Assembly (NCBI GenBank): GCA_006503475.1
Contig: RSEH01000213.1
Coordinates: 1 to 64,000, forward strand
DNA from: Stentor roeselii
Lineage: Eukaryota > Ciliophora > Heterotrichea > Heterotrichida > Stentoridae
Direction: 5' to 3'
Length of the DNA stretch: 64,000 nucleotides
Both the position numbers and the translations under genes were made by a program. Positions within the stretch are counted from its first letter, which is position 1, and the number at the start of each line of letters is the position of its first letter. Under the pieces are notes generated by a model. The model saw nothing but the letters and a program-made list of their open reading frames with translations, had not been told where the DNA came from and ran no database searches. Below, in pieces: positions 1 to 64,000 of the stretch.

Positions 1-6
1 AAAGTC

Positions 7-222
7 CTAAAAACCCTTGAACCTTGCTTGGATAAAGAACCAAATTCCAGACATCTTCATTGCTAGTCTCAAATTCAGGACTTCTGATAAATTTTCTGTT
101 ATTATTGATTTCATAGGTAAGAGGCTTAAAGTACCAAAAAGCTTCCCGTCGCCATTCTGAGTGATGATTAATTGAAAATCAGACTGTTTCGAAGGCTTAG
201 GTCTTAAAATTTCAAGTTTCAT
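7..222 (-). CDS. hypothetical protein, possibly 3'-partial at the window edge
   Basis: Small ORF of 71 codons starting from ATG at 222 on the minus strand. I recognise no family. The residues are mixed and look like ordinary globular protein (charged N-terminus, then hydrophobic stretches), so it could be the 5' part of a gene that runs off the left edge. The TAG at 7-9 may not be a real stop: positions 7-22 on the minus strand read gttcaagggtttttag, which fits a 16-nt GT...AG intron like the one at 54328-54343. If so, the gene continues beyond the window. The next gene on the same strand ends at 405, and the 182 bp between shows nothing. Whether this is a real gene cannot be settled here. 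Confidence 0.4.
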   Translation of the reverse strand: MKLEILRPKPSKQSDFQLIITQNGDGKLFGTLSLLPMKSIITENLSEVLNLRLAMKMSGIWFFIQARFKGF

Positions 223-404
223 AAGGCGATGGCTGGTCTTCTTCTCGGGGTGGTTTCAAGCTCGAAAAGGCCTGGCTCGAGGAGATTGGACTTCCCGCTC
301 TTGCATATTTATTACAGAAGACTATTTACTCAATGAGCCAGTTAGACTCCCGCTTTTCCAAGATCTCCAAACGGGACTGTTCCTGTCAGATCAGCATCAT
401 TTCC

Positions 405-749
405 TTATAATCCGTTGTTCTTTGCTTGGATCTTGGCGAACTGCAGGTCTTCTTTAGCCTGAGGGAAAAGTCGGTAGTTCGTCATTATTTCAGCCCTTCT
501 TCTGAAGTTTGTAGGGTTTTCGCTGTCGATTTCAGCTAATTCATTGAGAACTTCCACGGCTCGTTCTTGTTCATTTATCTTTAACAGTACCAATGACAGG
601 TTTCGCATGACTACAGCTCGAATCTAGTTAAAACTTACTCTGATTATTCTCTCGTTAAATGTCGCGCAATGCGCCAGGCCTTTGTTGAGAAGCTGGAGGC
701 AACCTTTGAAGTCCTTGACGATGAAAAGTTCTTTACATTGATTGAGGAT
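405..749 (-). pseudogene. 5'-truncated TPR protein fragment with one 15-nt intron
   Basis: The minus-strand reading frame is open from 749 to the TAA at 405-407, once a 15-nt intron (624-638, gtaagttttaactag) is removed. The product has helical pairs typical of tetratricopeptide repeats, for example VKDFKGCLQLLNKGLAH and ERAVEVLNELAEIDSENP, and ends at KNNGL. TPRs are protein-interaction scaffolds; the partner cannot be told. There is no ATG upstream of the intron in frame, and an in-frame TAA at 750-752 stops the frame just where an oppositely oriented protease fragment begins. The gene therefore looks cut off at its 5' end rather than complete. An alternative is a short gene starting at the ATG at 608, downstream of the intron, but the frame clearly continues TPR-like sequence above it. 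Confidence 0.55.
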
Positions 750-772
750 TTATTTAATTTCTCCCATTATAA

Positions 773-1677
773 TGTTTTGGAAAAGTCATTAAAAGATTTG
801 TCGGAGAGTCAAGAGATAGCTATGTTTCTAAATTTACAAATTACAATTATTGTTTCAACGGGGATATCGCAATTGTCTTAATAAAATTAAAAATAAGTGA
901 TACCCCCAAATTTTATGAATTTTCTACTCTGGCTAGTCATCAAGCAATCTGTTGTATATCAGGATATCCAAAAAAGCCTGATGATCTTTCATATTCAATA
1001 CCTCAATTAGACCCCAGAGACCAAACTGAATTAGAAAGAAAAGCGAATGAAATATTCTGCAATTTTAAAGGACATGTCTACTCTGAAGGTAAAGTCGAAA
1101 GCGATTTAAATGAAATCATAGAAATCTCGTGTTTAACAACTAACGGGATGTCAGGAAGCCCGATAGTGATCGAAAAGAAAGTAGTGGGACTTTATGTTGG
1201 AGGACCTCCTATCCCAGGCCAAAGAGAAGTGGTTGAAATTTTAAGGAGACTTTCAAGAAAAGAAGACTTGAAAATGATCCTCGAAGACATCGAAAGGCTA
1301 AAAAATTTTGATCGATTATATGACAATGATGTTTTTGCTGACATCTGTAATGCAGGATACTTTAAAAAAGCTCAAATTTTAACAAACATAATGGCAGGCG
1401 AGGGCTAACTATTAATGAAAAAACTGTAGGTGACTCATTATTCAAGTTACCTGATATAAACAGACGTTTAAAGAAATGGATTTTTTTGTTAAAAACAAAC
1501 CTGCTCAGTTCTATCGCTTTAGTAGTCGTGTCTTTTACTGAAAAACACAAGTATAAGGCAAATGTTGGGATATCAACAAAAAGTGATATTTTTAGAGGTA
1601 TCTTTGAGAGAATTGATCTGTTCAACAATTTAACTCATGTTAATTCAACCGAGGACATAATTAGATTACTTAGCTAA
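773..1677 (+). pseudogene. trypsin-like serine protease fragment, 5'-truncated and frameshifted
   Basis: From 773 to 1408 one frame reads a degenerate trypsin-like peptidase. It has an Asp-containing strand GDIAIVLIKL (about 860-889), which resembles the catalytic-Asp region of trypsin-like folds, and the nucleophile motif GMSGSPI (about 1145-1165), followed by VVGLYVGG. The family cleaves peptide bonds using a His-Asp-Ser triad; the His-containing N-terminal part is missing. The frame has no ATG start and is preceded by a stop at 770-772. It ends at TAA 1406-1408, but a different frame stays open to TAG 1675-1677 and continues with ordinary-looking protein (INEKTVGDSLFKLPDINRR and so on), suggesting a frameshift near 1390-1410. 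Truncation plus frameshift favours a decaying gene. A programmed frameshift or an assembly error are alternatives. Confidence 0.55.
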
Positions 1678-2986
1678 TAGAAAATCTATTAATATCCTTT
1701 CAAGATAATTTAATTATAAACTAGAGAAATCGATTTTCAATCTTCGGTCTAAAATATAATAACTCTACTTTACTCGAAAACATTTATTATACTTATGAAC
1801 TTCTTACCACATTTAATTATAAGAAATTAATCTGCTCGGCAAATATTTTTCACACACAGAGGGATTAATTGATTTTTGAAGTCTAATTTGACTCAAAGAA
1901 AAAAGACTAAATTTAGAGCATTTCTTTGGATTTATTTGAATTATTCAATTAATTTTATCTTATAATTTTACCTGAAAAGCTATAATAATGACTGGAATAC
2001 CAATCAAAAGTTGATTTATTAAGTTTCAATCAAATATTTGCATGGAGTAGTTCAACATTTTTTACTTCAGCTAAGATTCAGAAATCTAACTCTTGAAATC
2101 ATTTTAGCACTCTCAACATTAAAAATAGTAAAAATTGCATAGCTCAAGGTTACAACATACTTTTTTTAATCATAAATAGGGCTAGAAGATATTCATATTG
2201 TAAACTATATGCATGAAAAAATATTTTTTAACCAAAAATCAACTTTATATTTAATCCCAAATAAATTAATCAAAGTAAAGTCTTCATCGAAGTCTTGATA
2301 GTTATGTCCCGGTATTCCAGTTGTTGTTATTATAAAATAATGAAAGTTAAAAGACCTTTTTATAATTGATTTCACTTAGATACCGCTACTTATGTCATCG
2401 AATAGTTTTGCTCTAACTTCAAGATTATCCAGTAAGTCTTTCATAATGATAAAACACTCCTGGAATTGGATAAAATAATGATGCTTTTAACAAGAGACTT
2501 GCTCTTCTATTGAACAGGTTTGCCAATTTTTTTAATTTTCTTGGATAATTTAAGCACTTTTAAATGTTTATGTTATTGGTTAGAAAAAATTTTAGATTGT
2601 TGAATACTTTATATATAAGAAGGAAGCAACAGAAATTTTGTTTGAATCATAATAAATTTTCATTCAACTCTATGTAGATAGAGAATATTTGGATTTAGAT
2701 TCATATATAAGTTCAACGTTTATAGAGACTTTATTTATAATTGACTGCTTTTAATCTAATATTGTGAATGGATAGTTTCAGTTCTCAGAATTTATAATCA
2801 TTTGAAAGAATAAATAACGAATTAATATTATTAAGTGTAAAAAATAGAGAGATTCCCATTTGATCTATGGGTTATATCTTTAACTTGATAACAATTTATG
2901 ATGGTTTTAATGATTATTAAATAATTATCTATGAAGTAAGTATAATATTTAAAAATATCGAATTTATTTTTTTAACTAATGATTGC
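1678..2986. other. AT-rich gene-free stretch
   Basis: About 1.3 kb of strongly AT-rich DNA with no ORF of note, no tRNA-like fold and no clear tandem repeat that I could see. It is the left part of the gene-poor island around the WD40 and pseudokinase genes and contrasts with the tiny intergenic gaps elsewhere. Confidence 0.7.
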
Positions 2987-5900
2987 TTAACTACTAGACC
3001 TAGTTCTATCCTTAAGCTGTTTAAAAAGATTTTTCAACTCTTTCTTTGGTTTTGCAGTTTCATCACTATCAATCCAATCATCTAACTTTGCATAATTTCC
3101 TAATTGTAAAATTAAAATTCCTTTTGATTCGAAGTCATTTCTTGCACCAGTTCCATTATCAAAGTAATAATCTTCTGTTTGACTATTCATATGTACAATT
3201 AGGCTGTCGATGATTATTTGGGATTTATTAGTAATGAATAAGCAATCAGGTGTGCAGGACTCGAGCATATTTTCATAGTTAATGAATTTGAAAATCATTT
3301 CAGATTTTAAATTTTTTTTATTTTTTAACATTCTATACACTTGAGCTCTTTTTGATAAATCATGAAAAATTGTAATAAGGTACTCAAAGACTAAAAAATA
3401 ACCATCATCACTCTGATAGTCTCCATAGTATCTGCAAAAATTTGGAGAATCACTAATATATTTACTAATCATATCGTAATGACTTGCTTCTTTTTCAAAT
3501 TCAATTCGGAGTAGATGTTTTGTATATTTTGTAATGTTTTGATTGTAAACATATTTTTTTACTAAAACATTCTGAAGGAAATAGTTGGCGGAATAATAAT
3601 GAACCTGATATTGATCATGATGGCTGATATAGATTAAGTTAAAGTCTGATAGTTCCTCTGTGATTATTGGTAATCTCATAAATGTAGTTCTTTGCAAATA
3701 CAATATTTTAAAGATTTCCCTGCATTTCGTCAAATAAACCCGAAAGTTTCCAGACGTAGAACTGATCAGATATTCAAAAATTGCATAATTGTAATGCCCA
3801 AACTGAATACATTCACTATTAAAATCCTTTATAAACTTTTTCAACAGATTCTTTGCAAAAGGACTTAAAAATTTTACGTAAAATCCAAGTTCAGAGAATT
3901 TTAAGAGATACTTCGAGATTACCTTAGCTTTGGAACTATCTTTCAAATGAATGTAATCTGCTATTAACTCAGAAAAAGCAACGCTTAATTTTTTCTGAAT
4001 CTTGTGAAGACTCTTTGAATTTTTATATCCACCTTCTAAAAATTCTTTTAAAATTTTAGCTTTTTTATAAAGACATTTAATTTCAAGTCCTTGATAAATG
4101 TTTTGATCTAGTTCTTTGTCCACAACACTCATCAACTTATTTTTGAAGTTAATCCTGCATATTTTATTATTTGAAAGAGACCAAAGATATTTTCCATCAG
4201 TTGTAAACCACAAATGAATTAACCCACTACCAAGTGGTGAACAATACACAGGAAAATATCTAAAAACTTCTTTTAAAGACTTAGAACTCCAAATTTTAAC
4301 ACAGTTGTTTTTATGAGCAGAAGCTATGAATTTGCCATTACTAGAGAAACAAGTAAATAGAGCTGGACTAAGCAATTCACTGATTTCATTTCTTTCTTGC
4401 TTTTGCCTGTAGTCCCAAACTTGAACGATGCTGTTCTTGCACCTAACAATAACGAGATGTTCACTATCACAAGATAAACACTTTACTGCCTTCACTTGAG
4501 GATTGATACTGAAATATTCTATTCGCTTTTCCACATCCCAAACTTTGACAGTCTTATCCTCAGCTGCAGATACTAAAAACTTCGAGTTCAGAGAGTATTT
4601 CAAGCAAGTCACGCCGAATAAATGACCATTCAGGGAAAATTCTTCTTTCTTTTCATGTATATTCCAAATGTGGATTGTGGAGTTCTGATAACCCGCTGCT
4701 AAATACCTGCCGTTTTCGTTAAATGTCATGGAAACAGCACCTTTTGATTTTCCATCAAAGTTGAATTCTTTTCGCTTATTTTTCAAGTTGAATAAAACTA
4801 TTCCTGAATCTTCTAACCCACCAGCTAAAAGTTGATCACATGGACTTAATGCTAGTGATTTGAACCTATTGTTTGGTAAATTAAGGGTATTATCCTTGCT
4901 TCCATCTTTCAGGTTTCGAATGATAATTTGATTTTCTTGTGAGAATGAAGCTAAAAACTCACAATTTGCAGAAAAAATTAAATTTTTTCCAATATCAGAA
5001 CCCAATTTTCTGAAAATTTCTTCTTTTTTCTCATTGAGACTCCAAACTTTTAAACCATCCACTGAGGATCCAGTGATCAAACTCATGCCATCAGAAGAAT
5101 ATTCAATAAATTCCACTTTTTCCGAAAAGGCATCAAAAGAAAATTCAATCTTTTCAGTAAGAATGTTAAAAACAGTTATAATATTCGATATGCAAACACA
5201 AGCTAAAAATTTTGAATCGGGTGAAAAAGTAAGGCAAACAATTTCGGACATGGCTTTCGGAAGATCTACTTGTTTTTTGTTTTGCTGAATGTTCCATATT
5301 TGGCATAGTGGCCCAAAGGCTACAAATGCTCCATTGAATGTGCAGGCTAGACGATTGATGCGAAAATAAGCATTTCTCTTTTTTTGGAGTAATTTTTTTA
5401 CTTTTTCGTTATAATCGAATATTCTAGTGAAACCATTCACTGAAGCCGTATATAGCCCAGCTACTGAGTAGCTAAAGCAAAAGACTTGTAGTGGGCAGTT
5501 ATTAAATGTTAGCTCTTCTATCATTTCAGGAGAATTTAACAGCTTTAAAGTAGAAAATGAAAACCAAATTGCAAGGTAATTATTCTCTGTAGAGTAAAAA
5601 AAACATTTAGGAGTAGTTCTGAGTTTTTTTTGAAAGATGATGATATTTTCCTTAACATCCCATATATTTAATATTTCTTTTTTGGATTCAATCTCCAGAA
5701 GTCTGCCGTCATTCGAGTAAGCGATTGCAATTAAACCATTCAAATGCATTTTAAAAGATATTTTTTCAGCCTTTTTCCTAAAGTTGCATATTCTAGCCTT
5801 TTTGTCCAAAGATACCTTAGCAGTCTCTCGTCCATCAGGGGAAACTGCAAAACAAATGACACTTTGATTACTTCCATAAATAAAAAATTCTTCTTGTTTT

Positions 5901-6904
5901 TTATCAATATTACAAATTTTAATACTCCCGTCAGCACAACCACTAGCAATATATTTTGAATTCGAGGAAAAAGCAATGCTGACAACTCGCCTTGAATGTC
6001 CTTTAAAACAAAATATTTCTTTAATTGTAGCGAAATTGAAAATAACAACCTTTTTATCAGATGAGCCAGTTGCCAAAAGCAGTCCATGAGGAGAGAAGCT
6101 CAAACAGTTTACTTCTTTTGAGTGTCTGTAGTAAGAAAATTTAACTTTTCTATTTTTTAAGTCCCATACATATAAATCTTTATATTTATCGCAAACTGCT
6201 AAAAATTGTCCGTTACTTGAAAAGCTTAGCGAATTTACTAGTCGATAGTAAATGTTTAGCATAAACTCCATTCTTTTTTCAATTAAATTCCAGATTTTCA
6301 CGCTTTGATCTAGAGAAGCTGTTGCTAAGTAATCACCTGTTGGGGAATAACTAACACGTCTTACACTTTTCGAGTGTATTTGAATAGTGTATTCTTCTTT
6401 CTTACTGTTAATGTTCCAGATCTTTACAGATGAATCTGATGAGGCTGATGCTAAGAAATCACCTTTTGGACAGTAAGAAATGCAATTTATTCCTTGTTGA
6501 TGCCCACTTAATGAAAATTCCTCGATGTTTTCTTGTATGTTGATGACTTTTATTGATGTGTCTTTACATCCTATTGATAAAAATCTTGAGTTTGGAGAAA
6601 TTGACAGGCAATTAAAATTTCTGGAATGATTTGATACTGTTGATTTTTTTTTATTGAAGAGATTCAAGATCTCAAGTGTTTCTTCGAATAAGGCAGCCAA
6701 GTAGAGACCACAAGGGGAGTAAGATATTCCTCTTATTGATCCTGAATTCTTTTCAATAGTTCTTCCTGCCCATGAAAACTTAGAGTGAATGCATTGGTTA
6801 ACATCTTTTGAAAAGCTTTCTGATTCTTTTATTGCTTGTTGATTCAGAAGTTTTAAATCATTCTGATTATCTGAGAATATTTCTTCAATCAGGTGATTTT
6901 CCAT
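2987..6904 (-). CDS. large WD40-repeat protein with a C-terminal degenerate kinase-like domain
   Basis: A 1305-residue intronless ORF from ATG at 6904. After about 50 residues it carries a long series of WD40 repeats to about residue 930, roughly twenty blades with recurrent xVKIWN/IxIWN endings and SxDxSVKIWN loops, enough for two or three beta-propellers. WD40 propellers bind proteins. A helical linker follows. Residues about 1090-1280 resemble a protein kinase that has lost key residues: a beta3-like NVLVKKY (Lys 1116/1117), an alphaC-like EFEKEASHY, a hinge-like LVFEYL (1171-1176), a catalytic-loop-like CTPDCLFI (1217-1224) where HRD would be, and QIIIDS (Asp 1233) in the DFG area. So I infer a pseudokinase. 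It faces a second pseudokinase gene 832 bp away across a shared upstream region. The WD40 call is firm; the kinase-like call is moderate. Confidence 0.85.
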   Translation of the reverse strand: MENHLIEEIFSDNQNDLKLLNQQAIKESESFSKDVNQCIHSKFSWAGRTIEKNSGSIRGISYSPCGLYLAALFEETLEILNLFNKKKSTVSNHSRNFNCLSISPNSRFLSIGCKDTSIKVINIQENIEEFSLSGHQQGINCISYCPKGDFLASASSDSSVKIWNINSKKEEYTIQIHSKSVRRVSYSPTGDYLATASLDQSVKIWNLIEKRMEFMLNIYYRLVNSLSFSSNGQFLAVCDKYKDLYVWDLKNRKVKFSYYRHSKEVNCLSFSPHGLLLATGSSDKKVVIFNFATIKEIFCFKGHSRRVVSIAFSSNSKYIASGCADGSIKICNIDKKQEEFFIYGSNQSVICFAVSPDGRETAKVSLDKKARICNFRKKAEKISFKMHLNGLIAIAYSNDGRLLEIESKKEILNIWDVKENIIIFQKKLRTTPKCFFYSTENNYLAIWFSFSTLKLLNSPEMIEELTFNNCPLQVFCFSYSVAGLYTASVNGFTRIFDYNEKVKKLLQKKRNAYFRINRLACTFNGAFVAFGPLCQIWNIQQNKKQVDLPKAMSEIVCLTFSPDSKFLACVCISNIITVFNILTEKIEFSFDAFSEKVEFIEYSSDGMSLITGSSVDGLKVWSLNEKKEEIFRKLGSDIGKNLIFSANCEFLASFSQENQIIIRNLKDGSKDNTLNLPNNRFKSLALSPCDQLLAGGLEDSGIVLFNLKNKRKEFNFDGKSKGAVSMTFNENGRYLAAGYQNSTIHIWNIHEKKEEFSLNGHLFGVTCLKYSLNSKFLVSAAEDKTVKVWDVEKRIEYFSINPQVKAVKCLSCDSEHLVIVRCKNSIVQVWDYRQKQERNEISELLSPALFTCFSSNGKFIASAHKNNCVKIWSSKSLKEVFRYFPVYCSPLGSGLIHLWFTTDGKYLWSLSNNKICRINFKNKLMSVVDKELDQNIYQGLEIKCLYKKAKILKEFLEGGYKNSKSLHKIQKKLSVAFSELIADYIHLKDSSKAKVISKYLLKFSELGFYVKFLSPFAKNLLKKFIKDFNSECIQFGHYNYAIFEYLISSTSGNFRVYLTKCREIFKILYLQRTTFMRLPIITEELSDFNLIYISHHDQYQVHYYSANYFLQNVLVKKYVYNQNITKYTKHLLRIEFEKEASHYDMISKYISDSPNFCRYYGDYQSDDGYFLVFEYLITIFHDLSKRAQVYRMLKNKKNLKSEMIFKFINYENMLESCTPDCLFITNKSQIIIDSLIVHMNSQTEDYYFDNGTGARNDFESKGILILQLGNYAKLDDWIDSDETAKPKKELKNLFKQLKDRTRSSS

Positions 6905-7736
6905 ATATTAAAGCTCTAATAAATTTTCATCGATTTTCATATTTGGGATAGAATAAATTTTAGATTTAAGTGTTTTTCATGTGAAAAATCAGGATGTGAT
7001 AAAATAGATGCTCATCACTATTTCGTGTCTACTTTATGCAAGAATGATCTCCATTTTTTCGTTCCTCTCAAACTCTATTAACCTCTTTAAGCTGTAGTTG
7101 AACTAAACTGAAGGGTGAGAATATCATTATAAACGATTACATCTCCAAATATAATTTTTAAAAAATTGATTTGAATAGTTTTGCAAATTTTATGATAATC
7201 TCTGTCTGCTTTTTTTAAGATTGATTTTCATTCTTTCATACTTCTTAACCTCTATTACCTATTAAGCTTAAGTTTAACTACATTGAAGGGTAAATAATAT
7301 CATTAAAGTTTCTTCTCTGAAACTAATCCTCTATCAACAATAGGGTTGAACCATGTTGCAATCCATCTAATACTCTCTAGGATATAAATTTTGATATGCA
7401 AGTTCTATTGAAATAATTTTTGACCTATAAAACTCAATGTTTTTGAATTGATTCATATACCTCAGTATTAGAAAAAAAAATTATATCTATTTCGAGTTAA
7501 ACTTCCATTTTCCTATAATCCTAACATAGCAATAATTTTATAATAAAATTAGAAGGAAGCATCTATATTAGTTCTCATCCAAATTTTAAATGATTGATAT
7601 CTTTATATTGAAGTATATGAAATTAAAAATATATTTTATTCACTTCTAAATATTCTTTTTGAATTATAAATTATAATTTGATAGTATATATTGACATTTT
7701 TACATAAGGAAAAAAGGTAGATCGATTAAAACTATT
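6905..7736. promoter_or_regulatory. AT-rich divergent intergenic region between the WD40 and pseudokinase genes
   Basis: This 832-bp spacer separates two start codons that point away from each other, so it must hold both promoters. It has no ORF. It includes an imperfect direct duplication (7017-7306). The length is unusual here, since divergent genes in the conserved blocks are 9-230 bp apart. Confidence 0.5.
7017..7306. repeat. imperfect direct duplication, two copies about 177 bp apart
   Basis: Copy A at about 7017-7130 and copy B at about 7193-7306 share segments in the same order: a CTCTATTA...CCT element, an AAGCTG/AAGCTTAAG...TTGAACTA/TTTAACTA stretch, then ACTGAAGGGT/ATTGAAGGGT and ATATCATTA. 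The copies have diverged by substitutions and small indels. Confidence 0.55.
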
Positions 7737-9920
7737 ATGGCTTTGTATATAAATATGGAATTTGGTTTAGTCAACACAAGCAGTCAAATAAAATCTAAAT
7801 TTGAGCCATACTTCTTGTATCTTGAACAAGAAATCATTAATTCTGAGCAAATTAATTCAGATAGAAGAATGTTCAATAGCTGTATCATAGAAAATTTCCA
7901 AACTGTATTGGTAACTACTTCGGGTCCTAAAGAATGTACGATTAGAGTAGTTGAAGGTCCTGCAGAAGTTGTTTGCCAATATGCAAACAACGAACTTTTA
8001 GCATATTATTTATTATTTGATTCTCATTTCTTTACCAAACCTGCTGGTTTTTGTATATCTGAAGAAAGTCAAGGTAGAGTAACTTATAAAATTGCTATTG
8101 AAATTTATCTCAAAAGCTTGGAAGATGCCAAAGTTTATTCTGAATATCAAAAAAATAAAATTATTTCCAATTTATTCCTAGCACTGAATGAGCTAAACTG
8201 CAAAGATGTGTTTCATGGATCATTGTTTATAAAAAACATTTTCCTTGATGAACAATTAAATCCAAAAATTAAGTTTGATTTATTAGTAAGGTCTTCCTTG
8301 TTCTTTGAAGAAAGTGATTTTTTTTATTACTTTAAAGACTTACTAAATCTTGAAGAATGTGACTTAAAATATTTGCCTCCAGAATTCACATTTATTTTAC
8401 AATTATTAAATAAAGATCAAATGTTATATATGAATAATCCTAAAAAAATTGATATATATACTATCGGAATTACTGGATGCATAATACTTGGTCTGAAACT
8501 TAATGACTTGAAAACTATTAACATCGATACAGATATAAACATGAAATCAATTCATCATTTTATTACATATGAAGAATACTTAGAAACTGAGGAGAGCAGA
8601 GAAGCAATTTTATATTTTGAGGAAATAAGACCAATATTAAAAAATAATATATATAAATCCAATAGCATAAAGATAAGAAAGCTTCTCAATGATAGTACTG
8701 AAATCAACCACAACATCAGATCTTTTGATATTAATTATGCCATAATGGAAGACCCAGAAGAAGATGAAGAAATAAATATAGACCAAAGGATTTTATTGAA
8801 TACATTAAAAAGAGAATGCGCTAAAATTTTAATATTGATTGCAAAAGGTAACTTTAATGATGCAAACCAATTAGCAAACAAAACTCTGACGGAACATGAA
8901 AAAGAGTTTTCTATGGCTGATAATAAATATTATAATACAAAGTGCTCTGCTGAATATATTAAAAGAATTGAAGGAATTTTCTTGTTTTTTTACCATTTGT
9001 TATCTCTTCTATCTCATCAACTTGAGAATTTTTTTAACAGCAGTGATCCTCTTAACCAAAAAAAAGAAGTTATTCCAAATTTTCAGCAATTGATCTATAG
9101 AGAAATTAGAGAATCCCAAACAAACTTTCCTGAAAATTTTTATATATTCTTTGATAAATTAATAAAAAGCGACAAAATAAAAAAAAATTACATAATACAA
9201 GCATTATTAGTATTCCAGTTAGATGATTGGAAATACTATTTTTGTTCAAATATTTTAGATACATTAAAATTCGAGAAATTAACAGATTTTCCTTTATTGA
9301 TTCAAGAAATAAAGCAGATTTTTAATAAGCCTATAGTTTCGAGAGTAATGCAAATGTTCATACAAGGAGATAATGATTTTATTGAATCTATTCAAAGTTT
9401 GATCTCGAATACATTTTTTACTACAATGTTTCCAAGTGCACACGGTTTCTCAACATATAATCGTTATGCATTTATAAGTTCACAAGACAAGGACATGAGA
9501 AATGCTGATATCAGATATAGATCAGCTATATATATAATAATTATCCACGAATATGCTCACTTGCTAAGGAGACTAAATTTTAAATCATATCGAGATGCGA
9601 AAAATGCGTATACTCCTCCAAACTCCCAAGAAGATGAAGGAAAAATATATAATGAAAATTTTCAGGTCAGAGAAAATATTATGAAGAATCAAGGTGAATC
9701 TGGATTCAAGGCTGAAATGTGTTTATTTGGTTCTGAAGTAATTAATATTACAAGACCTGCAGCTGATTATCTAGTAACATTTGAACCCAGGGTGTCTTTA
9801 GAAGAATTTAGAACAGAATTTATTCATCGTCAAACCTTAGAGCCAAGATCAAGAATTGATATTTCTCGATCATCTAATATGATAGGATTATCAAAACGTT
9901 GTGCATACTCAAGATTTTAG
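7737..9920 (+). CDS. pseudokinase-like domain fused to an HEXXH metallopeptidase-like domain
   Basis: A 727-residue intronless ORF starting at ATG 7737. Residues about 55-255 follow the order of protein kinase motifs with losses: CTIRVVE in place of the beta3 Lys motif, NNELLAYYLL as an alphaC-like helix, HGSLFIKNIFLD (160-171) where an active kinase has HRDxxxxN, so the catalytic Asp is Ser but Asn167 is kept, then KFDLL (Asp181) for DFG, LPPEF (213-217) for APE, and DIYTIGITG (239-247) for the alphaF motif. I infer a pseudokinase. After a helical middle part, HEYAH (604-608) is a classic zinc-binding HEXXH motif. GESGFKAEMCLFG follows about 45 residues later and could supply the third, Glu ligand (Glu654 or Glu660), so a zinc metallopeptidase domain is likely. 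I do not recognise this fusion as a named family. Low GC and absence of introns match the island, not the conserved neighbours. Confidence 0.7.
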   Translation: MALYINMEFGLVNTSSQIKSKFEPYFLYLEQEIINSEQINSDRRMFNSCIIENFQTVLVTTSGPKECTIRVVEGPAEVVCQYANNELLAYYLLFDSHFFTKPAGFCISEESQGRVTYKIAIEIYLKSLEDAKVYSEYQKNKIISNLFLALNELNCKDVFHGSLFIKNIFLDEQLNPKIKFDLLVRSSLFFEESDFFYYFKDLLNLEECDLKYLPPEFTFILQLLNKDQMLYMNNPKKIDIYTIGITGCIILGLKLNDLKTINIDTDINMKSIHHFITYEEYLETEESREAILYFEEIRPILKNNIYKSNSIKIRKLLNDSTEINHNIRSFDINYAIMEDPEEDEEINIDQRILLNTLKRECAKILILIAKGNFNDANQLANKTLTEHEKEFSMADNKYYNTKCSAEYIKRIEGIFLFFYHLLSLLSHQLENFFNSSDPLNQKKEVIPNFQQLIYREIRESQTNFPENFYIFFDKLIKSDKIKKNYIIQALLVFQLDDWKYYFCSNILDTLKFEKLTDFPLLIQEIKQIFNKPIVSRVMQMFIQGDNDFIESIQSLISNTFFTTMFPSAHGFSTYNRYAFISSQDKDMRNADIRYRSAIYIIIIHEYAHLLRRLNFKSYRDAKNAYTPPNSQEDEGKIYNENFQVRENIMKNQGESGFKAEMCLFGSEVINITRPAADYLVTFEPRVSLEEFRTEFIHRQTLEPRSRIDISRSSNMIGLSKRCAYSRF

Positions 9921-10834
9921 ACTAAATAAAGTTAGGAAATAATGTTTAGATGAAATTTTTGCATAATTAATTAAGATGCTTACACTTTCAGATTTCTTTT
10001 TAAAAAACAAAATATCTTGGAAATTTGTTTATTTCATCAAAAATTTGTATTCTCTTTACGAGAATAAATGATGTTATAGAGGTTTATTTTAATTCAAGTA
10101 TTGGCTGAGTTAGATGAATTTTGAAGGATGAAGTGAGTGGAAAACTTACTGTTTAACTATTCGGCTGGTTATTTAATTAAAAGCTTTCAGTTTTTAATCT
10201 ATAGAAGGGGAGGATTATGTTTAGTGTCTTACTAATAAACTTTTACTTAATCATGAAGTTCATCTTTTCGAAGTTAAGTTTTTTAAGAAAATTAGAGTTT
10301 TTTTTATGTCTATTTCACTTAGAGTATCAGGTTAGTTTAAATTCAACAGTTGTTTAATATTATTTTATTCAAGGAAATCTTGCATAATTTTCCTAAAAAT
10401 TCAATTGCATCACCCCTTTTAATTATATCTTGAGATTGATTTTGTACTTCAAGATTATTTTTAATGCGTAAGTTACTCTTCTGAAGTTAAGATGTTATAT
10501 TTCTGGACTATGCGTATCGAGAGAAATTGTCTAATATAGAAAAATTGTATTATATATAATGAGATGAAAGCTAAAAGTTATTAGAAATTGTTTAATGATA
10601 AGTTATCATAGCATAATATCTGCAGTATCCCTTATCTTTTCAAATCTTTCAGCTTACAATAAAAGAATGATGAAATCAAAGTAACCAGTATAGATTTATT
10701 AATGGTTAAATTTTCCTACTTTTAATCATACATTGATATCTTTTCGATAAATAATAACAATAGTTAAAATAAACAAAAATATTCTTCACTATAAAATAAT
10801 CATAATAAACTCTTAACTATTTTTCCTTATTTAA
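9921..10834. other. AT-rich gene-free stretch
   Basis: About 0.9 kb between the pseudokinase-metallopeptidase gene and the TVP15-like gene. No supported gene or RNA. The only structure I noticed is a short hairpin at about 10049-10065 (ATTCTC, 5-nt loop, GAGAAT), which is weak. Confidence 0.65.
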
Positions 10835-11260
10835 CTAAATTTCTTCCTGGTAGCTTTCAACATTAATATTAGGTGGAATAAGAGGAGCGAAGAAATATAA
10901 ATAAGCATTCAAAAATCCAGAAACAATCAAAGTAATTCCGTTTATTTTCCCAAACCATCCCATCTCCTCTCCAAAACAAAGACTGGATAACGCTACATAA
11001 AAAAGAGCTCTTCCCAAATACGAGTGCAAAAAAGGAAAAACCTTTATAATGTAGTTATCTAAGACAAAAGGCGATACATTCAAAAGCAAAACAATCAACG
11101 CAAGAGTTCTAACTAAAAATCACCCTAAGTAAAGACAGACAATAGTGCAGGTGTAGTCTATCATACTAAGCACATTCGTGAAAGTATTGAGAAAGAGAAG
11201 CAAGGCAGTAAAAGTAACAAAAATCTTTACAGCTGAGTCTTTGTCGTAAAGTAAATTCAT
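10835..11260 (-). CDS. TVP15/COPI-associated-like small Golgi membrane protein
   Basis: Two exons, start ATG at 11260, joined by a 15-nt intron (11109-11123, gtgatttttagttag) whose removal restores the frame (LYLG|TLALIV). The product is 136 residues with about four hydrophobic segments: KIFVTFTALLLFLN near the N-terminus, CTIVCLYLGTLALIVLLLN, the LGRALFYVALSSLCFG segment, and INGITLIVSGFLNAYLYFF. The FPFLHSYLGRALFY stretch resembles the conserved GRxLFY region of the COPI-associated protein / TVP15 family, small four-helix membrane proteins of late Golgi vesicles. The C-terminal tail is short and acidic (VESYQEEI). Nothing in the neighbourhood adds to the function. Family assignment is from pattern recognition and is moderate; membrane topology is firm. 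Confidence 0.7.
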
Positions 11261-11481
11261 TTATAATGGAAATATTGAATCTTCTAATCAACTCATCAAA
11301 ATTTTCAATTTTTTTCTGTTCTGACTACTGATGATCAGTTCATCCATAGAATGATTGATGATAGATCAGCAATTGTTTATCTGATACCTTGAATAAAATA
11401 TCTAATAATTAATCTTATCAAAATTTTTAAATAATATCATCTCATCAACAGTTTTAGTCCTCTTAATTAACAGTTGCTCAA

Positions 11482-11553
11482 GGGTGGTTAGCTCAGCGGT
11501 AGAGCAATTGACTGCAGATCAATAGGTCATTGGTTCAACTCCGATACCGCCCT
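11482..11553 (+). tRNA. tRNA-Cys (GCA), copy 1
   Basis: A full cloverleaf: acceptor GGGTGGT pairs with ACCGCCC (one G-U pair), D arm GCTC...GAGC, anticodon stem ATTGA/TCAAT with loop CTGCAGA giving anticodon GCA, and a T arm ATTGG/CCGAT with loop TTCAACT. The discriminator base is T, as expected for tRNA-Cys. A run of six T (11553-11558) serves as the Pol III terminator. No intron. Confidence 0.95.
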
Positions 11554-11658
11554 TTTTTATGAAATACAATAAACTCACTACTAAGATTAAGTCTAAATAA
11601 ACTATTGACTTCTGATAATCATCTAAACTTTTAATCTTCTACTCTGCCAAATCTTCAA

Positions 11659-11730
11659 GGGTGGTTAGCTCAGCGGTAGAGCAATTGACTGCAGATCAAT
11701 AGGTCATTGGTTCAACTCCGATACCGCCCT
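11659..11730 (+). tRNA. tRNA-Cys (GCA), copy 2
   Basis: Identical in sequence to the copy at 11482-11553, 177 bp downstream on the same strand, again followed by a T6 terminator (11730-11735). The flanks differ except for a few bases directly next to the gene, so this is a tandem gene duplication with diverged spacers. Confidence 0.95.
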
Positions 11731-11765
11731 TTTTTATAGGATTACATAACTATCCTAAATTTATA

Positions 11766-13523
11766 TTAAGTAAGGTCAAAAATATTCGCATATGGAACTA
11801 TGTTCAAGCTCTCTTCGATTCCAAAACTTTTTATTTTCAGCTGAAGAATTCCTTCCTCATCCCAGTCGTCTAAAGTTTCTTTTAGGATTTCTTGAATTAC
11901 GTTCCAACTGAGCCATCCTTTTTCTCTTTCATCCTTTTCTTTGAATCTTTCGATTAACTTTTCTTGATTTTTCTTTAGATGTTCCAAACTCATCAAAAAA
12001 CTTTCCTGATTATCTTCATCTGAATAATTTCTATAAATAAACTTCAAAATATTTTCAATAGCTTCATCTCTACTGACCATTTCCTTATTTTCCAATACTA
12101 AAGAACACACTTTATTTCTTTCAACTCCTTCTTCAATTCGACAAGTTTTTTCAAAAAAAAGTTTAGCCAAGTGAGCCAAATTAACCGATTCAGGAAGTTT
12201 ACTGATTAAAAATCCCCTGAACTTCTCTCTCGTGAACTTTTGATGTCTAAGAAGAACAAAAAGAAATTCAAAGACTCCAGCCAGGTCTTCTTTATTGACA
12301 TTGTTGATTTTCGCTATAGCTAAGTCGTTAGGCACGTAGTTATCAATTGAAAACTCAGAAGAAATGTCGTAACTTTTTTCTGAGTCTTTTTTTACGAGGT
12401 CTAAATAGTTTTCTATTATTTTGATGGAAATTTCTTGACCACTCGCTGATAAGATCGAGTATACTGCTTTAAGCTCGTTGTTTGAAAATCTGAAGCCGTT
12501 TTCTTTTAGAATACCTGGAAACTTCAGCAAATCTACCTTGCCTGATGGGTCAGGTTGTAGAAGGGAGATGAATTCGTCGGTGCTTAGATTTTTGGAGATT
12601 ATTTGATCATCTAAACTTTTGAAAAAACGGTCGATTATCACTTCTGGGTTGGTTCCAAGTTCTCTGTCAAGTTCCTTTGAAGAACTGTCTGATACTTTTG
12701 TTTGAGCTCGTTTAAATGCTTTAAATGAAGGAGGCGCCAAATTTTCTTTACTCTCCTCAACTCCCAACGACTTTTCCAAATTATCAAGTAATTCCTTTTC
12801 ACTTTTTTTTTCTTCAACCAACTTAAACAATTGCGCCTTGACCTCCTCAAGTTCATTTCTATTTTTTTGAATTTCCTTCTGAGCCTCATCAAGCATCTTT
12901 TTATACCCGATGCTTTCCTTTGTGACTTTATCAAGTTTATTCTTAATGAGTCCATTTTCCGTCCTCAATGCTTCTAATTCCGAAGCCTTTGCCCTTAATT
13001 TTTCAGGCAAATCACTACTCACATCAAGAGAAGCATCCTTAGATTGAACAGGAACACCTTCTTCAATGATTTTTTTAAGTCTCCAGCATTCATTAAAGTA
13101 CTGTTTAGCCTCTTCTTCCAATTCAGCCACTCGAGTAGCCCTAACAGAGACTTTGAGTTCATTATATTCAACTTGCATTTTTTCAATTCTGTCCTTCAAT
13201 TCCCTGACTTGAAACTTAAGAGAACTGACAAGACTGGAACTTTTAAACTCCTTTTCAAGAGGTCTCTTTAAATCGTATTCCTTTTGCATGAGTTTCGTTT
13301 TAAGTTTTTGGTTTTCATCAATAAGTGAATTGGATAACTGTTTAAGCTGAATATTTTCATCATAAAGTCTTTCTTTTTCCACAATAATGCGAGTTCCTCG
13401 ATGTTTTCGACTATTACTGTGATATTTGATCTTGAAAGAAGCAGGTTTTTCAGGTACTAAACGAAAATCATTAGACAATGTTTTGTTTTTTCCATTGTTT
13501 TCCTCGCTCTGAGCCTTCAACAT
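11766..13523 (-). CDS. coiled-coil protein with a C-terminal EF-hand-like region
   Basis: A 585-residue protein starting at ATG 13523. After a basic N-terminus, residues about 50-270 are predicted coiled coil, rich in E, K, L and Q in heptads (for example SLKFQVRELKDRIEKMQ and AELEEEAKQYFNECWRL). Residues about 310-380 (TDEFISLLQPDPSGKVDLLK, FRFSNNELKAVYSIL) have the helix-loop-helix shape of an EF-hand pair but lack good calcium-binding loops. The rest is helical and acidic. Such proteins are common in ciliate cortex and cilia. A link to IQCE-like ciliary proteins crossed my mind but I cannot support it. It lies 26 bp from the Rab1 stop codon, same strand. Confidence 0.7.
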   Translation of the reverse strand: MLKAQSEENNGKNKTLSNDFRLVPEKPASFKIKYHSNSRKHRGTRIIVEKERLYDENIQLKQLSNSLIDENQKLKTKLMQKEYDLKRPLEKEFKSSSLVSSLKFQVRELKDRIEKMQVEYNELKVSVRATRVAELEEEAKQYFNECWRLKKIIEEGVPVQSKDASLDVSSDLPEKLRAKASELEALRTENGLIKNKLDKVTKESIGYKKMLDEAQKEIQKNRNELEEVKAQLFKLVEEKKSEKELLDNLEKSLGVEESKENLAPPSFKAFKRAQTKVSDSSSKELDRELGTNPEVIIDRFFKSLDDQIISKNLSTDEFISLLQPDPSGKVDLLKFPGILKENGFRFSNNELKAVYSILSASGQEISIKIIENYLDLVKKDSEKSYDISSEFSIDNYVPNDLAIAKINNVNKEDLAGVFEFLFVLLRHQKFTREKFRGFLISKLPESVNLAHLAKLFFEKTCRIEEGVERNKVCSLVLENKEMVSRDEAIENILKFIYRNYSDEDNQESFLMSLEHLKKNQEKLIERFKEKDEREKGWLSWNVIQEILKETLDDWDEEGILQLKIKSFGIEESLNIVPYANIFDLT

Positions 13524-13549
13524 TTATATCTAAAATACTAACTTAGCGC

Positions 13550-14200
13550 TTAACAACAGCCCTGCTTGTTCTTGGCGTTTACTGCCTTGCCTGTGCTGAG
13601 TTGCTGTCCTTTCGGCTGACTGACAGGCGGTTTAGAAGTAGTGACTGCGACCTTATATTTAATCTCGCTGGCAATTCTCAAAAAGGTCTGTTCCACGTTT
13701 TCCGAAGTCTTCGCTGAAGTTTCCATAAAGGGAATCTGGAGGGAATCAGCGAGTTCTTTACCTTCTTCAAACGAAACCTGTCTTTTCCCATCAACATCGC
13801 ACTTATTGCCAATTAAAAGGCGGTTCACGTTTTCACTAGCATATCGGCTGATCTCGCCCATCCAGTTCCTGACATTTTTAAAGGTTTCCTTATTCGTCAC
13901 ATCATAAACCACGATGACTCCATGAGCGCCACGATAATAACTGGAAGTAATCGTTCTGAATTTTTCCTGTCCTGCCGTGTCCCAGATCTGAAGTTTGATG
14001 ACTTTGTTCTCGACGTCAACAGTTTTGATTTTCTGCTTAGTTCTTACGAAGTCAACTCCAATCGTCGCAATGAAGCTTTCAGTGTAAGTGTTATCAGAAA
14101 ACCTCAGCAAAAGACTCGACTTTCCCACGCCGGAGTCTCCGATCAAGAGCAGTTTGAACAGGTAGTCACTAAGTAAGAGGTACTATTCAGGGTTCGCCAT
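13550..14200 (-). CDS. RAB1: Rab1-type small GTPase
   Basis: Start is ATG at 14200. A 15-nt intron (14169-14183, gtacctcttacttag) splits the first codons. Removing it gives [16 protein letters not shown], the N-terminus typical of Rab1. The protein is 211 residues with all GTPase motifs: P-loop GDSGVGKS (16-23), effector region [22 protein letters not shown] and ETSAK, and a C-terminal GCC for geranylgeranylation. Rab1 controls ER-to-Golgi transport. The RabF motifs ([23 protein letters not shown]) and RYASENV match the Rab1/Ypt1 group better than Rab8, with the switch between the two beta strands slightly longer than usual. The AP-4 epsilon gene upstream on the same strand stops only 9 bp before this start, so the promoter must sit in the 3' end of that gene or in the gap. 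Confidence 0.93.
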
Positions 14201-14209
14201 TTATAATTA

Positions 14210-16489
14210 TTAGAGTTCCAGCAGATTCTCAACAGGCTTCGCTTTTGAACCTGGATTCGGCCCTGGCTGAGGAGCTGAAAACAAAGAAACTGAAGACTGT
14301 GGACTTTGAGAGACTTGAGGATTCGGCCTTGTCGGACCCATGCCTTCGAATAAGGTATTCGCGAAGTTTCTCTTTTCGATTTCTTTCGCGTTTGGAAGCT
14401 GTTCTCGTCTTACTGTCTGCTGTGACCACCCTGCAGGACGAGAAGGTTCAAATAAGCGATTTTCTATTGGCTTCGTCTGGATCACGGTGGGCGATGAGAA
14501 CGTGTCCCTTGCAGGTGCCTGAAAAAGTTGCGGCTGGGGAAAGACCTCTCGAACAGGAGCCTGATAAGCCTCAAGTCTCATAGACTGAAGCGCTTCACTC
14601 GCTTTATACTCATCATGGCGTGTGCGATTGAGCAGATAAGTCAGTCCTTTCCTGTTCTTTTCTGCATTGTACCCTCTGCCGCCTCGTATCAGGTCCTGCT
14701 GGACGTACTGGTTGAGGAAGTCAAAAGAAACCTGCAGGTTCATATTCCCTTTAAACGACGGGGGCGAGGCGAGTTTCGTCGTCGCGCCTGCGAATTCATA
14801 ACAACGCTGTTGCAGGTCTTCGTTGCGAGAAGTGCTGAATCTGCTGATGTAGTCGCGGCATTGCTCTGACGGCACTCCACGGTTTAACTTCTGAAGAGAG
14901 GTCAAAATCCAGCCCTTGGTCAACGGGTCTTCAAATCTTTTGAACAGGCAACGACAGAGAAGGATGATTGACTGGCTTACTTTGTCCTCTGAAAGCACTT
15001 CTCCGAACTCACCTAAAACCCAGGCAGTTGCTTGCATTAAACAGTCAGGGATTGAATCGAATGATTTTAGAATTGAGAAGTACTCGTTTGTAGTGTATTG
15101 GATTATTGATGGGTCTTCTCGCCATTCGTCGATTAGCTTGATTAAGTTGTTTACGACTGTTGGTTGGATGAAATCGCTTGCGATCTCGAAAAGAGAGTTT
15201 GTGGTTCTTAAGTACCATTTTGGATCTGATGCGAACTTTTCGGCGAGTTCTGTGATTTTACTCACTAGTTCTTGTTTTAAGTGGAAGTCGTGGCTTAGGG
15301 ATTTTAACTCGTTTGTTAACTTGTCGATTATTACTTTCACGTTTTGAGGGTTTGTCATTTTGTAGAGAAGGGAAAGCGTTTTTCGCTTTAAGGTGTCGTC
15401 AGTATCTTCAAGACAGTCGACCACTATCATTTGATGTCTCAAAGAGTAGCTCGGGTTAATCTTAACAATACTAATCAACCCTGTAATTCCTGTGTATTTT
15501 AAGTTGTTATTGTCACTAGTAAGGAAGTTCGAAACCAAGCTAGCCGAGCTTTCAATAAGCGGAGGATGAGGATAGATAGTAGTGATAGTTTTCATGCACT
15601 GATAAACAATAGCATACCCAATATTAGACGAAACATCTTCAGCCCTTCTCATAACATCACCAATGATCTGGTACATCTGCTGACTAGCCTTCTGATCATT
15701 TTCGCCTAAAACAGCTAAAATCTCTAAAATTCTAATCTGCATCCAAGGCGCAGGAACATTATGATAATCAAAGTCCCTCGGAAGCCTCTTATCCATAATC
15801 TGCCTCAACACAACAGTAAGCGAGCTAATCATATCCTTCAACAAAGTCACATTATCCCCTTCCTTCAAAATATCCCTAAAGCAATTCAAAGTCGCTCCCA
15901 TAACAGCAGGGTCCTTATCACACAAAGTCTTGCGAAACAAGGCCAAATACTCCGGACCCAGTCCAGGACTGAGCTTTAAAAACCTCGACAAAACAATGAC
16001 TGCTTTTTTCCTGACCAGCTCATGTGAGTGGTTGACAAGTTTGACGATCTGGTCAGAAAAAGCATGTAAAAACCCTGCATTGACCAATTTGCTGACAGCT
16101 GTTAAAGCTGCAGATATTTCCAGATGATTGGGACTTTGAAGGTCGCGCTGTAAGTTGGCCACCAACAGAATGAGGAGCTGAGACTCAGAAGGCAAACAAC
16201 TTGCGCAGGCGACGTAACCCACTCGCTTTGCCGTCACACTTGGACAGTTGGTTATGTTTATTGCGTGAATGTAGGCGAATGACGCGTCGTGGCCGAGCAT
16301 TTCAATGTAAAGTGCCCTGATTATCAGCTCTTTCATTCTTTTAGGAATGATGCCTGGCTCAGATATTTTTGATTTCAAAGTGACCACCTCTTGGGCAATG
16401 ATTTTGTCTTCTTCTTGCTTGCTTCTTGACTCGCCGATTGACTTTATCAAGTCTTGCAAGTCTTTAGAAAGATGAGCTCCGGAAGTCAT
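14210..16489 (-). CDS. AP4E1: AP-4 complex subunit epsilon-like large adaptin
   Basis: A 759-residue adaptin, start ATG at 16489. Residues 1-600 are the helical adaptin trunk, with hallmark stretches such as EMLGHDASFAYIHAINIT, KRVGYVACASCLP, NLQRDLQSPNHLEISAAL and ELVRKKAVIVLSRF. The opening (KDLQDLIKSIGESRSKQEED, then ISEPGIIPKRMKELIIR) fits AP-4 epsilon better than AP-1 gamma or AP-2 alpha. AP-4 is a clathrin-independent coat at the trans-Golgi network. The C-terminus after about 620 is a Pro, Gln and Ser-rich hinge and there is no clear ear domain, so the protein is shorter than animal epsilon (over 1100 residues). The gene sits directly upstream of Rab1, another trafficking gene, but they need not be co-transcribed. 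Confidence 0.85.
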   Translation of the reverse strand: MTSGAHLSKDLQDLIKSIGESRSKQEEDKIIAQEVVTLKSKISEPGIIPKRMKELIIRALYIEMLGHDASFAYIHAINITNCPSVTAKRVGYVACASCLPSESQLLILLVANLQRDLQSPNHLEISAALTAVSKLVNAGFLHAFSDQIVKLVNHSHELVRKKAVIVLSRFLKLSPGLGPEYLALFRKTLCDKDPAVMGATLNCFRDILKEGDNVTLLKDMISSLTVVLRQIMDKRLPRDFDYHNVPAPWMQIRILEILAVLGENDQKASQQMYQIIGDVMRRAEDVSSNIGYAIVYQCMKTITTIYPHPPLIESSASLVSNFLTSDNNNLKYTGITGLISIVKINPSYSLRHQMIVVDCLEDTDDTLKRKTLSLLYKMTNPQNVKVIIDKLTNELKSLSHDFHLKQELVSKITELAEKFASDPKWYLRTTNSLFEIASDFIQPTVVNNLIKLIDEWREDPSIIQYTTNEYFSILKSFDSIPDCLMQATAWVLGEFGEVLSEDKVSQSIILLCRCLFKRFEDPLTKGWILTSLQKLNRGVPSEQCRDYISRFSTSRNEDLQQRCYEFAGATTKLASPPSFKGNMNLQVSFDFLNQYVQQDLIRGGRGYNAEKNRKGLTYLLNRTRHDEYKASEALQSMRLEAYQAPVREVFPQPQLFQAPARDTFSSPTVIQTKPIENRLFEPSRPAGWSQQTVRREQLPNAKEIEKRNFANTLFEGMGPTRPNPQVSQSPQSSVSLFSAPQPGPNPGSKAKPVENLLEL

Positions 16490-16608
16490 TATTGTTTGGA
16501 AAATTCAGCAGGTACTTGAATGGAGAAGAAGGTGAGAGATGAGGAATTTTAAATATTGAAAATAACGTGAATGGGCAATTATTGTGTTAATTTGAGATAA
16601 TTGCCAAT

Positions 16609-17376
16609 ATGCTCACTCCTCCTCCAAGCAACTCATCGAAATACGCCCTTCAGGAAAGAAAAATCCAGTTGTTTACTAAAGCGAACTCAAAAAGTAAAAA
16701 CGAGAACAAATTCTCTCCAACTCCGAAAAAACCTCCTTCTTCTTCTTCACTCTCTTCAAGAAGTTTCCATAAAAACCTAGGAAAACAAGTCGAGTGCAAA
16801 TTAATCCTCGCTCCTCAGGCCCTGGAGAAAAAACCTGAAGTGCCGAAATCCTTGGAAAGTTTAAACAAACGTGATGTCAGCAAAAGTAGTGATCGACTCG
16901 TTGCTTCTAACGCGAAAAAGTCAAGAATTAAGAAACAAGTCGAAAATTATGCTGGTTTTCAGGAGCTGCTGAATGAACTGCTTATTGATAAGAAGTACAA
17001 ATGCTTTAAATGCTTTAAGTGTATTTGTGAGTGTCTTGAAAAAAACAATGAATTTCAAGGAAAAAGGGCGAAAATCAGGTTTAAGGGAGAAATCAAGAAA
17101 AATTATCAGCAGAAAGTTGTTAATAGTGGAATTTTTCAGAATGAAAGTAAGAAAAAAGTGGAAGAGAGTGAATTTTTTGTGTTGAACAGGAGGAGGATTT
17201 CTTTTAGCTTGTTGAATGATCAGAGCTTTATCACGATTCATTCGAATAAACAGAAACTCAAAAAAATGCCGATAAAGAAAAGGTGTCATACTGCCAGAAG
17301 AGACCGAAAAAATGAATCTGAGGTTGATCTGCTTATTTCTGTTTCTCCTGTCTGCTTTTCTAATAGGCCTAAATAG
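16609..17376 (+). CDS. hypothetical basic protein with a Cys-rich motif
   Basis: A 255-residue protein from ATG 16609, very rich in Lys and Ser and largely disordered. The middle has KKYKCFKCFKCICECLEK (about 126-143), five cysteines in a C-x2-C-x2-C-x-C-x-C arrangement that could bind zinc or form disulphides. No family recognised. It diverges from the AP-4 epsilon gene across 119 bp. Confidence in coding rests on length, codon use like the neighbours and the flanking intergenic gaps. Confidence 0.65.
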   Translation: MLTPPPSNSSKYALQERKIQLFTKANSKSKNENKFSPTPKKPPSSSSLSSRSFHKNLGKQVECKLILAPQALEKKPEVPKSLESLNKRDVSKSSDRLVASNAKKSRIKKQVENYAGFQELLNELLIDKKYKCFKCFKCICECLEKNNEFQGKRAKIRFKGEIKKNYQQKVVNSGIFQNESKKKVEESEFFVLNRRRISFSLLNDQSFITIHSNKQKLKKMPIKKRCHTARRDRKNESEVDLLISVSPVCFSNRPK

Positions 17377-17595
17377 TAACACAGGAAATCTTATCGAACT
17401 TGACACCTAGTTTGAAAGAATGATTAAAGTCATTATCTAACCCTACAACCAAGAAATAACAATTTATCCAAAATCAAACCCTCTAAATTCCAAACTTTTT
17501 CAATAATTTCCTTCCAAAAAACCCCTAAAAACAACCATTCCACAACTCGACCTAAAAAAATCCAAAATAATCCACCCATTAAAACCAAAATAAAC

Positions 17596-18405
17596 ATGCT
17601 AATCACTGACCGTAACCAAATAGTAAACGCTCCAACAAACAACAGCACCTCAAAAGCCCAATACTCCTTCCAAAAAGCAAAGCGATTCTTAGAAAACTCA
17701 TCATCAACAAGCAAGTTCTACGACATTCCTCCATCATTAAACAAGCGTTCAACAGATTTCGGCAGAGGAGGCAAATACGACTTCACAAGTGGGAAAGAAA
17801 AGACTCCAGGTCCAGGCACCTACGAAAAAGTCGACCCAAGAGTTCCACACGGTTTCACCTTCGGCCTTTCGAGAGAGACTTGCAAGGGCTTCGTGCAAGG
17901 CGCATCAAAAGCGGACCCAAGCATTCCAGGGCCAGGGGCTTATTCATTCACTCCGAAGTTTTCAAATGAAGGGCGAAAGATTTCCTTGACAGGAAGAGGA
18001 AAGAATTCTTTGAATAAAGATGAAGTTCCAGGCCCTGGGGCTTACAACTCGACAGTCTCGACTTCTCCAGGGCGTTACGTTGTTTCAAACATAAAAAACT
18101 TGGAAGTTTATAGTTTTTCACAGAAAGGGACGAAATTTCCGAAGGATAACAAAAATGACTGCCCAGCGCCAGGGGCTTATGATGTTGACAAAGGCTTTAG
18201 TGGCTTTAATAAGGTTCTTTCTACATGCAAGAGCTCTGGGTCGATTAAGTTTGGAAATACGGAGAGACAGTTTAATTACGGCATTAAAAACACCCCGGGA
18301 CCTGGAAGTTACAGAATTCCCAGCGAGTTCGGGTATTATGAAAACCCGGCAAAGTCACAGACGGCAAGCACTCAGTCTTTAGTAATTAAGAGAAGTAATA
18401 AGTAA
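17596..18405 (+). CDS. SHIPPO/STPGR-repeat protein (ODF3/CIMAP-like)
   Basis: A 269-residue protein with repeated Pro-Gly-Pro-Gly motifs: TPGPGTYEK, IPGPGAYSF, VPGPGAYNS, APGAYDV and TPGPGSYRI, spaced about 35-45 residues apart. These SHIPPO (STPGR) repeats are found in axonemal and sperm-tail outer-dense-fibre proteins and microtubule-inner proteins, where they bind along tubulin lattices. Between repeats there are aromatic FTFG- and YSFSQ-like segments, also typical. Start is ATG 17596, preceded by a 219-bp gap in which only a non-coding AC-rich stretch is seen. A role on ciliary or cortical microtubules is inferred from the family. Confidence 0.9.
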   Translation: MLITDRNQIVNAPTNNSTSKAQYSFQKAKRFLENSSSTSKFYDIPPSLNKRSTDFGRGGKYDFTSGKEKTPGPGTYEKVDPRVPHGFTFGLSRETCKGFVQGASKADPSIPGPGAYSFTPKFSNEGRKISLTGRGKNSLNKDEVPGPGAYNSTVSTSPGRYVVSNIKNLEVYSFSQKGTKFPKDNKNDCPAPGAYDVDKGFSGFNKVLSTCKSSGSIKFGNTERQFNYGIKNTPGPGSYRIPSEFGYYENPAKSQTASTQSLVIKRSNK

Positions 18406-18439
18406 GAATAGTGAAGATTAAAAATGGAAGGCAAAAAAA

Positions 18440-18522
18440 TCCGACCAACCGGGATTGATCCGGTGACCCTGGGATTACCACTTTTCTACAGTCCCATGCT
18501 CTACCAGCTGAGCTATGGTCGG
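18440..18522 (-). tRNA. tRNA-Tyr (GTA) with a 10-nt intron
   Basis: On the minus strand the acceptor CCGACCA pairs with TGGTCGG, D arm GCTC/GAGC, anticodon stem TGGGA/TCCCA, loop CTGTAGA with anticodon GTA, variable loop of 5, T stem ACCGG/CCGGT. Ten extra bases (18476-18485, aaaagtggta) sit just 3' of the base after the anticodon, the canonical place for a tRNA intron; tRNA-Tyr usually carries one in eukaryotes. Discriminator A at 18440. A T7 run follows (18433-18439 region) as terminator. Confidence 0.93.
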
Positions 18523-18530
18523 ATGATTAA

Positions 18531-18772
18531 TTCATCGAAATTTACATTAAATAGTATTCAGAAAAATGCATGTTTGGGTATTTAGAATACTTTAAATATA
18601 CTTTTAGGTAAATTCTTTGAATTATTTTAGATGTTTTAGTTTATGGGTTTTTTCATCGAAATTTACATTAAATAGGATTCAGAAAAATGCATGTTTGGGT
18701 ATTTAGAATGTTTTAAAATTACTTTGAAGTAAATTCTTTTAACTATTTTAGATGTTTTAGTTTATGAGCTTT
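18531..18772. repeat. tandem duplication of a roughly 121-bp unit
   Basis: Unit 1 starts at 18531 and unit 2 at 18652. Both run TTCATCGAAATTTACATTAA, then a GATTCAGAAAAATGCATG-like core, TGTTTGGGTATTTAGAAT, and a common end TTTTAGATGTTTTAGTTTAT. They differ by scattered substitutions. No coding frame. The repeat lies between tRNA-Tyr and ALG5 and fills most of that 331-bp gap. Confidence 0.85.
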
Positions 18773-18853
18773 TTCTTAAGACTCCTGAGGAATTAAAGTT
18801 AATTATCGAAGATAGACTTTTAGCTGAATTCGATTTTCTAGGATTTCTTATAA

Positions 18854-19861
18854 ATGGAGACATTTTACATTATCATCGGAGTCGTTCTAACCTTTCTGGT
18901 GACATTTGTGTTATGGTTCACTGCTCCATACAGAGCAATAAAGTCCAGAGCTCTACGAACAAACCAGTATCAAATATTCAGAAAATATCTAGAAATCAAT
19001 TTGAACTCAAGCCACAAAGAGCTGTTCACACTAAGTCCAACTATTCAAGAAAACCCTTCTCTATACTTATCCTTAATTGTTCCGGCGTACAATGAAGAGA
19101 AAAGAATCGCTCAGATGTTGAACGACTACATCGACTTCCTCAAAGATATGCAAAAAACATTTGAAGTCATTGTAGTGGATGATGGAAGTACTGATCAGAC
19201 GTAATGAAAAATCAGCATCAACACTGCCCTGAATATTGGAAGAGAACGAGGCATCAACTTGAAAGTCATCAAAAGTCCTCAGAATGGAGGCAAAGGTCTC
19301 GCTGTTAAAATCGGAATGCTTTCTTCTGCAGGCGAGTATCTCTTGTTCGCTGATGCTGACAATGCCACCAAGGCTCAATGCATAGAAGACCTTATCAAAT
19401 CAATTGATAAAAGAAAAGAAAGAGGACTTGCAATAGCTATCGGCTCCAGAAACCATGCAAAAAAAGATGTGGTTAAACAAAGAGATGGCTTTAGAAACTT
19501 TTTAAGTCTCACTGCGAATACCTTTCTGAAATGTATTTTTTCTACAACTATAAACGTAAATAACACCCAGGACACACAATGCGGATTTAAAATGTTTACC
19601 AGAAAAGCAGCTCGAGATATCTTCAGAATTCAGCATATTGAACGATGGGCTTTCGATCTTGAGATAATCTACTTGAGTTCTCGGTACTTGCCAACTAGTC
19701 TTCAGATCCCAATAGAAGAAGTGCCAGTTCATTGGGTGGAAATCCCAGGCAGCAAGTTCAGCGTGATTCGAGACTTGATCAACATGTTTCGAGATGCTTT
19801 ACTTGTGAGAATTCTTTACACGCTTGGAATTTGGACGGTAGACGACGCGATTATGTACTGA
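18854..19861 (+). CDS. ALG5: dolichyl-phosphate beta-glucosyltransferase
   Basis: Two exons joined by a 15-nt intron at 19201-19215 (gtaatgaaaaatcag); splicing gives DDGSTDQT|INTALNIG and an uninterrupted 330-residue protein, the usual ALG5 length. ALG5 moves glucose from UDP-glucose to dolichyl phosphate on the cytosolic face of the ER, supplying Dol-P-Glc for N-glycan assembly. Seen: an N-terminal membrane helix (IIIGVVLTFLVTFVLW), the GT2 motifs LSLIVPAYNEEKRI, VVDDGSTD, NGGKGLAVKIGML and the metal-binding FADADNATK, then DTQCGFKMFTRKAAR and ERWAFDLEIIYLS typical of ALG5/DPM1 families. ALG5 rather than DPM1 is favoured by the N-terminal helix and the conserved QCGFK segment. Start ATG is preceded by TTATAA. 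Confident. Confidence 0.93.
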
Positions 19862-19907
19862 ATAAATAGCCCGAAGACTTCTTCTTAGATAATTAGTTTA
19901 GTTATAA

Positions 19908-20360
19908 ATGGTTTCTTTGACACTTTTCGATGAACATGTCGCTTGGCAGAAACGAGTGCAAAAAGAAATATTTCAGGCCTCGAAAGTCAAGTAAGTGAAA
20001 AATAGCGAACTTTACAGGGATGATACTCCGAAACTACTGCTTAGGCCTAAGTTTTCAAGACAACCTTCGCCGTTTGTTGAGGGACCTTTTGTTTTGAATA
20101 AGAAGGAAAAGAGGGTTTATGGGGAAGTTAGAGGAAAATACGCAAGGCCTGATAGAACTTTGAATCCTTATTATTTACCTGATATTATTAATAGGGTCAG
20201 CTCTGTTGCTCCTAGTCGCAGAAGTCAGTCGTTGGTTAATCGCAGTGATAATCAGTCGGTTGCTCAGGGTTTTCAGGAAAATTTTATTGAGGATAGTGAT
20301 AGCTTGCTTCAACTTACGAAAAAGGAAATTAGACAAGAGAAGTTGGTAATTTTTAGTTAG
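19908..20360 (+). CDS. hypothetical protein, two exons
   Basis: The ATG at 19908 opens a short exon that joins, after a 15-nt intron (19991-20005, gtaagtgaaaaatag), to the rest of the gene. The spliced product is 145 residues: MVSLTLFDEHVAWQKRVQKE, then a Pro/Arg-rich section (DDTPKLLLRPKFSRQPSP), a basic central part and an acidic tail. No domain recognised. The perfect intron and frame restoration are the best evidence that it is a real gene. It follows ALG5 by 46 bp on the same strand. Confidence 0.75.
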
Positions 20361-20548
20361 AGGAGAATGATTGCTGAAAGAGAAATCAAAAGAAAGAAAT
20401 ATTTGACAATTGATTTTGTAAATAAATCATGAGATTTTTTAATATTTGGTTTGATAAGTTAAACTGAATATTATAAGATTATGTTAAACATAAACTACTT
20501 TCACTCAAATCAAGTTAAAAGTAAGATTCCCTTCCAAGATTCAGAAAA

Positions 20549-21238
20549 ATGCAATACAAAATGTCTCAAAGATCAGATATCCCTGAATACCGTAATCAAT
20601 CCTATCGTCAGAACTACAACAGTAATTCCCGAAGCTACTACCCTCAAACCCGTTATTCCAAAGATTCAAGGCCCTTTCAAAGACAAAAAACCGAGGGAGA
20701 ATTCGACTACCCGACCTTCAAAATCTACGACTGCCAAAAAATGAGCTGTCCCAATTACGACAAATGCAACGGTTACCACCAACAAGACGACAAAAGACGA
20801 GACCCATTCATCTACTACTACACTCATGTGCGTTGCACGATCCAAGAATGCAAAAACGACTTCTGCAACTACAGCCACAACGAAAAAGAAGAGTTATACC
20901 ATCCAACAATGTTCAAAACCCGAGAATGTTCCTTAAGTCCCTGTCTTCTAGAGCGTTTTTGTCCATACCTCCACGCAAAAGAAATTGCTGAAATCGAGCA
21001 AAAGATGTTAGAAGTAGAATCAGAAAACCTGAAAGGAACATTAGACCTTCTAGACGTTCAAATGAAGAAAGAAGAGAAAAAAATCGAGGACTTAAACGAG
21101 TTCAAGTGTTCTAAGTGCAGTCAAAGTGTTCCAGTGGGGATCTTCCTTTGTGGCCATCTGATCTGTGAAGACTGTTCCTCTTCAAACTTCTGTGAAAAAT
21201 GCAAACAGCCCTCAGAGCTGGTAGTAATCAAAGAGTAA
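20549..21238 (+). CDS. Unkempt-like CCCH zinc finger and RING protein
   Basis: A 229-residue protein. Three CCCH fingers of C-x4-C-x4/5-C-x3-H type are visible: C62/C67/C73/H77, C96/C101/C106/H110 and C127/C132/C138/H142. The spacing and the FIYYYTHVRC lead resemble the Unkempt and plant TZF RNA-binding families. A coiled-coil stretch (145-182) leads to a C-terminal RING finger (C187, C190, C201, H203, C206, C209, C215, C218), the E3 ubiquitin ligase type. So an RNA-binding E3 ligase is the family expectation. Start may be ATG 20549 or the in-frame ATG at 20561. Only 5 bp separate its stop from the next start. Confidence 0.88.
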   Translation: MQYKMSQRSDIPEYRNQSYRQNYNSNSRSYYPQTRYSKDSRPFQRQKTEGEFDYPTFKIYDCQKMSCPNYDKCNGYHQQDDKRRDPFIYYYTHVRCTIQECKNDFCNYSHNEKEELYHPTMFKTRECSLSPCLLERFCPYLHAKEIAEIEQKMLEVESENLKGTLDLLDVQMKKEEKKIEDLNEFKCSKCSQSVPVGIFLCGHLICEDCSSSNFCEKCKQPSELVVIKE

Positions 21239-21243
21239 TAAAT

Positions 21244-24200
21244 ATGAAAGGTAAAAAGGATCCAAAAAAGTCGAAACAAGGACGACCTATCAAGGAACTG
21301 CTTCCACCTGGGTTTAATAAACCTGCAAGGGAAACACTCCCCTTGCCTGTTCTTGACACCACCCCTTCTCAACTCGCTTTTGAAATACTTCCTGCTCAGA
21401 CTTGTCCTAACTGGCCGGGCGATGAAGTCGCCTTGGCTCATGACTTTGGACTTAACTCTACGGTTTTGTTTGAAGATGATTTTGAGTTTGTCTTTCCTCC
21501 TAGCTTTTATTCGTTTTGCAATAACGGCAGATATGCTTGGCGCTTACCTGAAGAACTTGCACCCGTGGATGCCAGTTCCAGGAATAATAATCGCAGGATG
21601 ACTGCTAAAAAGTCGATTCTTCATACAACCACCTCAAAAGACCAATCAAAATTGAGTATAGACGACGGAGAAGACGACAAGCCATGGACAATAGTAGCCT
21701 TCATGGAACGAGACGAAACTCCTGAAGAGCTTGAAGCCCGAAGACAAAAAGAACTCGAGAAGTTCATAGCAAGTAAAAAGAAAGGCAAACCAGAAGAAGT
21801 GCACATTGGTAAAGTAAAAGAGGTAAAGCTAGGAAACATCGACTTAAGCAAAAACCTTCCCTTAAGTGCAAGATGGGTTGGAAGTTTGCTTCAACTATTA
21901 AAAGACAAGGGCTGGAGCTACAACGGAGAAAGCATATGGAACAAGATCTACCCTCAAAAAGACGGCATTCCTATATATAACCCCACAGGCAAATACTGGG
22001 TGAAAATGATGCTGATGGGAAGCTACAAACTCGTCGAAATCGACAGCAGAGTCCCAGTCTTCGACGGCAACCTGATGTTTCCTCGGTCTTCAAATGTGAG
22101 AGATCTCTGGCCTATTATTCTTTCAAAAGCTTTTTACAAGTTGTACTCTTTTCGATGGAGAAATATCCAGAAGTTCATAAATTCTCCTAATCAAGAACTA
22201 GACGGCTCTCTGGTCTTTTCTTTAACTGGACTAGTGCCACAGTACATGTTTTTTGACTACATCGGGCCGAATGAATGGGAAAGTTTTAGACATATATTAT
22301 CGGATGATAACTGGGAACATAACTATAACGTCATTTCGGTCTACACTCGCATTGATAAAGACTATGCTATTCACTCTGCATCCTTCATTGAAGAAGAACC
22401 TTCTCAAAAGTCTATTGATGATCAAGTCCAGTCCAAAAAACAAGTAAATGTCATTCAAGGATTTTCATATCTCATCACTGATATTTTCGCAAATGCTGAA
22501 GACTTTGATATGAGAAAAGTCATGAAAAGAGAAAAACAACGGCAAGAAGAAGATATCAAAAATGCGCTGATGAAAGCTAGAGTCTCGTCTCCAGCTAGAA
22601 AATTAAAAAGACATCAAAGTCCGGCTAGGATTAGAGAACTACAAAAACGTAAAGCTCGCAGAGGGAAAGAAAAAGAGGAAAGAAGGCAGAGATTGTTAGA
22701 GTCGCGACAGTATCCAGTTTACAAACTAATCCGTATAAAAAGCGGTGTGACAGGAGTTCCAAACCTAAACGTCGATTCTGGTTTCACAAACTCTGAAATT
22801 GAAGAAGCACGTTTAAAACTAACAAACCGTGAGTACTTTTTGAATAAAGAACTTGAAGAACTAGACCGCCTCTTAGAAGCTGAAGACGTCGAGCTCTTCG
22901 ACCCTAAAGACTCAAACGAAGTCGACGTGGGAAGAGTTCTAAAAGAAGACAAACTAGAAGGCATAATCCTTCCAAAGCAAAGATGTCAAGGCGGTTTATG
23001 GTTTTCCGCAGAGGAGTTCCCCAATTCTCTAAACGAGTACTTCATATACCACGAAATCACTCATTTCCCCTACCGGATGATATTAGACGACCTATGGAAA
23101 GACCGTAACTTGCCTTACATCCACAACCAGAACTTCGATGTGCTATTAATAGACAGTAACTCAACAGACCTGATCAGTTTAGTAGTCGCATTTGCGCCGA
23201 TGATCCCAGAAGGTGCTTTATCCTCATCCGACTCGACTTATCTCCATTTGCAGAAGTTCGACTTCGAGAAAGAGGAAGTCCAAAACTGGTCTCACGAAGT
23301 GAGACTCGCTTCAACTTCCATATCTGCCCATCACTACCTCCTCGAAGGCGATCATTTGGTCCTTCGACCACTGGTGGCCAACTGTCCCTGCGGTTACGTC
23401 GTTTGGCTCTCGTCCTCCGTTCCCATCTCAACAATGTCCCGCTTGCAGTACCTTGTTGACAAGGCAGGGTGGTCCTCAAATCGATTATCTTTCGACTACT
23501 CATTTCTAAACAAAGGCTACTTTTACATTCCTTTTAAAATCGAAATCACTTCAGAAGACTCTCAAGGCGTGATGGTAAAAGTTTCTAGTACAGACCCAAA
23601 CATGCTTCAATTCGGAAAACTCATTTTAATAGACCGAGACCAAGGCTCCCATGAGTTGAGTTATAAGTACCTTGACATTCCGACGTTAGAAACGAAAAGA
23701 CTGTCTTTTCCTCCGAATTCCAAAGGTTACCGCCTGCTGTTAGTCCTGTTCACTCCGATAAATCTACCAGAAGGGACAGTGACAGTTGACATAGTATCAA
23801 AATCCGCTGAAATGATCAAAGCCATATCAGGAGAAATGATGGACCCTGTCGAGTTTTCCGACCGGTTCGTGCCAAACAAATACGGAATCATCTTCAAAGA
23901 GCAGTTTTTCGTGCCTGAAGAAGTCCACTTCTCACTCCACGTCAGAATGCGGAAAGGCGGCCTACCCGTGCCAGGCGCCAAGGGGAAAGAAGTAGTCCCC
24001 GAGGAGCACCTGAGTACTTCTCGCCTTCTTCTCTTCGAGATCTACGACGGTGAAGAACTAGTCGTGGCAACTAAAGGTTACAACCAGGCAATCATCCCTC
24101 ACTTAAATTTAAAAACAGCTTCAAAAGAACTTATCATGATCTGCAAATACGACATCGACGAATGGCCTGACTGCAAAGTCGCCTCAGCTGAAGTCCAAGA

Positions 24201-24879
24201 CCTGAACTGGGTCCTTCGAATTGTCTCAAGCGACACCGTCGCTCTCATCAAAGACACAAGAAAGGAAGACAAAGAAGAAGCCATTCGCAAGTCCTGGGAA
24301 ACTGCCCAGCCAGGCAGGGCAGAACAAGCGAAACAATCACGTCTCAGGTACTTGGCCTACACGAAACTCGCCAGGAATGAAGACTTGACAGATCATGAAA
24401 AAGAACTCGTCAAAGAAACCTGGCAAGATCGAAGAAAGGCGAAAAAAGAACTTGAAGCTGCTGGAAAAGGAAAACCTAAAGCGAAGGAAGATAAAAAACA
24501 AAAGGAAGTTGAAAAGCCTCCTGTTGTTGAAGTTGAAATTCCGAGTCCTGCTGAACATATCATGATTCCGATTAAAAAGTTTTTAACACATCTGCAAACT
24601 GACCGTCTTCAGAAAGTTGAAAGTACTGACCCGTTGTTGTTCACTACGAGTCTCATTGAACAGACAAAGTCGAAAATAAAATCAGAAATCGCTTCTTATA
24701 ATGAAGTTTACTCACAAAGGAAAAATGCCAGAGCTCAGCAAAAAGCAAAACTTGACTCGATTAAAGAGAGTTTTAAAGAAATGATGATTGGAAAAAAGGA
24801 AAGCATTGAAACTTCCGTCGCACTTTATCGTGAAGCACGCGCTGAGTACCAGAACAAGATGGAGGTAAAGAAAAAATAA
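21244..24879 (+). CDS. androglobin/calpain-like protein, catalytic residues lost
   Basis: A 1211-residue protein. An upstream in-frame extension overlaps the previous gene, so I take ATG 21244. Residues about 200-420 resemble the calpain core: SLLQLLKDKGWSYNGESIWN, then GKYWVKMMLMGSYKLVEIDS and NVRDLWPIILSKAFYKLY, which match the substrate-handling strands of calpains and especially androglobin. There is no QGxxGxCW cysteine motif, and where calpains have the catalytic His (GHAY) this protein has GFSY (406-409). It is therefore likely inactive. Middle and C-terminal parts have several coiled-coil, Lys/Glu-rich segments (about 430-500, 1100-1150) and beta-rich blocks; no globin fold is apparent. 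Androglobins are ciliary and sperm proteins, so a ciliary role is inferred. Confidence 0.65.
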   Translation: MKGKKDPKKSKQGRPIKELLPPGFNKPARETLPLPVLDTTPSQLAFEILPAQTCPNWPGDEVALAHDFGLNSTVLFEDDFEFVFPPSFYSFCNNGRYAWRLPEELAPVDASSRNNNRRMTAKKSILHTTTSKDQSKLSIDDGEDDKPWTIVAFMERDETPEELEARRQKELEKFIASKKKGKPEEVHIGKVKEVKLGNIDLSKNLPLSARWVGSLLQLLKDKGWSYNGESIWNKIYPQKDGIPIYNPTGKYWVKMMLMGSYKLVEIDSRVPVFDGNLMFPRSSNVRDLWPIILSKAFYKLYSFRWRNIQKFINSPNQELDGSLVFSLTGLVPQYMFFDYIGPNEWESFRHILSDDNWEHNYNVISVYTRIDKDYAIHSASFIEEEPSQKSIDDQVQSKKQVNVIQGFSYLITDIFANAEDFDMRKVMKREKQRQEEDIKNALMKARVSSPARKLKRHQSPARIRELQKRKARRGKEKEERRQRLLESRQYPVYKLIRIKSGVTGVPNLNVDSGFTNSEIEEARLKLTNREYFLNKELEELDRLLEAEDVELFDPKDSNEVDVGRVLKEDKLEGIILPKQRCQGGLWFSAEEFPNSLNEYFIYHEITHFPYRMILDDLWKDRNLPYIHNQNFDVLLIDSNSTDLISLVVAFAPMIPEGALSSSDSTYLHLQKFDFEKEEVQNWSHEVRLASTSISAHHYLLEGDHLVLRPLVANCPCGYVVWLSSSVPISTMSRLQYLVDKAGWSSNRLSFDYSFLNKGYFYIPFKIEITSEDSQGVMVKVSSTDPNMLQFGKLILIDRDQGSHELSYKYLDIPTLETKRLSFPPNSKGYRLLLVLFTPINLPEGTVTVDIVSKSAEMIKAISGEMMDPVEFSDRFVPNKYGIIFKEQFFVPEEVHFSLHVRMRKGGLPVPGAKGKEVVPEEHLSTSRLLLFEIYDGEELVVATKGYNQAIIPHLNLKTASKELIMICKYDIDEWPDCKVASAEVQDLNWVLRIVSSDTVALIKDTRKEDKEEAIRKSWETAQPGRAEQAKQSRLRYLAYTKLARNEDLTDHEKELVKETWQDRRKAKKELEAAGKGKPKAKEDKKQKEVEKPPVVEVEIPSPAEHIMIPIKKFLTHLQTDRLQKVESTDPLLFTTSLIEQTKSKIKSEIASYNEVYSQRKNARAQQKAKLDSIKESFKEMMIGKKESIETSVALYREARAEYQNKMEVKKK

Positions 24880-24916
24880 TCTTATTAGTTAGCCATTTAT
24901 AAATAATCAGCGGGAA

Positions 24917-27877
24917 ATGATTAAATTTGAATCTTTTTTGAAAGATGTCCTCAGTCCTCGTCGAGAAGTGAGACTTGCAGCTGAGAAGAGTCTTGAAGAT
25001 CTGCTTATAAGTCATCCGACTGACTCGTATCTTGCTTTAATCTCGTTTTTAGACGCGAAAATAGAAGACCTTGCGAATTTGAGCTCGATTCTTATTCTTA
25101 ACAAGTTCTTTGAAGACTTGAAATACAAGAAAGTCGAACTTGGGGTATTTAAAAATACTTTTAACTTACTTGCTGAAAAACTTACTCAGCCTATTTCCAC
25201 AAAAATTCGTGTAAAAGTTGCTGAAATCCTTGTAAAATTTTCAGTCATTCAGAAGACTCAACTTGATCTAGTCCTTTACATTGAAAACTGCTTCTCATCT
25301 ACCAACATTGCTGTTCAGTGCTTCGGGTGTTATCTCGTTGAAAACGCCTGCAAATCTCAAACTTTCAGTCAAATCTTTCTGACCCGAGTCGAGATTTTCA
25401 CAGGAATCTTCTTTGAAATGATGCAAAATCGGCAGGTAGAAATTAAAGTTTCTTCAATTTTAGCATTTTACAGCTTTTTAGAGATCTCAGATGAGAAAAA
25501 CCTTCATTTTTTTGATCGGTGTTTCTTGAAAACACTTGAAAATATCGTGGATGACCCAAACCCATTGATAATCAACAGTTTAGCTGAAACGACAAAGTTG
25601 AATAAATCGATTTGGTCAGGAAAACTAGAAAAATTGACAACTCTTTCACTTTCAGTCATCAAGCAAAGCAATGCGAGTCGTAACGTGAAGTACTTATTGG
25701 TTGATATGCTTGAAGACTTCATAGAAACCAATTCAGAGACTTTGATTTCAAGTGTTTTCTGGCAGGACTGGGTGACCATCGCGTTTACTTTACTTGCTGA
25801 CGTGGAATACCCTCAAGACTTGCAGATGTGGGCCTCGCGTAGTGAAGACCCTCAAGAAATTGACCTTTGTGAGAGAGGACTTGATTTGTTAAAAGCGGTT
25901 TCACGTTTGCCAGTCTGTCAGCAGCTGATTTCGCAACTTTCTGCAAGTCACTTAAATGCGAGTCACTGGGTGTACCAAGCGGCAGGGATTCGAGCAGTGG
26001 TGCTTCTTGACTCTTTCAACCCGGTAGAGATCTTCTCATTCGAAACCCAAAACGTTAGAATACAACATTCTTTACTATGTTCTTTACAGGACTTTATCGA
26101 GTCACCTGCCTTTGAGACGATAATAGAAAAAACACTAGACTTTTCAATGAAAATCTTAAAAAAACAATACGAAACTTGTGAAATCGCTTTTAAAATGTAC
26201 TCTACTTCTCTTCTAGTCCTTCAACGAGTTTTCAGCAGATTGATTAGAACTTCTTTTGAGTTAAATGCAGGAATTCAATCAAGACTTCCCCAGGTTTATT
26301 CAGTTCTGCTTCAATGTCTCAGCAATGAGTCGACACTGCTTCCAGCTTTAGAAGCCTTAACATTTGTCATCAACTTTTCAGGACATTTCTTTGAAAGTAT
26401 TTCTTCTGACTTCCTCCCTGGTTTAAACGCTCTTTTGCTGAGTCCTGCTTTGAGTCATGGTCAAAAAGAAGTCAGAGCTGCTTGCATTCGATGCTGGGGG
26501 TCGATTGTTGAAAGTTGTTCAGAAATTTTTGATTTTTCAGAACTTTTTAAAGAATTATGGAATGTTAAGGAAAGGATGATTGATGATGAAAAAGGAATTT
26601 CAAGCTTTTGGGAAATTGTTCCAGAATTTCATGATAAGCTTAGGGAAAGATTTTCTGGGTTTCTTGAAATTGTTTTAGTTGAGTTAGGGGTCAGGATTAA
26701 CTTGGATCTTGAAATTGGTCATTCTTTCAGTCATGTGATTAAACCTGGATTTGCTTCGATTCCTTTGAATGTTGAGGGTAAAGGCTTGTATTTTGTCACC
26801 ATGAATGAAAATAACGTGATGATCAAAATTGAAGCCGCTAAAGTTTTACATCAAATGATTGATTACTACCCAGATTCTCTCTGCAGTCACTTTGGAATCA
26901 TTTTCAACATCATATCTACAGCTTTTAACTGCTCATTCAGTTTAAAGATTCCAGAAATCAGAGAAAATCTTCTTAAAATTTTAACACTTTTACCCTGTTT
27001 ACAATCATCAGATGACCTGTTACTTCATTTTTTCCCAAATCTTTTAAGTGAGTGGTCTTTAAAAAAAGACCTCGACTCTCTTCTATTAATGATAAAATAC
27101 ACTTATTACTTCCTCTCAAACTTTTCAAACATTTCCGCCATGGGCTTATCCTACGCTAAAGTCTACTCAACCCAGCTATCAATATCCTTAAACCTATTCT
27201 TAAAAACTGATGACATTTCCCTTCAATCCAAAGGAATCAAGTTCATCTCTGAAAGTATTTGCATCCTATTAAAGTCCTTCAAACAGTCCTTCAGTCCTCT
27301 CTTCACAAGTGACTTCCAGCTGAGTTTCAGTAACTTCCTTTGGAGTCCTTCTGCATCCTCTGAACAAGTGCTAAGCGCTTTAAACATTTTCTGTGATTTC
27401 GTCGAATTCACAGGGAACCTGCTGCTTCAACATTCATCTTGTCCCTTGCTTGAAAAGTTCATCGATCTTTGTTACAGCGAATGTCCAAAAATCAGGAACT
27501 CGGCGGCTTCTGCTGTGAAAAAATGCATTGAAAAGGACTTTTGCACTGTTAATGCTTATCTTAATAACTTGGTTCCTGCTCTTTTGTTTATTTTAAGATT
27601 GCCTGGAGCCAGGGATTCGTTCTTGGATGGATCTGAATCTGCCGCGGCTTGTCTTGGAAAAATCGCGGTTTTAGCCAAACCGGAATTATTTTCATTGTTT
27701 GTGGAATGGATTCCTTTTAGTTGTGATCAGGAGGAGGCTGCTGAAATGCATGCTTTGTTTTTGAAGAATTTGAATCTTATAGGTGATCCATCTGCTGTTT
27801 TGAAGAAGTTGAAAGCGTCGGAGTTTTTGGATTGGGAGTGCCGAGGAATAGTCGAAAAACTAGTCAGTTATAATTGA
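24917..27877 (+). CDS. importin-beta family HEAT-repeat protein (importin-4/5-like)
   Basis: A 986-residue all-helical HEAT-repeat protein. The N-terminus (ESFLKDVLSPRREVRLAAEK) has the shape of importin-beta N-termini, and repeats run throughout, for example LSHGQKEVRAACIRCWGSIV and ECPKIRNSAASAVKKCI near the C-terminus. Length and the C-terminal repeat style fit importin-4/importin-5, which carry cargo such as ribosomal proteins and histones into the nucleus using RanGTP. The sequence is divergent, so the subfamily is uncertain; another HEAT protein is possible. TGA is the stop, evidence for the standard code. It lies 37 bp after the androglobin-like gene and converges with the ankyrin gene, 15 bp between stops. 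Confidence 0.7.
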   Translation: MIKFESFLKDVLSPRREVRLAAEKSLEDLLISHPTDSYLALISFLDAKIEDLANLSSILILNKFFEDLKYKKVELGVFKNTFNLLAEKLTQPISTKIRVKVAEILVKFSVIQKTQLDLVLYIENCFSSTNIAVQCFGCYLVENACKSQTFSQIFLTRVEIFTGIFFEMMQNRQVEIKVSSILAFYSFLEISDEKNLHFFDRCFLKTLENIVDDPNPLIINSLAETTKLNKSIWSGKLEKLTTLSLSVIKQSNASRNVKYLLVDMLEDFIETNSETLISSVFWQDWVTIAFTLLADVEYPQDLQMWASRSEDPQEIDLCERGLDLLKAVSRLPVCQQLISQLSASHLNASHWVYQAAGIRAVVLLDSFNPVEIFSFETQNVRIQHSLLCSLQDFIESPAFETIIEKTLDFSMKILKKQYETCEIAFKMYSTSLLVLQRVFSRLIRTSFELNAGIQSRLPQVYSVLLQCLSNESTLLPALEALTFVINFSGHFFESISSDFLPGLNALLLSPALSHGQKEVRAACIRCWGSIVESCSEIFDFSELFKELWNVKERMIDDEKGISSFWEIVPEFHDKLRERFSGFLEIVLVELGVRINLDLEIGHSFSHVIKPGFASIPLNVEGKGLYFVTMNENNVMIKIEAAKVLHQMIDYYPDSLCSHFGIIFNIISTAFNCSFSLKIPEIRENLLKILTLLPCLQSSDDLLLHFFPNLLSEWSLKKDLDSLLLMIKYTYYFLSNFSNISAMGLSYAKVYSTQLSISLNLFLKTDDISLQSKGIKFISESICILLKSFKQSFSPLFTSDFQLSFSNFLWSPSASSEQVLSALNIFCDFVEFTGNLLLQHSSCPLLEKFIDLCYSECPKIRNSAASAVKKCIEKDFCTVNAYLNNLVPALLFILRLPGARDSFLDGSESAAACLGKIAVLAKPELFSLFVEWIPFSCDQEEAAEMHALFLKNLNLIGDPSAVLKKLKASEFLDWECRGIVEKLVSYN

Positions 27878-27892
27878 GTGTATACATAATAG

Positions 27893-29266
27893 TTAATCAT
27901 AAATAACACGGTTCATAAACCTAGTCTTCCTATTTCTTTTAACATTAGAATAACTTGCAATAATCTCTTGCACTTCCTTATTAGCAGACTTCATAACTTT
28001 TCCAACAATTTCTTTCGGAATCAACCCTCCGCGAGCAAGAACCCGTGCAAGGCAAGTACTCTGATTAAAAGCAGCAGCAAGAGCAGCTGGAGTGAATCCA
28101 TTTTTATCTTTCAAGTTGATATCAACACTTCTCTTCAACAAAATTTCCAAACAAGTAGCAAATCCTTTTTCACAAACAACATGAAGAGGACTTTTTCCTT
28201 GTTCATCCTTTAAATTGACATTTCCATCTCTTTGCACAACCTGATCAACGATTTCCGCATCATTCTTCCAACAAGCAAGAGCCAACAAGGACTTTCCCTG
28301 AGGAGAGACATAATCAATTTCTTCATTCAAAGAAAAATCCATTAACAGAAGTGTGACTTCTTTAAACCCAAGCGTATAAGAAATGATTAAAGGACTAAGA
28401 CCTTCTTCTCTAATTTTCGTATTCACTGAAAAATGCGGCATTAAAGCATGAATCAAATTTTTTTTATTTCCATAGCAAGCCATAAGTAGAAGTTTTTCAC
28501 AAATGCCTTCACTGATGCGAAACTCGTTAAACTTAAGTAAAGTTTCAACTGAATTGACTTCGCCCTGCTCCATTGCCAGGTAAACCGCGTTGAGACCTTT
28601 GTAGTCGATGAGTTCTTTTTCTCTTGACCCTGCTTCGACGAGTTCAGCGACCATGTCAGAGCTTCCTTTGATAATCGCGTGAAAAAGAGGACTTCTTCCA
28701 TCAACGTCGAGCTTTCCGATGCACTCTGGACGATTCCTGCAGATTTCCTTGACTATCTCGAAGTTCCCCGCCTTTACTGCCTTGATCACTGCGGTTTCAT
28801 GACGGTGACCGAATTTCGTCTGGATCTTCAGAGATGAATGTCGAAGAAGTTCTTTCACAGCTCCTACCTGGTTAGCTTTAATTGCGTATAACAAAGGAGT
28901 AGTGCCACTCCAGTCTTCTTGGTTCACATTTGCACCTTCTTTGATAAGCTTTTGAATAATCGAAATTTTTCCATAAAAAGAAGCCTGATGAAGTAAACTT
29001 TGCCCTTCTTTATTAATTAACTGCCCAAGAAGCTCTTTTGACCCTCCTTTCGGAGTACTTGACTGAATTTTTGATGTTTTTTTCACTCGAGTTATCCAAA
29101 GTTTCGGCTTGTTTATTTGATTTTTCAGTTCGCCTGGGTCTGGAGCGACTGCAACTCGCGCCGTTTGACACAATTTCGGGTTAATCACTTTATCAAGTTT
29201 ATCAGACAGGCCCATGTTAACCGAAGTCAAATACTGAATATTTTTAGTGATCTTGACAAGGTCCAT
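27893..29266 (-). CDS. ankyrin-repeat protein
   Basis: A 457-residue protein from ATG 29266. After about 85 residues it is a run of around ten ankyrin repeats, with canonical pieces such as GQSLLHQASFYGKISIIQKL, GTTPLLYAIKANQVGAVKEL, GKSLLALACWKNDAEIV, GKSPLHVVCEKGFATCLEIL and GFTPAALAAAFNQSTCLARV. Ankyrin repeats bind proteins; no other domain shows the role. Upstream in-frame codons reach into the eIF3d gene, so I prefer the ATG at 29266; a second in-frame ATG lies 17 codons later. The start is 13 bp from the start of eIF3d on the other strand. Confidence 0.9.
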   Translation of the reverse strand: MDLVKITKNIQYLTSVNMGLSDKLDKVINPKLCQTARVAVAPDPGELKNQINKPKLWITRVKKTSKIQSSTPKGGSKELLGQLINKEGQSLLHQASFYGKISIIQKLIKEGANVNQEDWSGTTPLLYAIKANQVGAVKELLRHSSLKIQTKFGHRHETAVIKAVKAGNFEIVKEICRNRPECIGKLDVDGRSPLFHAIIKGSSDMVAELVEAGSREKELIDYKGLNAVYLAMEQGEVNSVETLLKFNEFRISEGICEKLLLMACYGNKKNLIHALMPHFSVNTKIREEGLSPLIISYTLGFKEVTLLLMDFSLNEEIDYVSPQGKSLLALACWKNDAEIVDQVVQRDGNVNLKDEQGKSPLHVVCEKGFATCLEILLKRSVDINLKDKNGFTPAALAAAFNQSTCLARVLARGGLIPKEIVGKVMKSANKEVQEIIASYSNVKRNRKTRFMNRVIYD

Positions 29267-29279
29267 ACTTTGTAATAAT
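29267..29279. promoter_or_regulatory. 13-bp divergent intergenic gap between two start codons
   Basis: Only ACTTTGTAATAAT separates the ankyrin ATG (29266, minus) from the eIF3d ATG (29280, plus). Any promoter must be bidirectional and overlap the coding sequences, or the ankyrin start is slightly further in. Confidence 0.5.
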
Positions 29280-30707
29280 ATGGAAGCCATCCACGCGATC
29301 TCTGATTCCGCAGGCTGGGGTCCGAAAAAGGTCCGATTTCCGTCAATTCCTGGAATCGACCCGACAGACGACACATCCCGTCTTTCGTCCTTCGTTGATT
29401 TCGGTCAGAAGATTCAAAGACGTGAAGATGAAGCTGACGAGTTCTCAATAGTCGACAGCAAACTTCAATCGCAACCTAAACTAATGGGAAAGTTTTTACA
29501 ACAAAAAACCATTGCCGGGGTCAAGCAAAGAACTGTTCAAGTATCCACGAAGACAGTGCCGACAGTTCAAAGACCAGTTGGAAAGCGAACTTACCGAGAA
29601 CAAACAATTGCCATCAGGTCCAGCTGGAACTTGATCGCCGAGTTAAGCAAGCCGAATAATGATAAACTTTCGTATGAGCCGAGTAAACCTGAGGATGTCG
29701 GCGAAAGAGGCCTGCTGGCGACTTATAAGAAAAGCCAGGATTCACAAGTGACTACAAGTAACCCGAAAGTTTTGAATTCGAAGCAGGTGGAGTTGAAAAG
29801 TCAGAACTTGACAACAGCTTCTAGTGATCCGTTGTTTTCTACTTTTCGAGGATCTGCTAATGTTTTCATCACGGATACAGTGTTAGTGACGCTGATGACT
29901 ATGAACAGGTCGGTTTACCCTTGGGACATCCAGATCACTAAACAAGCAGGACTCATCACTTTTGACAAGCCAGAGGATTCAGTCATCGACCACCTCACCA
30001 TGAATGAAAACAACCCGGAGCACATGCCGGATGAAGAAGAGCCTGAAACAAGTCCTAACAACCCTAAACGATTGTCAGAAGAAGCTCAAAGAGTCAACCG
30101 CAGCTTCTTCTTGTCCAGCATTGGAGAACCAACGACTAATCTTGGACCAACAGGCTTTGAAGAAAACACTCCTGGAGTCCTTAAGTTCAAAAAGTGGATC
30201 ATCGGCGACTACCAGATTCTCGTCAGGACTGAAATCGACGCACAGTTCGAAGAAAATGGAGTAAAAGTCCCTACACGACTTTTCGCTGTAAATGAATATG
30301 ACAATAACATCACTGGAGGATATGCTGACAAGTTAGAAACACGCAGAGGCTTTATTTTCTCGAATGAAATAAAAAATAACTCATGCAAAATGTCGAAATG
30401 GGCCTTAAAAGCTCATTTGGCTGGTGTTGAATATGTGAAAATCGGATATGCTACTAGAATTAACCCGACTTCTCCAGATCGTCATCATTTGTTAGCTGTT
30501 CAGAAGATCAGGACGGGTGATTTGATGCAGAACTTGAATTTGGTTTATTCGAACTGCTGGGGAGTGTTCAAGGCTGTGTTAGACACAATAAAGAACCAGC
30601 CTGACGGGAAGTTTGTTGTCGTCAAAGACCCGCTGAAGCCAGTTGTGAGGATTTATTATGCGGTGGAGGAACAAGAAGAGAACTTCGGTGAATTTGATGG
30701 GCAGTAG
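29280..30707 (+). CDS. EIF3D: translation initiation factor 3 subunit D
   Basis: A 475-residue eIF3d. It has the N-terminal part after SDSAGWGPKKVRFPSIPG, the basic region GKRTYREQTIAIRSSWNLI, TTASSDPLFSTFRG, and the cap-binding core with ANVFITDTVLVTLMTMNRSV, YPWDIQITK, RTEIDAQ, ARGFIFSNEIKNN-like (ETRRGFIFSNEIKNN), SKWALKAHLAGVEYVKIGYA and MQNLNLVYSNCWGVFKAVLD. eIF3d is part of the eIF3 complex that recruits mRNA to the 40S ribosome and can bind the cap directly. Slightly shorter than animal eIF3d (about 548 residues). The in-frame codons upstream of 29280 belong to the divergent gene. Confidence 0.95.
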   Translation: MEAIHAISDSAGWGPKKVRFPSIPGIDPTDDTSRLSSFVDFGQKIQRREDEADEFSIVDSKLQSQPKLMGKFLQQKTIAGVKQRTVQVSTKTVPTVQRPVGKRTYREQTIAIRSSWNLIAELSKPNNDKLSYEPSKPEDVGERGLLATYKKSQDSQVTTSNPKVLNSKQVELKSQNLTTASSDPLFSTFRGSANVFITDTVLVTLMTMNRSVYPWDIQITKQAGLITFDKPEDSVIDHLTMNENNPEHMPDEEEPETSPNNPKRLSEEAQRVNRSFFLSSIGEPTTNLGPTGFEENTPGVLKFKKWIIGDYQILVRTEIDAQFEENGVKVPTRLFAVNEYDNNITGGYADKLETRRGFIFSNEIKNNSCKMSKWALKAHLAGVEYVKIGYATRINPTSPDRHHLLAVQKIRTGDLMQNLNLVYSNCWGVFKAVLDTIKNQPDGKFVVVKDPLKPVVRIYYAVEEQEENFGEFDGQ

Positions 30708-30752
30708 TAGATAATAGGTAGATAATGGAAGTTTATGATATTATTACTCAAG

Positions 30753-31286
30753 TTAAATTAATACATAGTCCTCTTCTTTTTTAGACCTGATGGTCAACCA
30801 TGCCAGGAGAAAGATTATGAACAGGGCAGGGAAGACCACCCAAATGTAGATCATGTTCGTGGAACCTTCGATGTGGTGGACGCAGTCAAGTGAACAGCTC
30901 GCTGGACTTCCTCGACATAAGGATTCGCATTTCGCACGGATGTTGGCTTGACTTGGCTCAGACATCAGCAGCTCTTCACAGCCGCAACCCCTGACGCAGG
31001 ACTCGAGCTCGCTGTCAACAAGACTCACAGAGCAGCCCTCGCTGCATTGCAAGTCGCAAGAAAGCCCCACCTTCGCCCAGCGGGCTTCCTTAAAAGACAT
31101 CGAAGGTACATAAACCATTCCAGTCCTTCCTTGAAACGCGCCACCTCGTACATACTCTGAGGTGAAGACCGGGCAGTTACATAATTCAAGACATTCGATC
31201 TTATTTTCGTTAGAGCATCGTGAAAAACAATCACTACATCCCATGACGACGATTTGAGATATCAGAGTGGTGAGTTGGATTATCAT
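30753..31286 (-). CDS. Cys-rich single-pass membrane protein
   Basis: A 177-residue protein from ATG 31286. An N-terminal signal-like hydrophobic run (IIQLTTLISQIVVMG) is followed by a luminal or extracellular part with about 18 cysteines, often as C-x3-C or C-x2-C pairs (GCSDCFSRCS, CLELCNC, CDLQCSEGCS, CVRGCGCEELL, CESLCRGSPASCSLDC). A transmembrane helix near the C-terminus (MIYIWVVFPALFIIFLLAWL) precedes a short charged tail (RSKKEEDYVLI). This is a type I membrane protein with disulphide-rich ectodomain. Family unknown. Converges with eIF3d, 45 bp apart. Confidence 0.8.
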   Translation of the reverse strand: MIIQLTTLISQIVVMGCSDCFSRCSNENKIECLELCNCPVFTSEYVRGGAFQGRTGMVYVPSMSFKEARWAKVGLSCDLQCSEGCSVSLVDSELESCVRGCGCEELLMSEPSQANIRAKCESLCRGSPASCSLDCVHHIEGSTNMIYIWVVFPALFIIFLLAWLTIRSKKEEDYVLI

Positions 31287-31352
31287 ATAAATTATAACCA
31301 ATAAAATGGAGGAATAACTGTATAAGCGAAACCAAACTGTTAATTAAGAGCA

Positions 31353-33290
31353 CTACTTATAACGAGGTTCAATATATCCAAATCTTTCTTTCAGTAACTC
31401 GTGGTACATGCTTTGTTTCAGCTTTGTCGAGTTCAGCACTTCTTTTGATGGGAAACGGAAGTTGTCATAGCTGAGACTTTTCACACTTGTTGAGTCTTTT
31501 AGTTGAAACTGTTGCATTAGTTGAGTGTGAAGGTTTCTTGGAGAGTTTCCTCGGTATGGACTGTTCATCTTTGTAGAAAACTCGTAGTTTATGTGAACTC
31601 CTTTTGCACTTGAACATGTTGGTACCAGGTCTGTTGGAGTTTCCTTGTGGATGTCGGGGCTCAAGGCTGAGATGCAGCCGTTTAAAGGTCTTGAAGGTGT
31701 TTTTGACATGATTTTTTCCATCCGAGTTCTACTTTCTCTGGATTTATGTTGTTCTTTGGTTTTAGCTTCGAGTTTTGATTTTTCTTCTTCGAGTTTTAAA
31801 GAGTTTAATTTGATTTCTTCGTCGAGACGGTTTATGTCGATGTTGTTTTTCGCTTTGTATTGAGCTAGAACTTGTTTTTCCTTCAACCAGCTTTCTTTAA
31901 TTTTCTATTTTTTTCTTACTTTCATCTCTTCTAGGTCTTTTCCTTCAAAATAATTTTTCAGGTCTTTGTAAAGTTTTTCTTTTTTCTTTAAAAATTTGAT
32001 GTAAACTTCTTTTTCTAGACTTTCTGTTTTTTTCGCTGCTTTTTCCTTGACTTTTTCAGGAAGAGTCTCTTTCAAAGTCTCTTCAACGAGTTTCACTTGG
32101 CTCTTGTAGAAATTTTCAGCTTCTTTTTTAAAAAGCTCGAAAGAAAGATTCAGTTCTTCGCCTGATTCTTGAAAAATCTTTTCTTGGTCTGACTTCAGAA
32201 GTTTTGTGCTGATTGAATGACTGAGGAACCTTCTCAGGTCTTTTTCAATGACAGAAGTGACTTCTTGTTTATATTCAAGAGCGACTTCATTTAACATCTC
32301 AGAGCGGGCTTCAGAGCTCCAGTCTTCCAGGAACTGTTCAAGACTTTCTGAATGTTTTTCATTGACATGACTTTTCTGCAGATTTTGAAAAATTTCCTGT
32401 GATCTGACTTGTTCTTCCTGAAGAACTTTCGCATTGATTTTCAGGTACTTTTCCCTGACTTCATCTTCTTTCTTGTTCAAGATAAGATTTTCTTCTTTTT
32501 CCACAATTTTTTCTACTTTTTCTCTAATTTTCTTCTTTTCAGCGTCCCATTTGACCTTTTCCTGCATTTTCCGAACAGTAATTTCACTTTCAACAGCAGC
32601 TCGAAGGTCATCTTCATCGCGATATGAAGACTGCGGAGTCATTTCAGCGACTTTTTCTTGAAACTGTCTGTTAAAGTGTTCTTCAATCTCCTCCTCAAGT
32701 TTCTCAGATTCACTTTTGAGGGCATCTTGAAAAGCTTTTTCATAAATAGCCTTCACCCTTTCCTCTTCCTCAACTTGTTTGCTATTTCTCGACCATTCCG
32801 CATTTTGCAGTTTGTTGTTCAAGGCAAAGACTTTGCCTCTCCAGAACTTCTGAAGAGAGTCTCGCTTTTCATCTATCATCGTCGCTTTTTTCTCGTCGTA
32901 TTGTTTTTTGATACGGGCAAGACGGTCGTCTTGTTCTTTTTTTAGCTTTTGACGAAGTTGGGATATTCTTAGACTCTGTTCTTCTGAAGGACTTTTGACT
33001 AGTGAAGGCTTTGGCAAGGTTTGAAGGGATTCTTTGAAGTTAAGGAGAAGGTTTTCGAGTTTTTGCTTTGTGAGGATTTGGAAGGCTTCTAATGAGGATT
33101 TTTTTGATTTGGGGTTGAATGGGTTTATGGATGTTTTGCGACTTTCTAGCTGGTAGGCTGCTTTTGTGGAGATTATTGAATCCGCGTGACGGTCGTAGCC
33201 GTATTGAGAGTAGTCCTGCACTTCTTCTGAGTCTGTTGTTTCAGTGAGATATGAACTGGGATTGACTGGAAGGACGTTATTCTTGATCAT
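31353..33290 (-). CDS. long coiled-coil protein, two exons
   Basis: Start ATG 33290. A 15-nt intron (31905-31919, gtaagaaaaaaatag) joins ...EEMK to KIKESWLKEKQ in frame, giving 640 residues. Residues about 60-520 are dense Lys/Glu-rich coiled coil (KLENLLLNFKESLQTLPK; DAEKKKIREKVEKIVEKEEN). The final part is less charged with a Ser/Pro-rich tail. The N-terminus is Ser/Tyr-rich. Such proteins are often centrosomal or cortical, but I cannot name a family. Without splicing it would look like two separate ORFs. Confidence 0.85.
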
Positions 33291-33519
33291 TTTTTAGGAA
33301 TTATTTATTATTTAACTTGAATAATAATTGGAATCTTCAATGAAAGGCTGGGTGTTGAAGGTAAATGGTATAAATCTTATAAAGCATTATTTAAGTAAAA
33401 GTGATTAATGTAAGAATACAAGAGCTTTATAAGACTTTTTTTATCAAAACAATTCTTAGTCATTTCCTTACTTCATTACGCCATTCATTATTAACAAATG
33501 ATCCTCTATCCCTATAAAA

Positions 33520-34737
33520 ATGAACCCAATTCATTCAGTTGGTAAAAAATAGTAAAACCTATCTAGTCTTAAAGTCTCAGCCCAGACCTGGCAAAAGGAA
33601 ACCCACAATCTTTTCGACAACGACTCAGGAAACATCTCAAAAAGTTCATTCAAAATCCTATCATCAGCGACTTTATATCTCGAGAACAGCATTTGCCGGC
33701 TTTACACTCCTCGGTCCAGTAAAGTCATGCTTCCCAGTTACGACCCTCTTCTCGGCTTCAAAGTGAGTCAAGGAGAATTCGTTACATATCAAATAGGGAA
33801 CTCTCCCAACAAACGTTTATGGCTGGCCATTCGATATTCACACCCGAAAGGCCTGGAGATAAAAGAAAGAGACGTGATAAAACTTGGCAGAATTCGACTT
33901 AAAGTAAGAAAAATCGTTACAGTGATTGGTAATCATGAAGGCAACATTCAAAAATGCTTCGAGTCTCTTGCTTCTAAAGTAGATGCCGAGGTGGAACTTG
34001 AAGAAGACGCTCAGTGTCGAATATGCTTTGGCACTGAGAGTTTAACTGAGAATCCTTTGATCACTCCTTGTGACTGTACTGGTAGTATTAAGTATATTCA
34101 CACTGAGTGCATACGGCATTGGCTTAGAAGTCGCATTCAGACCAAGACGACTTTTTCAACGACCAGCTATTATTGGACTGACCTTAACTGTGAACTTTGC
34201 AAGACCTCTTTGCCTTCAAGCGTTTATTACATGGGAATGAAAATTGATTTGATTTCTATTGACTACCCGGATAAGCCTTATATTTTACTTGAAGAGTATA
34301 GTCCTGATAACTTCAATTCTAGTGGAGTTCATATTGTTGCTATTGATGATGGCAAAACAATTTCTATTGGAAGGGCTCAGGAAGCTGATTTTAGGATCAC
34401 TGATATTTCTGTCAGTAGAAATCATGCGAGTCTTAGTTTTGTTGATGAAAAATTTGTCATTTCGGATAAGAAAAGTAAATTTGGGACTTTAATTAAAATG
34501 AAAAAAGTTGTCACTTTGCAAGGAGGACACAATTTTGCTATTCAGGTTGGAAGGACTTTGTTTCATGTAAAAGTAGAAAAAAAAATCAATTTGCAGAAGT
34601 GTTGTTGTAACCCTTTCAAAAAAATCGCTCCTGAATGGTCGTATATCACTCAAGAAGGGATAGACCAGAGTGCTTTGGAACCTGAAATGCATAACTTTAG
34701 GAATGTTGGAAGGAGTTTCTCTTATATTGAAGAGTAA
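33520..34737 (+). CDS. RING-variant plus FHA domain protein
   Basis: Start ATG 33520; a 15-nt intron (33552-33566, gtaaaacctatctag) restores the frame (KKY|LKVSAQTW) and gives 400 residues. The middle holds a RING-variant (RINGv/MARCH-type, C4HC3): CRICFGTES, ITPCDCTGSIKYIHTECIRH and CELCKT. The C-terminal third holds an FHA domain: ISIGRAQEADFRITDISVSR then NHASLSFVDE and KSKFGTLIKM, which bind phosphothreonine. The N-terminal part is also beta-rich and may be a second, degenerate FHA-like fold. RINGv domains recruit E2 enzymes. A RINGv-FHA phospho-reader ligase is inferred. No membrane helix is seen, unlike MARCH ligases. A short Cys-rich stretch (QKCCCNPF) lies near the end. Confidence 0.88.
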
Positions 34738-35353
34738 TATATGTATTTATTAAATTTAAGATAGATGTTTAAAATAGGGGTATGGTTTGGGTATAGGTGA
34801 ATTTATTGATGAGTGGAATTAATTATTATTGAATTAAGATTGTTGAGACGAAGCTTTAGGTTTAGATTAAAGGGTGTTTATTGCTTTGAAGTGAATTTAA
34901 GTTTTATATATTATATAGTTATTTTTTTATTATAGATTTTACAAGTTAATTAATTCAACTTGTAAAGATAATAAAATTTTCAAATGAATCAAAGTTATAA
35001 CTTGTGAAGTGACTAAAGATACAATAGTTTGATTAAGATAAAGGCAGCTTGATTATTGAAATCAACCTAATATATTCAAATAGTCGAAACAATATGGATT
35101 CAATCTTTAAATACCTTCATCATGTTTACTAATAAGTTTTTTATGAATAGAAATCTAACCACTTACACTTTTAATAGTATTTATCACTCAGTCACAAGGA
35201 ATATAATACCTTGATTTTTATAATAATGGATCGATTATCTAAAAAATTTGAATTTCTGTTTTACAAAACAGATGAAATTATCATTTCTCAAATGATCATG
35301 CAAAACACTTTTTTGTTATCCTAAAATCAAACATATTCAAACTATGAATATAC
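34738..35353. other. AT-rich intergenic stretch of the second island
   Basis: 616 bp of AT-rich DNA with no ORF. It holds a perfect 10-bp inverted repeat (34938-34966) and a 12-bp palindrome (34992-35003). Confidence 0.6.
34938..34966. repeat. perfect 10-bp inverted repeat with 9-nt loop
   Basis: TTTACAAGTT (34938-34947) and AACTTGTAAA (34957-34966) are exact reverse complements around AATTAATTC. Just downstream 34992-35003 is the palindrome AAGTTATAACTT. In AT-rich DNA this could be chance, a terminator-like hairpin or a binding site. Confidence 0.5.
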
Positions 35354-37399
35354 TTAATTAACTAAAACAGAATCGAGGGCAAACTTGGCTAATTCGTTGA
35401 ATAGATCATCATTATTCATTACTTCTTTTCTTTCAATTTCTTCACTTTTGTTTTTCAAGTCTTTTTCCGGAATAAAAGACTCGATTGCTCTTCTCAAATT
35501 TTCTCTATTGAACCTTAGCTCAGCCATTGATATCTCCCATTTCGAATCTTTCTTCATTTCAAAAAAAACTACCCTGATAATAATACTATTAAATTGCTCA
35601 CTTGAATTTATTATATCATCTACATACTTTTTTTCTAATATTTGATTTAAGGCCTGATTAATGTTATGATCCTTAGTGTTGTTATCTTTCTTTTTAACTT
35701 GAATAATAAAAACATTATCAAGATCGAGAGAAGGCCATATTAAAATGTCTATTTTTTTGTTATCTGAGGTCCAGTACTCTAATTCTCCTAAATATGATTT
35801 ATCCTTAAAACATGCATAAAGCATGGATAGAAAAAAAAACTCTGGATATTCTTCTTTTTTTAACTTTTTAAGAATTCTTTCTTGAAATATTTTTATAAAC
35901 AGTTTTGGATCTTCAAATTCATTTTGATCAATAGTTGCATTTAACAGAAAAAGCTCTTTTTCACTAAACCAAGCCTTAACTATGCTAGTAAAAAATTGAT
36001 ACCTCACCTCATTATTAGGAATCCTGTATTTTTTTTTATTATCTGATGAAGTTATATATCCTGCATCTAACATAAGTGTCAATAATGCTTCTTGGTCAGT
36101 ATAAGTCTTATCAAGAATTGTTGAATCAGTAGGTGTGAATTCAACTTCTCCTGATTTAATTAAAGTCTCAATTTTATTTTCTATCTTTTTAGTGTTTTTA
36201 CTTTGTTCTTTATTTTTTCTATGCTCTTTGATTGCATCTGTTATGAAAGTCTCATTACCTGAGTTTATCCAATAATATCCATAACCCTTTTTGCCATATG
36301 CCACACGATCCAGACAATTCATAACAGACCAAGGATTATAAATTAAAGTATTTTGTATATTGTAACCATTATAGCATCGAGATAATTTTTGTTTTATTTC
36401 AGCTTTATCCAGCCTAAGCTTTGAAATTCTCACAACATGATTGACCAGCTGGTCAACTTCGGCTTCAGTGAACCCATAATGTTCATTAGTTCTATTATTA
36501 GATGAATTCAGAACTGAATCGTGGTAGATTTTGTTGATACCTGAAAAGATATCATCATTGGCAATCCTAGAAACTCCAGTAAACACTGACAATTGCACTT
36601 GCTCAGTGTTTTTGTTTAGAAAAGAAAAAGTTTCTCTGTAGAGATTACAAGCATAGTCATATAAATGTGGACTCTCTGATTTTATATGAACTAATGTTTT
36701 ATCGTACTCATCTATAAGAAGTACAACTTTTCTGTTATGATGCTCATTCAAAGATTCTATAAGTATCATTAGATGATCTTTAATTTCTTTTCTCGAGAAA
36801 TTTTTACCAAGTTTATCAATATACTCCTCCATTATATTTTTCAAATGATTTGATACTTTTGGAGAATTTAATAAGTATTTATGTAAAAACATTCCTTGTC
36901 TAAGTGTACTTATAAATGTTGAGTCAACTCCATCTTGAGACATCTTAATAACATTATCAAAAGTAAAAGATACCACAGGTAATGTTCCTTCTAAATCAAT
37001 TATTTTTGTAATCTCTTTCTTTCCTGTGATTGGATTTTTAGGTAAAATTTCAGATCCGATCAGTAATTTCGCAAAATTTTTCTTTTTTTCATCATCTTCG
37101 ATAATATTTCCTTCTGGTGAGAATTTCGGTTGGAAAAAACTCTGAAGCATATTCAAATTCAGTGATTTGCCCCACCTCCTTGGCCTAGTTACGATCACAG
37201 TGTCACGTCTGATCAAATCCTTTATTAGCAGTGATTTATCGACTCTAAGAATACCTCCAGTTAAGACCCTATGAAACTCCTTGAACTCTGCTACAATATC
37301 TGTAGGTGCATAAGAGTAAGTTTTATCTGTAGAGATCTTTCTGAAGTTTTTGGTAAAGAAGATTGCTTTCCTAGTATTTCTAGTTAGCATATTAAACAT
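35354..37399 (-). CDS. P-loop ATPase with C-terminal PD-(D/E)XK nuclease-like domain (AAA-ATPase_like/PDDEXK_9 type)
   Basis: A 681-residue intronless ORF from ATG 37399. Residues about 30-290 match the AAA-ATPase_like family: DKSLLIKDLIRR, Walker A RPRRWGKS (72-79), Walker B LLIDEYD (227-233) and TGVSRI (274-279), then a YNGYN box further on. The C-terminus has KKIDILIWPS (Asp551) and IIQVKKK (Gln567, Lys569), in the place of the D...ExK core of PDDEXK_9 nucleases, with Glu replaced by Gln. This architecture is best known from bacteria such as Bacteroides and Fusobacterium and appears in scattered eukaryotes; its function is unknown. The first 22 residues are basic and hydroxylated with no acid, like a mitochondrial presequence. 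It stands alone in an AT-rich island, suggesting horizontal origin. Confidence 0.85.
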   Translation of the reverse strand: MFNMLTRNTRKAIFFTKNFRKISTDKTYSYAPTDIVAEFKEFHRVLTGGILRVDKSLLIKDLIRRDTVIVTRPRRWGKSLNLNMLQSFFQPKFSPEGNIIEDDEKKKNFAKLLIGSEILPKNPITGKKEITKIIDLEGTLPVVSFTFDNVIKMSQDGVDSTFISTLRQGMFLHKYLLNSPKVSNHLKNIMEEYIDKLGKNFSRKEIKDHLMILIESLNEHHNRKVVLLIDEYDKTLVHIKSESPHLYDYACNLYRETFSFLNKNTEQVQLSVFTGVSRIANDDIFSGINKIYHDSVLNSSNNRTNEHYGFTEAEVDQLVNHVVRISKLRLDKAEIKQKLSRCYNGYNIQNTLIYNPWSVMNCLDRVAYGKKGYGYYWINSGNETFITDAIKEHRKNKEQSKNTKKIENKIETLIKSGEVEFTPTDSTILDKTYTDQEALLTLMLDAGYITSSDNKKKYRIPNNEVRYQFFTSIVKAWFSEKELFLLNATIDQNEFEDPKLFIKIFQERILKKLKKEEYPEFFFLSMLYACFKDKSYLGELEYWTSDNKKIDILIWPSLDLDNVFIIQVKKKDNNTKDHNINQALNQILEKKYVDDIINSSEQFNSIIIRVVFFEMKKDSKWEISMAELRFNRENLRRAIESFIPEKDLKNKSEEIERKEVMNNDDLFNELAKFALDSVLVN

Positions 37400-38104
37400 T
37401 ATAAAGATATCTGAAATGATAAAATTATATTTTTCTATTGTATGCTAATTAATCTTACTTAAAAGTTCTTTAAACAAGCAACTCTAGTGAAAAATTTTGA
37501 TTAAGTATTAATTCATGCTAAAGTATTTTAAGTCTTCTAGATTTTTGAATAGAGACTAAAAAAGTTTTTATATATATTTAGTGTTAGTTCTAATTAAAAA
37601 ACTTATTCTTTGCAGATGCTTCAAATTAAAATCATTTATCTATTTATTTTGAGTTGTATTGAAGGATTTAATGCTATCAGGTATATCAAATTCTTAATTT
37701 TTAGATTGAAAAAAGTGTAAAGTTTATCATTTCTATCAGAAATTTTTTTTTATTTTGTCTAATATCTGTTCCATAGTTAATTATATTCAAAGAATTGTTG
37801 CTTATATATGATAATAAGCAGTCAATTTTCGAAAAAGATGATCATCAGAGTATTTCTTACAAAATAGCAAATCTAAGGCAAGTCATCACCTGTAAATGCT
37901 TTATATCTGATTAATTCTTAATAATACAAACACCAAATCTTAATAAAAATCACTTCATCCCTAATCAAAATCACTCTAAAATAAATATCTATACCTTAAA
38001 TTCTTATCTTTTCTTTAAAGATCTTATCTCTATCAAAAAATCTCAAAACCCAAACTCTCCAACTAAAATCAACTAACCTGAAATATCTAAAATTTAACAC
38101 TAAC
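37400..38104. other. AT-rich intergenic stretch of the second island
   Basis: 705 bp without a supported gene. A 34-codon ORF at 37616-37720 (+) starts with a signal-peptide-like MLQIKIIYLFILSCIEGFNA but stops soon after. It may be chance or a gene remnant. Confidence 0.55.
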
Positions 38105-39877
38105 CTAAAACCTCCAATATTCCTCATCAGCAATCTGACTTCCTTCAGAAGCCGAATCTTCTTCAGTAGTTTGTTTCAAAGCCATTTCAAGTATCCCATC
38201 ATCCCCATATCGATTTTTTCCCCCTCTTCCAAAAGTTTCCCCGAAAAATTTATGCTCATCTTTAGGACTATCAGTCTTAAGATCATCCATATCAAGTGGT
38301 TCAGAGTCAGCTTCAGGTTCATCCCTATCAAAGTCATCTTCTTCCTTTTTATTCTTCAATTTACTGAAAAAAGCGTCAAAGTCATTTTTCGCGTCAACAG
38401 CATGGCCACTATCATCTGAAGAAACATCATCAGAGACCTTCGACCTTGTTTCTCCTAAAGTTTTTCTTTCAATTTCACTTCTTTTCGCATAAAACTCGAA
38501 ATAAAATATTTTCCAATCTTCATTTTCTTCAATAAAACTAGAAAATTCTGAGTTTCTAGCTTTTACCTTAAGTATAGAAGTTCCTATTTTCACAGCATGT
38601 CCTGCGTAGCCTTTAAATTCACAGCCATTAGCGAAACGTTCTAAAATTTTCGATTTTTTTAGAATTTCTTCTAAAACTCCTTCATCATTTGCATAATAAT
38701 CAATAAATACAGAGAAGAAGTTTTCATAAATTTGATGGAAAAATGAGTTAAATTCAAAATCGATGAAGATCTGAGTCATTTCTTCAATAACTTCATTTTT
38801 TCTCATTTCTTCCAAAAACTCGATTTTTTGGGTTCTTGCCAAACAAAGGAAAAATTCTGAGATCTTCAGACGGTCCTGCCCGAGGACCTTCAGATTTTTC
38901 TTGTGAGTCGCTAAAAACGATTCAGTTTTTCTTTTCAGTCGGTTGAGTAGTTTAGGGATTAAGGATATCAGAGTCTTCGAGAAGTCTGAAAGTTCTTCTT
39001 CTTCAAATACAATCGCATCGTCTTCTGTAGGCTTAGCTGATCTGAACAATTCTTCATGAATCGGGCTTAAAACGACTTGTTTTAAAATTTCTAAAGCACA
39101 GGCCACAGTTGTTTCATTTTCCGCTTCAAGAGCTTCAAGAACTGACTTCAAAGGCACTCCAGACAAAGCAAAAGTGACTAAATCTTTAACAACTGGAGAT
39201 TCATTAATCTTCGCAATCATTTCAATTATTAAGTTCTTCGAATGATGCACAATGATCAAACTCGAGTCTTTCAATTTATCGAAAACGTCTTCAAAAGTTT
39301 TTTTCTTCAGTTCAAAAAAAGACGGCTGGACTTCGCATGTCAGTATTTTCAGTAAAAAGTCAGAAATCGAGCGAGTTTCCAGATGACTGACAAGAACTGT
39401 CAAAATTTCTTTATTCGATAAAAAGTCTAAAAATCCTGCCGGATTTTTTGAAAGAAGAGCTGAAGCCAACTTGGAGAAGTACCCGTCAAGGATCGGGACT
39501 TTTGAGGAAGACTCAAGATAACTGAAGAGTTTTTGCAGAAGAAAGGTGTTGTTGAAGAACTGGTCTAGGACTTGTGGGACTTCACAGCTGAAGAGTTCTG
39601 AGACGATGAAAGGATGCTTGTGAGCTCTTTTATGGTCAGCTGTCTCATCAGGCATGACTGTGATCAAGTCAATCATTTCTAAGATTTTCTCCTCAGTTAG
39701 ACTAAATGAACCTTACAAATCAATCAATTTTTGATTCTGGTTCTTGAACTCCTGAATCACGGAGTCGTCATCAAGGACCTCTCCTAAGGTCACTTCTTCT
39801 TTTTCAAATAACTGGTTGAAAGAACTTGCGTAGTTGAATCCTTTGCAGATCTGCCAAAACATCCCTCCGAATTGCAT
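38105..39877 (-). CDS. SAPS-domain PP6 regulatory subunit
   Basis: Two exons joined by a 15-nt intron (39702-39716, gtaaggttcatttag): QNQKLIDF|LTEEKILEMIDL. The product from ATG 39877 is 585 residues. The SAPS domain is evident: MFWQICKGFNYASSFNQLFE, KEEVTLGEVLDDDSVIQEF, then HPFIVSELFSCEVPQVLDQF, VPILDGYFSKLASALL and SHLETRSISDFLLKILTCE, ending with GYAGHAVKIGTSIL. SAPS proteins bind the catalytic PP6 (Sit4) phosphatase. The acidic, disordered C-terminus is also typical. An ATG at 39865 (the MFWQ start) is a plausible alternative, since other SAPS proteins begin MFW. Start lies 9 bp from the next gene's start. Confidence 0.92.
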
Positions 39878-39886
39878 TTTATTTGA
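39878..39886. promoter_or_regulatory. 9-bp divergent intergenic gap between two start codons
   Basis: TTTATTTGA is all that separates ATG 39877 (minus) from ATG 39887 (plus). With the alternative starts the gap would be 21 bp or more. The two genes must share regulatory DNA that overlaps coding sequence. Confidence 0.45.
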
Positions 39887-40975
39887 ATGGCAGATAAAAT
39901 GAACCCAGAAACTTTTTCCCTTATTTACCTTCTGAAGTCTGAGATTCAACAGAAAATCAATCAAAACAATTTCTTGTCATTAAACAAACAACTTCGTCAT
40001 TATATCTCTTTATGCAATTCAGTCTGCATCAAACTGATACAAAATGCAAGTTTCAGTGAAGTTCAGTTTATCAAAAAGAAGAGTGAAAAAGCGGATGTTC
40101 TGTTAGAGAAGTATGGAAGTTTAGCTGATAAGTTCTGGCAGGGGAGGATTTTGGCTTGGATCATTCAGACTTATTATTACTGGATAACGAGACAAATCAA
40201 ATTTGCACTTCAACTTATGTACAGAACTCATCTTTTAATTGAAGAAATCAAGAATGCTGGAGGAATTTTAAATAAAGATCTGAAAATTGTGACTGATTTT
40301 ATATCGTTTTTAGTACTTTGGACTGCTGATAGGACTGAAAAATGTGAGGATTTTTTGAAGGAAGTCAAAAAGTCTATTGAACGGGAAGAAAAGGATAGGA
40401 AAAAAGGAAGACTTGACTTTAAGGAAGTTAGAGTTCTTGTTTTTATGGCTGTCGCTGGATTTTTATTTAGAGTGTCGGGAAATTATTTGAGGGGAATTAA
40501 GATTTTAAGTGATTTAAGTGAAACTGCTCAGGATTCAGCTTGTTTTGGCTTGTTGAAAAAAATGATTCAAGTTGCTTGGAAAGAGCAGGATTTGGCTTTT
40601 TCTTCGGAATTTGGAAGTAAAGAAATTCTTGTGACTCTTGAGTTTGAAAGAATTGTTTTTGATGTTTTTGTGGCGCCTTTTAAAAATGATGACTGCCCGA
40701 TGGTTGAGATTAGTGATAATTTGAATGCCACTTCGAAAAGCTCTACTAGTCATTCTGATAAGGCCTCGACTAATTCAACTTTTAGCAAATCAAGTACTTT
40801 AGAGATGAATCATGCTGGAATTAAGAGAAATATGAGGATTTATTATCAGCAAAGAATTAATCCTGCCAAAATGAATATTTATTCTCCGAGCTTGGGAGTG
40901 ACAAGACCGGTTTCGAGTTTAAGATTTAGGAATAATTGCAAAGCAAGGCCTAAAAGCACTGGGAAGTATAATTAA
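39887..40975 (+). CDS. hypothetical alpha-helical protein
   Basis: A 362-residue protein, mainly helical in the first 240 residues with paired helices that could be degenerate TPRs (KFWQGRILAWIIQTYYYWIT; YLRGIKILSDLSETAQDS). The last 90 residues are Ser/Asn/Arg-rich and disordered. I do not recognise a family. Start ATG 39887 (a second ATG four codons later). Divergent from the SAPS gene. No intron is needed. Confidence 0.8.
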   Translation: MADKMNPETFSLIYLLKSEIQQKINQNNFLSLNKQLRHYISLCNSVCIKLIQNASFSEVQFIKKKSEKADVLLEKYGSLADKFWQGRILAWIIQTYYYWITRQIKFALQLMYRTHLLIEEIKNAGGILNKDLKIVTDFISFLVLWTADRTEKCEDFLKEVKKSIEREEKDRKKGRLDFKEVRVLVFMAVAGFLFRVSGNYLRGIKILSDLSETAQDSACFGLLKKMIQVAWKEQDLAFSSEFGSKEILVTLEFERIVFDVFVAPFKNDDCPMVEISDNLNATSKSSTSHSDKASTNSTFSKSSTLEMNHAGIKRNMRIYYQQRINPAKMNIYSPSLGVTRPVSSLRFRNNCKARPKSTGKYN

Positions 40976-41159
40976 TAGCAAGACTAAAATATTCCTGGAT
41001 AGTGGACTTCTACCTATCAGGGAAAAAATTTTAATTAAGAAATTCGATGATTTTTTAAAGATTTCAATATTTAAGGCCATTCTTCTAAAAAGCTTAAAAA
41101 CACTTTCAATTAAATCTTTAAAAACTCAACATCTATTAAATCTTTAATTATCATATTAA

Positions 41160-41699
41160 TCAATCATCAAACTCTTCACTTTCCTCTTCTTCATCCTCTT
41201 CAATTTTTTGTTTCTTTTCCAATTTTTCCCTAAGTTCAAAAAGTTGTTTAAGTTTATTCAAAGGAGTTCCTTGCATTGAAAGTATCATAGAAAGAACAGA
41301 AATCTGAGGAATTTCAAGTCCTTCAATGAAACTTTGACTAAGTCCAAATTTTTCCCTATTAAACTCTCTAAGAACAGTGAGTTCTTCAGTTGACATATTT
41401 TTTCCAGTATTGACGATGCAATTGCTTTTTCGCTTGACGTCGATTTTCTGATTGTTGTACCTGGCGACTTTGTCAATGTCAAGATGCAGATGCATGTATT
41501 CAGCTAGGCTCTGCTGGCCAAGAAGTCTTTGCGTCTGGGAAGATAATTGACTTGGAGTTTTCCCGGGAAGACACTCGCTGTTCATGATTTTTTTCCATCT
41601 GCCGATGCCGTATTTCATTAGAGCTACTTTTAGGACTTCTACCTCGTCTGTTCTCCAACCTGGGGCAAGAGTACCGTTTTTTAGACTTTGACTGTGCAT
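41160..41699 (-). CDS. SANT/Myb-like domain protein
   Basis: A 179-residue protein with one SANT/Myb-like domain near the N-terminus: GWRTDEVEVLKVALMKYGIG, RWKKIMNSECLPGKTPSQL and QRLLGQQSLAEYM, with the three spaced aromatics (W, W or F) expected in the family. The remainder is helical, ending in an acidic tail (IEEDEEEESEEFDD). Myb/SANT domains bind DNA or histone tails, so a nuclear role is likely. It lies 24 bp downstream of the TMEM185-RING gene on the same strand. Confidence 0.85.
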   Translation of the reverse strand: MHSQSLKNGTLAPGWRTDEVEVLKVALMKYGIGRWKKIMNSECLPGKTPSQLSSQTQRLLGQQSLAEYMHLHLDIDKVARYNNQKIDVKRKSNCIVNTGKNMSTEELTVLREFNREKFGLSQSFIEGLEIPQISVLSMILSMQGTPLNKLKQLFELREKLEKKQKIEEDEEEESEEFDD

Positions 41700-41723
41700 T
41701 TTTTACTGAATTAGGCAGGTTAG

Positions 41724-43187
41724 CTAATTAGTTTTAGTCCCTATCACGTTTAATACCTTGCCAGGCTCAACTTTTATTTTAACTACCTGTGCAATAGGAC
41801 TTCTGCACATATGACACTGTCTTTTTTGTTTCATAAGTAGATTAGCACAATTATGACAAATTCCTCCATGTCCACATTCAAGAAAAACCGAATTACACTC
41901 TTCACTCCAACAGATGCTACATTTTTTATCCACAAATGACAAGTCAGCTGAATGTCGATATGCAAGTGAATTTTCCTTTGGCAAGCTGCTAAGACTTCGA
42001 AAGTGCACATTTTCCCTTGTTATATTTTCTTTTACATCATGACTCATAGTTCGAACGACCTTCGGTGCCTGCTTCGGAGAAGCAGGTTGAAAATAAGTAC
42101 TACTCAATCTAACCAAAGCCCTTGGAGGTAATTTGATAGCTCTGATGATTTTTTTCATATGCAGTGCTTGAGAAGGAGGGAGTGGAAGAGGTCCACTATT
42201 ACTGAGACTCGGTATCGAAATATGTCCATCTTCAAAGAAAAACGACCTCCACCACTTCTGCAGATGAAAACGGAGTAAAAAGGTGATAAAAACAAAAATA
42301 GTCAAATAAGAGATTCCATAAGCTGCTATTTTGTCGTATTTCTCTTGAACCATATCTAGTCCAAATAGAAACAAAACCAAACAAGCGCCACTTGACGTGT
42401 AAAAAGACCAAATCGATGAAAAGACTTCAGTTTTCGAAGGGTCTGAATAGTAATAAGAAAAAATCGACATAATCATCAGCAAAAAGGTCCCAATGCTTAA
42501 AACTGATAAACATGCAAGAACCACCCACAAGGGCCAAAGGGCTGAAGCCCAGCTCCAATTAGCTAAATCATCGATTTTAATAGAAACACTTACAGTCAAT
42601 ACGACTTTAAACAGCTTTGCTATCGATTGGCACTAAGTGAATCTTACGATTAATGAGAAAAGCTGACATTGGTTCGAAGTTCGCTTTTTTATCAGGAAGT
42701 CTGCAAGGAAGTCAAAGAAAAGTGGAAAAGAAGAAAATATAAAGTAAGCTCTGTAGTAATAAATGATTCCAAGACTCATGAAGAATAAAAAGTTTGAGAA
42801 AGAACTGATCAATGACTTGATTTCTGTGATTTTATCGATTTCACCTTCTTGATAATTTGAAATACTCTTCAGGCGAATTGAGTGAAGGAACAACGACCGG
42901 ATTTCAATGAGCAGGACAGGAATCAAACAAATGAGAAGCTCAAAGTGAAGAATGAACTGCAGCTGCAGTAAGACTAAAGAAACAAGGACTGTAATTCCGT
43001 ATTCCAAGTATTTCGAAATCTCGAAAGAAATCACTTCAGTGTCGAACTCTTCGTCATACTCAGTGATCATCCTTTCAGCGCCCATCATCTGTCGATTCGT
43101 GTTGATTTCTTCTTCATGTTCTTCTTGAATTTCGTAAATCGGTTGCATTTCATTCATATTAGTATTGTTCTGGTCAGCATCGACCAT
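41724..43187 (-). CDS. TMEM185-like membrane protein with C-terminal RING
   Basis: Two exons joined by a 15-nt intron (42633-42647, gtaagattcacttag), giving LFSLI|CQSIAKLF and a 482-residue protein from ATG 43187. The N-terminal acidic tail is followed by several hydrophobic helices (about 60-300), in the arrangement of the Tmemb_185A/Fragile-X-F family: YLEYGITVLVSLVLLQLQF, ALWPLWVVLACLSVLSIGTF, SGACLVLFLFGLDMV. A C3HC4 RING ends the protein: CSICWSEEC, LECGHGGICHNC, CHMCRSP. In plants the same TMEM185-RING combination is known, so an integral-membrane E3 ligase is inferred. Without the intron the gene splits in two. Confidence 0.85.
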
Positions 43188-43291
43188 TACTCTTTCAATA
43201 TCACTGCTCAAGGATTTAAAATAATTGGGGAAAGGAAAATCGTTTTTAGTAATATTTAGAATTTTTTTCTTTCAAGAACATTTTTACTGTC

Positions 43292-43921
43292 ATGGAAAAT
43301 CCACTCAGCAAGTCAGCAAGGTCAATCATCAGCATCAAGTCGAAATTAAAAAAAGAACTGAAAACTTTAGAACCTCATGGCGCTAGTGACAGAACTTTCA
43401 AGGCAAACACGTCGAATATTGAAAAGTCTTTTAATGATATGAGAACTTTTCAATTTAAACATGATTCAGAAAGAGCGAGACTTACTGAAGGTTTGCACTC
43501 TCCTATTAAACTAGTTCGACAAGGGTTAAGAATGGAAAAAATTCCTCAGAAATTCCAGAAAATCGACTTTAAAATTAACTCTCCTAAAAAGAGACCTGAA
43601 AACGTTGAAAGTTGTAAAGAAACTCCGATTTTACATAAAAGACTGGATTTTATCATGAAAAACTGCAAAAAACTCTACAAGGAAAACAAGTCGGCGTTGA
43701 GACTCTTGCCGGATCTCGCAAAAGAAACTAATGAAAAGTTCGAAAACTTCTCAAATATCATCGAATATCTGACGTCTTCAACTCCAGGTAGAAAGCTGAA
43801 AGATTACCAAGACTATCGAAACTTAACAGAAAGAAGCTATGAGACTATCAACGAATTTTCTAGAGGTAGACTTCGCAAAAAGTCCCCTTTTTGCAAGATT
43901 AAAAATGACATGTTAAAATAA
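43292..43921 (+). CDS. hypothetical basic protein
   Basis: A 209-residue Lys- and Ser-rich protein with no recognised domain. There is a helical stretch around RLDFIMKNCKKLYKENK and an ordered-looking DYQDYRNLTERSYETINEF. It starts at ATG 43292, 104 bp from the divergent TMEM185-RING gene. The last 9 bp of its CDS overlap the end of the convergent PH-like gene. Confidence 0.7.
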   Translation: MENPLSKSARSIISIKSKLKKELKTLEPHGASDRTFKANTSNIEKSFNDMRTFQFKHDSERARLTEGLHSPIKLVRQGLRMEKIPQKFQKIDFKINSPKKRPENVESCKETPILHKRLDFIMKNCKKLYKENKSALRLLPDLAKETNEKFENFSNIIEYLTSSTPGRKLKDYQDYRNLTERSYETINEFSRGRLRKKSPFCKIKNDMLK

Positions 43922-45172
43922 ATCACTTATCCATGATTTTAAACGTTTTCCCCACTTTTCTTGAGTTACTTTTTGCACTCGATTCACAATGTCTGACAAG
44001 TTTTCCACGTCGATTTCAAGTCGCCAAAGTTCAGTTTCGAATGATGAAGTGTCTTCTAAGGACTTGATTTTTGATGAAAATTCAGTTTCGAGAAGGATCA
44101 ACTTCGACCTGCATTCGTTGTTTAAGTCTTTCAAGCGATGTTGCTCTGTGTGGAAAATCTCGTCGTTTGCGAAGTCTTCGACTCCGATTTCAAAGTACTC
44201 TCCTCCGAAGGCTTCGTTGGATTGATGCCCTGTGTCGTAGGATAAGAAGTCATCAGGAAGGTCGAGAATGTTTTCGGCGATTTTTGAGAGTTTTGAATGG
44301 ACTTTAGACAGCTTTTGGGAGATTTCTTCTTTTGATAGTTTTCTTCGGGCGATGCACTCTTCTAGTTTTTTTGACTCGGCTTCTTGGTAGATTGATTGAG
44401 TGGCTGCACTTATTTTATTCAACTTTAAATATTCATTAAAGCGTCTAGAGTGACTGAGTAGAACCTGCTTTGAAATATTTAGTTCTCGATAATGACAAAA
44501 AAGTGCTTTCAATCCGATCATCCACAAGTCAAATTCTCGCTCATCGCGACAAGTAAGATCAAGGGTACCTTTATTATAAATCAAAGAGAAAGACAAATGC
44601 TCCAAGGCAGGTATAGGATATTCCAAGAAATTTTCAGTCTTTTGTCCTGGAACTATTTCTAAAATATTTTCAAGCACTAATGAGCTTTCCTCTTGTGACT
44701 TGCCAGAAGAATACCAAATAAGAAATCTTAAATCTCCAGTGACCTGAAACAACCTAATATGCGGCATAGAGTTTCTAGTATGTTTCAAAAGATTAGACCC
44801 ACTTTTCATATACTCCAAAGCTCTAAGTGCTTCAAGATGCTTAAGAGGTGGTATTTCAACAGAAATCCTTCTAAACCTATTCCCAATGACTTTTTCCTTT
44901 CCCTGTATCTCACTTCCATGTCTCAAAAAGTACTTCGACCCAGGTACGATATCTCCAATATTAACAGGGAACCCATCAAGATCAACAAGTAAAAACCCTT
45001 GATCAACAATGCAATCACAAGCACATAAAATAGCATCTTCAATATCTTTACTTTCCAATCCACGATACCAAGACACAATATTTTCCTTTCCATCAAATTC
45101 AACAATGACTTTCATATTTTCATCACAAACTTCAACAGAAGCCTCTCCAAGTTCAAGTAAATCGAAATCCAT
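43913..45172 (-). CDS. PH-like domain protein with coiled coil
   Basis: A 419-residue protein from ATG 45172. After a beta-rich N-terminal region, residues about 125-235 read like a pleckstrin homology domain: LFQVTGDLRFLIWYSSGKSQ, SSLVLENILEIVPGQKTEN, LSFSLIYNKGTLDLTCRDER and EFDLWMIGLKALFCHY, the last helix being the PH signature Trp helix. The C-terminal part is charged and coiled coil. PH domains bind phosphoinositides or proteins. This layout resembles PH domains of plant-type RCC1-PH or PLC-like proteins, but no catalytic domain is present. Its stop overlaps the neighbouring gene's end by 9 bp. Confidence 0.78.
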   Translation of the reverse strand: MDFDLLELGEASVEVCDENMKVIVEFDGKENIVSWYRGLESKDIEDAILCACDCIVDQGFLLVDLDGFPVNIGDIVPGSKYFLRHGSEIQGKEKVIGNRFRRISVEIPPLKHLEALRALEYMKSGSNLLKHTRNSMPHIRLFQVTGDLRFLIWYSSGKSQEESSLVLENILEIVPGQKTENFLEYPIPALEHLSFSLIYNKGTLDLTCRDEREFDLWMIGLKALFCHYRELNISKQVLLSHSRRFNEYLKLNKISAATQSIYQEAESKKLEECIARRKLSKEEISQKLSKVHSKLSKIAENILDLPDDFLSYDTGHQSNEAFGGEYFEIGVEDFANDEIFHTEQHRLKDLNNECRSKLILLETEFSSKIKSLEDTSSFETELWRLEIDVENLSDIVNRVQKVTQEKWGKRLKSWISDLF

Positions 45173-45191
45173 GATTTTTTACATATTTAAC

Positions 45192-46838
45192 TTACACTTT
45201 AACTGGCTGCAGCATGGTTGTAAGGACTTCCTTTGAATATCTAAGTCTTTTCGTGAGTTCCTTATCATTACTTTCCATTGCAGTGCTCAAGCAATGTTCA
45301 GTAATTTTTCCTTTTCTATCAACAAAAATCACGATTTTTTCCTCACTACAAAGCAAAAGCTCAGATTTATCTAAAAACGCGACTTGAACCACCCTATTGC
45401 TAAGTCGAAAGAACATCGCATGACTGGTACTAAGCCATTTCTTCACATAAACCAAAGGACTTTTCGCTTCTTTCTCTTCAGCCAGGAGATGTTTTTTGAA
45501 ATGTTCTAAAAGAGTGACTTTTTTCTTTAAATGTTCTGGAAAGTCCTTTATTGAGTAACTCAGCTCCTGCCCTGACCTGCAGTAGTAGTCAAAAGTGCTT
45601 CCTGAACTGATAATCTTCGTTGAATCGTTGAAATAAACACCTACTGTACTGTTGCTGAGTAAATAACCGATTCCGTATTTACTGCTGTAATCGACCCATT
45701 TTTTTACCCATAGATGGTCGCTTACTTCTGGGTTGTATGAGGAAAAACATGGCTTTTTACCTTCTGTCTTCTCTCCTTGTGGACGGGGAATGTTTTGAGT
45801 GTCACGGGCTGTGAATGGAACTGATTCAAGGTTGCTTAGAGTTCGGGTTATTGGAATTGTTAAAGTCTCTCCACGGCTGCGGGGCCTGGAACCTTGGCTA
45901 CTGCTGTGTGATAGGGTCGCACTGGGAGGTACTGCTAGAGTACTTGCTGGCATTAGTTTTGGAATTCCGGAACGGGCTAGGAATGGGTGGGCTAAGAGAT
46001 CATCGAGGCTAGGCCTCGATGCTGGTTCGGAAACAAGAACAGATCTTACAAAGTTCTTCGCTTCATCTGTGATAGAAACATGATCAGGAAACGAATAAGT
46101 ATTCATTCTTATTTTCCTATAAGTTGTTTTCACATCAGCAGTTTCAAAAGGTGGTCTTCCAATTAGTAAAGTATAAACAAGTACTCCGAGGCTCCAAATA
46201 TCAACTTCAAAAGAATGCCCACTTTTTCCTTCAAGTATTTCAGGAGCTATATAGTTTGGAGTTCCACAAATAGTTCTCTTTCGTTCACCGTCATATTCCA
46301 ATTTTGTAGCTAATCCGAAATCTCCCATTTTGACCTCCATCTTATCACTCAAAAACAGGTTTCCTAATTTGATATCTCTATGAATGACCCTATGACCATG
46401 TAGATACTTCAATGCAGAGATAATTTGAATAGTATAACATATGACTTCAATCTCAGTCAGACGTTTCCGACGACGAATCAATTCAGTTAAAGTATGATTA
46501 GGACACAATTCCAGTAAAATATAAACATTTTCAGGGTCCTCAAAATAATGATCGAATCTAACGATATTCTGATGCCGAAGCGATTTATGAATTTTAATCT
46601 CAGACATCAACTTCTGCCGTGTTCTAGGTTTCGAAAGTGACGATTTCTCAACAAGCTTTCCAGCATAGAGAGTTTTAGTTTCAACATCCGTGAATTCATA
46701 AACTTTAGCAAATCCTCCTTTTCCCAGAAATCTTCCCTTGATATACTTTTTCGAAGAGAGTTCATTCCCAAGTTTTCTAACATTTTCAACAACAACAGTT
46801 TCCTGATTATCCGTAGAACTTCTTGATTTTGAATTCAT
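45192..46838 (-). CDS. PLK: polo-like kinase
   Basis: A 548-residue protein with an N-terminal Ser/Thr kinase and two C-terminal polo boxes. Kinase motifs: LGKGGFAKVYE (glycine loop), AGKLVEK (Lys61), HRDIKLGNLFL, GDFGLA, T-loop KRTICGTPNYIAPEILEG and the conserved DIWSLGVLVY. GKGGFA with Ala and Cys in the glycine loop region and IRRRKRLTE fit the polo family. Polo box 1 begins WVKKWVDYSSKYGIGYLL and box 2 YVKKWLSTSHAMFFRLS, with VVQVAFLDKSELLL. Polo kinases drive mitosis and basal body assembly. All catalytic residues are present, so an active enzyme is expected. A Ser/Pro-rich linker of about 100 residues separates the two parts. Confidence 0.95.
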   Translation of the reverse strand: MNSKSRSSTDNQETVVVENVRKLGNELSSKKYIKGRFLGKGGFAKVYEFTDVETKTLYAGKLVEKSSLSKPRTRQKLMSEIKIHKSLRHQNIVRFDHYFEDPENVYILLELCPNHTLTELIRRRKRLTEIEVICYTIQIISALKYLHGHRVIHRDIKLGNLFLSDKMEVKMGDFGLATKLEYDGERKRTICGTPNYIAPEILEGKSGHSFEVDIWSLGVLVYTLLIGRPPFETADVKTTYRKIRMNTYSFPDHVSITDEAKNFVRSVLVSEPASRPSLDDLLAHPFLARSGIPKLMPASTLAVPPSATLSHSSSQGSRPRSRGETLTIPITRTLSNLESVPFTARDTQNIPRPQGEKTEGKKPCFSSYNPEVSDHLWVKKWVDYSSKYGIGYLLSNSTVGVYFNDSTKIISSGSTFDYYCRSGQELSYSIKDFPEHLKKKVTLLEHFKKHLLAEEKEAKSPLVYVKKWLSTSHAMFFRLSNRVVQVAFLDKSELLLCSEEKIVIFVDRKGKITEHCLSTAMESNDKELTKRLRYSKEVLTTMLQPVKV

Positions 46839-46874
46839 TAAATATGAAGTCTTCGATAACTACTCTCTATTATC

Positions 46875-48569
46875 CTAATTCTTTTTATTAACTTCTCTGA
46901 GTGCATCTTCCGCGAAGAACTTCACATCAGGGTCGCTATCGCCTTTCATTTTTTCCAAGATCTTATTGTACGACTGTCCTTTGACTTTATTAAAGTTGTT
47001 TTTGATAGTTTTCGAAACATTAAACTTGATATTAGGAACCGGGTCATTCCCCAGCAACTCGACCAACGCAAAAAAGTCTTTCGCACCAACAAGACTTCCA
47101 AATTTATTCAGCGCATTTAAACACGTCATTCTTCTAGTGAAGACCTGGTCCTTGGCAAGTTCTTGAATCACAGGAAGTACTCGAGTCTTGACCCAAACCT
47201 CTCCATACCCGTCCATACTCGCGATTTGTTTGATGGACTCTAAAGTCGCTTCTCTGACAGCGAAAACACTGTCTTTAATCCAATTGATCAGTGGTTCTGA
47301 GATATTTTCATTGAAAGAGTCAGAGCCTATCATTTCAGCGACTTGCGGAAGACATTCAACGACTTTCAGTCTAAGTCGCCATTGGTTGTCTTTCATCAGT
47401 TGCAAGACGAGAGGGATTGAGTAGCTCAGGACCTTATCAGGCCCGATGGACTTGTTGAACTGATGCATGCTGTCTGCGAAGCTGATGCGCACGTCGAAAC
47501 TTTCGTCTTTTATCAGGGTGTTGATTATTGGAAGTAACTTTTGAACGGCGGTTTCTACTTCGAAGTGACCTGAAGTGTTGCATATTGCTTGCACTAGAGA
47601 AAGTCTTACGTATTGAGATGGGTCTTTTGATAACTTCTCGAAGGATGGCATTATGTAGACTTCGATGCTGTTTTTGTCTAGCTTCTGGATTATGTGGGAA
47701 AGACTGGAAAGTGTTATGCACTTTACTTCCGGCTCGGTGTCGTTTATTAGAGAGACTACTTCGTTTACTAGGTTTGATGCGGAATCGAACGGCTCGAGGT
47801 ATTCTTGGAGATGCTCTACTAGGGTGTATCGCACCCTCCAACTTTTATCCTTCGCTAACTTCTTAACAAGTTGTATCAAATCCTTATACCTGTTAATAAT
47901 CTTCGAAACACTTTCCAAAACCGCCTGCCTAACACTATCATGTTCATCAGTACTAAGAGCTTCAAGTAGCCTTCCCAATTCCGCATTAGAAACAATAGAG
48001 CACATAGCTCCTAAATTAGCAGCAGCAGCTCTTCTAACCATCGGAGTATCATCTTTTCCCAGAGTAACAAAAAGCTTGATAAGTTCCTGTTGTTGCTGTT
48101 CTTTCATTTTCTGAAAGATGGCGGCGAACAAAAAACAAGCAGCGATCCTAGCCGAGTACCAATCATTAGTAGCAAGACTGTTAAGTACAGGTAAATAAGC
48201 ATCTTCAACAACTTTCGCAGGCAACTTTTCAGCGATTTTATTCAAACTTTGAACAGCTTTTTCCCGCACATTGTTTTCCTCATTCGAAGCCAGGGTGTTA
48301 AGTGGAGGCAACAAGCAGACCATATACCGAGACTCGCCGACGTACTTTGCCAAGTCTCCTAATTTCAAAGCGACAGTCATTAAAGTTTCTTCATTGTCGT
48401 CGTCAAGAAGCTCAGCGGTATAAGGGACGAGTTCTTCGCGGGTCCTTTCCTCACCAATGGCCTGGGCGATGGTTTCAAGACTGTTGATCGCGTTAATTTT
48501 AGTTGTATGGTCTTCAGATTTCAACTCGTCGATTAGACATAAAATTGTATCACATTCGTCTTCGTCCAT
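46875..48569 (-). CDS. PPP2R1A: PP2A scaffold subunit A (PR65)
   Basis: A 564-residue protein built entirely of about 15 HEAT repeats, close to the length of PR65 in other eukaryotes (about 590). Typical repeat cores: LPPLNTLASNEENNVREKAV, WYSARIAACFLFAAIFQKM, LGKDDTPMVRRAAAANLGAM, WRVRYTLVEHLQEYLEPF and VFAVREATLESIKQIA. The fixed sequence pattern of consecutive repeats is diagnostic of the PP2A scaffold, which holds the catalytic C and regulatory B subunits. The ORF is uninterrupted. It follows the polo kinase gene on the same strand. Confidence 0.95.
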   Translation of the reverse strand: MDEDECDTILCLIDELKSEDHTTKINAINSLETIAQAIGEERTREELVPYTAELLDDDNEETLMTVALKLGDLAKYVGESRYMVCLLPPLNTLASNEENNVREKAVQSLNKIAEKLPAKVVEDAYLPVLNSLATNDWYSARIAACFLFAAIFQKMKEQQQQELIKLFVTLGKDDTPMVRRAAAANLGAMCSIVSNAELGRLLEALSTDEHDSVRQAVLESVSKIINRYKDLIQLVKKLAKDKSWRVRYTLVEHLQEYLEPFDSASNLVNEVVSLINDTEPEVKCITLSSLSHIIQKLDKNSIEVYIMPSFEKLSKDPSQYVRLSLVQAICNTSGHFEVETAVQKLLPIINTLIKDESFDVRISFADSMHQFNKSIGPDKVLSYSIPLVLQLMKDNQWRLRLKVVECLPQVAEMIGSDSFNENISEPLINWIKDSVFAVREATLESIKQIASMDGYGEVWVKTRVLPVIQELAKDQVFTRRMTCLNALNKFGSLVGAKDFFALVELLGNDPVPNIKFNVSKTIKNNFNKVKGQSYNKILEKMKGDSDPDVKFFAEDALREVNKKN

Positions 48570-48608
48570 TTGGAATTATTTTTAAAAGAATTTTTTAAGG
48601 TTAAACTT

Positions 48609-51545
48609 TTAGTTAACTCTTTCGTAAAAGAGAAGATATGCTGAGTTACTCACGATTTTTTCTGGACTTGTCATTGAAACTCGACTGTCGTCCATTTCGA
48701 ACCAGTTGTCTCCGTTTTTTACGAAAGCTGTGTAGTGGCCGCCTCCTGTCCCTCCGTAATGGTTGGAAATCGCGAAGAGGTTGAATTTTACGGATTTTTC
48801 AGTGATGCTGTCGAGAAGAAGGTTTTCTACTGGAAAGTCGACGAATTCTGTGTTTTTTTCAGTCCAGTAACCTTTTTTTTTGAATCTTAAAAGGTGGATC
48901 ACGAGGATATTAGGGAATTTGAAGACGTCCATTTGTTTACTTGCTCTTACGTCTTCTTTGCAGGTGGAACAGTACCATTTGTTGTCTTCGTCGAGGATTT
49001 CAGGGTATTTCGCAAGTTCTAAACAGAAGTTGATGTCGAGTTTCTTTTTTTGGACTAGGTTTATTTGGCTTGACTCGCTGGGATTGTTTAAAACGCTGAG
49101 AGATAAAGACTTGCTTAGTTCTAAGTCGAGGATAATCGTTTCTTGTTTGAACCCTTCGAAGGTTTCTTTGATTTTTTGTATTGAAATATCATCAGAAAGA
49201 CCCAGTTCGCAACCTTCACATTTTGATTTACAGAAATTGCAGAAAACTCTTGGCTTTGATACTTTTAACTTAAAGATCGGCGATGTTAACAACTCGGAAT
49301 AACTTTCAGGAGGAGAAATATTTGATTCTTTAAAAGTTTTCTTTAGAAAATCTTTGATTTTTTCGAATAAAGCTAAAGAATTCGCCTTTTTTTCTACAAA
49401 GATCATCCTGGGAATAGCGCAGTTCATTGAAGCAGAGGCAAAAGTTTTATTCTGTTCCATTCTCTTTAAATTCAAAGGAACTGGGTAAAAATCTTGAAGG
49501 TTTTCAGGACACTCGAAACATGCGATGATAGATCCTCCTACTTCTCCAGCTTTTTCTTCATTTTTCAAGAAACGAAGGAAACAAAGTTTTGAAATTGAAT
49601 AACATAACAACTTACATTCCAACTTTTCTTCAAGATTTTCTTTAATCATAGTAAAAGGGAAGTTTTTTTGTACATCGACTTTAAAGTTTCTCTGTTTTTT
49701 TTCAGGATTTGAAGGAAAAAAGTAAAGATTTAGTTGAAGACTTTCATTTGCTTGTAAAGTTGCAGAAAGGGTTAAAAAAGGGTCAAATGTTGTTGATTTT
49801 TTACTGCATGTCGGGCAAATCACGGTACTTTTCAACTGTCCATACATATGATCAACGATAATACTTTGATTCCTCTTTAAAAATAACTCCCACATCAACT
49901 CTGCATATTCAAGATCACTTTTTTCTCCTTGGTCCGGAGTTTCCACGTATTCCTTTTTCTTGACCCTGTTCAAGTCTTCATGCAACCCACTAAGCAAGAA
50001 ACTGAGAAATTCTTGAGAATCATGTTGTTGAAAACCTGAAAATTGAGAGGCGAACTTGCTTAGACATGACTTGAATTCCCATGGCGATACTGTTGATGAG
50101 TACCCAGTCCATATTTCTTTTACCAGCTCCGCATATCGAATGGCTAACTGGGCACCTTTAGTGCCAAGAGGATTATCGTAATTCAAATCTTCTCGGTACT
50201 TCCCACTGATGAAATAACCAGTAATAGGTTTACAGTTTGAAAGACATTGAAGTCCAGAATTCATAAAACAAGTATTTCCTAAATTTTGAAGACCCACTTT
50301 TCCAGCTTTTGAATTAATTGTAAAAGTTGCAGTTGTTGAGCAGGACTTACTGTGAATCGAGTAGTGAGTCTGTTGGCAGGTCTTGCTGCAGTACTTCACC
50401 TTGTTGCACCTTGAACATGATGCTAGGTTTCTGGTACCGCCACAGTTTTCACATTTCTGGGGAAGGGTCTTGTATATTGTCCAACATTGGTCGACTTTAG
50501 GAAGTTCAAAGATTAGGATGTCTGATGGAGCTACTTTGTTTTCTTCTAATGTTTTAGAGACTTGGAGAAAACTTGCTTCTGGTAAAAATATTTTGGGTAG
50601 GGTCGGGTCGAGGTCTGGCTCTTTTTGGGATTCTGGGTATTTCCAGATTGTGCATTCTTGGTCATCGTAGCCGAGGAGGATTTTGTCGGATATTAATTCG
50701 AGGATTGATTCTTTGATTTCGTCTACTAGTCTTGTTCGGCTTATAGCTAGAGTTTTTAAAGAATGAGATGATTCTACACCTAAAAACATGATTTTTCTTA
50801 GTGGAATCTGAACTTCTACAGTTACTTGTCCCCGTCCAGCATTTTCCGAAGACATTCTCATAATTTCATAATCAACCGAGATCCCTTCCGTGAGTATCTT
50901 ATAAGCATCTTCAGTAACAATCTTATAGTCAACCTCTTCCTTCAACCCATTCTTAATCAAATTTTTTGTTTCATCCCAATTCTCAACACATAAAAAATCC
51001 TCATTCTGAAATTCAATCAATTCAAAGTTGACTAAATTTCCAGGATGTTCTTGATCTTGTTTAGTCTGAAACCTGACCCATTTTTCAAACCAAGAAACCG
51101 AGACAATAAAAAACTTCTGCCCAGGAGAATCAACTTTTCTGTTATTTTTCAACTCGAAACTTTTGAGTACTTCAGATTTATTCAGTTCAAAGAGGTATTT
51201 GTAGACTTCTTCAGATCTGTACCCGGAGGCCATCAATGAATTAAGGACTTGAATGGCCAGGTCGACTTGGGTGTTAAGTTTGTAAGCTTTAGCAAGACAA
51301 AGGCTGAGTTTAAAGATTTCTTCTTTTGTATCTTCTGATGAATTTAAGTATTCGATGCCTTCAAGAGCGTATTTGATGCTTTTTTCGAAGTCTTGTTCTC
51401 GAATGTGACAGATTGAAAGAATGTTGTAAATAATGAAAGACTTTTCATGCTCGAGACATTTTTCAGCCTTTTCAATGGCCTGGCGGTTCTCGTGATTAAT
51501 CACGTGTTTTTTAGCTTCTAGCAGAAGGACGGAAATGTTCTTCAT
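48609..51545 (-). CDS. TPR-DUSP-MYND ubiquitin carboxyl-terminal hydrolase
   Basis: A 978-residue deubiquitinase. Residues 1-120 hold TPR-like helices (AIEKAEKCLEHEKSFIIYNI). A DUSP-like domain follows (about 143-225: VSWFEKWVRFQ, EEVDYKIVTEDAYKIL). A MYND zinc finger lies at 365-402 (CENCGG, CSRCNKVKYCSKTCQQTH). The USP catalytic domain has the Cys box NLGNTCFMN (Cys426), the Zn-ribbon cysteines CPTC and CSTC, and the His box GGHYTAFV (His937) with NWFEMDDSRVS. The triad Cys-His-Asp is present, so it should cleave ubiquitin. The set of accessory domains resembles USP19-like (with MYND) and USP4/15-like (with DUSP) enzymes together. Confidence 0.9.
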   Translation of the reverse strand: MKNISVLLLEAKKHVINHENRQAIEKAEKCLEHEKSFIIYNILSICHIREQDFEKSIKYALEGIEYLNSSEDTKEEIFKLSLCLAKAYKLNTQVDLAIQVLNSLMASGYRSEEVYKYLFELNKSEVLKSFELKNNRKVDSPGQKFFIVSVSWFEKWVRFQTKQDQEHPGNLVNFELIEFQNEDFLCVENWDETKNLIKNGLKEEVDYKIVTEDAYKILTEGISVDYEIMRMSSENAGRGQVTVEVQIPLRKIMFLGVESSHSLKTLAISRTRLVDEIKESILELISDKILLGYDDQECTIWKYPESQKEPDLDPTLPKIFLPEASFLQVSKTLEENKVAPSDILIFELPKVDQCWTIYKTLPQKCENCGGTRNLASCSRCNKVKYCSKTCQQTHYSIHSKSCSTTATFTINSKAGKVGLQNLGNTCFMNSGLQCLSNCKPITGYFISGKYREDLNYDNPLGTKGAQLAIRYAELVKEIWTGYSSTVSPWEFKSCLSKFASQFSGFQQHDSQEFLSFLLSGLHEDLNRVKKKEYVETPDQGEKSDLEYAELMWELFLKRNQSIIVDHMYGQLKSTVICPTCSKKSTTFDPFLTLSATLQANESLQLNLYFFPSNPEKKQRNFKVDVQKNFPFTMIKENLEEKLECKLLCYSISKLCFLRFLKNEEKAGEVGGSIIACFECPENLQDFYPVPLNLKRMEQNKTFASASMNCAIPRMIFVEKKANSLALFEKIKDFLKKTFKESNISPPESYSELLTSPIFKLKVSKPRVFCNFCKSKCEGCELGLSDDISIQKIKETFEGFKQETIILDLELSKSLSLSVLNNPSESSQINLVQKKKLDINFCLELAKYPEILDEDNKWYCSTCKEDVRASKQMDVFKFPNILVIHLLRFKKKGYWTEKNTEFVDFPVENLLLDSITEKSVKFNLFAISNHYGGTGGGHYTAFVKNGDNWFEMDDSRVSMTSPEKIVSNSAYLLFYERVN

Positions 51546-51621
51546 TTATAAGTCTACATTAACGCGAATGTGTCTGTCATCAATATGGAATGATTGGAAA
51601 CTCATGAAACTATTACATTAT

Positions 51622-53055
51622 TTAAAAACCGACCAAATCAGACTCAGCTGTATTTTCTTCAATTGCTACCTTATAACGCTGTTTGGAATATTGAGAAATC
51701 ACTGACTTTACAGCAAGATTTCTGCTTTTTTCAATGAAATTTCCTAAATTTTTCGAAAACTTGTGCTTTTCGATTGCTTCTTTAAAGACTATTCTGATTT
51801 TTGCAATGATTTCTAATAAACCATCACTTTTCTTCACTTTAACAACTTGACTTTCGCTGATTTTCAGTAGTTTTCTAACCATTTCACCGAGACAAGTTTT
51901 AATCTTTTCGTTAATATTTTCAATCAGGTATTTTTTTTGAGCTAATTCGAAATTTTCCCTGATCATTTTCTTTTCTTTCATCTTAACCCCTTCCAAACTT
52001 CCTTTTTCGGACTCGTCATTCGTGATCTTGTCAACTTTTATCTGAAGTAAGCTGATTTTTTCCTTGATTTCATTACATGTCTCTTCCTTTACCTTCACAG
52101 TATGAAGCAAGCCATTATAAGTAAATTCTTTAGTCAAAAAATTCTCAACAACAGCTTCAATTCCACTGAGCCCTGTAAAAATTTTAATTCTCTGAAAGGC
52201 TTCTTCAAGTTTCTGAAACTTTTTCTTTTTCCTCTCAAAAAGTTCAGTCAAGTTGCTATACCAGACTCTATGCAAGTTGATACTTTCTTTAATAGAAATG
52301 TTTTTCTTGCTGCGGTCTTCAATGACAGCTGCTTCAAACATGGACTCTCGATGTTTTTTCCATTCTTCTCGTCTGTCAGCGACAACTTTGCTTTTTTTAA
52401 TCTCGTTGATGAGATGGCTGACATGTCCAGCGCCTAAAAGTGTTTCTTCTTGCACATCATTACTCATCAATTTCATGAAATTCACAACTTTCGCCTTAGA
52501 CTCATTCGTGACCAAAGACTTATGCTGAGCGGTTTTCAAGTCAATATCAGAAACTTTCAAAATTTCATTGAACTGAAAAGCTTTAGAGTCTAAAAAAACT
52601 TTAGTTTTTTTCATTCTTTTCAATAAGTGAATGTAAATCTGTTGATTAAACATCTCAGCCTGTTGTTTTTCTAAAGTTTTTTCAAGTTTTTCTTCAAGTT
52701 GCTTAAGGTTGAAGAAGAGTTGCCTGTTAAAAAACTCTCTTTTTGTGCTTTCAATGTCTAACTGGCGAAGCTCTGACTTGAGATTTGAAAGGTTTTTATC
52801 TCCAGAGTCCACTCGAAGTCGCTGTCTATTTATTGTCTTTTTCAACATCTGAAGCTGGAAACTGCTGCCCGTCTTGTCCTCCGGTAATGACGTCGGACTT
52901 ACTGAAAGTCTTGAAATCCTCTCATTCAGCAAAACTGAAGGGTTTCTATTATGAATCGCTCTCGCAATTTCTCTTGTTTTCGATGCACTCAAATAACTGT
53001 TTTCATCAAAAGTTACAGACAAAGCACGTTTTTTGTTGAAATCTCGAGAACTCAT
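51622..53055 (-). CDS. coiled-coil protein, function unknown
   Basis: A 477-residue protein, ATG 53055, almost wholly Lys/Glu/Leu/Phe coiled coil with charged heptads (LKSELRQLDIESTKREFF; FERKKKKFQKLEEAFQRIK), resembling ciliary coiled-coil proteins such as outer-arm docking or CCDC families in general style only. The start is followed by a Ser/Arg-rich N-terminus (DFNKKRALSVTFDENSYLSA). Downstream gene overlap is none. Family unknown. Confidence 0.8.
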   Translation of the reverse strand: MSSRDFNKKRALSVTFDENSYLSASKTREIARAIHNRNPSVLLNERISRLSVSPTSLPEDKTGSSFQLQMLKKTINRQRLRVDSGDKNLSNLKSELRQLDIESTKREFFNRQLFFNLKQLEEKLEKTLEKQQAEMFNQQIYIHLLKRMKKTKVFLDSKAFQFNEILKVSDIDLKTAQHKSLVTNESKAKVVNFMKLMSNDVQEETLLGAGHVSHLINEIKKSKVVADRREEWKKHRESMFEAAVIEDRSKKNISIKESINLHRVWYSNLTELFERKKKKFQKLEEAFQRIKIFTGLSGIEAVVENFLTKEFTYNGLLHTVKVKEETCNEIKEKISLLQIKVDKITNDESEKGSLEGVKMKEKKMIRENFELAQKKYLIENINEKIKTCLGEMVRKLLKISESQVVKVKKSDGLLEIIAKIRIVFKEAIEKHKFSKNLGNFIEKSRNLAVKSVISQYSKQRYKVAIEENTAESDLVGF

Positions 53056-53066
53056 TTACAAGATTA

Positions 53067-53636
53067 TTAATTAAATTCTTTCAGGATTGAAAAGTGACGA
53101 TTTCTAAACTGCAAAAATGAAGCTTTTACCTTCGAAAGAACATCAGTTTGAATAAATTCTGAGAAATTCGGAGGATTTGACTGGTTTTTTGGAGTTTTCG
53201 GAGTTTTTGATTCCGTGATTGTGAAATTTGCTGGTTTTAAGGTTTTTTTTAAGTTTTCGAAAGTGAGGTTTGGAGGTTTTGATTGTGGAATGTAAGCGTT
53301 TCGAAGGGTTTTTGTGAAAGTGTTGCTTTGGGCTGAGTCAAGAAGGTTGGGCTTTGAAGGGATTCGCACCTGGATGTCTTCGTGGTTTAGAGGACTTGAC
53401 TTGTGGATGATTGTCTTCACTTTTCTTCGGTAACCAGGGCTTAGAGAGTCTTTGCTGAACTTCCTGCTGGACTTTGGAGTGTATTCGTTAGTTTTACCTC
53501 CGATTAATGATAGTACCTGGTTTTCACCTGTCAGGAACTTTCCTAGTTTCATGTCGCGGATTTGAGAAATGCTTAAACTTCTTAATTTACTTTTCAGCTC
53601 GATTTTAGTTGAACTGCTCATCTTTGAACTCTTCAT
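53067..53636 (-). CDS. hypothetical basic Ser/Pro-rich protein
   Basis: A 189-residue protein from ATG 53636, disordered and rich in Lys, Ser and Pro (SSRKFSKDSLSPGYRRKV, TESKTPKTPKNQSNPPNFSE). No domain recognised. It directly precedes the coiled-coil gene (11 bp) on the same strand. Confidence 0.65.
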   Translation of the reverse strand: MKSSKMSSSTKIELKSKLRSLSISQIRDMKLGKFLTGENQVLSLIGGKTNEYTPKSSRKFSKDSLSPGYRRKVKTIIHKSSPLNHEDIQVRIPSKPNLLDSAQSNTFTKTLRNAYIPQSKPPNLTFENLKKTLKPANFTITESKTPKTPKNQSNPPNFSEFIQTDVLSKVKASFLQFRNRHFSILKEFN

Positions 53637-54025
53637 TGATTTGGATTATAACTGGATTCATTTTTAAAGATTCGGGTTTCATGGATGGGTTTTGGGGCGA
53701 GGTGAAGATTTCTAGTTTAAAAAAGGGGTTTTTGAAATTTCATTTGAGTTTTTTATGATTTTTTATTGTTCTTAGTTTTGGTTTTATTAAAATTTTTATG
53801 ATAGTATTTTAATAGATTAGAAAATATTGGATTATCTGAAGTCATTTATAAAGAAACTCTTAACTTACTCTATAGAGAAACATTTTTTAACTGATGAATT
53901 ACTATTTCACATATATTACAAATCACAAGGATAAGAAAGTCTTACATAAAGGAAAGTTTTAATTGAGCTTTATATTAAACTAAATTATCTTATCATCAAA
54001 AATTTAAACTAAATTAATAAACTCC
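53637..54025. other. AT-rich intergenic stretch
   Basis: 389 bp between divergent genes with no ORF or RNA. T-rich on one side and A-rich on the other. Nothing else seen. Confidence 0.6.
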
Positions 54026-54608
54026 ATGAATCCCAAGCAAAATGATGATATTATTGAAGAAAACGACCAAAACTCATTCCTGGTCGAAACTACTTTTAAC
54101 AGCGACATCGGGTTAGAAATCCTTAAAGAAATCGATGAAAAGTTCAAAAACTCTAAAGTGAATCAAAATTACATCTTTCCGAGAATACCTGGAAATTTCT
54201 TCAACCGTAGCAGAAGAAATTTATCGAATTTTCGAAGTAAAAACCGTACAAATCGTTTTGATACTAGCCAGAAACAACAGGAAATTCTAAAAATATATTC
54301 AAGAGAACAGCTGGTTTTAAAGCAAATGTATCCAGTTATATAGCCAAAAGCACTACACTGAACAAATGATGCAGAAAAGCAGAAGTAACAGCAAAAAACA
54401 TGGAAGAGGCCGAAGTTCACCTTTTCGGTCGAAAAGTCCGAACCAAACAATAGAAAGTATCTCAAATGCCTATCAACACCCGATTCAAATGAGAAAAAAT
54501 CATTATTTCGTAGAAGGAAACGTGAATCATGTGTCCTTTTTGCCTAAACTACCTACTGCTTATATGAAATTAACGAGTGTGATGAGTAACAATAAGAAGC
54601 TTCTTTGA
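54026..54608 (+). CDS. hypothetical protein with a 16-nt intron
   Basis: The ATG at 54026 opens a frame that ends at TAG 54341-54343. A second frame from about 54351 reaches TGA 54606-54608. Removing 16 nt (54328-54343, gtatccagttatatag) joins them (EQLVLKQ|IQKHYTEQ), giving 188 residues. Another 16-nt option (gttatatagccaaaag) also restores frame but ends AAG. The protein is basic, Asn/Arg/Ser-rich, no domain recognised. Frame arithmetic needs an intron of 3n+1 bases, so 15 nt will not work here. Confidence 0.7.
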
Positions 54609-54613
54609 AATAA

Positions 54614-55453
54614 TTAGTTTTTACGACTTTTTATTAACTCTGATACAAAGGAATCATTTTTTTCTAGCTTTTCGAGACGGATTCTTATTGGATTCAGCTC
54701 CGAAAACCATTTACTGATGCTGTCGTGCACGTAGTCGATTAGTTCTTGATGGTAGTTTAAGCTTTGGTATGGAACTGCTTGTCTCGTCGTTGAATTTTGG
54801 AAGGTTTTCTGGGTGTTTTCGATTGAAATCTTCAAGGTTTTCAATTTTTCATCAAATTTAAGAGATTCAGCATTTAGACTGTTTTGGAAGTCGAATCTGA
54901 GATAGTCCAAAGCTGTTTTTATGTCGTTTATCATTATTTTCATTTGGTCACAGTTCTTTTCGGATCTTTCTGAATAGTTTTCTCGAAAGTCGAGAATAAA
55001 TCCCCTGTTTTTTTCAAGATCTTTGCGGATCATGTCTAGGTCTTCTTTTATAAATGAGATTTTACTTTGATATTCCACGTTTTTCTCGCGAAGTTTACTG
55101 AGATGATCGGTAAAATTATCGTCTTGAGATTTTATCAGGTTTTCAAAGTTTTCAACCCGTCCAGCAATCCCTTCTACCTTATTTTCAAGTAACCTAAATT
55201 TAAACTTGATATCCTGAAATTCTATTTTCAGTTCATTCTCCAAACAAGTAAACCCATTTAAATATTCCTGATTCATAACCTGAAGACACTGAGCAATGAC
55301 ATTATTAACTTCACAAATAACAGCATTTTTTACTTCAAGAGCGATATGTTGTTTATGTCTCAACAGTTCAATTTGTAGTTCTTGAGTATCCTGAGTTTTG
55401 ACAACATCGATCTGACTATCTTTGTTAACATTGGCGATTTCAAGGTTATTCAT
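54614..55453 (-). CDS. coiled-coil protein
   Basis: A 279-residue protein from ATG 55453; the codons upstream of that (a TTG) are not a likely start. It is coiled coil over most of its length (KNAVICEVNNVIAQCLQV, LENELKIEFQDIKFKFRLLE, SFIKEDLDMIRKDLEKNRG, KLKTLKISIENTQKTFQ). Family unknown. It converges with the gene at 54608, 5 bp between stops, and diverges from the NDK-like gene by 56 bp. Confidence 0.8.
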   Translation of the reverse strand: MNNLEIANVNKDSQIDVVKTQDTQELQIELLRHKQHIALEVKNAVICEVNNVIAQCLQVMNQEYLNGFTCLENELKIEFQDIKFKFRLLENKVEGIAGRVENFENLIKSQDDNFTDHLSKLREKNVEYQSKISFIKEDLDMIRKDLEKNRGFILDFRENYSERSEKNCDQMKIMINDIKTALDYLRFDFQNSLNAESLKFDEKLKTLKISIENTQKTFQNSTTRQAVPYQSLNYHQELIDYVHDSISKWFSELNPIRIRLEKLEKNDSFVSELIKSRKN

Positions 55454-55509
55454 TATCCAGCCATATCCAAATCTAAACAAATCCGAATATGCGAAAAACT
55501 TATTAGTAA

Positions 55510-56979
55510 ATGGAAAACAAGATGGAACCTCTGCCTTATACAGTGGCAGTTATAAAGCCCGATACAGCCTCTTCACAAGACAAGGTCAACACGATATTGA
55601 AAAAAATTGAAGACTCAGGACTCACGATTTATGAAAGAGAAACTCGAAATCTAGACAAAGAAGACGTCGCTAATTTGATGGCGAAACACAAAAATAAAGA
55701 CTTTTTCAACGACGTCGTTGATTATATGATGAGCGGTCCTTGTGAAATCCTGCTCATCACTCAACAGTCAGGAGACCCAGTCAAGCTCTGGAAAGACATG
55801 ATCGGTCCTTCAGACCCAGTTGAAGCGAAAGCAAAACGTCCTGATTCGCTTAGAGCACAGTTTGGGGTAAATTTACTGAAAAATGAATTCTGGGGGTCAG
55901 ATGACTATATTCAAGCGAATCGTGAAAGAGACATTTTCGATTTGCCCATTCCTGTCAGAGAGCCTGATTTTATATTTGATAATTATAAGATCACTTTGGA
56001 GACCCTTTTGAAGTTTATCTATCCTCCACATCTTGAACACCCAAACGCCTGTGGAAGACTTGACCTAGTAGCATTGTACGGACCTATCGTAAATCACCAC
56101 TCTGTTGACTTAGGATGTTTTTGCACCCCTTGTTCTCGCCTCGCTAAAAATAAGTTAAAAGAGGCAGGAGTTCAAAGTTTCCAACCTTTAAAAAAAGGAA
56201 AACTCGCAGAAGTTGCTAGAAGATTGCTTCATGAACAAGAGATTATTGATATGTGGGGAGAGTTCTGTGAAAAATGCAGACATCATCTTGATAACTACTC
56301 TCATCTACCCAGTGGCAGGTCAGGTCAGCACCTGATGACAGACATCGAGATAAACCAGCTGATCCAGGAGATGAACAAGAACGAAATCGAAGAATTACTC
56401 ACAGCGGTCAAAGGAAACGCTGCGAAAATAATCATAATGACCATCGATTTAAAAGAACCAGAAGAAATTCAATATTCTCCAGTCCACATCCGAGAGCTCT
56501 TCGAAGGACTAGACAAGGACTACTTCCAAAGGATGGACTTTTACACCATGCAAGAAATGATCCTCAGGGACAGAAAGACACGAATGAACCTTTGGGTCTC
56601 GAAAATAACAGGCATGCCAATTGAAAGCATTCCAATCGAGCCTTCATTTAAAAAACCTGCAGCTTTCGGCTTTGAAAGAACACTTCCACTTTCAGTGACT
56701 CATACAGACAAGCCCTTGACAGGGACTCAAAGAGACCCGAGCATTGTCGATCAGCCGAAACTTGGTCCAAATGCGGAAAAACTGGCTTTATTGAAAAGAA
56801 TGCATCGAGAAGGGTTTTTAATCGGCGCTGGGAAGTCGTTGAACGTGGTAGACACAGCAAATAACGTGAAACTTCTGAGGAACTATGCACCTGGCAGACA
56901 TGGAGGCTGGGATAATTACTTCGCGATTAGACATCCAGGGACAAATACAATGGTTTACAAGAAGGCTCATAAAAAGTAG
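55510..56979 (+). CDS. NDK-like axonemal protein with mutated catalytic His
   Basis: A 489-residue protein whose first about 145 residues are a nucleoside diphosphate kinase-like domain: YTVAVIKPDTASSQDKV, SGLTIYERETRNLDKE, SGPCEILLITQQSGDP, RPDSLRAQFGVNLLKN. NDKs have NxxHGSD with an essential phosphorylated His. Here the segment reads NEFWGSDD (125-132), so Trp128 replaces His and the enzyme should be inactive. The remaining 330 residues are unlike other NDKs and include a Cys-rich piece (HHSVDLGCFCTPCSRLAKNK). Axonemal NDK-domain proteins (RSP23, NME5) fit the style, and the gene lies beside other ciliary genes, but direct orthology is unproved. Confidence 0.8.
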   Translation: MENKMEPLPYTVAVIKPDTASSQDKVNTILKKIEDSGLTIYERETRNLDKEDVANLMAKHKNKDFFNDVVDYMMSGPCEILLITQQSGDPVKLWKDMIGPSDPVEAKAKRPDSLRAQFGVNLLKNEFWGSDDYIQANRERDIFDLPIPVREPDFIFDNYKITLETLLKFIYPPHLEHPNACGRLDLVALYGPIVNHHSVDLGCFCTPCSRLAKNKLKEAGVQSFQPLKKGKLAEVARRLLHEQEIIDMWGEFCEKCRHHLDNYSHLPSGRSGQHLMTDIEINQLIQEMNKNEIEELLTAVKGNAAKIIIMTIDLKEPEEIQYSPVHIRELFEGLDKDYFQRMDFYTMQEMILRDRKTRMNLWVSKITGMPIESIPIEPSFKKPAAFGFERTLPLSVTHTDKPLTGTQRDPSIVDQPKLGPNAEKLALLKRMHREGFLIGAGKSLNVVDTANNVKLLRNYAPGRHGGWDNYFAIRHPGTNTMVYKKAHKK

Positions 56980-56994
56980 GTGTTTTATTTAAAA

Positions 56995-59556
56995 CTATTC
57001 ATAAGCCTTCGGACGGTACATCATTTTGAAGTAGGTCTCTTCTGTGGGCTTTTGGAAATTGTCTGCCACGTTTGAAGGACAGGCTGATAGTAAGTTGTCA
57101 ACGATTTCTACAAGTTTTTCTTTCAGTGAAGCCTCTGGGTCGTCTTCGATGGTTCTTTGACGGGCTGCTCTGCAGATGGCTTCTAAGAATTCCACGAAAT
57201 TCATTTCGAGATGGCGCTTTTTGAATATAATGTCGACTTGAGTCATCATTGCTTGGTTGAAACAAACGTCGATCTCACGTGTTGTGAAGCTGTCACTTAT
57301 TATCCTGGAATCTGTGCATAGTAAACGAAATTCTTCTAAAGACATGAATGGCTTCTGGCCTGGAACTGATTTTCTTCCTGAGTATTTTTTGTAAAGGGAA
57401 TCGAAAATTACCTTGTGGGCTTTTATGAAATAGTCTACTTCTTCGACCATTATTTCTTGAGTCCTAACAACTCGATTATCATAACTTCGAATAGCGACTT
57501 CTAGATGTTCAGTTAAAAATTTATCAAAAGCCTCAGCAGCATTTTTGCATATTTTATTTCTGACAAATCGATCATTTGCAATTCTTACTAAAATTTCCAT
57601 GAATTCATATCTACAAAGTCCATTACCTGCATTGAAAGTTTCTCCTTTTTCCTTTCCAGCATTAGCTGAGTTCCAATTGACTCCAAGATCACTGACCTGA
57701 AAAAGGTTATCAATGACTTTGCAAGAGTTTAAAAAGTCTATAAGAACATTTTGAGTGATACAAAAAAGTTCATTTCCTGAGTAAGCTGAAAGAGTTTTAT
57801 AGCATTCTTGAATAAACTCATAAACTCCTTTAAGCGAGTCATAAACAAGATTTTGGACCTCAGGAACTTTAATGAAATTCATGAGTTTAGAACTCTTCCA
57901 GTCGAACTCGAAGCAATCATTAAGATATTCAGGACTATCCATCCTATAATCTTTAAAGACACTCATATTTAAGTTCCAAGGAATTTTTTCATATTCAGAG
58001 GCAGCAGCTTCATAAGTATCACTCGGGATTCTCGCCTTCGAAGCGAAAAGATCTTTGACATCACATTCAGTTCCATGTATCTGAGCATAGTTCACAACAG
58101 CGACCTGGCCAAATGTCGGATGATTAAAAGGCTGAATCAAGTTTAAAGTTTTAAACTCATTGCTTTTCATAACCCCTGCTTTATTCGAAAAGAAAAATTT
58201 CACCTTGCCTGGAGGAACGACTCTAGTTTTTAAGAACTTTCCATCTTGTTGCTTGTTCATCAGTTCCGGTGCATAGTTGTCACATTCCAAATGAAGATAA
58301 ATAGGCGGCATGTTAGCATCTCCAGAAGTCCTGGGAGTCCAAATAAAAGTGACTTCAATCCATCTTTCACAGATCCAACAGTTTAAAATCGTTTTTTTCT
58401 TGGGAACTTTTGAGTCACTCACAAACATCCTGTTAAAAAAATGACTTTGCTGCATTCGGGTGTTATTTTCTGCAGGGATCACGAAACCTTTACTGTCGAT
58501 CAGGCAGTCGTTGCCGAGAGAATGAAGGCCGATTAAGGTGTGGTTGTCTTTTAAACCTTCTGCAAGGACCTGGGCTTCTTCTTTTGAGAAGTAGTTGAAA
58601 GAAATGTCGAGATGAAGAAGGTCTGTGTTGTCTTTCAGGGCTTTTCCAAAAGATTTTACTACTGCGAGGCTTGTGTCTCTTCCTAGTGAGTTCCAAGATA
58701 GGTCTAGTTCTGAGAGGCCTGTGTTTTCGGAAAGTCCTTCAAGGATTTCAAGAGCCCCTTGTGTTCTGAAGTTGTTCCAGTGAAGGTCTAGGCGCTTTAG
58801 ACTTCTGTTGTTTTTTAGCATTTCTTTCAGTGCTACTGCTGAGAAAAAACCGAGGTTGTTGTTGGCGATGCTGAGATGAGTTATCACTGAACTTCGGCTT
58901 ATTACTTTGCAGAGGACTGAAACTGACTTGTCTGAGACCATTGTGTTTTCGATGTCGATCCACTTTAACTTGTTTTTAGGGTGCTCTAAAATCTCAGCAA
59001 TGACTGTAATCGACCTTGCTCCTATCTTATTATCTGATAAAATAACTTTTTTAATTGTTTTTTCTTTAAGCTTCTGCAATATTTTAACACACCCATTCTC
59101 AGTAAGTCGATTGTTATTTAGATTTAACTCTTTCACATTTTTGCAGTGTTCAATTCCTTCAGAGAATGCATTGGCATAAACATCTCCCATGCTATAACTA
59201 TGAATATCAATCTTAGTATCAGGACCTTTTCTTCTAACAATGCCAAAAGGTTCAGGATTAAGATGAATTTTATCAACTTTTTGCAGATAAGCGACACTAG
59301 GAGAGTCTTCTAGTTTCTCAATCTTATTTTTTTGAGACAACAACGAGATATTTTTATAAGTGTCAATAAAATCGAGCTTCGCTCGATTTCCGACAGGGGA
59401 AAAACTGTTTATTTGAGACAAACGGCGCTCTCGGGATGACCGAAGAAGGTAAAAAAGCGGGTCCTTCGATGCGATTCGGCGATTTGTGACAATAGGTTGG
59501 GCCAGGCCGTCTAAAGAGACCCAGTCCCTTCGATGTATTTTCGGAAGTTTGCTCAT
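56995..59556 (-). CDS. leucine-rich repeat protein with C-terminal EF-hand-like region
   Basis: An 853-residue protein from ATG 59556. Residues about 135-370 are RNI-like leucine-rich repeats (VKELNLNNNRLTENGCVKIL, SLKRLDLHWNNFRTQGALEI, GLSELDLSWNSLGRDTSLAV, DLLHLDISFNYFSKEEAQVL). A middle Cys/Trp-containing block follows (NCWICERWIEVTFIW). The C-terminal 150 residues have helix-loop-helix pairs (MSLEEFRLLCTDSRIISDS; MNFVEFLEAICRAA) like EF-hands without perfect loops. Such LRR proteins are often ciliary. Precise family unknown. Confidence 0.82.
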   Translation of the reverse strand: MSKLPKIHRRDWVSLDGLAQPIVTNRRIASKDPLFYLLRSSRERRLSQINSFSPVGNRAKLDFIDTYKNISLLSQKNKIEKLEDSPSVAYLQKVDKIHLNPEPFGIVRRKGPDTKIDIHSYSMGDVYANAFSEGIEHCKNVKELNLNNNRLTENGCVKILQKLKEKTIKKVILSDNKIGARSITVIAEILEHPKNKLKWIDIENTMVSDKSVSVLCKVISRSSVITHLSIANNNLGFFSAVALKEMLKNNRSLKRLDLHWNNFRTQGALEILEGLSENTGLSELDLSWNSLGRDTSLAVVKSFGKALKDNTDLLHLDISFNYFSKEEAQVLAEGLKDNHTLIGLHSLGNDCLIDSKGFVIPAENNTRMQQSHFFNRMFVSDSKVPKKKTILNCWICERWIEVTFIWTPRTSGDANMPPIYLHLECDNYAPELMNKQQDGKFLKTRVVPPGKVKFFFSNKAGVMKSNEFKTLNLIQPFNHPTFGQVAVVNYAQIHGTECDVKDLFASKARIPSDTYEAAASEYEKIPWNLNMSVFKDYRMDSPEYLNDCFEFDWKSSKLMNFIKVPEVQNLVYDSLKGVYEFIQECYKTLSAYSGNELFCITQNVLIDFLNSCKVIDNLFQVSDLGVNWNSANAGKEKGETFNAGNGLCRYEFMEILVRIANDRFVRNKICKNAAEAFDKFLTEHLEVAIRSYDNRVVRTQEIMVEEVDYFIKAHKVIFDSLYKKYSGRKSVPGQKPFMSLEEFRLLCTDSRIISDSFTTREIDVCFNQAMMTQVDIIFKKRHLEMNFVEFLEAICRAARQRTIEDDPEASLKEKLVEIVDNLLSACPSNVADNFQKPTEETYFKMMYRPKAYE

Positions 59557-59631
59557 ATTAAGATATAACTGAATTAAATGAATCCTTTCGAGACTTATTA
59601 AATACTCTTTTTCTCTATTGAAGAAAATAGT

Positions 59632-61731
59632 CTACTTTGACTTGTATGTCTCTATTTTTTCACTTTTTTGGTGGAATAAAGGTAAGTTTTCATCTAATAA
59701 TAAGGATTTTGGAGCAGTTTCTTTTAAAGTTGTTCTTCTTTCTACTTTGCATTCGTTTTCCCAGACCTGGATGTTGCGCCTGACCTGTTCTAAACAATTC
59801 TTGGTGAAGTGATCGGATTGTAGGAAGCTTCCAAGGGCCTCGTAGAGAGGAAGAGCGATGTTCTTTAAGAAACCGATTTGGGACTTGGGAATGTAAGTTG
59901 TTTCTCGGTCGCAGTACATTGAAACTGGCTTTCCACTTTCTTTTTCAATGTCGCCTTGACGGAAAAACTCTTCACTGATTAGAAGACTCCAGTTTCGGTG
60001 AATGTCTGGCCGCTTTGCTGAATGTCCAATATCTGATGCTTTGATCAAAATTCGCAGAGACTCTAAACGAATTTCTTGCAAGTCAAAATGGCTTTTATTA
60101 TAATTGTTCGACTTGAAAACTCTTAACAATTCAAAGTGCTTTCCCATGTCGGTTGCCAGGATAAACTCGATTATCCATTTTCTCGTCAGCAGGAACTGGT
60201 CAGGGTCGAGATTTGACAAAAAATTTGAATCTTGGTCTCTCAGCAGGTTGAAGGTCAATGATGAGTGCATATTTTCGAGCACTGAGATGTCGTTATCTAA
60301 ATGAAGATTACATTTTATTGCTAATTCGTCTTGAAAATTCACTAAAAAACGGTTCGTAAATCCTGGATGGCCTACATCATGTGCCAAGTGTGAAACAATC
60401 AGAGCAAGCATTTCCAGGTCAGTTAAATTAGGCTGGACAAAAGAAGTACTAACAATATAAAGTCCAGACGACAAAATATCCGCAGCATGAACAGCATTAT
60501 GATAAGGGTTAAGTTTATACCCTTTTTGTAGTTCCATCAAAAAACACTGAAGTTTTTGCCCCTCGATTCTGAAAGTTTTCTGCAAGTTAAACATCCGAAA
60601 AGCATGAATTCCAACACTAGGAATAGGAAGACTATCAGATCTTGTATTGAAGTCAAACATATCAAGATTCCAATTGAATCCGATTTGTTTAAGCAGAAGT
60701 AAAAGGTCCTGATTTACTCCTTTATCAACGACTTTATCAGTTTCCTTATTTTTTACCTTTTCCCTCTTCCGAATATTGACTACCTGGAAGTTAGTCCAGC
60801 TCTGTTCAATATAAAGTCGATCATCATCATCAAGTCCTTTAGTGATAAATTCCATGTTAAAGTCAGTGTTATTACGAGTTCGATAGTCAGAAATAATAGA
60901 AAGGAACTGGACAGTACTTTCAATCTCTTTCCTTATACTCGAGTCAACATGTGGCAGAAGATTATTCAAATCATCTGCACAATTTTTCAGTTTCATTGAA
61001 ATTTCTTCATTCAAATAATCGTTTTTCTCAGTTTCCTCAATCTTCAAGCAGCTGCCATCGAAAAAAGCCCTTCGCAACTCGAACTCTTCATGATAAACAC
61101 GCAGCTGCTGGGCACAAAGAGCTAAAATCAACAACAAAAATTCAAGAATTCCAACTTTCAGTCCTTGAGTTCCTGAAATCCTAACAGCGCCGAATAAGAA
61201 AAGAACAACCAGGTTACTCCAGAAAAGGATAAAAAAACCTGAAAGACAGTAAAAGTTGAGTAAAAATGATAAAAACACCAGTCCAGGCAAAGCAGGAAGA
61301 CTCGGCCTGTCGTTCCTGTCGAATAAGATCTGCTGAAAATCGAAATCGTTTAAAATAAGAGAAACTGCAAAGACCAGGTAACTGGAGATGGGGAAGTAAG
61401 CAGAAATTTTACTCTTTTTTTTGTGTATCAGGATAAAACTTGCAGCAGAGACCAAACATGTGAAAAGTATTGTGACTAGCTGGAATTTTAAAGAATTCAG
61501 AATGAATGAGTCTTGCAGCTTCAATAGGTAGCTTGCAAAGTAAAGGGTTATCAGTGAAAAGTGAAGAAAAAAGACTAGAGGGTTACCAATGCGTAACTTT
61601 GAAGTGACTTTACTTGATTTTAAATACTTTTGGAAGTTTAACTCGGTTCTTGTGTCATGAAACCTGAGCTTGTAGTAGTTCAGGCTTCTTGAAAAATCAT
61701 CTGGTTTCATATCAAGTGGCTCTATTCTCAT
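59632..61731 (-). CDS. membrane cyclic nucleotide phosphodiesterase
   Basis: A 699-residue protein. The first 220 residues have about six transmembrane helices (PLVFFLHFSLITLYFASYLL, FQLVTILFTCLVSAASFILI, PGLVFLSFLLNFYCLSGFF and so on). The C-terminal half is a class I PDE HD domain: YHNAVHAADIL, LALIVSHLAHDVGHPGFTNR (with the HDxxH metal site), ILATDMGKHFELL, LIKASDIGHSAKRP. The metal-binding His and Asp residues are present, so cAMP or cGMP hydrolysis is expected. Membrane-anchored PDEs with N-terminal helices are typical of ciliates and other protists. It lies directly beside the dynein-2 gene, 9 bp apart. Confidence 0.93.
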   Translation of the reverse strand: MRIEPLDMKPDDFSRSLNYYKLRFHDTRTELNFQKYLKSSKVTSKLRIGNPLVFFLHFSLITLYFASYLLKLQDSFILNSLKFQLVTILFTCLVSAASFILIHKKKSKISAYFPISSYLVFAVSLILNDFDFQQILFDRNDRPSLPALPGLVFLSFLLNFYCLSGFFILFWSNLVVLFLFGAVRISGTQGLKVGILEFLLLILALCAQQLRVYHEEFELRRAFFDGSCLKIEETEKNDYLNEEISMKLKNCADDLNNLLPHVDSSIRKEIESTVQFLSIISDYRTRNNTDFNMEFITKGLDDDDRLYIEQSWTNFQVVNIRKREKVKNKETDKVVDKGVNQDLLLLLKQIGFNWNLDMFDFNTRSDSLPIPSVGIHAFRMFNLQKTFRIEGQKLQCFLMELQKGYKLNPYHNAVHAADILSSGLYIVSTSFVQPNLTDLEMLALIVSHLAHDVGHPGFTNRFLVNFQDELAIKCNLHLDNDISVLENMHSSLTFNLLRDQDSNFLSNLDPDQFLLTRKWIIEFILATDMGKHFELLRVFKSNNYNKSHFDLQEIRLESLRILIKASDIGHSAKRPDIHRNWSLLISEEFFRQGDIEKESGKPVSMYCDRETTYIPKSQIGFLKNIALPLYEALGSFLQSDHFTKNCLEQVRRNIQVWENECKVERRTTLKETAPKSLLLDENLPLFHQKSEKIETYKSK

Positions 61732-61740
61732 ATTTATTAA

Positions 61741-64000
61741 CTAATCTTCTGAACCTGTCAGGAATAAAGCGACACCGCTTATTATTCGCTCTTCTGATGA
61801 ACCGCTGTTTGGAAGGGCTAGCGTGCATAGGGATTTTTCTCTTTCAATGGAATTGTAAAGAGGAACGTTTACAAAGTCTCCTGTGATTGGCTGGGGTTCG
61901 TCGTTTCTGATCCAAGCAATCGAGAACTCAGGCATCATAGCCAAGTCAGACGAGTTATCAGCCGAAGTAGTTAAACTCCTCTTAAATTCACATCCCTGCA
62001 ACAAGATTCCCTTGACACTAATCCCTCCATCCAACTTCCTATCAAAAGAAGCTACAAGTTTCAACTGTTCCATGGGATGTTTGAGTTTCCGAGCCTGTAC
62101 CTGTCTAAGTACATTCAAAAAGGTTTCAGGATGAAACAATTCTCCTAAAACAACCGAATCACTAAACAAGTTCTTCCTTCCTAAATTTTCAAGCCACCTC
62201 TTAAGTGCCGATGTTTTCCTGACAAGTGCCCTAAGCCACGCAACAGGACTATTCGGTCCTTCCCAGAGACTAGTCCAAGTATCAGGAACCTGGTTCATAA
62301 GCAGTTCTTTTCCATCCTGTTCAATACTACTTGTTAGCAGTTCAGTCCCACTGATAACTTTGCTGATGCTTTCTAAAGACTCATTCACTTTTTCCAACAT
62401 CTTAAAAGCATATCGCGCTTCTTGAACAACAAAACTTCCCAGAGGGTCTTCAGAGTCTTCAAGTTTTCCTTTAAACTTATCCTCACTTTTCATCATTGTT
62501 TTCCACAAGTTCCAGATAGGTCCGAGTTTTTCTCCCCATTGTTCTCGGTCGAATTTTATCTCGTCTTGACTGATTGCAGAGAGTTGCTTCAGTTGCTTTA
62601 TCACTGTTGAGCTGTTGAATCTTTGCACTGAACGGTTGATATTCAACGGCAGGCCGAAGAGTTTAGGACTGTCCACATCTGCAAGTGAGTCAATGATTTT
62701 CGAGTAGTCTTTATAAGACTTGGTGCTTGGAAGTCGAATATTCGATGCCAGGGCTCCTGAGTTGAAAGTTTCTTCAGAAAAGTACTTTTTAAGGTATGCC
62801 TGAAGGACTTTTATATCAAAAAAGTTATCAATTCTTCCACCATAAACCGCATTTTCCAGTAGTCCTCGCAAGGTGCTCCATTGAACAGGAGCTTTTTCCA
62901 GGACTTGCTCAAGTAAATTAATCCCAGCACGGATATCTGCAAGGCTGAACTCGTAGAACTTGCTCCAGCCCTGAGGAATGTAAGTTCTTCGCTCCTGAAC
63001 AATCGCATGAAACCAAGCCAATGAAAACAAAGCCTGTGCACGAATGACTGACCCCTTTTCAACATCATCCTGACTAAGTGAAAGATAAGTCCTCTGCAAA
63101 TTTTTCTTAATACCCGGGGGAGATTCATAACTAATTTTCAAACTTGACTGTAACAAAATCGCAGGAAACTTAGGATGGGGTTCAGTTGTAAGCCAAAGTC
63201 TAAAGTTTTGATGAGGTTTCATGATTTTCAGTTCTTTTTCCAGAAGTGGAAGCCATCCAGTGACAATATGTAAGTTCTTCAAACAGAGCCAATGGCCTTT
63301 ATGTGCGCAGTCTTTCAGTAATTTTAAAGCCTCGTCGTTTTGACCTCCTCCCATTGCCATTTCGTGGAATTTATCACGGCCGATGAGAGATTCAGCGAAT
63401 TCTTCCAGTTCTTTCGTCGGGTCTGACCCGGGGCTGACGATGAACAAGACAGGTTCGGAACAACTCGACTCTGACTTGTAAATTTCTGATAAGGACAACG
63501 GCGGCGGCGCTATGTCTGACTCGCCCAGGGCTTCTGATACGAATAAATGCATTGCGGACTCTAAACGGTCTGGACGTAGTACTTTTACTAGAAGCATCTT
63601 TTGGAAAAGGGTCATTTTTGATGATATGCTTTGAGGAAACTCCTTCTCGCAGGTACTTGAAGAACCCCAACTGTCCCATGAGGAACTGTCGAGTTGAAGA
63701 GAGTTGATTAACTTTGGAAGAGTCGCTGCCAACATACCGAACTCGTCTCTACGGTCTTCTGAGGCCCATGATGGGAATAAACGACCTGCGTCGCCGCTTG
63801 CGGCGACTTCCCCTTTTAGGAATTCCCATTCGTTTGGCTCGAATATCTCAGGACGGGTAAAGTGAACGAAGTGGATACCGAACATCACCTGGTCGGCTTT
63901 GAATATTGCACGACAGACGTGGAAGAAAAGATATTTTACTAGGTTTCGACGTAGCTTTTCTAGTTTTTCGGAAAGGGATGATGAATTCACTTGACTGGAA
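61741..64000 (-). CDS. DYNC2H1: cytoplasmic dynein-2 heavy chain, C-terminal part (5' end outside window)
   Basis: The frame runs from TAA at 61741 to the right edge, about 750 residues of the C-terminal motor. It contains the AAA6/C-terminal region: PVLFIVSPGSDPTKELEEFA, KFHEMAMGGGQNDEALKLLK, GHWLCLKNLHIVTGWLPLLE, FRLWLTTEPHPKFPAILLQS, SLKISYESPPGIKKNLQRTY and ALFSLAWFHAIVQERRTYIP, with QGWSKFYEFSLADIRAG. The pattern fits DYNC2H1, the retrograde intraflagellar transport motor, better than axonemal or cytoplasmic dynein-1. A beta-rich C-terminus ends EDVALFLTGSED-like. The first ATG-like position at 63990 is only a GTG, so the gene is open at the edge. Confidence 0.93.
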   Translation of the reverse strand, partial: SSQVNSSSLSEKLEKLRRNLVKYLFFHVCRAIFKADQVMFGIHFVHFTRPEIFEPNEWEFLKGEVAASGDAGRLFPSWASEDRRDEFGMLAATLPKLINSLQLDSSSWDSWGSSSTCEKEFPQSISSKMTLFQKMLLVKVLRPDRLESAMHLFVSEALGESDIAPPPLSLSEIYKSESSCSEPVLFIVSPGSDPTKELEEFAESLIGRDKFHEMAMGGGQNDEALKLLKDCAHKGHWLCLKNLHIVTGWLPLLEKELKIMKPHQNFRLWLTTEPHPKFPAILLQSSLKISYESPPGIKKNLQRTYLSLSQDDVEKGSVIRAQALFSLAWFHAIVQERRTYIPQGWSKFYEFSLADIRAGINLLEQVLEKAPVQWSTLRGLLENAVYGGRIDNFFDIKVLQAYLKKYFSEETFNSGALASNIRLPSTKSYKDYSKIIDSLADVDSPKLFGLPLNINRSVQRFNSSTVIKQLKQLSAISQDEIKFDREQWGEKLGPIWNLWKTMMKSEDKFKGKLEDSEDPLGSFVVQEARYAFKMLEKVNESLESISKVISGTELLTSSIEQDGKELLMNQVPDTWTSLWEGPNSPVAWLRALVRKTSALKRWLENLGRKNLFSDSVVLGELFHPETFLNVLRQVQARKLKHPMEQLKLVASFDRKLDGGISVKGILLQGCEFKRSLTTSADNSSDLAMMPEFSIAWIRNDEPQPITGDFVNVPLYNSIEREKSLCTLALPNSGSSEERIISGVALFLTGSED

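What the first reader, a model, noticed from the sequence alone, without database searches (positions are those of the whole stretch)
2987..9920. Divergent pair of genes each carrying a pseudokinase-like domain, one with WD40 propellers, one with a metallopeptidase
Seen: two intronless genes in an AT-rich, gene-poor island point away from each other over an 832-bp spacer. The left one ends in a degenerate kinase-like region (NVLVKKY, LVFEYL, CTPDCLFI in place of HRD). The right one starts with a degenerate kinase (HGS in place of HRD, Asn kept) and has HEYAH. Known: paired genes with interacting domains and divergent promoters can act together. Inference: sensor (WD40) and effector (metallopeptidase) could form an undescribed signalling or conflict module. 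This is the most system-like content in the window.
Basis: partly seen in the sequence, partly recalled or inferred. Interest (0 to 1): 0.8.

Follow-up and report, generated by a model that had tools for sequence, protein, structure and literature searches.

The report
Neighbouring pseudokinase genes from subtelomeric families
Two neighbouring ciliate genes, one for a propeller-plus-dead-kinase protein and one for a dead-kinase-plus-metalloprotease-like protein, look like chance neighbours from two gene families that gather near chromosome ends, and one of those families shows signs of a fast-changing recognition repertoire.

Summary
Two uninterrupted ORFs (1305 and 727 aa) diverge over 832 bp: WD40 repeats plus C-terminal pseudokinase on the left, N-terminal pseudokinase plus HExxH domain on the right. 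Family alignments and profiles support both kinase-like parts; the HRD aspartate is lost in both families.

The inferred module is not supported. The closest copy of the right gene (contig C287) lies in a duplicated block that ends 83 bp before the left gene's start codon; no match to the left gene lies in C287:17000-35000. Contigs with the two families overlap little more than chance (3 shared, 1.66 expected, P=0.23; P=0.08 if an unread WD40 frame at the C287 end counts).

Instead there are two expanded, AT-rich families near contig ends (telomere on 6 of 17 near ends read, 0 of 30 control starts).

Unexpectedly, in six relatives of the left gene the WD40 units have lost positional orthology, and diversity is high at the four unit positions known from fungal HNWD allorecognition receptors. 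The window copy lacks this. The HExxH domain matches no family searched and is conserved. No structure model was obtained; recognition and protease functions are inferred.

The parts
2987..6904 (-). Gene A (P0001), 1305 aa, one open frame: WD40 repeats, linker, C-terminal degenerate pseudokinase
4192..6748 (-). WD40 repeat region of gene A (about residues 53-905, boundaries approximate); repeats decayed, mean 27% aa identity among the 3 in-register units found
3620..4120 (-). Linker shared with the WD40-pseudokinase family (boundary approximate; helical by eye)
3035..3619 (-). Pseudokinase of gene A: beta-3 Lys and alpha-C Glu kept, HRD not recognisable, C-lobe shortened (boundary approximate)
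6905..7736 (.). 832-bp spacer; its part from 6987 on is duplicated together with gene B on contig C287
6987..10354 (+). Block duplicated on contig C287 (86.8% identity over 7027-10354; 81% over 6987-7268); contains gene B, not gene A
7737..9920 (+). Gene B (P0002), 727 aa, one open frame: N-terminal pseudokinase, middle part, C-terminal HExxH domain
7899..8501 (+). Pseudokinase of gene B: HRD to HGS, no Lys at the beta-3 place assigned by eye, DFG not recognisable, APE as PPE (boundary approximate)
9387..9917 (+). Zincin-like domain of gene B (HExAH ... GExGFxxExxxFG; boundary approximate)
9546..9560 (+). HEYAH motif
9696..9716 (+). ESGFKAE: two glutamates invariant in 11 of 11 aligned members, candidate third metal ligands

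Best explanation
The two genes are chance neighbours from two separately expanded families that gather near chromosome ends in a heterotrich-like ciliate genome. Gene A is an old, decayed member of a large WD40-pseudokinase family. In some younger members the propeller looks like a variable protein-binding surface, and the pseudokinase, which keeps Lys and Glu but not the catalytic Asp, would act as a non-catalytic switch or adaptor. Gene B belongs to a small pseudokinase-zincin family: its pseudokinase, without the catalytic Asp, would hold, aim or release a C-terminal HExxH metalloprotease. Shown: domains, family sizes (lower bounds), positions near contig ends, purifying selection between gene B and its copy, a duplication that leaves gene A behind. 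Inferred: the binding surface, the switch role, protease activity, any shared pathway.
For: Kinase fold: (profile-profile E=3.2e-8 between the two families). HRD Asp lost. Duplication of gene B without gene A. Contig sharing 3 of 17 against 1.66 expected, P=0.23. Near contig ends: 9 of the 20 best WD40-pseudokinase matches within 5 kb (P=2e-4) and 7 of 13 HExxH loci (4 of the 17 left out, contig length not fetched; P=3e-4). Telomere on 6 of 17 near ends read against 0 of 30 control contig starts, P=0.0012 (6 of 18 with the window's own start, P=0.0015). Gene B against its C287 copy: dN/dS 0.29 in the pseudokinase, 0.11 in the zincin domain (8.5 nonsynonymous and 19.5 synonymous differences, so a rough value). 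The family genes measured have 26-34% GC.
Against: So a weak association is not excluded. 11 of the 17 near ends, and the window's own contig start, show no telomere. dN/dS between C9 and C453 is 0.52. No expression data, no structure model.
Confidence: 0.68

Rival explanations
1. A and B form a receptor-effector module: A senses through the WD40 surface and activates the protease B through contact of their pseudokinases; the shared spacer co-regulates them.
For: Divergent neighbours in the window; the two pseudokinase families are alike by profile; a second HExxH gene beside a WD40-pseudokinase gene on C53; both families on C453, perhaps also on C287.
Against: The C287 copy of B came with upstream DNA and without A next to it; 1 of 9 loci of the B family has an A-type neighbour in the stretches read, with C223 cut by the contig end; 51 contigs hold A-type matches and 3 of them hold an HExxH gene; the likeness of the two pseudokinases may be general kinase likeness.
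Confidence: 0.13
2. Gene A is a relic on the way to a pseudogene and only gene B is functional; the pair has no joint meaning.
For: A has decayed repeats (27% identity among 3 units), a shortened C-lobe and no close relative (its best-scoring C-terminal match is 28% identical).
Against: A keeps a 1305-aa open frame with beta-3 Lys and alpha-C Glu intact.
Confidence: 0.15
3. The HExxH motif is a chance match and the C-terminal domain of B is not a metalloprotease.
For: No convincing Pfam or NCBIfam match and no PDB profile match; second His lost in 2 of 11 members.
Against: His, Glu and two later Glu in 11 of 11 members of two architectures, second His in 9 of 11; lowest dN/dS of the parts of the protein measured (0.11).
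Confidence: 0.12

Closest known systems
Fungal HNWD non-self recognition receptors (Podospora HET-D/E/R)
   Same: 42-residue WD40 units that have lost positional orthology in six relatives of gene A; high diversity at unit positions 38, 40, 14, 16, which by their spacing match Podospora codons 7, 9, 25, 27 (PMC1805685, passages read); 43 distinct four-residue combinations in 50 units against 55 in 69 in Podospora.
   Different: Pseudokinase instead of NACHT and HET domains, WD40 N-terminal instead of C-terminal; lower within-gene repeat identity; dN/dS at the four positions only 1.10, position 37 as variable as they are, and position 39, between 38 and 40, is not conserved here whereas the matching Podospora codon 8 is. 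The window copy does not show the pattern.
Tetrahymena subtelomeric and pericentromeric LRR gene expansions (PMC6564038, passages read)
   Same: Young repeat-protein families gathered near chromosome ends in a ciliate.
   Different: LRR, not WD40-pseudokinase; germline chromosomes there, contigs of unstated nuclear origin here.
Expanded Stentor kinome with novel domain architectures (Reiff and Marshall 2017; not read, seen only as a citation in PMC9371601, passages)
   Same: By its title, large kinase families with unusual partner domains in a heterotrich.
   Different: Whether these architectures are listed there is unknown.
MLKL and RIPK1 type kinases
   Same: Among the better PDB profile matches of the gene A family; MLKL (4btf) matches over the stretch before the pseudokinase too (profile 154-414, E=7.1e-8).
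   Different: SNF1 scores best (2.9e-12); no membrane-killing domain was looked for; general kinase likeness suffices.

Membership tests
Active protein kinase | HRD Asp and DFG Asp | tested here: not met
   HRD Asp in 0 of 20 rows of the A family (2 gaps) and 0 of 6 of the B family; DFG Asp in 14 of 20 A-family rows, not in gene A as aligned; in the B family not at the place I assign by eye, though a D stands one place further in 2 of 6
Pseudokinase | Kinase fold by profile with catalytic residues lost | tested here: met
   by sequence profile only; the B-family PDB profile match is weak (best E=0.0011)
Zincin metallopeptidase | HExxH | tested here: met
   complete in 9 of 11 aligned members, the window copy included
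Zincin metallopeptidase | Third metal ligand | tested here: inconclusive
   two Glu invariant in 11 of 11; no structure to choose between them
Zincin metallopeptidase | Zincin fold | not testable with these tools
HNWD / fungal NLR | NACHT or NB-ARC domain | tested here: not met
   none among the 25 of 48 Pfam families shown for gene A or among the 11 families of the C-terminal stretches
HNWD / fungal NLR | Repeats over 85% identical within a gene (criterion in PMC4986451, passages read) | tested here: not met
   mean 61-73% aa identity in the six clade genes, 27% in gene A
HNWD / fungal NLR | Diversity concentrated at four surface positions of the WD unit | tested here: met
   for six related genes, not for gene A: 43 distinct combinations in 50 units, reached by 1 of 5000 random four-position sets; 3 of the 4 are among the 6 positions with most nonsynonymous changes, P=0.007
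HNWD / fungal NLR | Positive selection at those positions | tested here: inconclusive
   dN/dS 1.10 at the four against 0.55 elsewhere; of the four only position 40 is below 0.05, uncorrected; position 38 is at 0.45
Conserved two-gene module | Adjacency kept among relatives in this genome | tested here: not met
   exceptions: the window itself and, with a distant HExxH gene, C53

The most novel reading that the evidence does not exclude
This ciliate keeps a subtelomeric recognition repertoire: WD40-pseudokinase proteins with shuffled, hypervariable propeller surfaces act as receptors, and pseudokinase-zincin proteases act as their effectors, coupled through pseudokinase contacts. It would be an NLR-like immune or allorecognition system built on pseudokinases instead of NTPases, with the window pair an eroded remnant of it.
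Probability: 0.12. Interest if true: 0.9.

Novelty: new variant of a known kind. Interest (0 to 1): 0.5.

Why it matters
A WD40 family in a ciliate whose repeat units vary at the positions used by fungal non-self receptors, tied to a pseudokinase, would be a testable candidate for recognition in single-celled eukaryotes. The pseudokinase-zincin fusion with an unassigned, conserved HExxH domain is a second open target. The pair itself, as a module, does not stand on present evidence.

Tried and rejected
Module by adjacency: not supported by the C287 duplication and the contig-sharing test. Viral or prokaryotic origin: no relatives (tblastn E<=1e-3 after pattern filter) of the HExxH profile in viral contigs or genome contigs, none of the A-family profile in viral contigs; gene A was not sought in genome contigs. 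Known metallopeptidase family: no convincing match in Pfam, NCBIfam or PDB (the best weak ones include two metallopeptidase-type models at E 0.035 and 0.16). A resemblance of the GExGFxxExxxFG stretch to fungal HELAH proteins is recalled only and untested. Shared promoter: consensus sites near shuffle level (10 against 6.9, sd 2.5), and that scan covers bacterial promoters only; no ungapped repeats of 20 bases or more in the spacer, although searches suggest a diverged one. WD40 neighbour on C438: channel-like tail and no pseudokinase in its last 450 residues, by eye. A 15-nt intron read by eye in the first kilobase was not tested. Literature: the titles and abstract starts listed show no paper on such a family; bodies were not read beyond the passages cited.

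Limits: the pairwise count of variable sites uses non-independent pairs; the tree-based one assumes no recombination although the units seem to recombine, and dropped 2 of 50 units as too divergent; surface positions vary more in any WD40 set; mapping to the Podospora codons is by spacing, its figure was not seen. The six clade genes were chosen for their units: of the other 15 genes L032 had 8 units, L031 7, and the rest 0-3. Contig sharing ignores contig length; family lists are lower bounds (goes to E<=1; one search scored 107 of 425 candidates). Near ends read for telomeres were those with a family gene within about 9 kb; the far end of C92 was not read. Controls are contig starts picked by number. 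Confidence was lowered from 0.72 to 0.68 and the module raised from 0.10 to 0.13 after the C287 end was reconsidered.
Full report
What is in the window. Two long open frames face away from each other: 2987-6904 on the minus strand (gene A, 1305 aa) and 7737-9920 on the plus strand (gene B, 727 aa), 832 bp apart. The region is AT-rich (29.7% GC in the first 12 kb against 37.7% in the rest). The window is the start of contig C131 (85,226 bp) of an unnamed 44.4-Mb, 522-contig genome. CCCTAACA repeats at other contig ends and standard stop codons fit a heterotrich ciliate; the Blepharisma genome paper names the same repeat (PMC9942806, passages). The species is not established.

Gene A. WD40 repeats fill most of the protein (PF00400, E=1.2e-79). 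The C-terminal 377 residues match no Pfam family alone, but a genome search with them gave 60 matches at E<=1 on 51 contigs, and a search with the relative on C80 gave 107 at E<=0.001, part of them in 500-600-aa frames that match over the kinase part only. In the alignment of gene A with 19 relatives, 16 of 20 rows match PK_Tyr_Ser-Thr and 15 Pkinase at E<=1, best 1.7e-16, and the profile matches 738 PDB sequences at E<=0.001, the 60 shown being kinases and pseudokinases. The beta-3 Lys and the alpha-C Glu are each kept in 19 of 20; the HRD Asp in none (2 gaps); the DFG Asp in 14 of 20, not in gene A as aligned. Gene A has a shortened C-lobe.

Gene B. Nine loci match this family over much of its length or as remnants: the window, C287, C244, C9, C453, C5, C123 (many stops), C223 (cut by the contig end) and C438 (fragment). 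Window, C9 and C5 are single open frames; C287, C244 and C453 are each split by a frame change, which may be an assembly error or real; no short intron explains the one on C244. The N-terminal part is kinase-like (Pkinase in 4 of 6 rows at E<=10, best 2.7e-7, window 0.023; best PDB profile match RIPK1 at 0.0011) and resembles the gene A family at profile level (E=3.2e-8). It lacks the HRD Asp in 6 of 6, has no Lys at the beta-3 place assigned by eye, keeps the alpha-C Glu in 3 of 6 and the PE of APE in 6 of 6. The C-terminal domain has HExAH followed by GExGFxxExxxFG. A search with the C9 protein found eight further, more distant matches to this domain, on C258, C411, C104, C54, C53, C151, C191 and C260 (E 6e-14 to 4e-4). 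Four of them were read (C258, C53, C411, C104): they carry the motif on a different N-terminus, and the one scanned gave no kinase match. Across 11 aligned members (C123, C438 and the four unread ones left out) His, Glu and the two later Glu are invariant; the second His is kept in 9, with Asn on C453 and Tyr on C411. No Pfam or NCBIfam model matches convincingly and no PDB profile match was found. Between the window copy and the C287 copy dN/dS is 0.29 in the pseudokinase and 0.11 in the HExxH domain; between C9 and C453 it is 0.52 over the C-terminal part.

Are they a pair? The C287 copy shares DNA with window 6987-10354 (main piece 86.8% over 3346 aligned columns), which takes gene B and about 750 bp upstream of it but stops 83 bp before the start codon of gene A; tblastn of gene A finds nothing at E<=1 in C287:17000-35000. 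In the stretches read around the other loci of the family, the only other match to gene A is a WD40 frame on C438 with a channel-like tail and no pseudokinase in its last 450 residues, by eye. C223 is cut by the contig end, so its upstream side is unread, and C244, C123 and C5 lie 2-3 kb from their contig ends. The 17 contigs with HExxH matches and the 51 with WD40-pseudokinase matches share C131, C453 and C53: 3 against 1.66 expected, P=0.23. Two facts go the other way. On C53 a distant HExxH gene ends about 2 kb before a WD40-pseudokinase gene on the same strand. The data are therefore compatible with chance and with a weak association, not with a fixed module.

Where the families lie. Of the 20 best WD40-pseudokinase matches, 9 lie within 5 kb of a contig end (P=2e-4); of 17 HExxH loci, 13 with known contig length were counted and 7 lie within 5 kb (P=3e-4). 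Telomere repeats stand on 6 of 17 near ends read and on 0 of 30 control contig starts (P=0.0012); with the window's own start, which has none, 6 of 18 (P=0.0015). Repeat-rich genes can break assemblies, so position near an end is weaker evidence than the telomeres.

An unexpected pattern in some relatives of gene A. In six related genes (C16, C92, C30, C53, C119, C80; L021, L025, L026, L028, L035, L036) the in-register 42-residue WD units are 74-84% identical in DNA on average within a gene. Leaving out the terminal unit, units at the same place in different genes are no more alike than units at different places (0.815 against 0.814; with it 0.816 against 0.783), as expected if units move between places. 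In pairwise counts nonsynonymous differences are highest at unit positions 14, 16, 37 and 38, with 40 and 33 next. Positions 38, 40, 14 and 16 correspond by spacing, as two pairs flanking one residue each and 18 apart, to the Podospora HNWD codons 7, 9, 25 and 27 reported as positively selected (PMC1805685, passages). Taken in advance from that paper, they give 43 distinct combinations in 50 units, a number reached by 1 of 5000 random four-position sets; 3 of the 4 are among the six positions with most nonsynonymous changes on a tree (P=0.007). Against this: dN/dS at the four is 1.10 (0.55 elsewhere), of the four only position 40 is below 0.05 without correction, position 38 is at 0.45, position 37 is as variable, and position 39 is not conserved whereas Podospora codon 8 is. 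Identity within genes stays below the 85% used for fungal NLRs (PMC4986451, passages), no NACHT domain was seen among the matches shown, and surface positions vary in any WD40 set. The other relatives held have few such units, and gene A does not share the pattern; its units are 27% identical.

Mechanism. Most likely gene B is a soluble protease-like protein whose N-terminal pseudokinase gates or aims the HExxH domain, and gene A an aged member of a family in which a variable propeller is read out through a pseudokinase. Neither step was tested. That the two families work together is possible and unproven.

Verdict. The families behind the two genes are the more interesting result.

Noticed in passing
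window 815-1408 (+): Disrupted fragment of a trypsin-like (Trypsin_2, E=0.012) gene; relatives elsewhere in the genome have frames of about 300-470 aa.
   Followed up: partly
window 11481-11554 and 11658-11731 (+): Two tRNA-Cys (GCA) genes inside an identical 83-bp repeat.
   Followed up: no
L021, L025, L026, L028, L035, L036: WD40-pseudokinase genes whose 42-aa units have lost positional orthology and vary at the HNWD positions.
   Followed up: yes
L049:4498-9900 (-), contig C438: Large WD40 frame with a channel-like tail (by eye) beside a fragment of a gene B relative.
   Followed up: partly
L041:7850-9478 and L046:4155-5723: Homologous unknown genes (31% identity) near two gene B relatives on C244 and C5; no clear Pfam match.
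   Followed up: partly
L044:1645-3024 and L059:77-1816: HExxH relatives with the second His changed to Asn or Tyr, possibly dead proteases.
   Followed up: no
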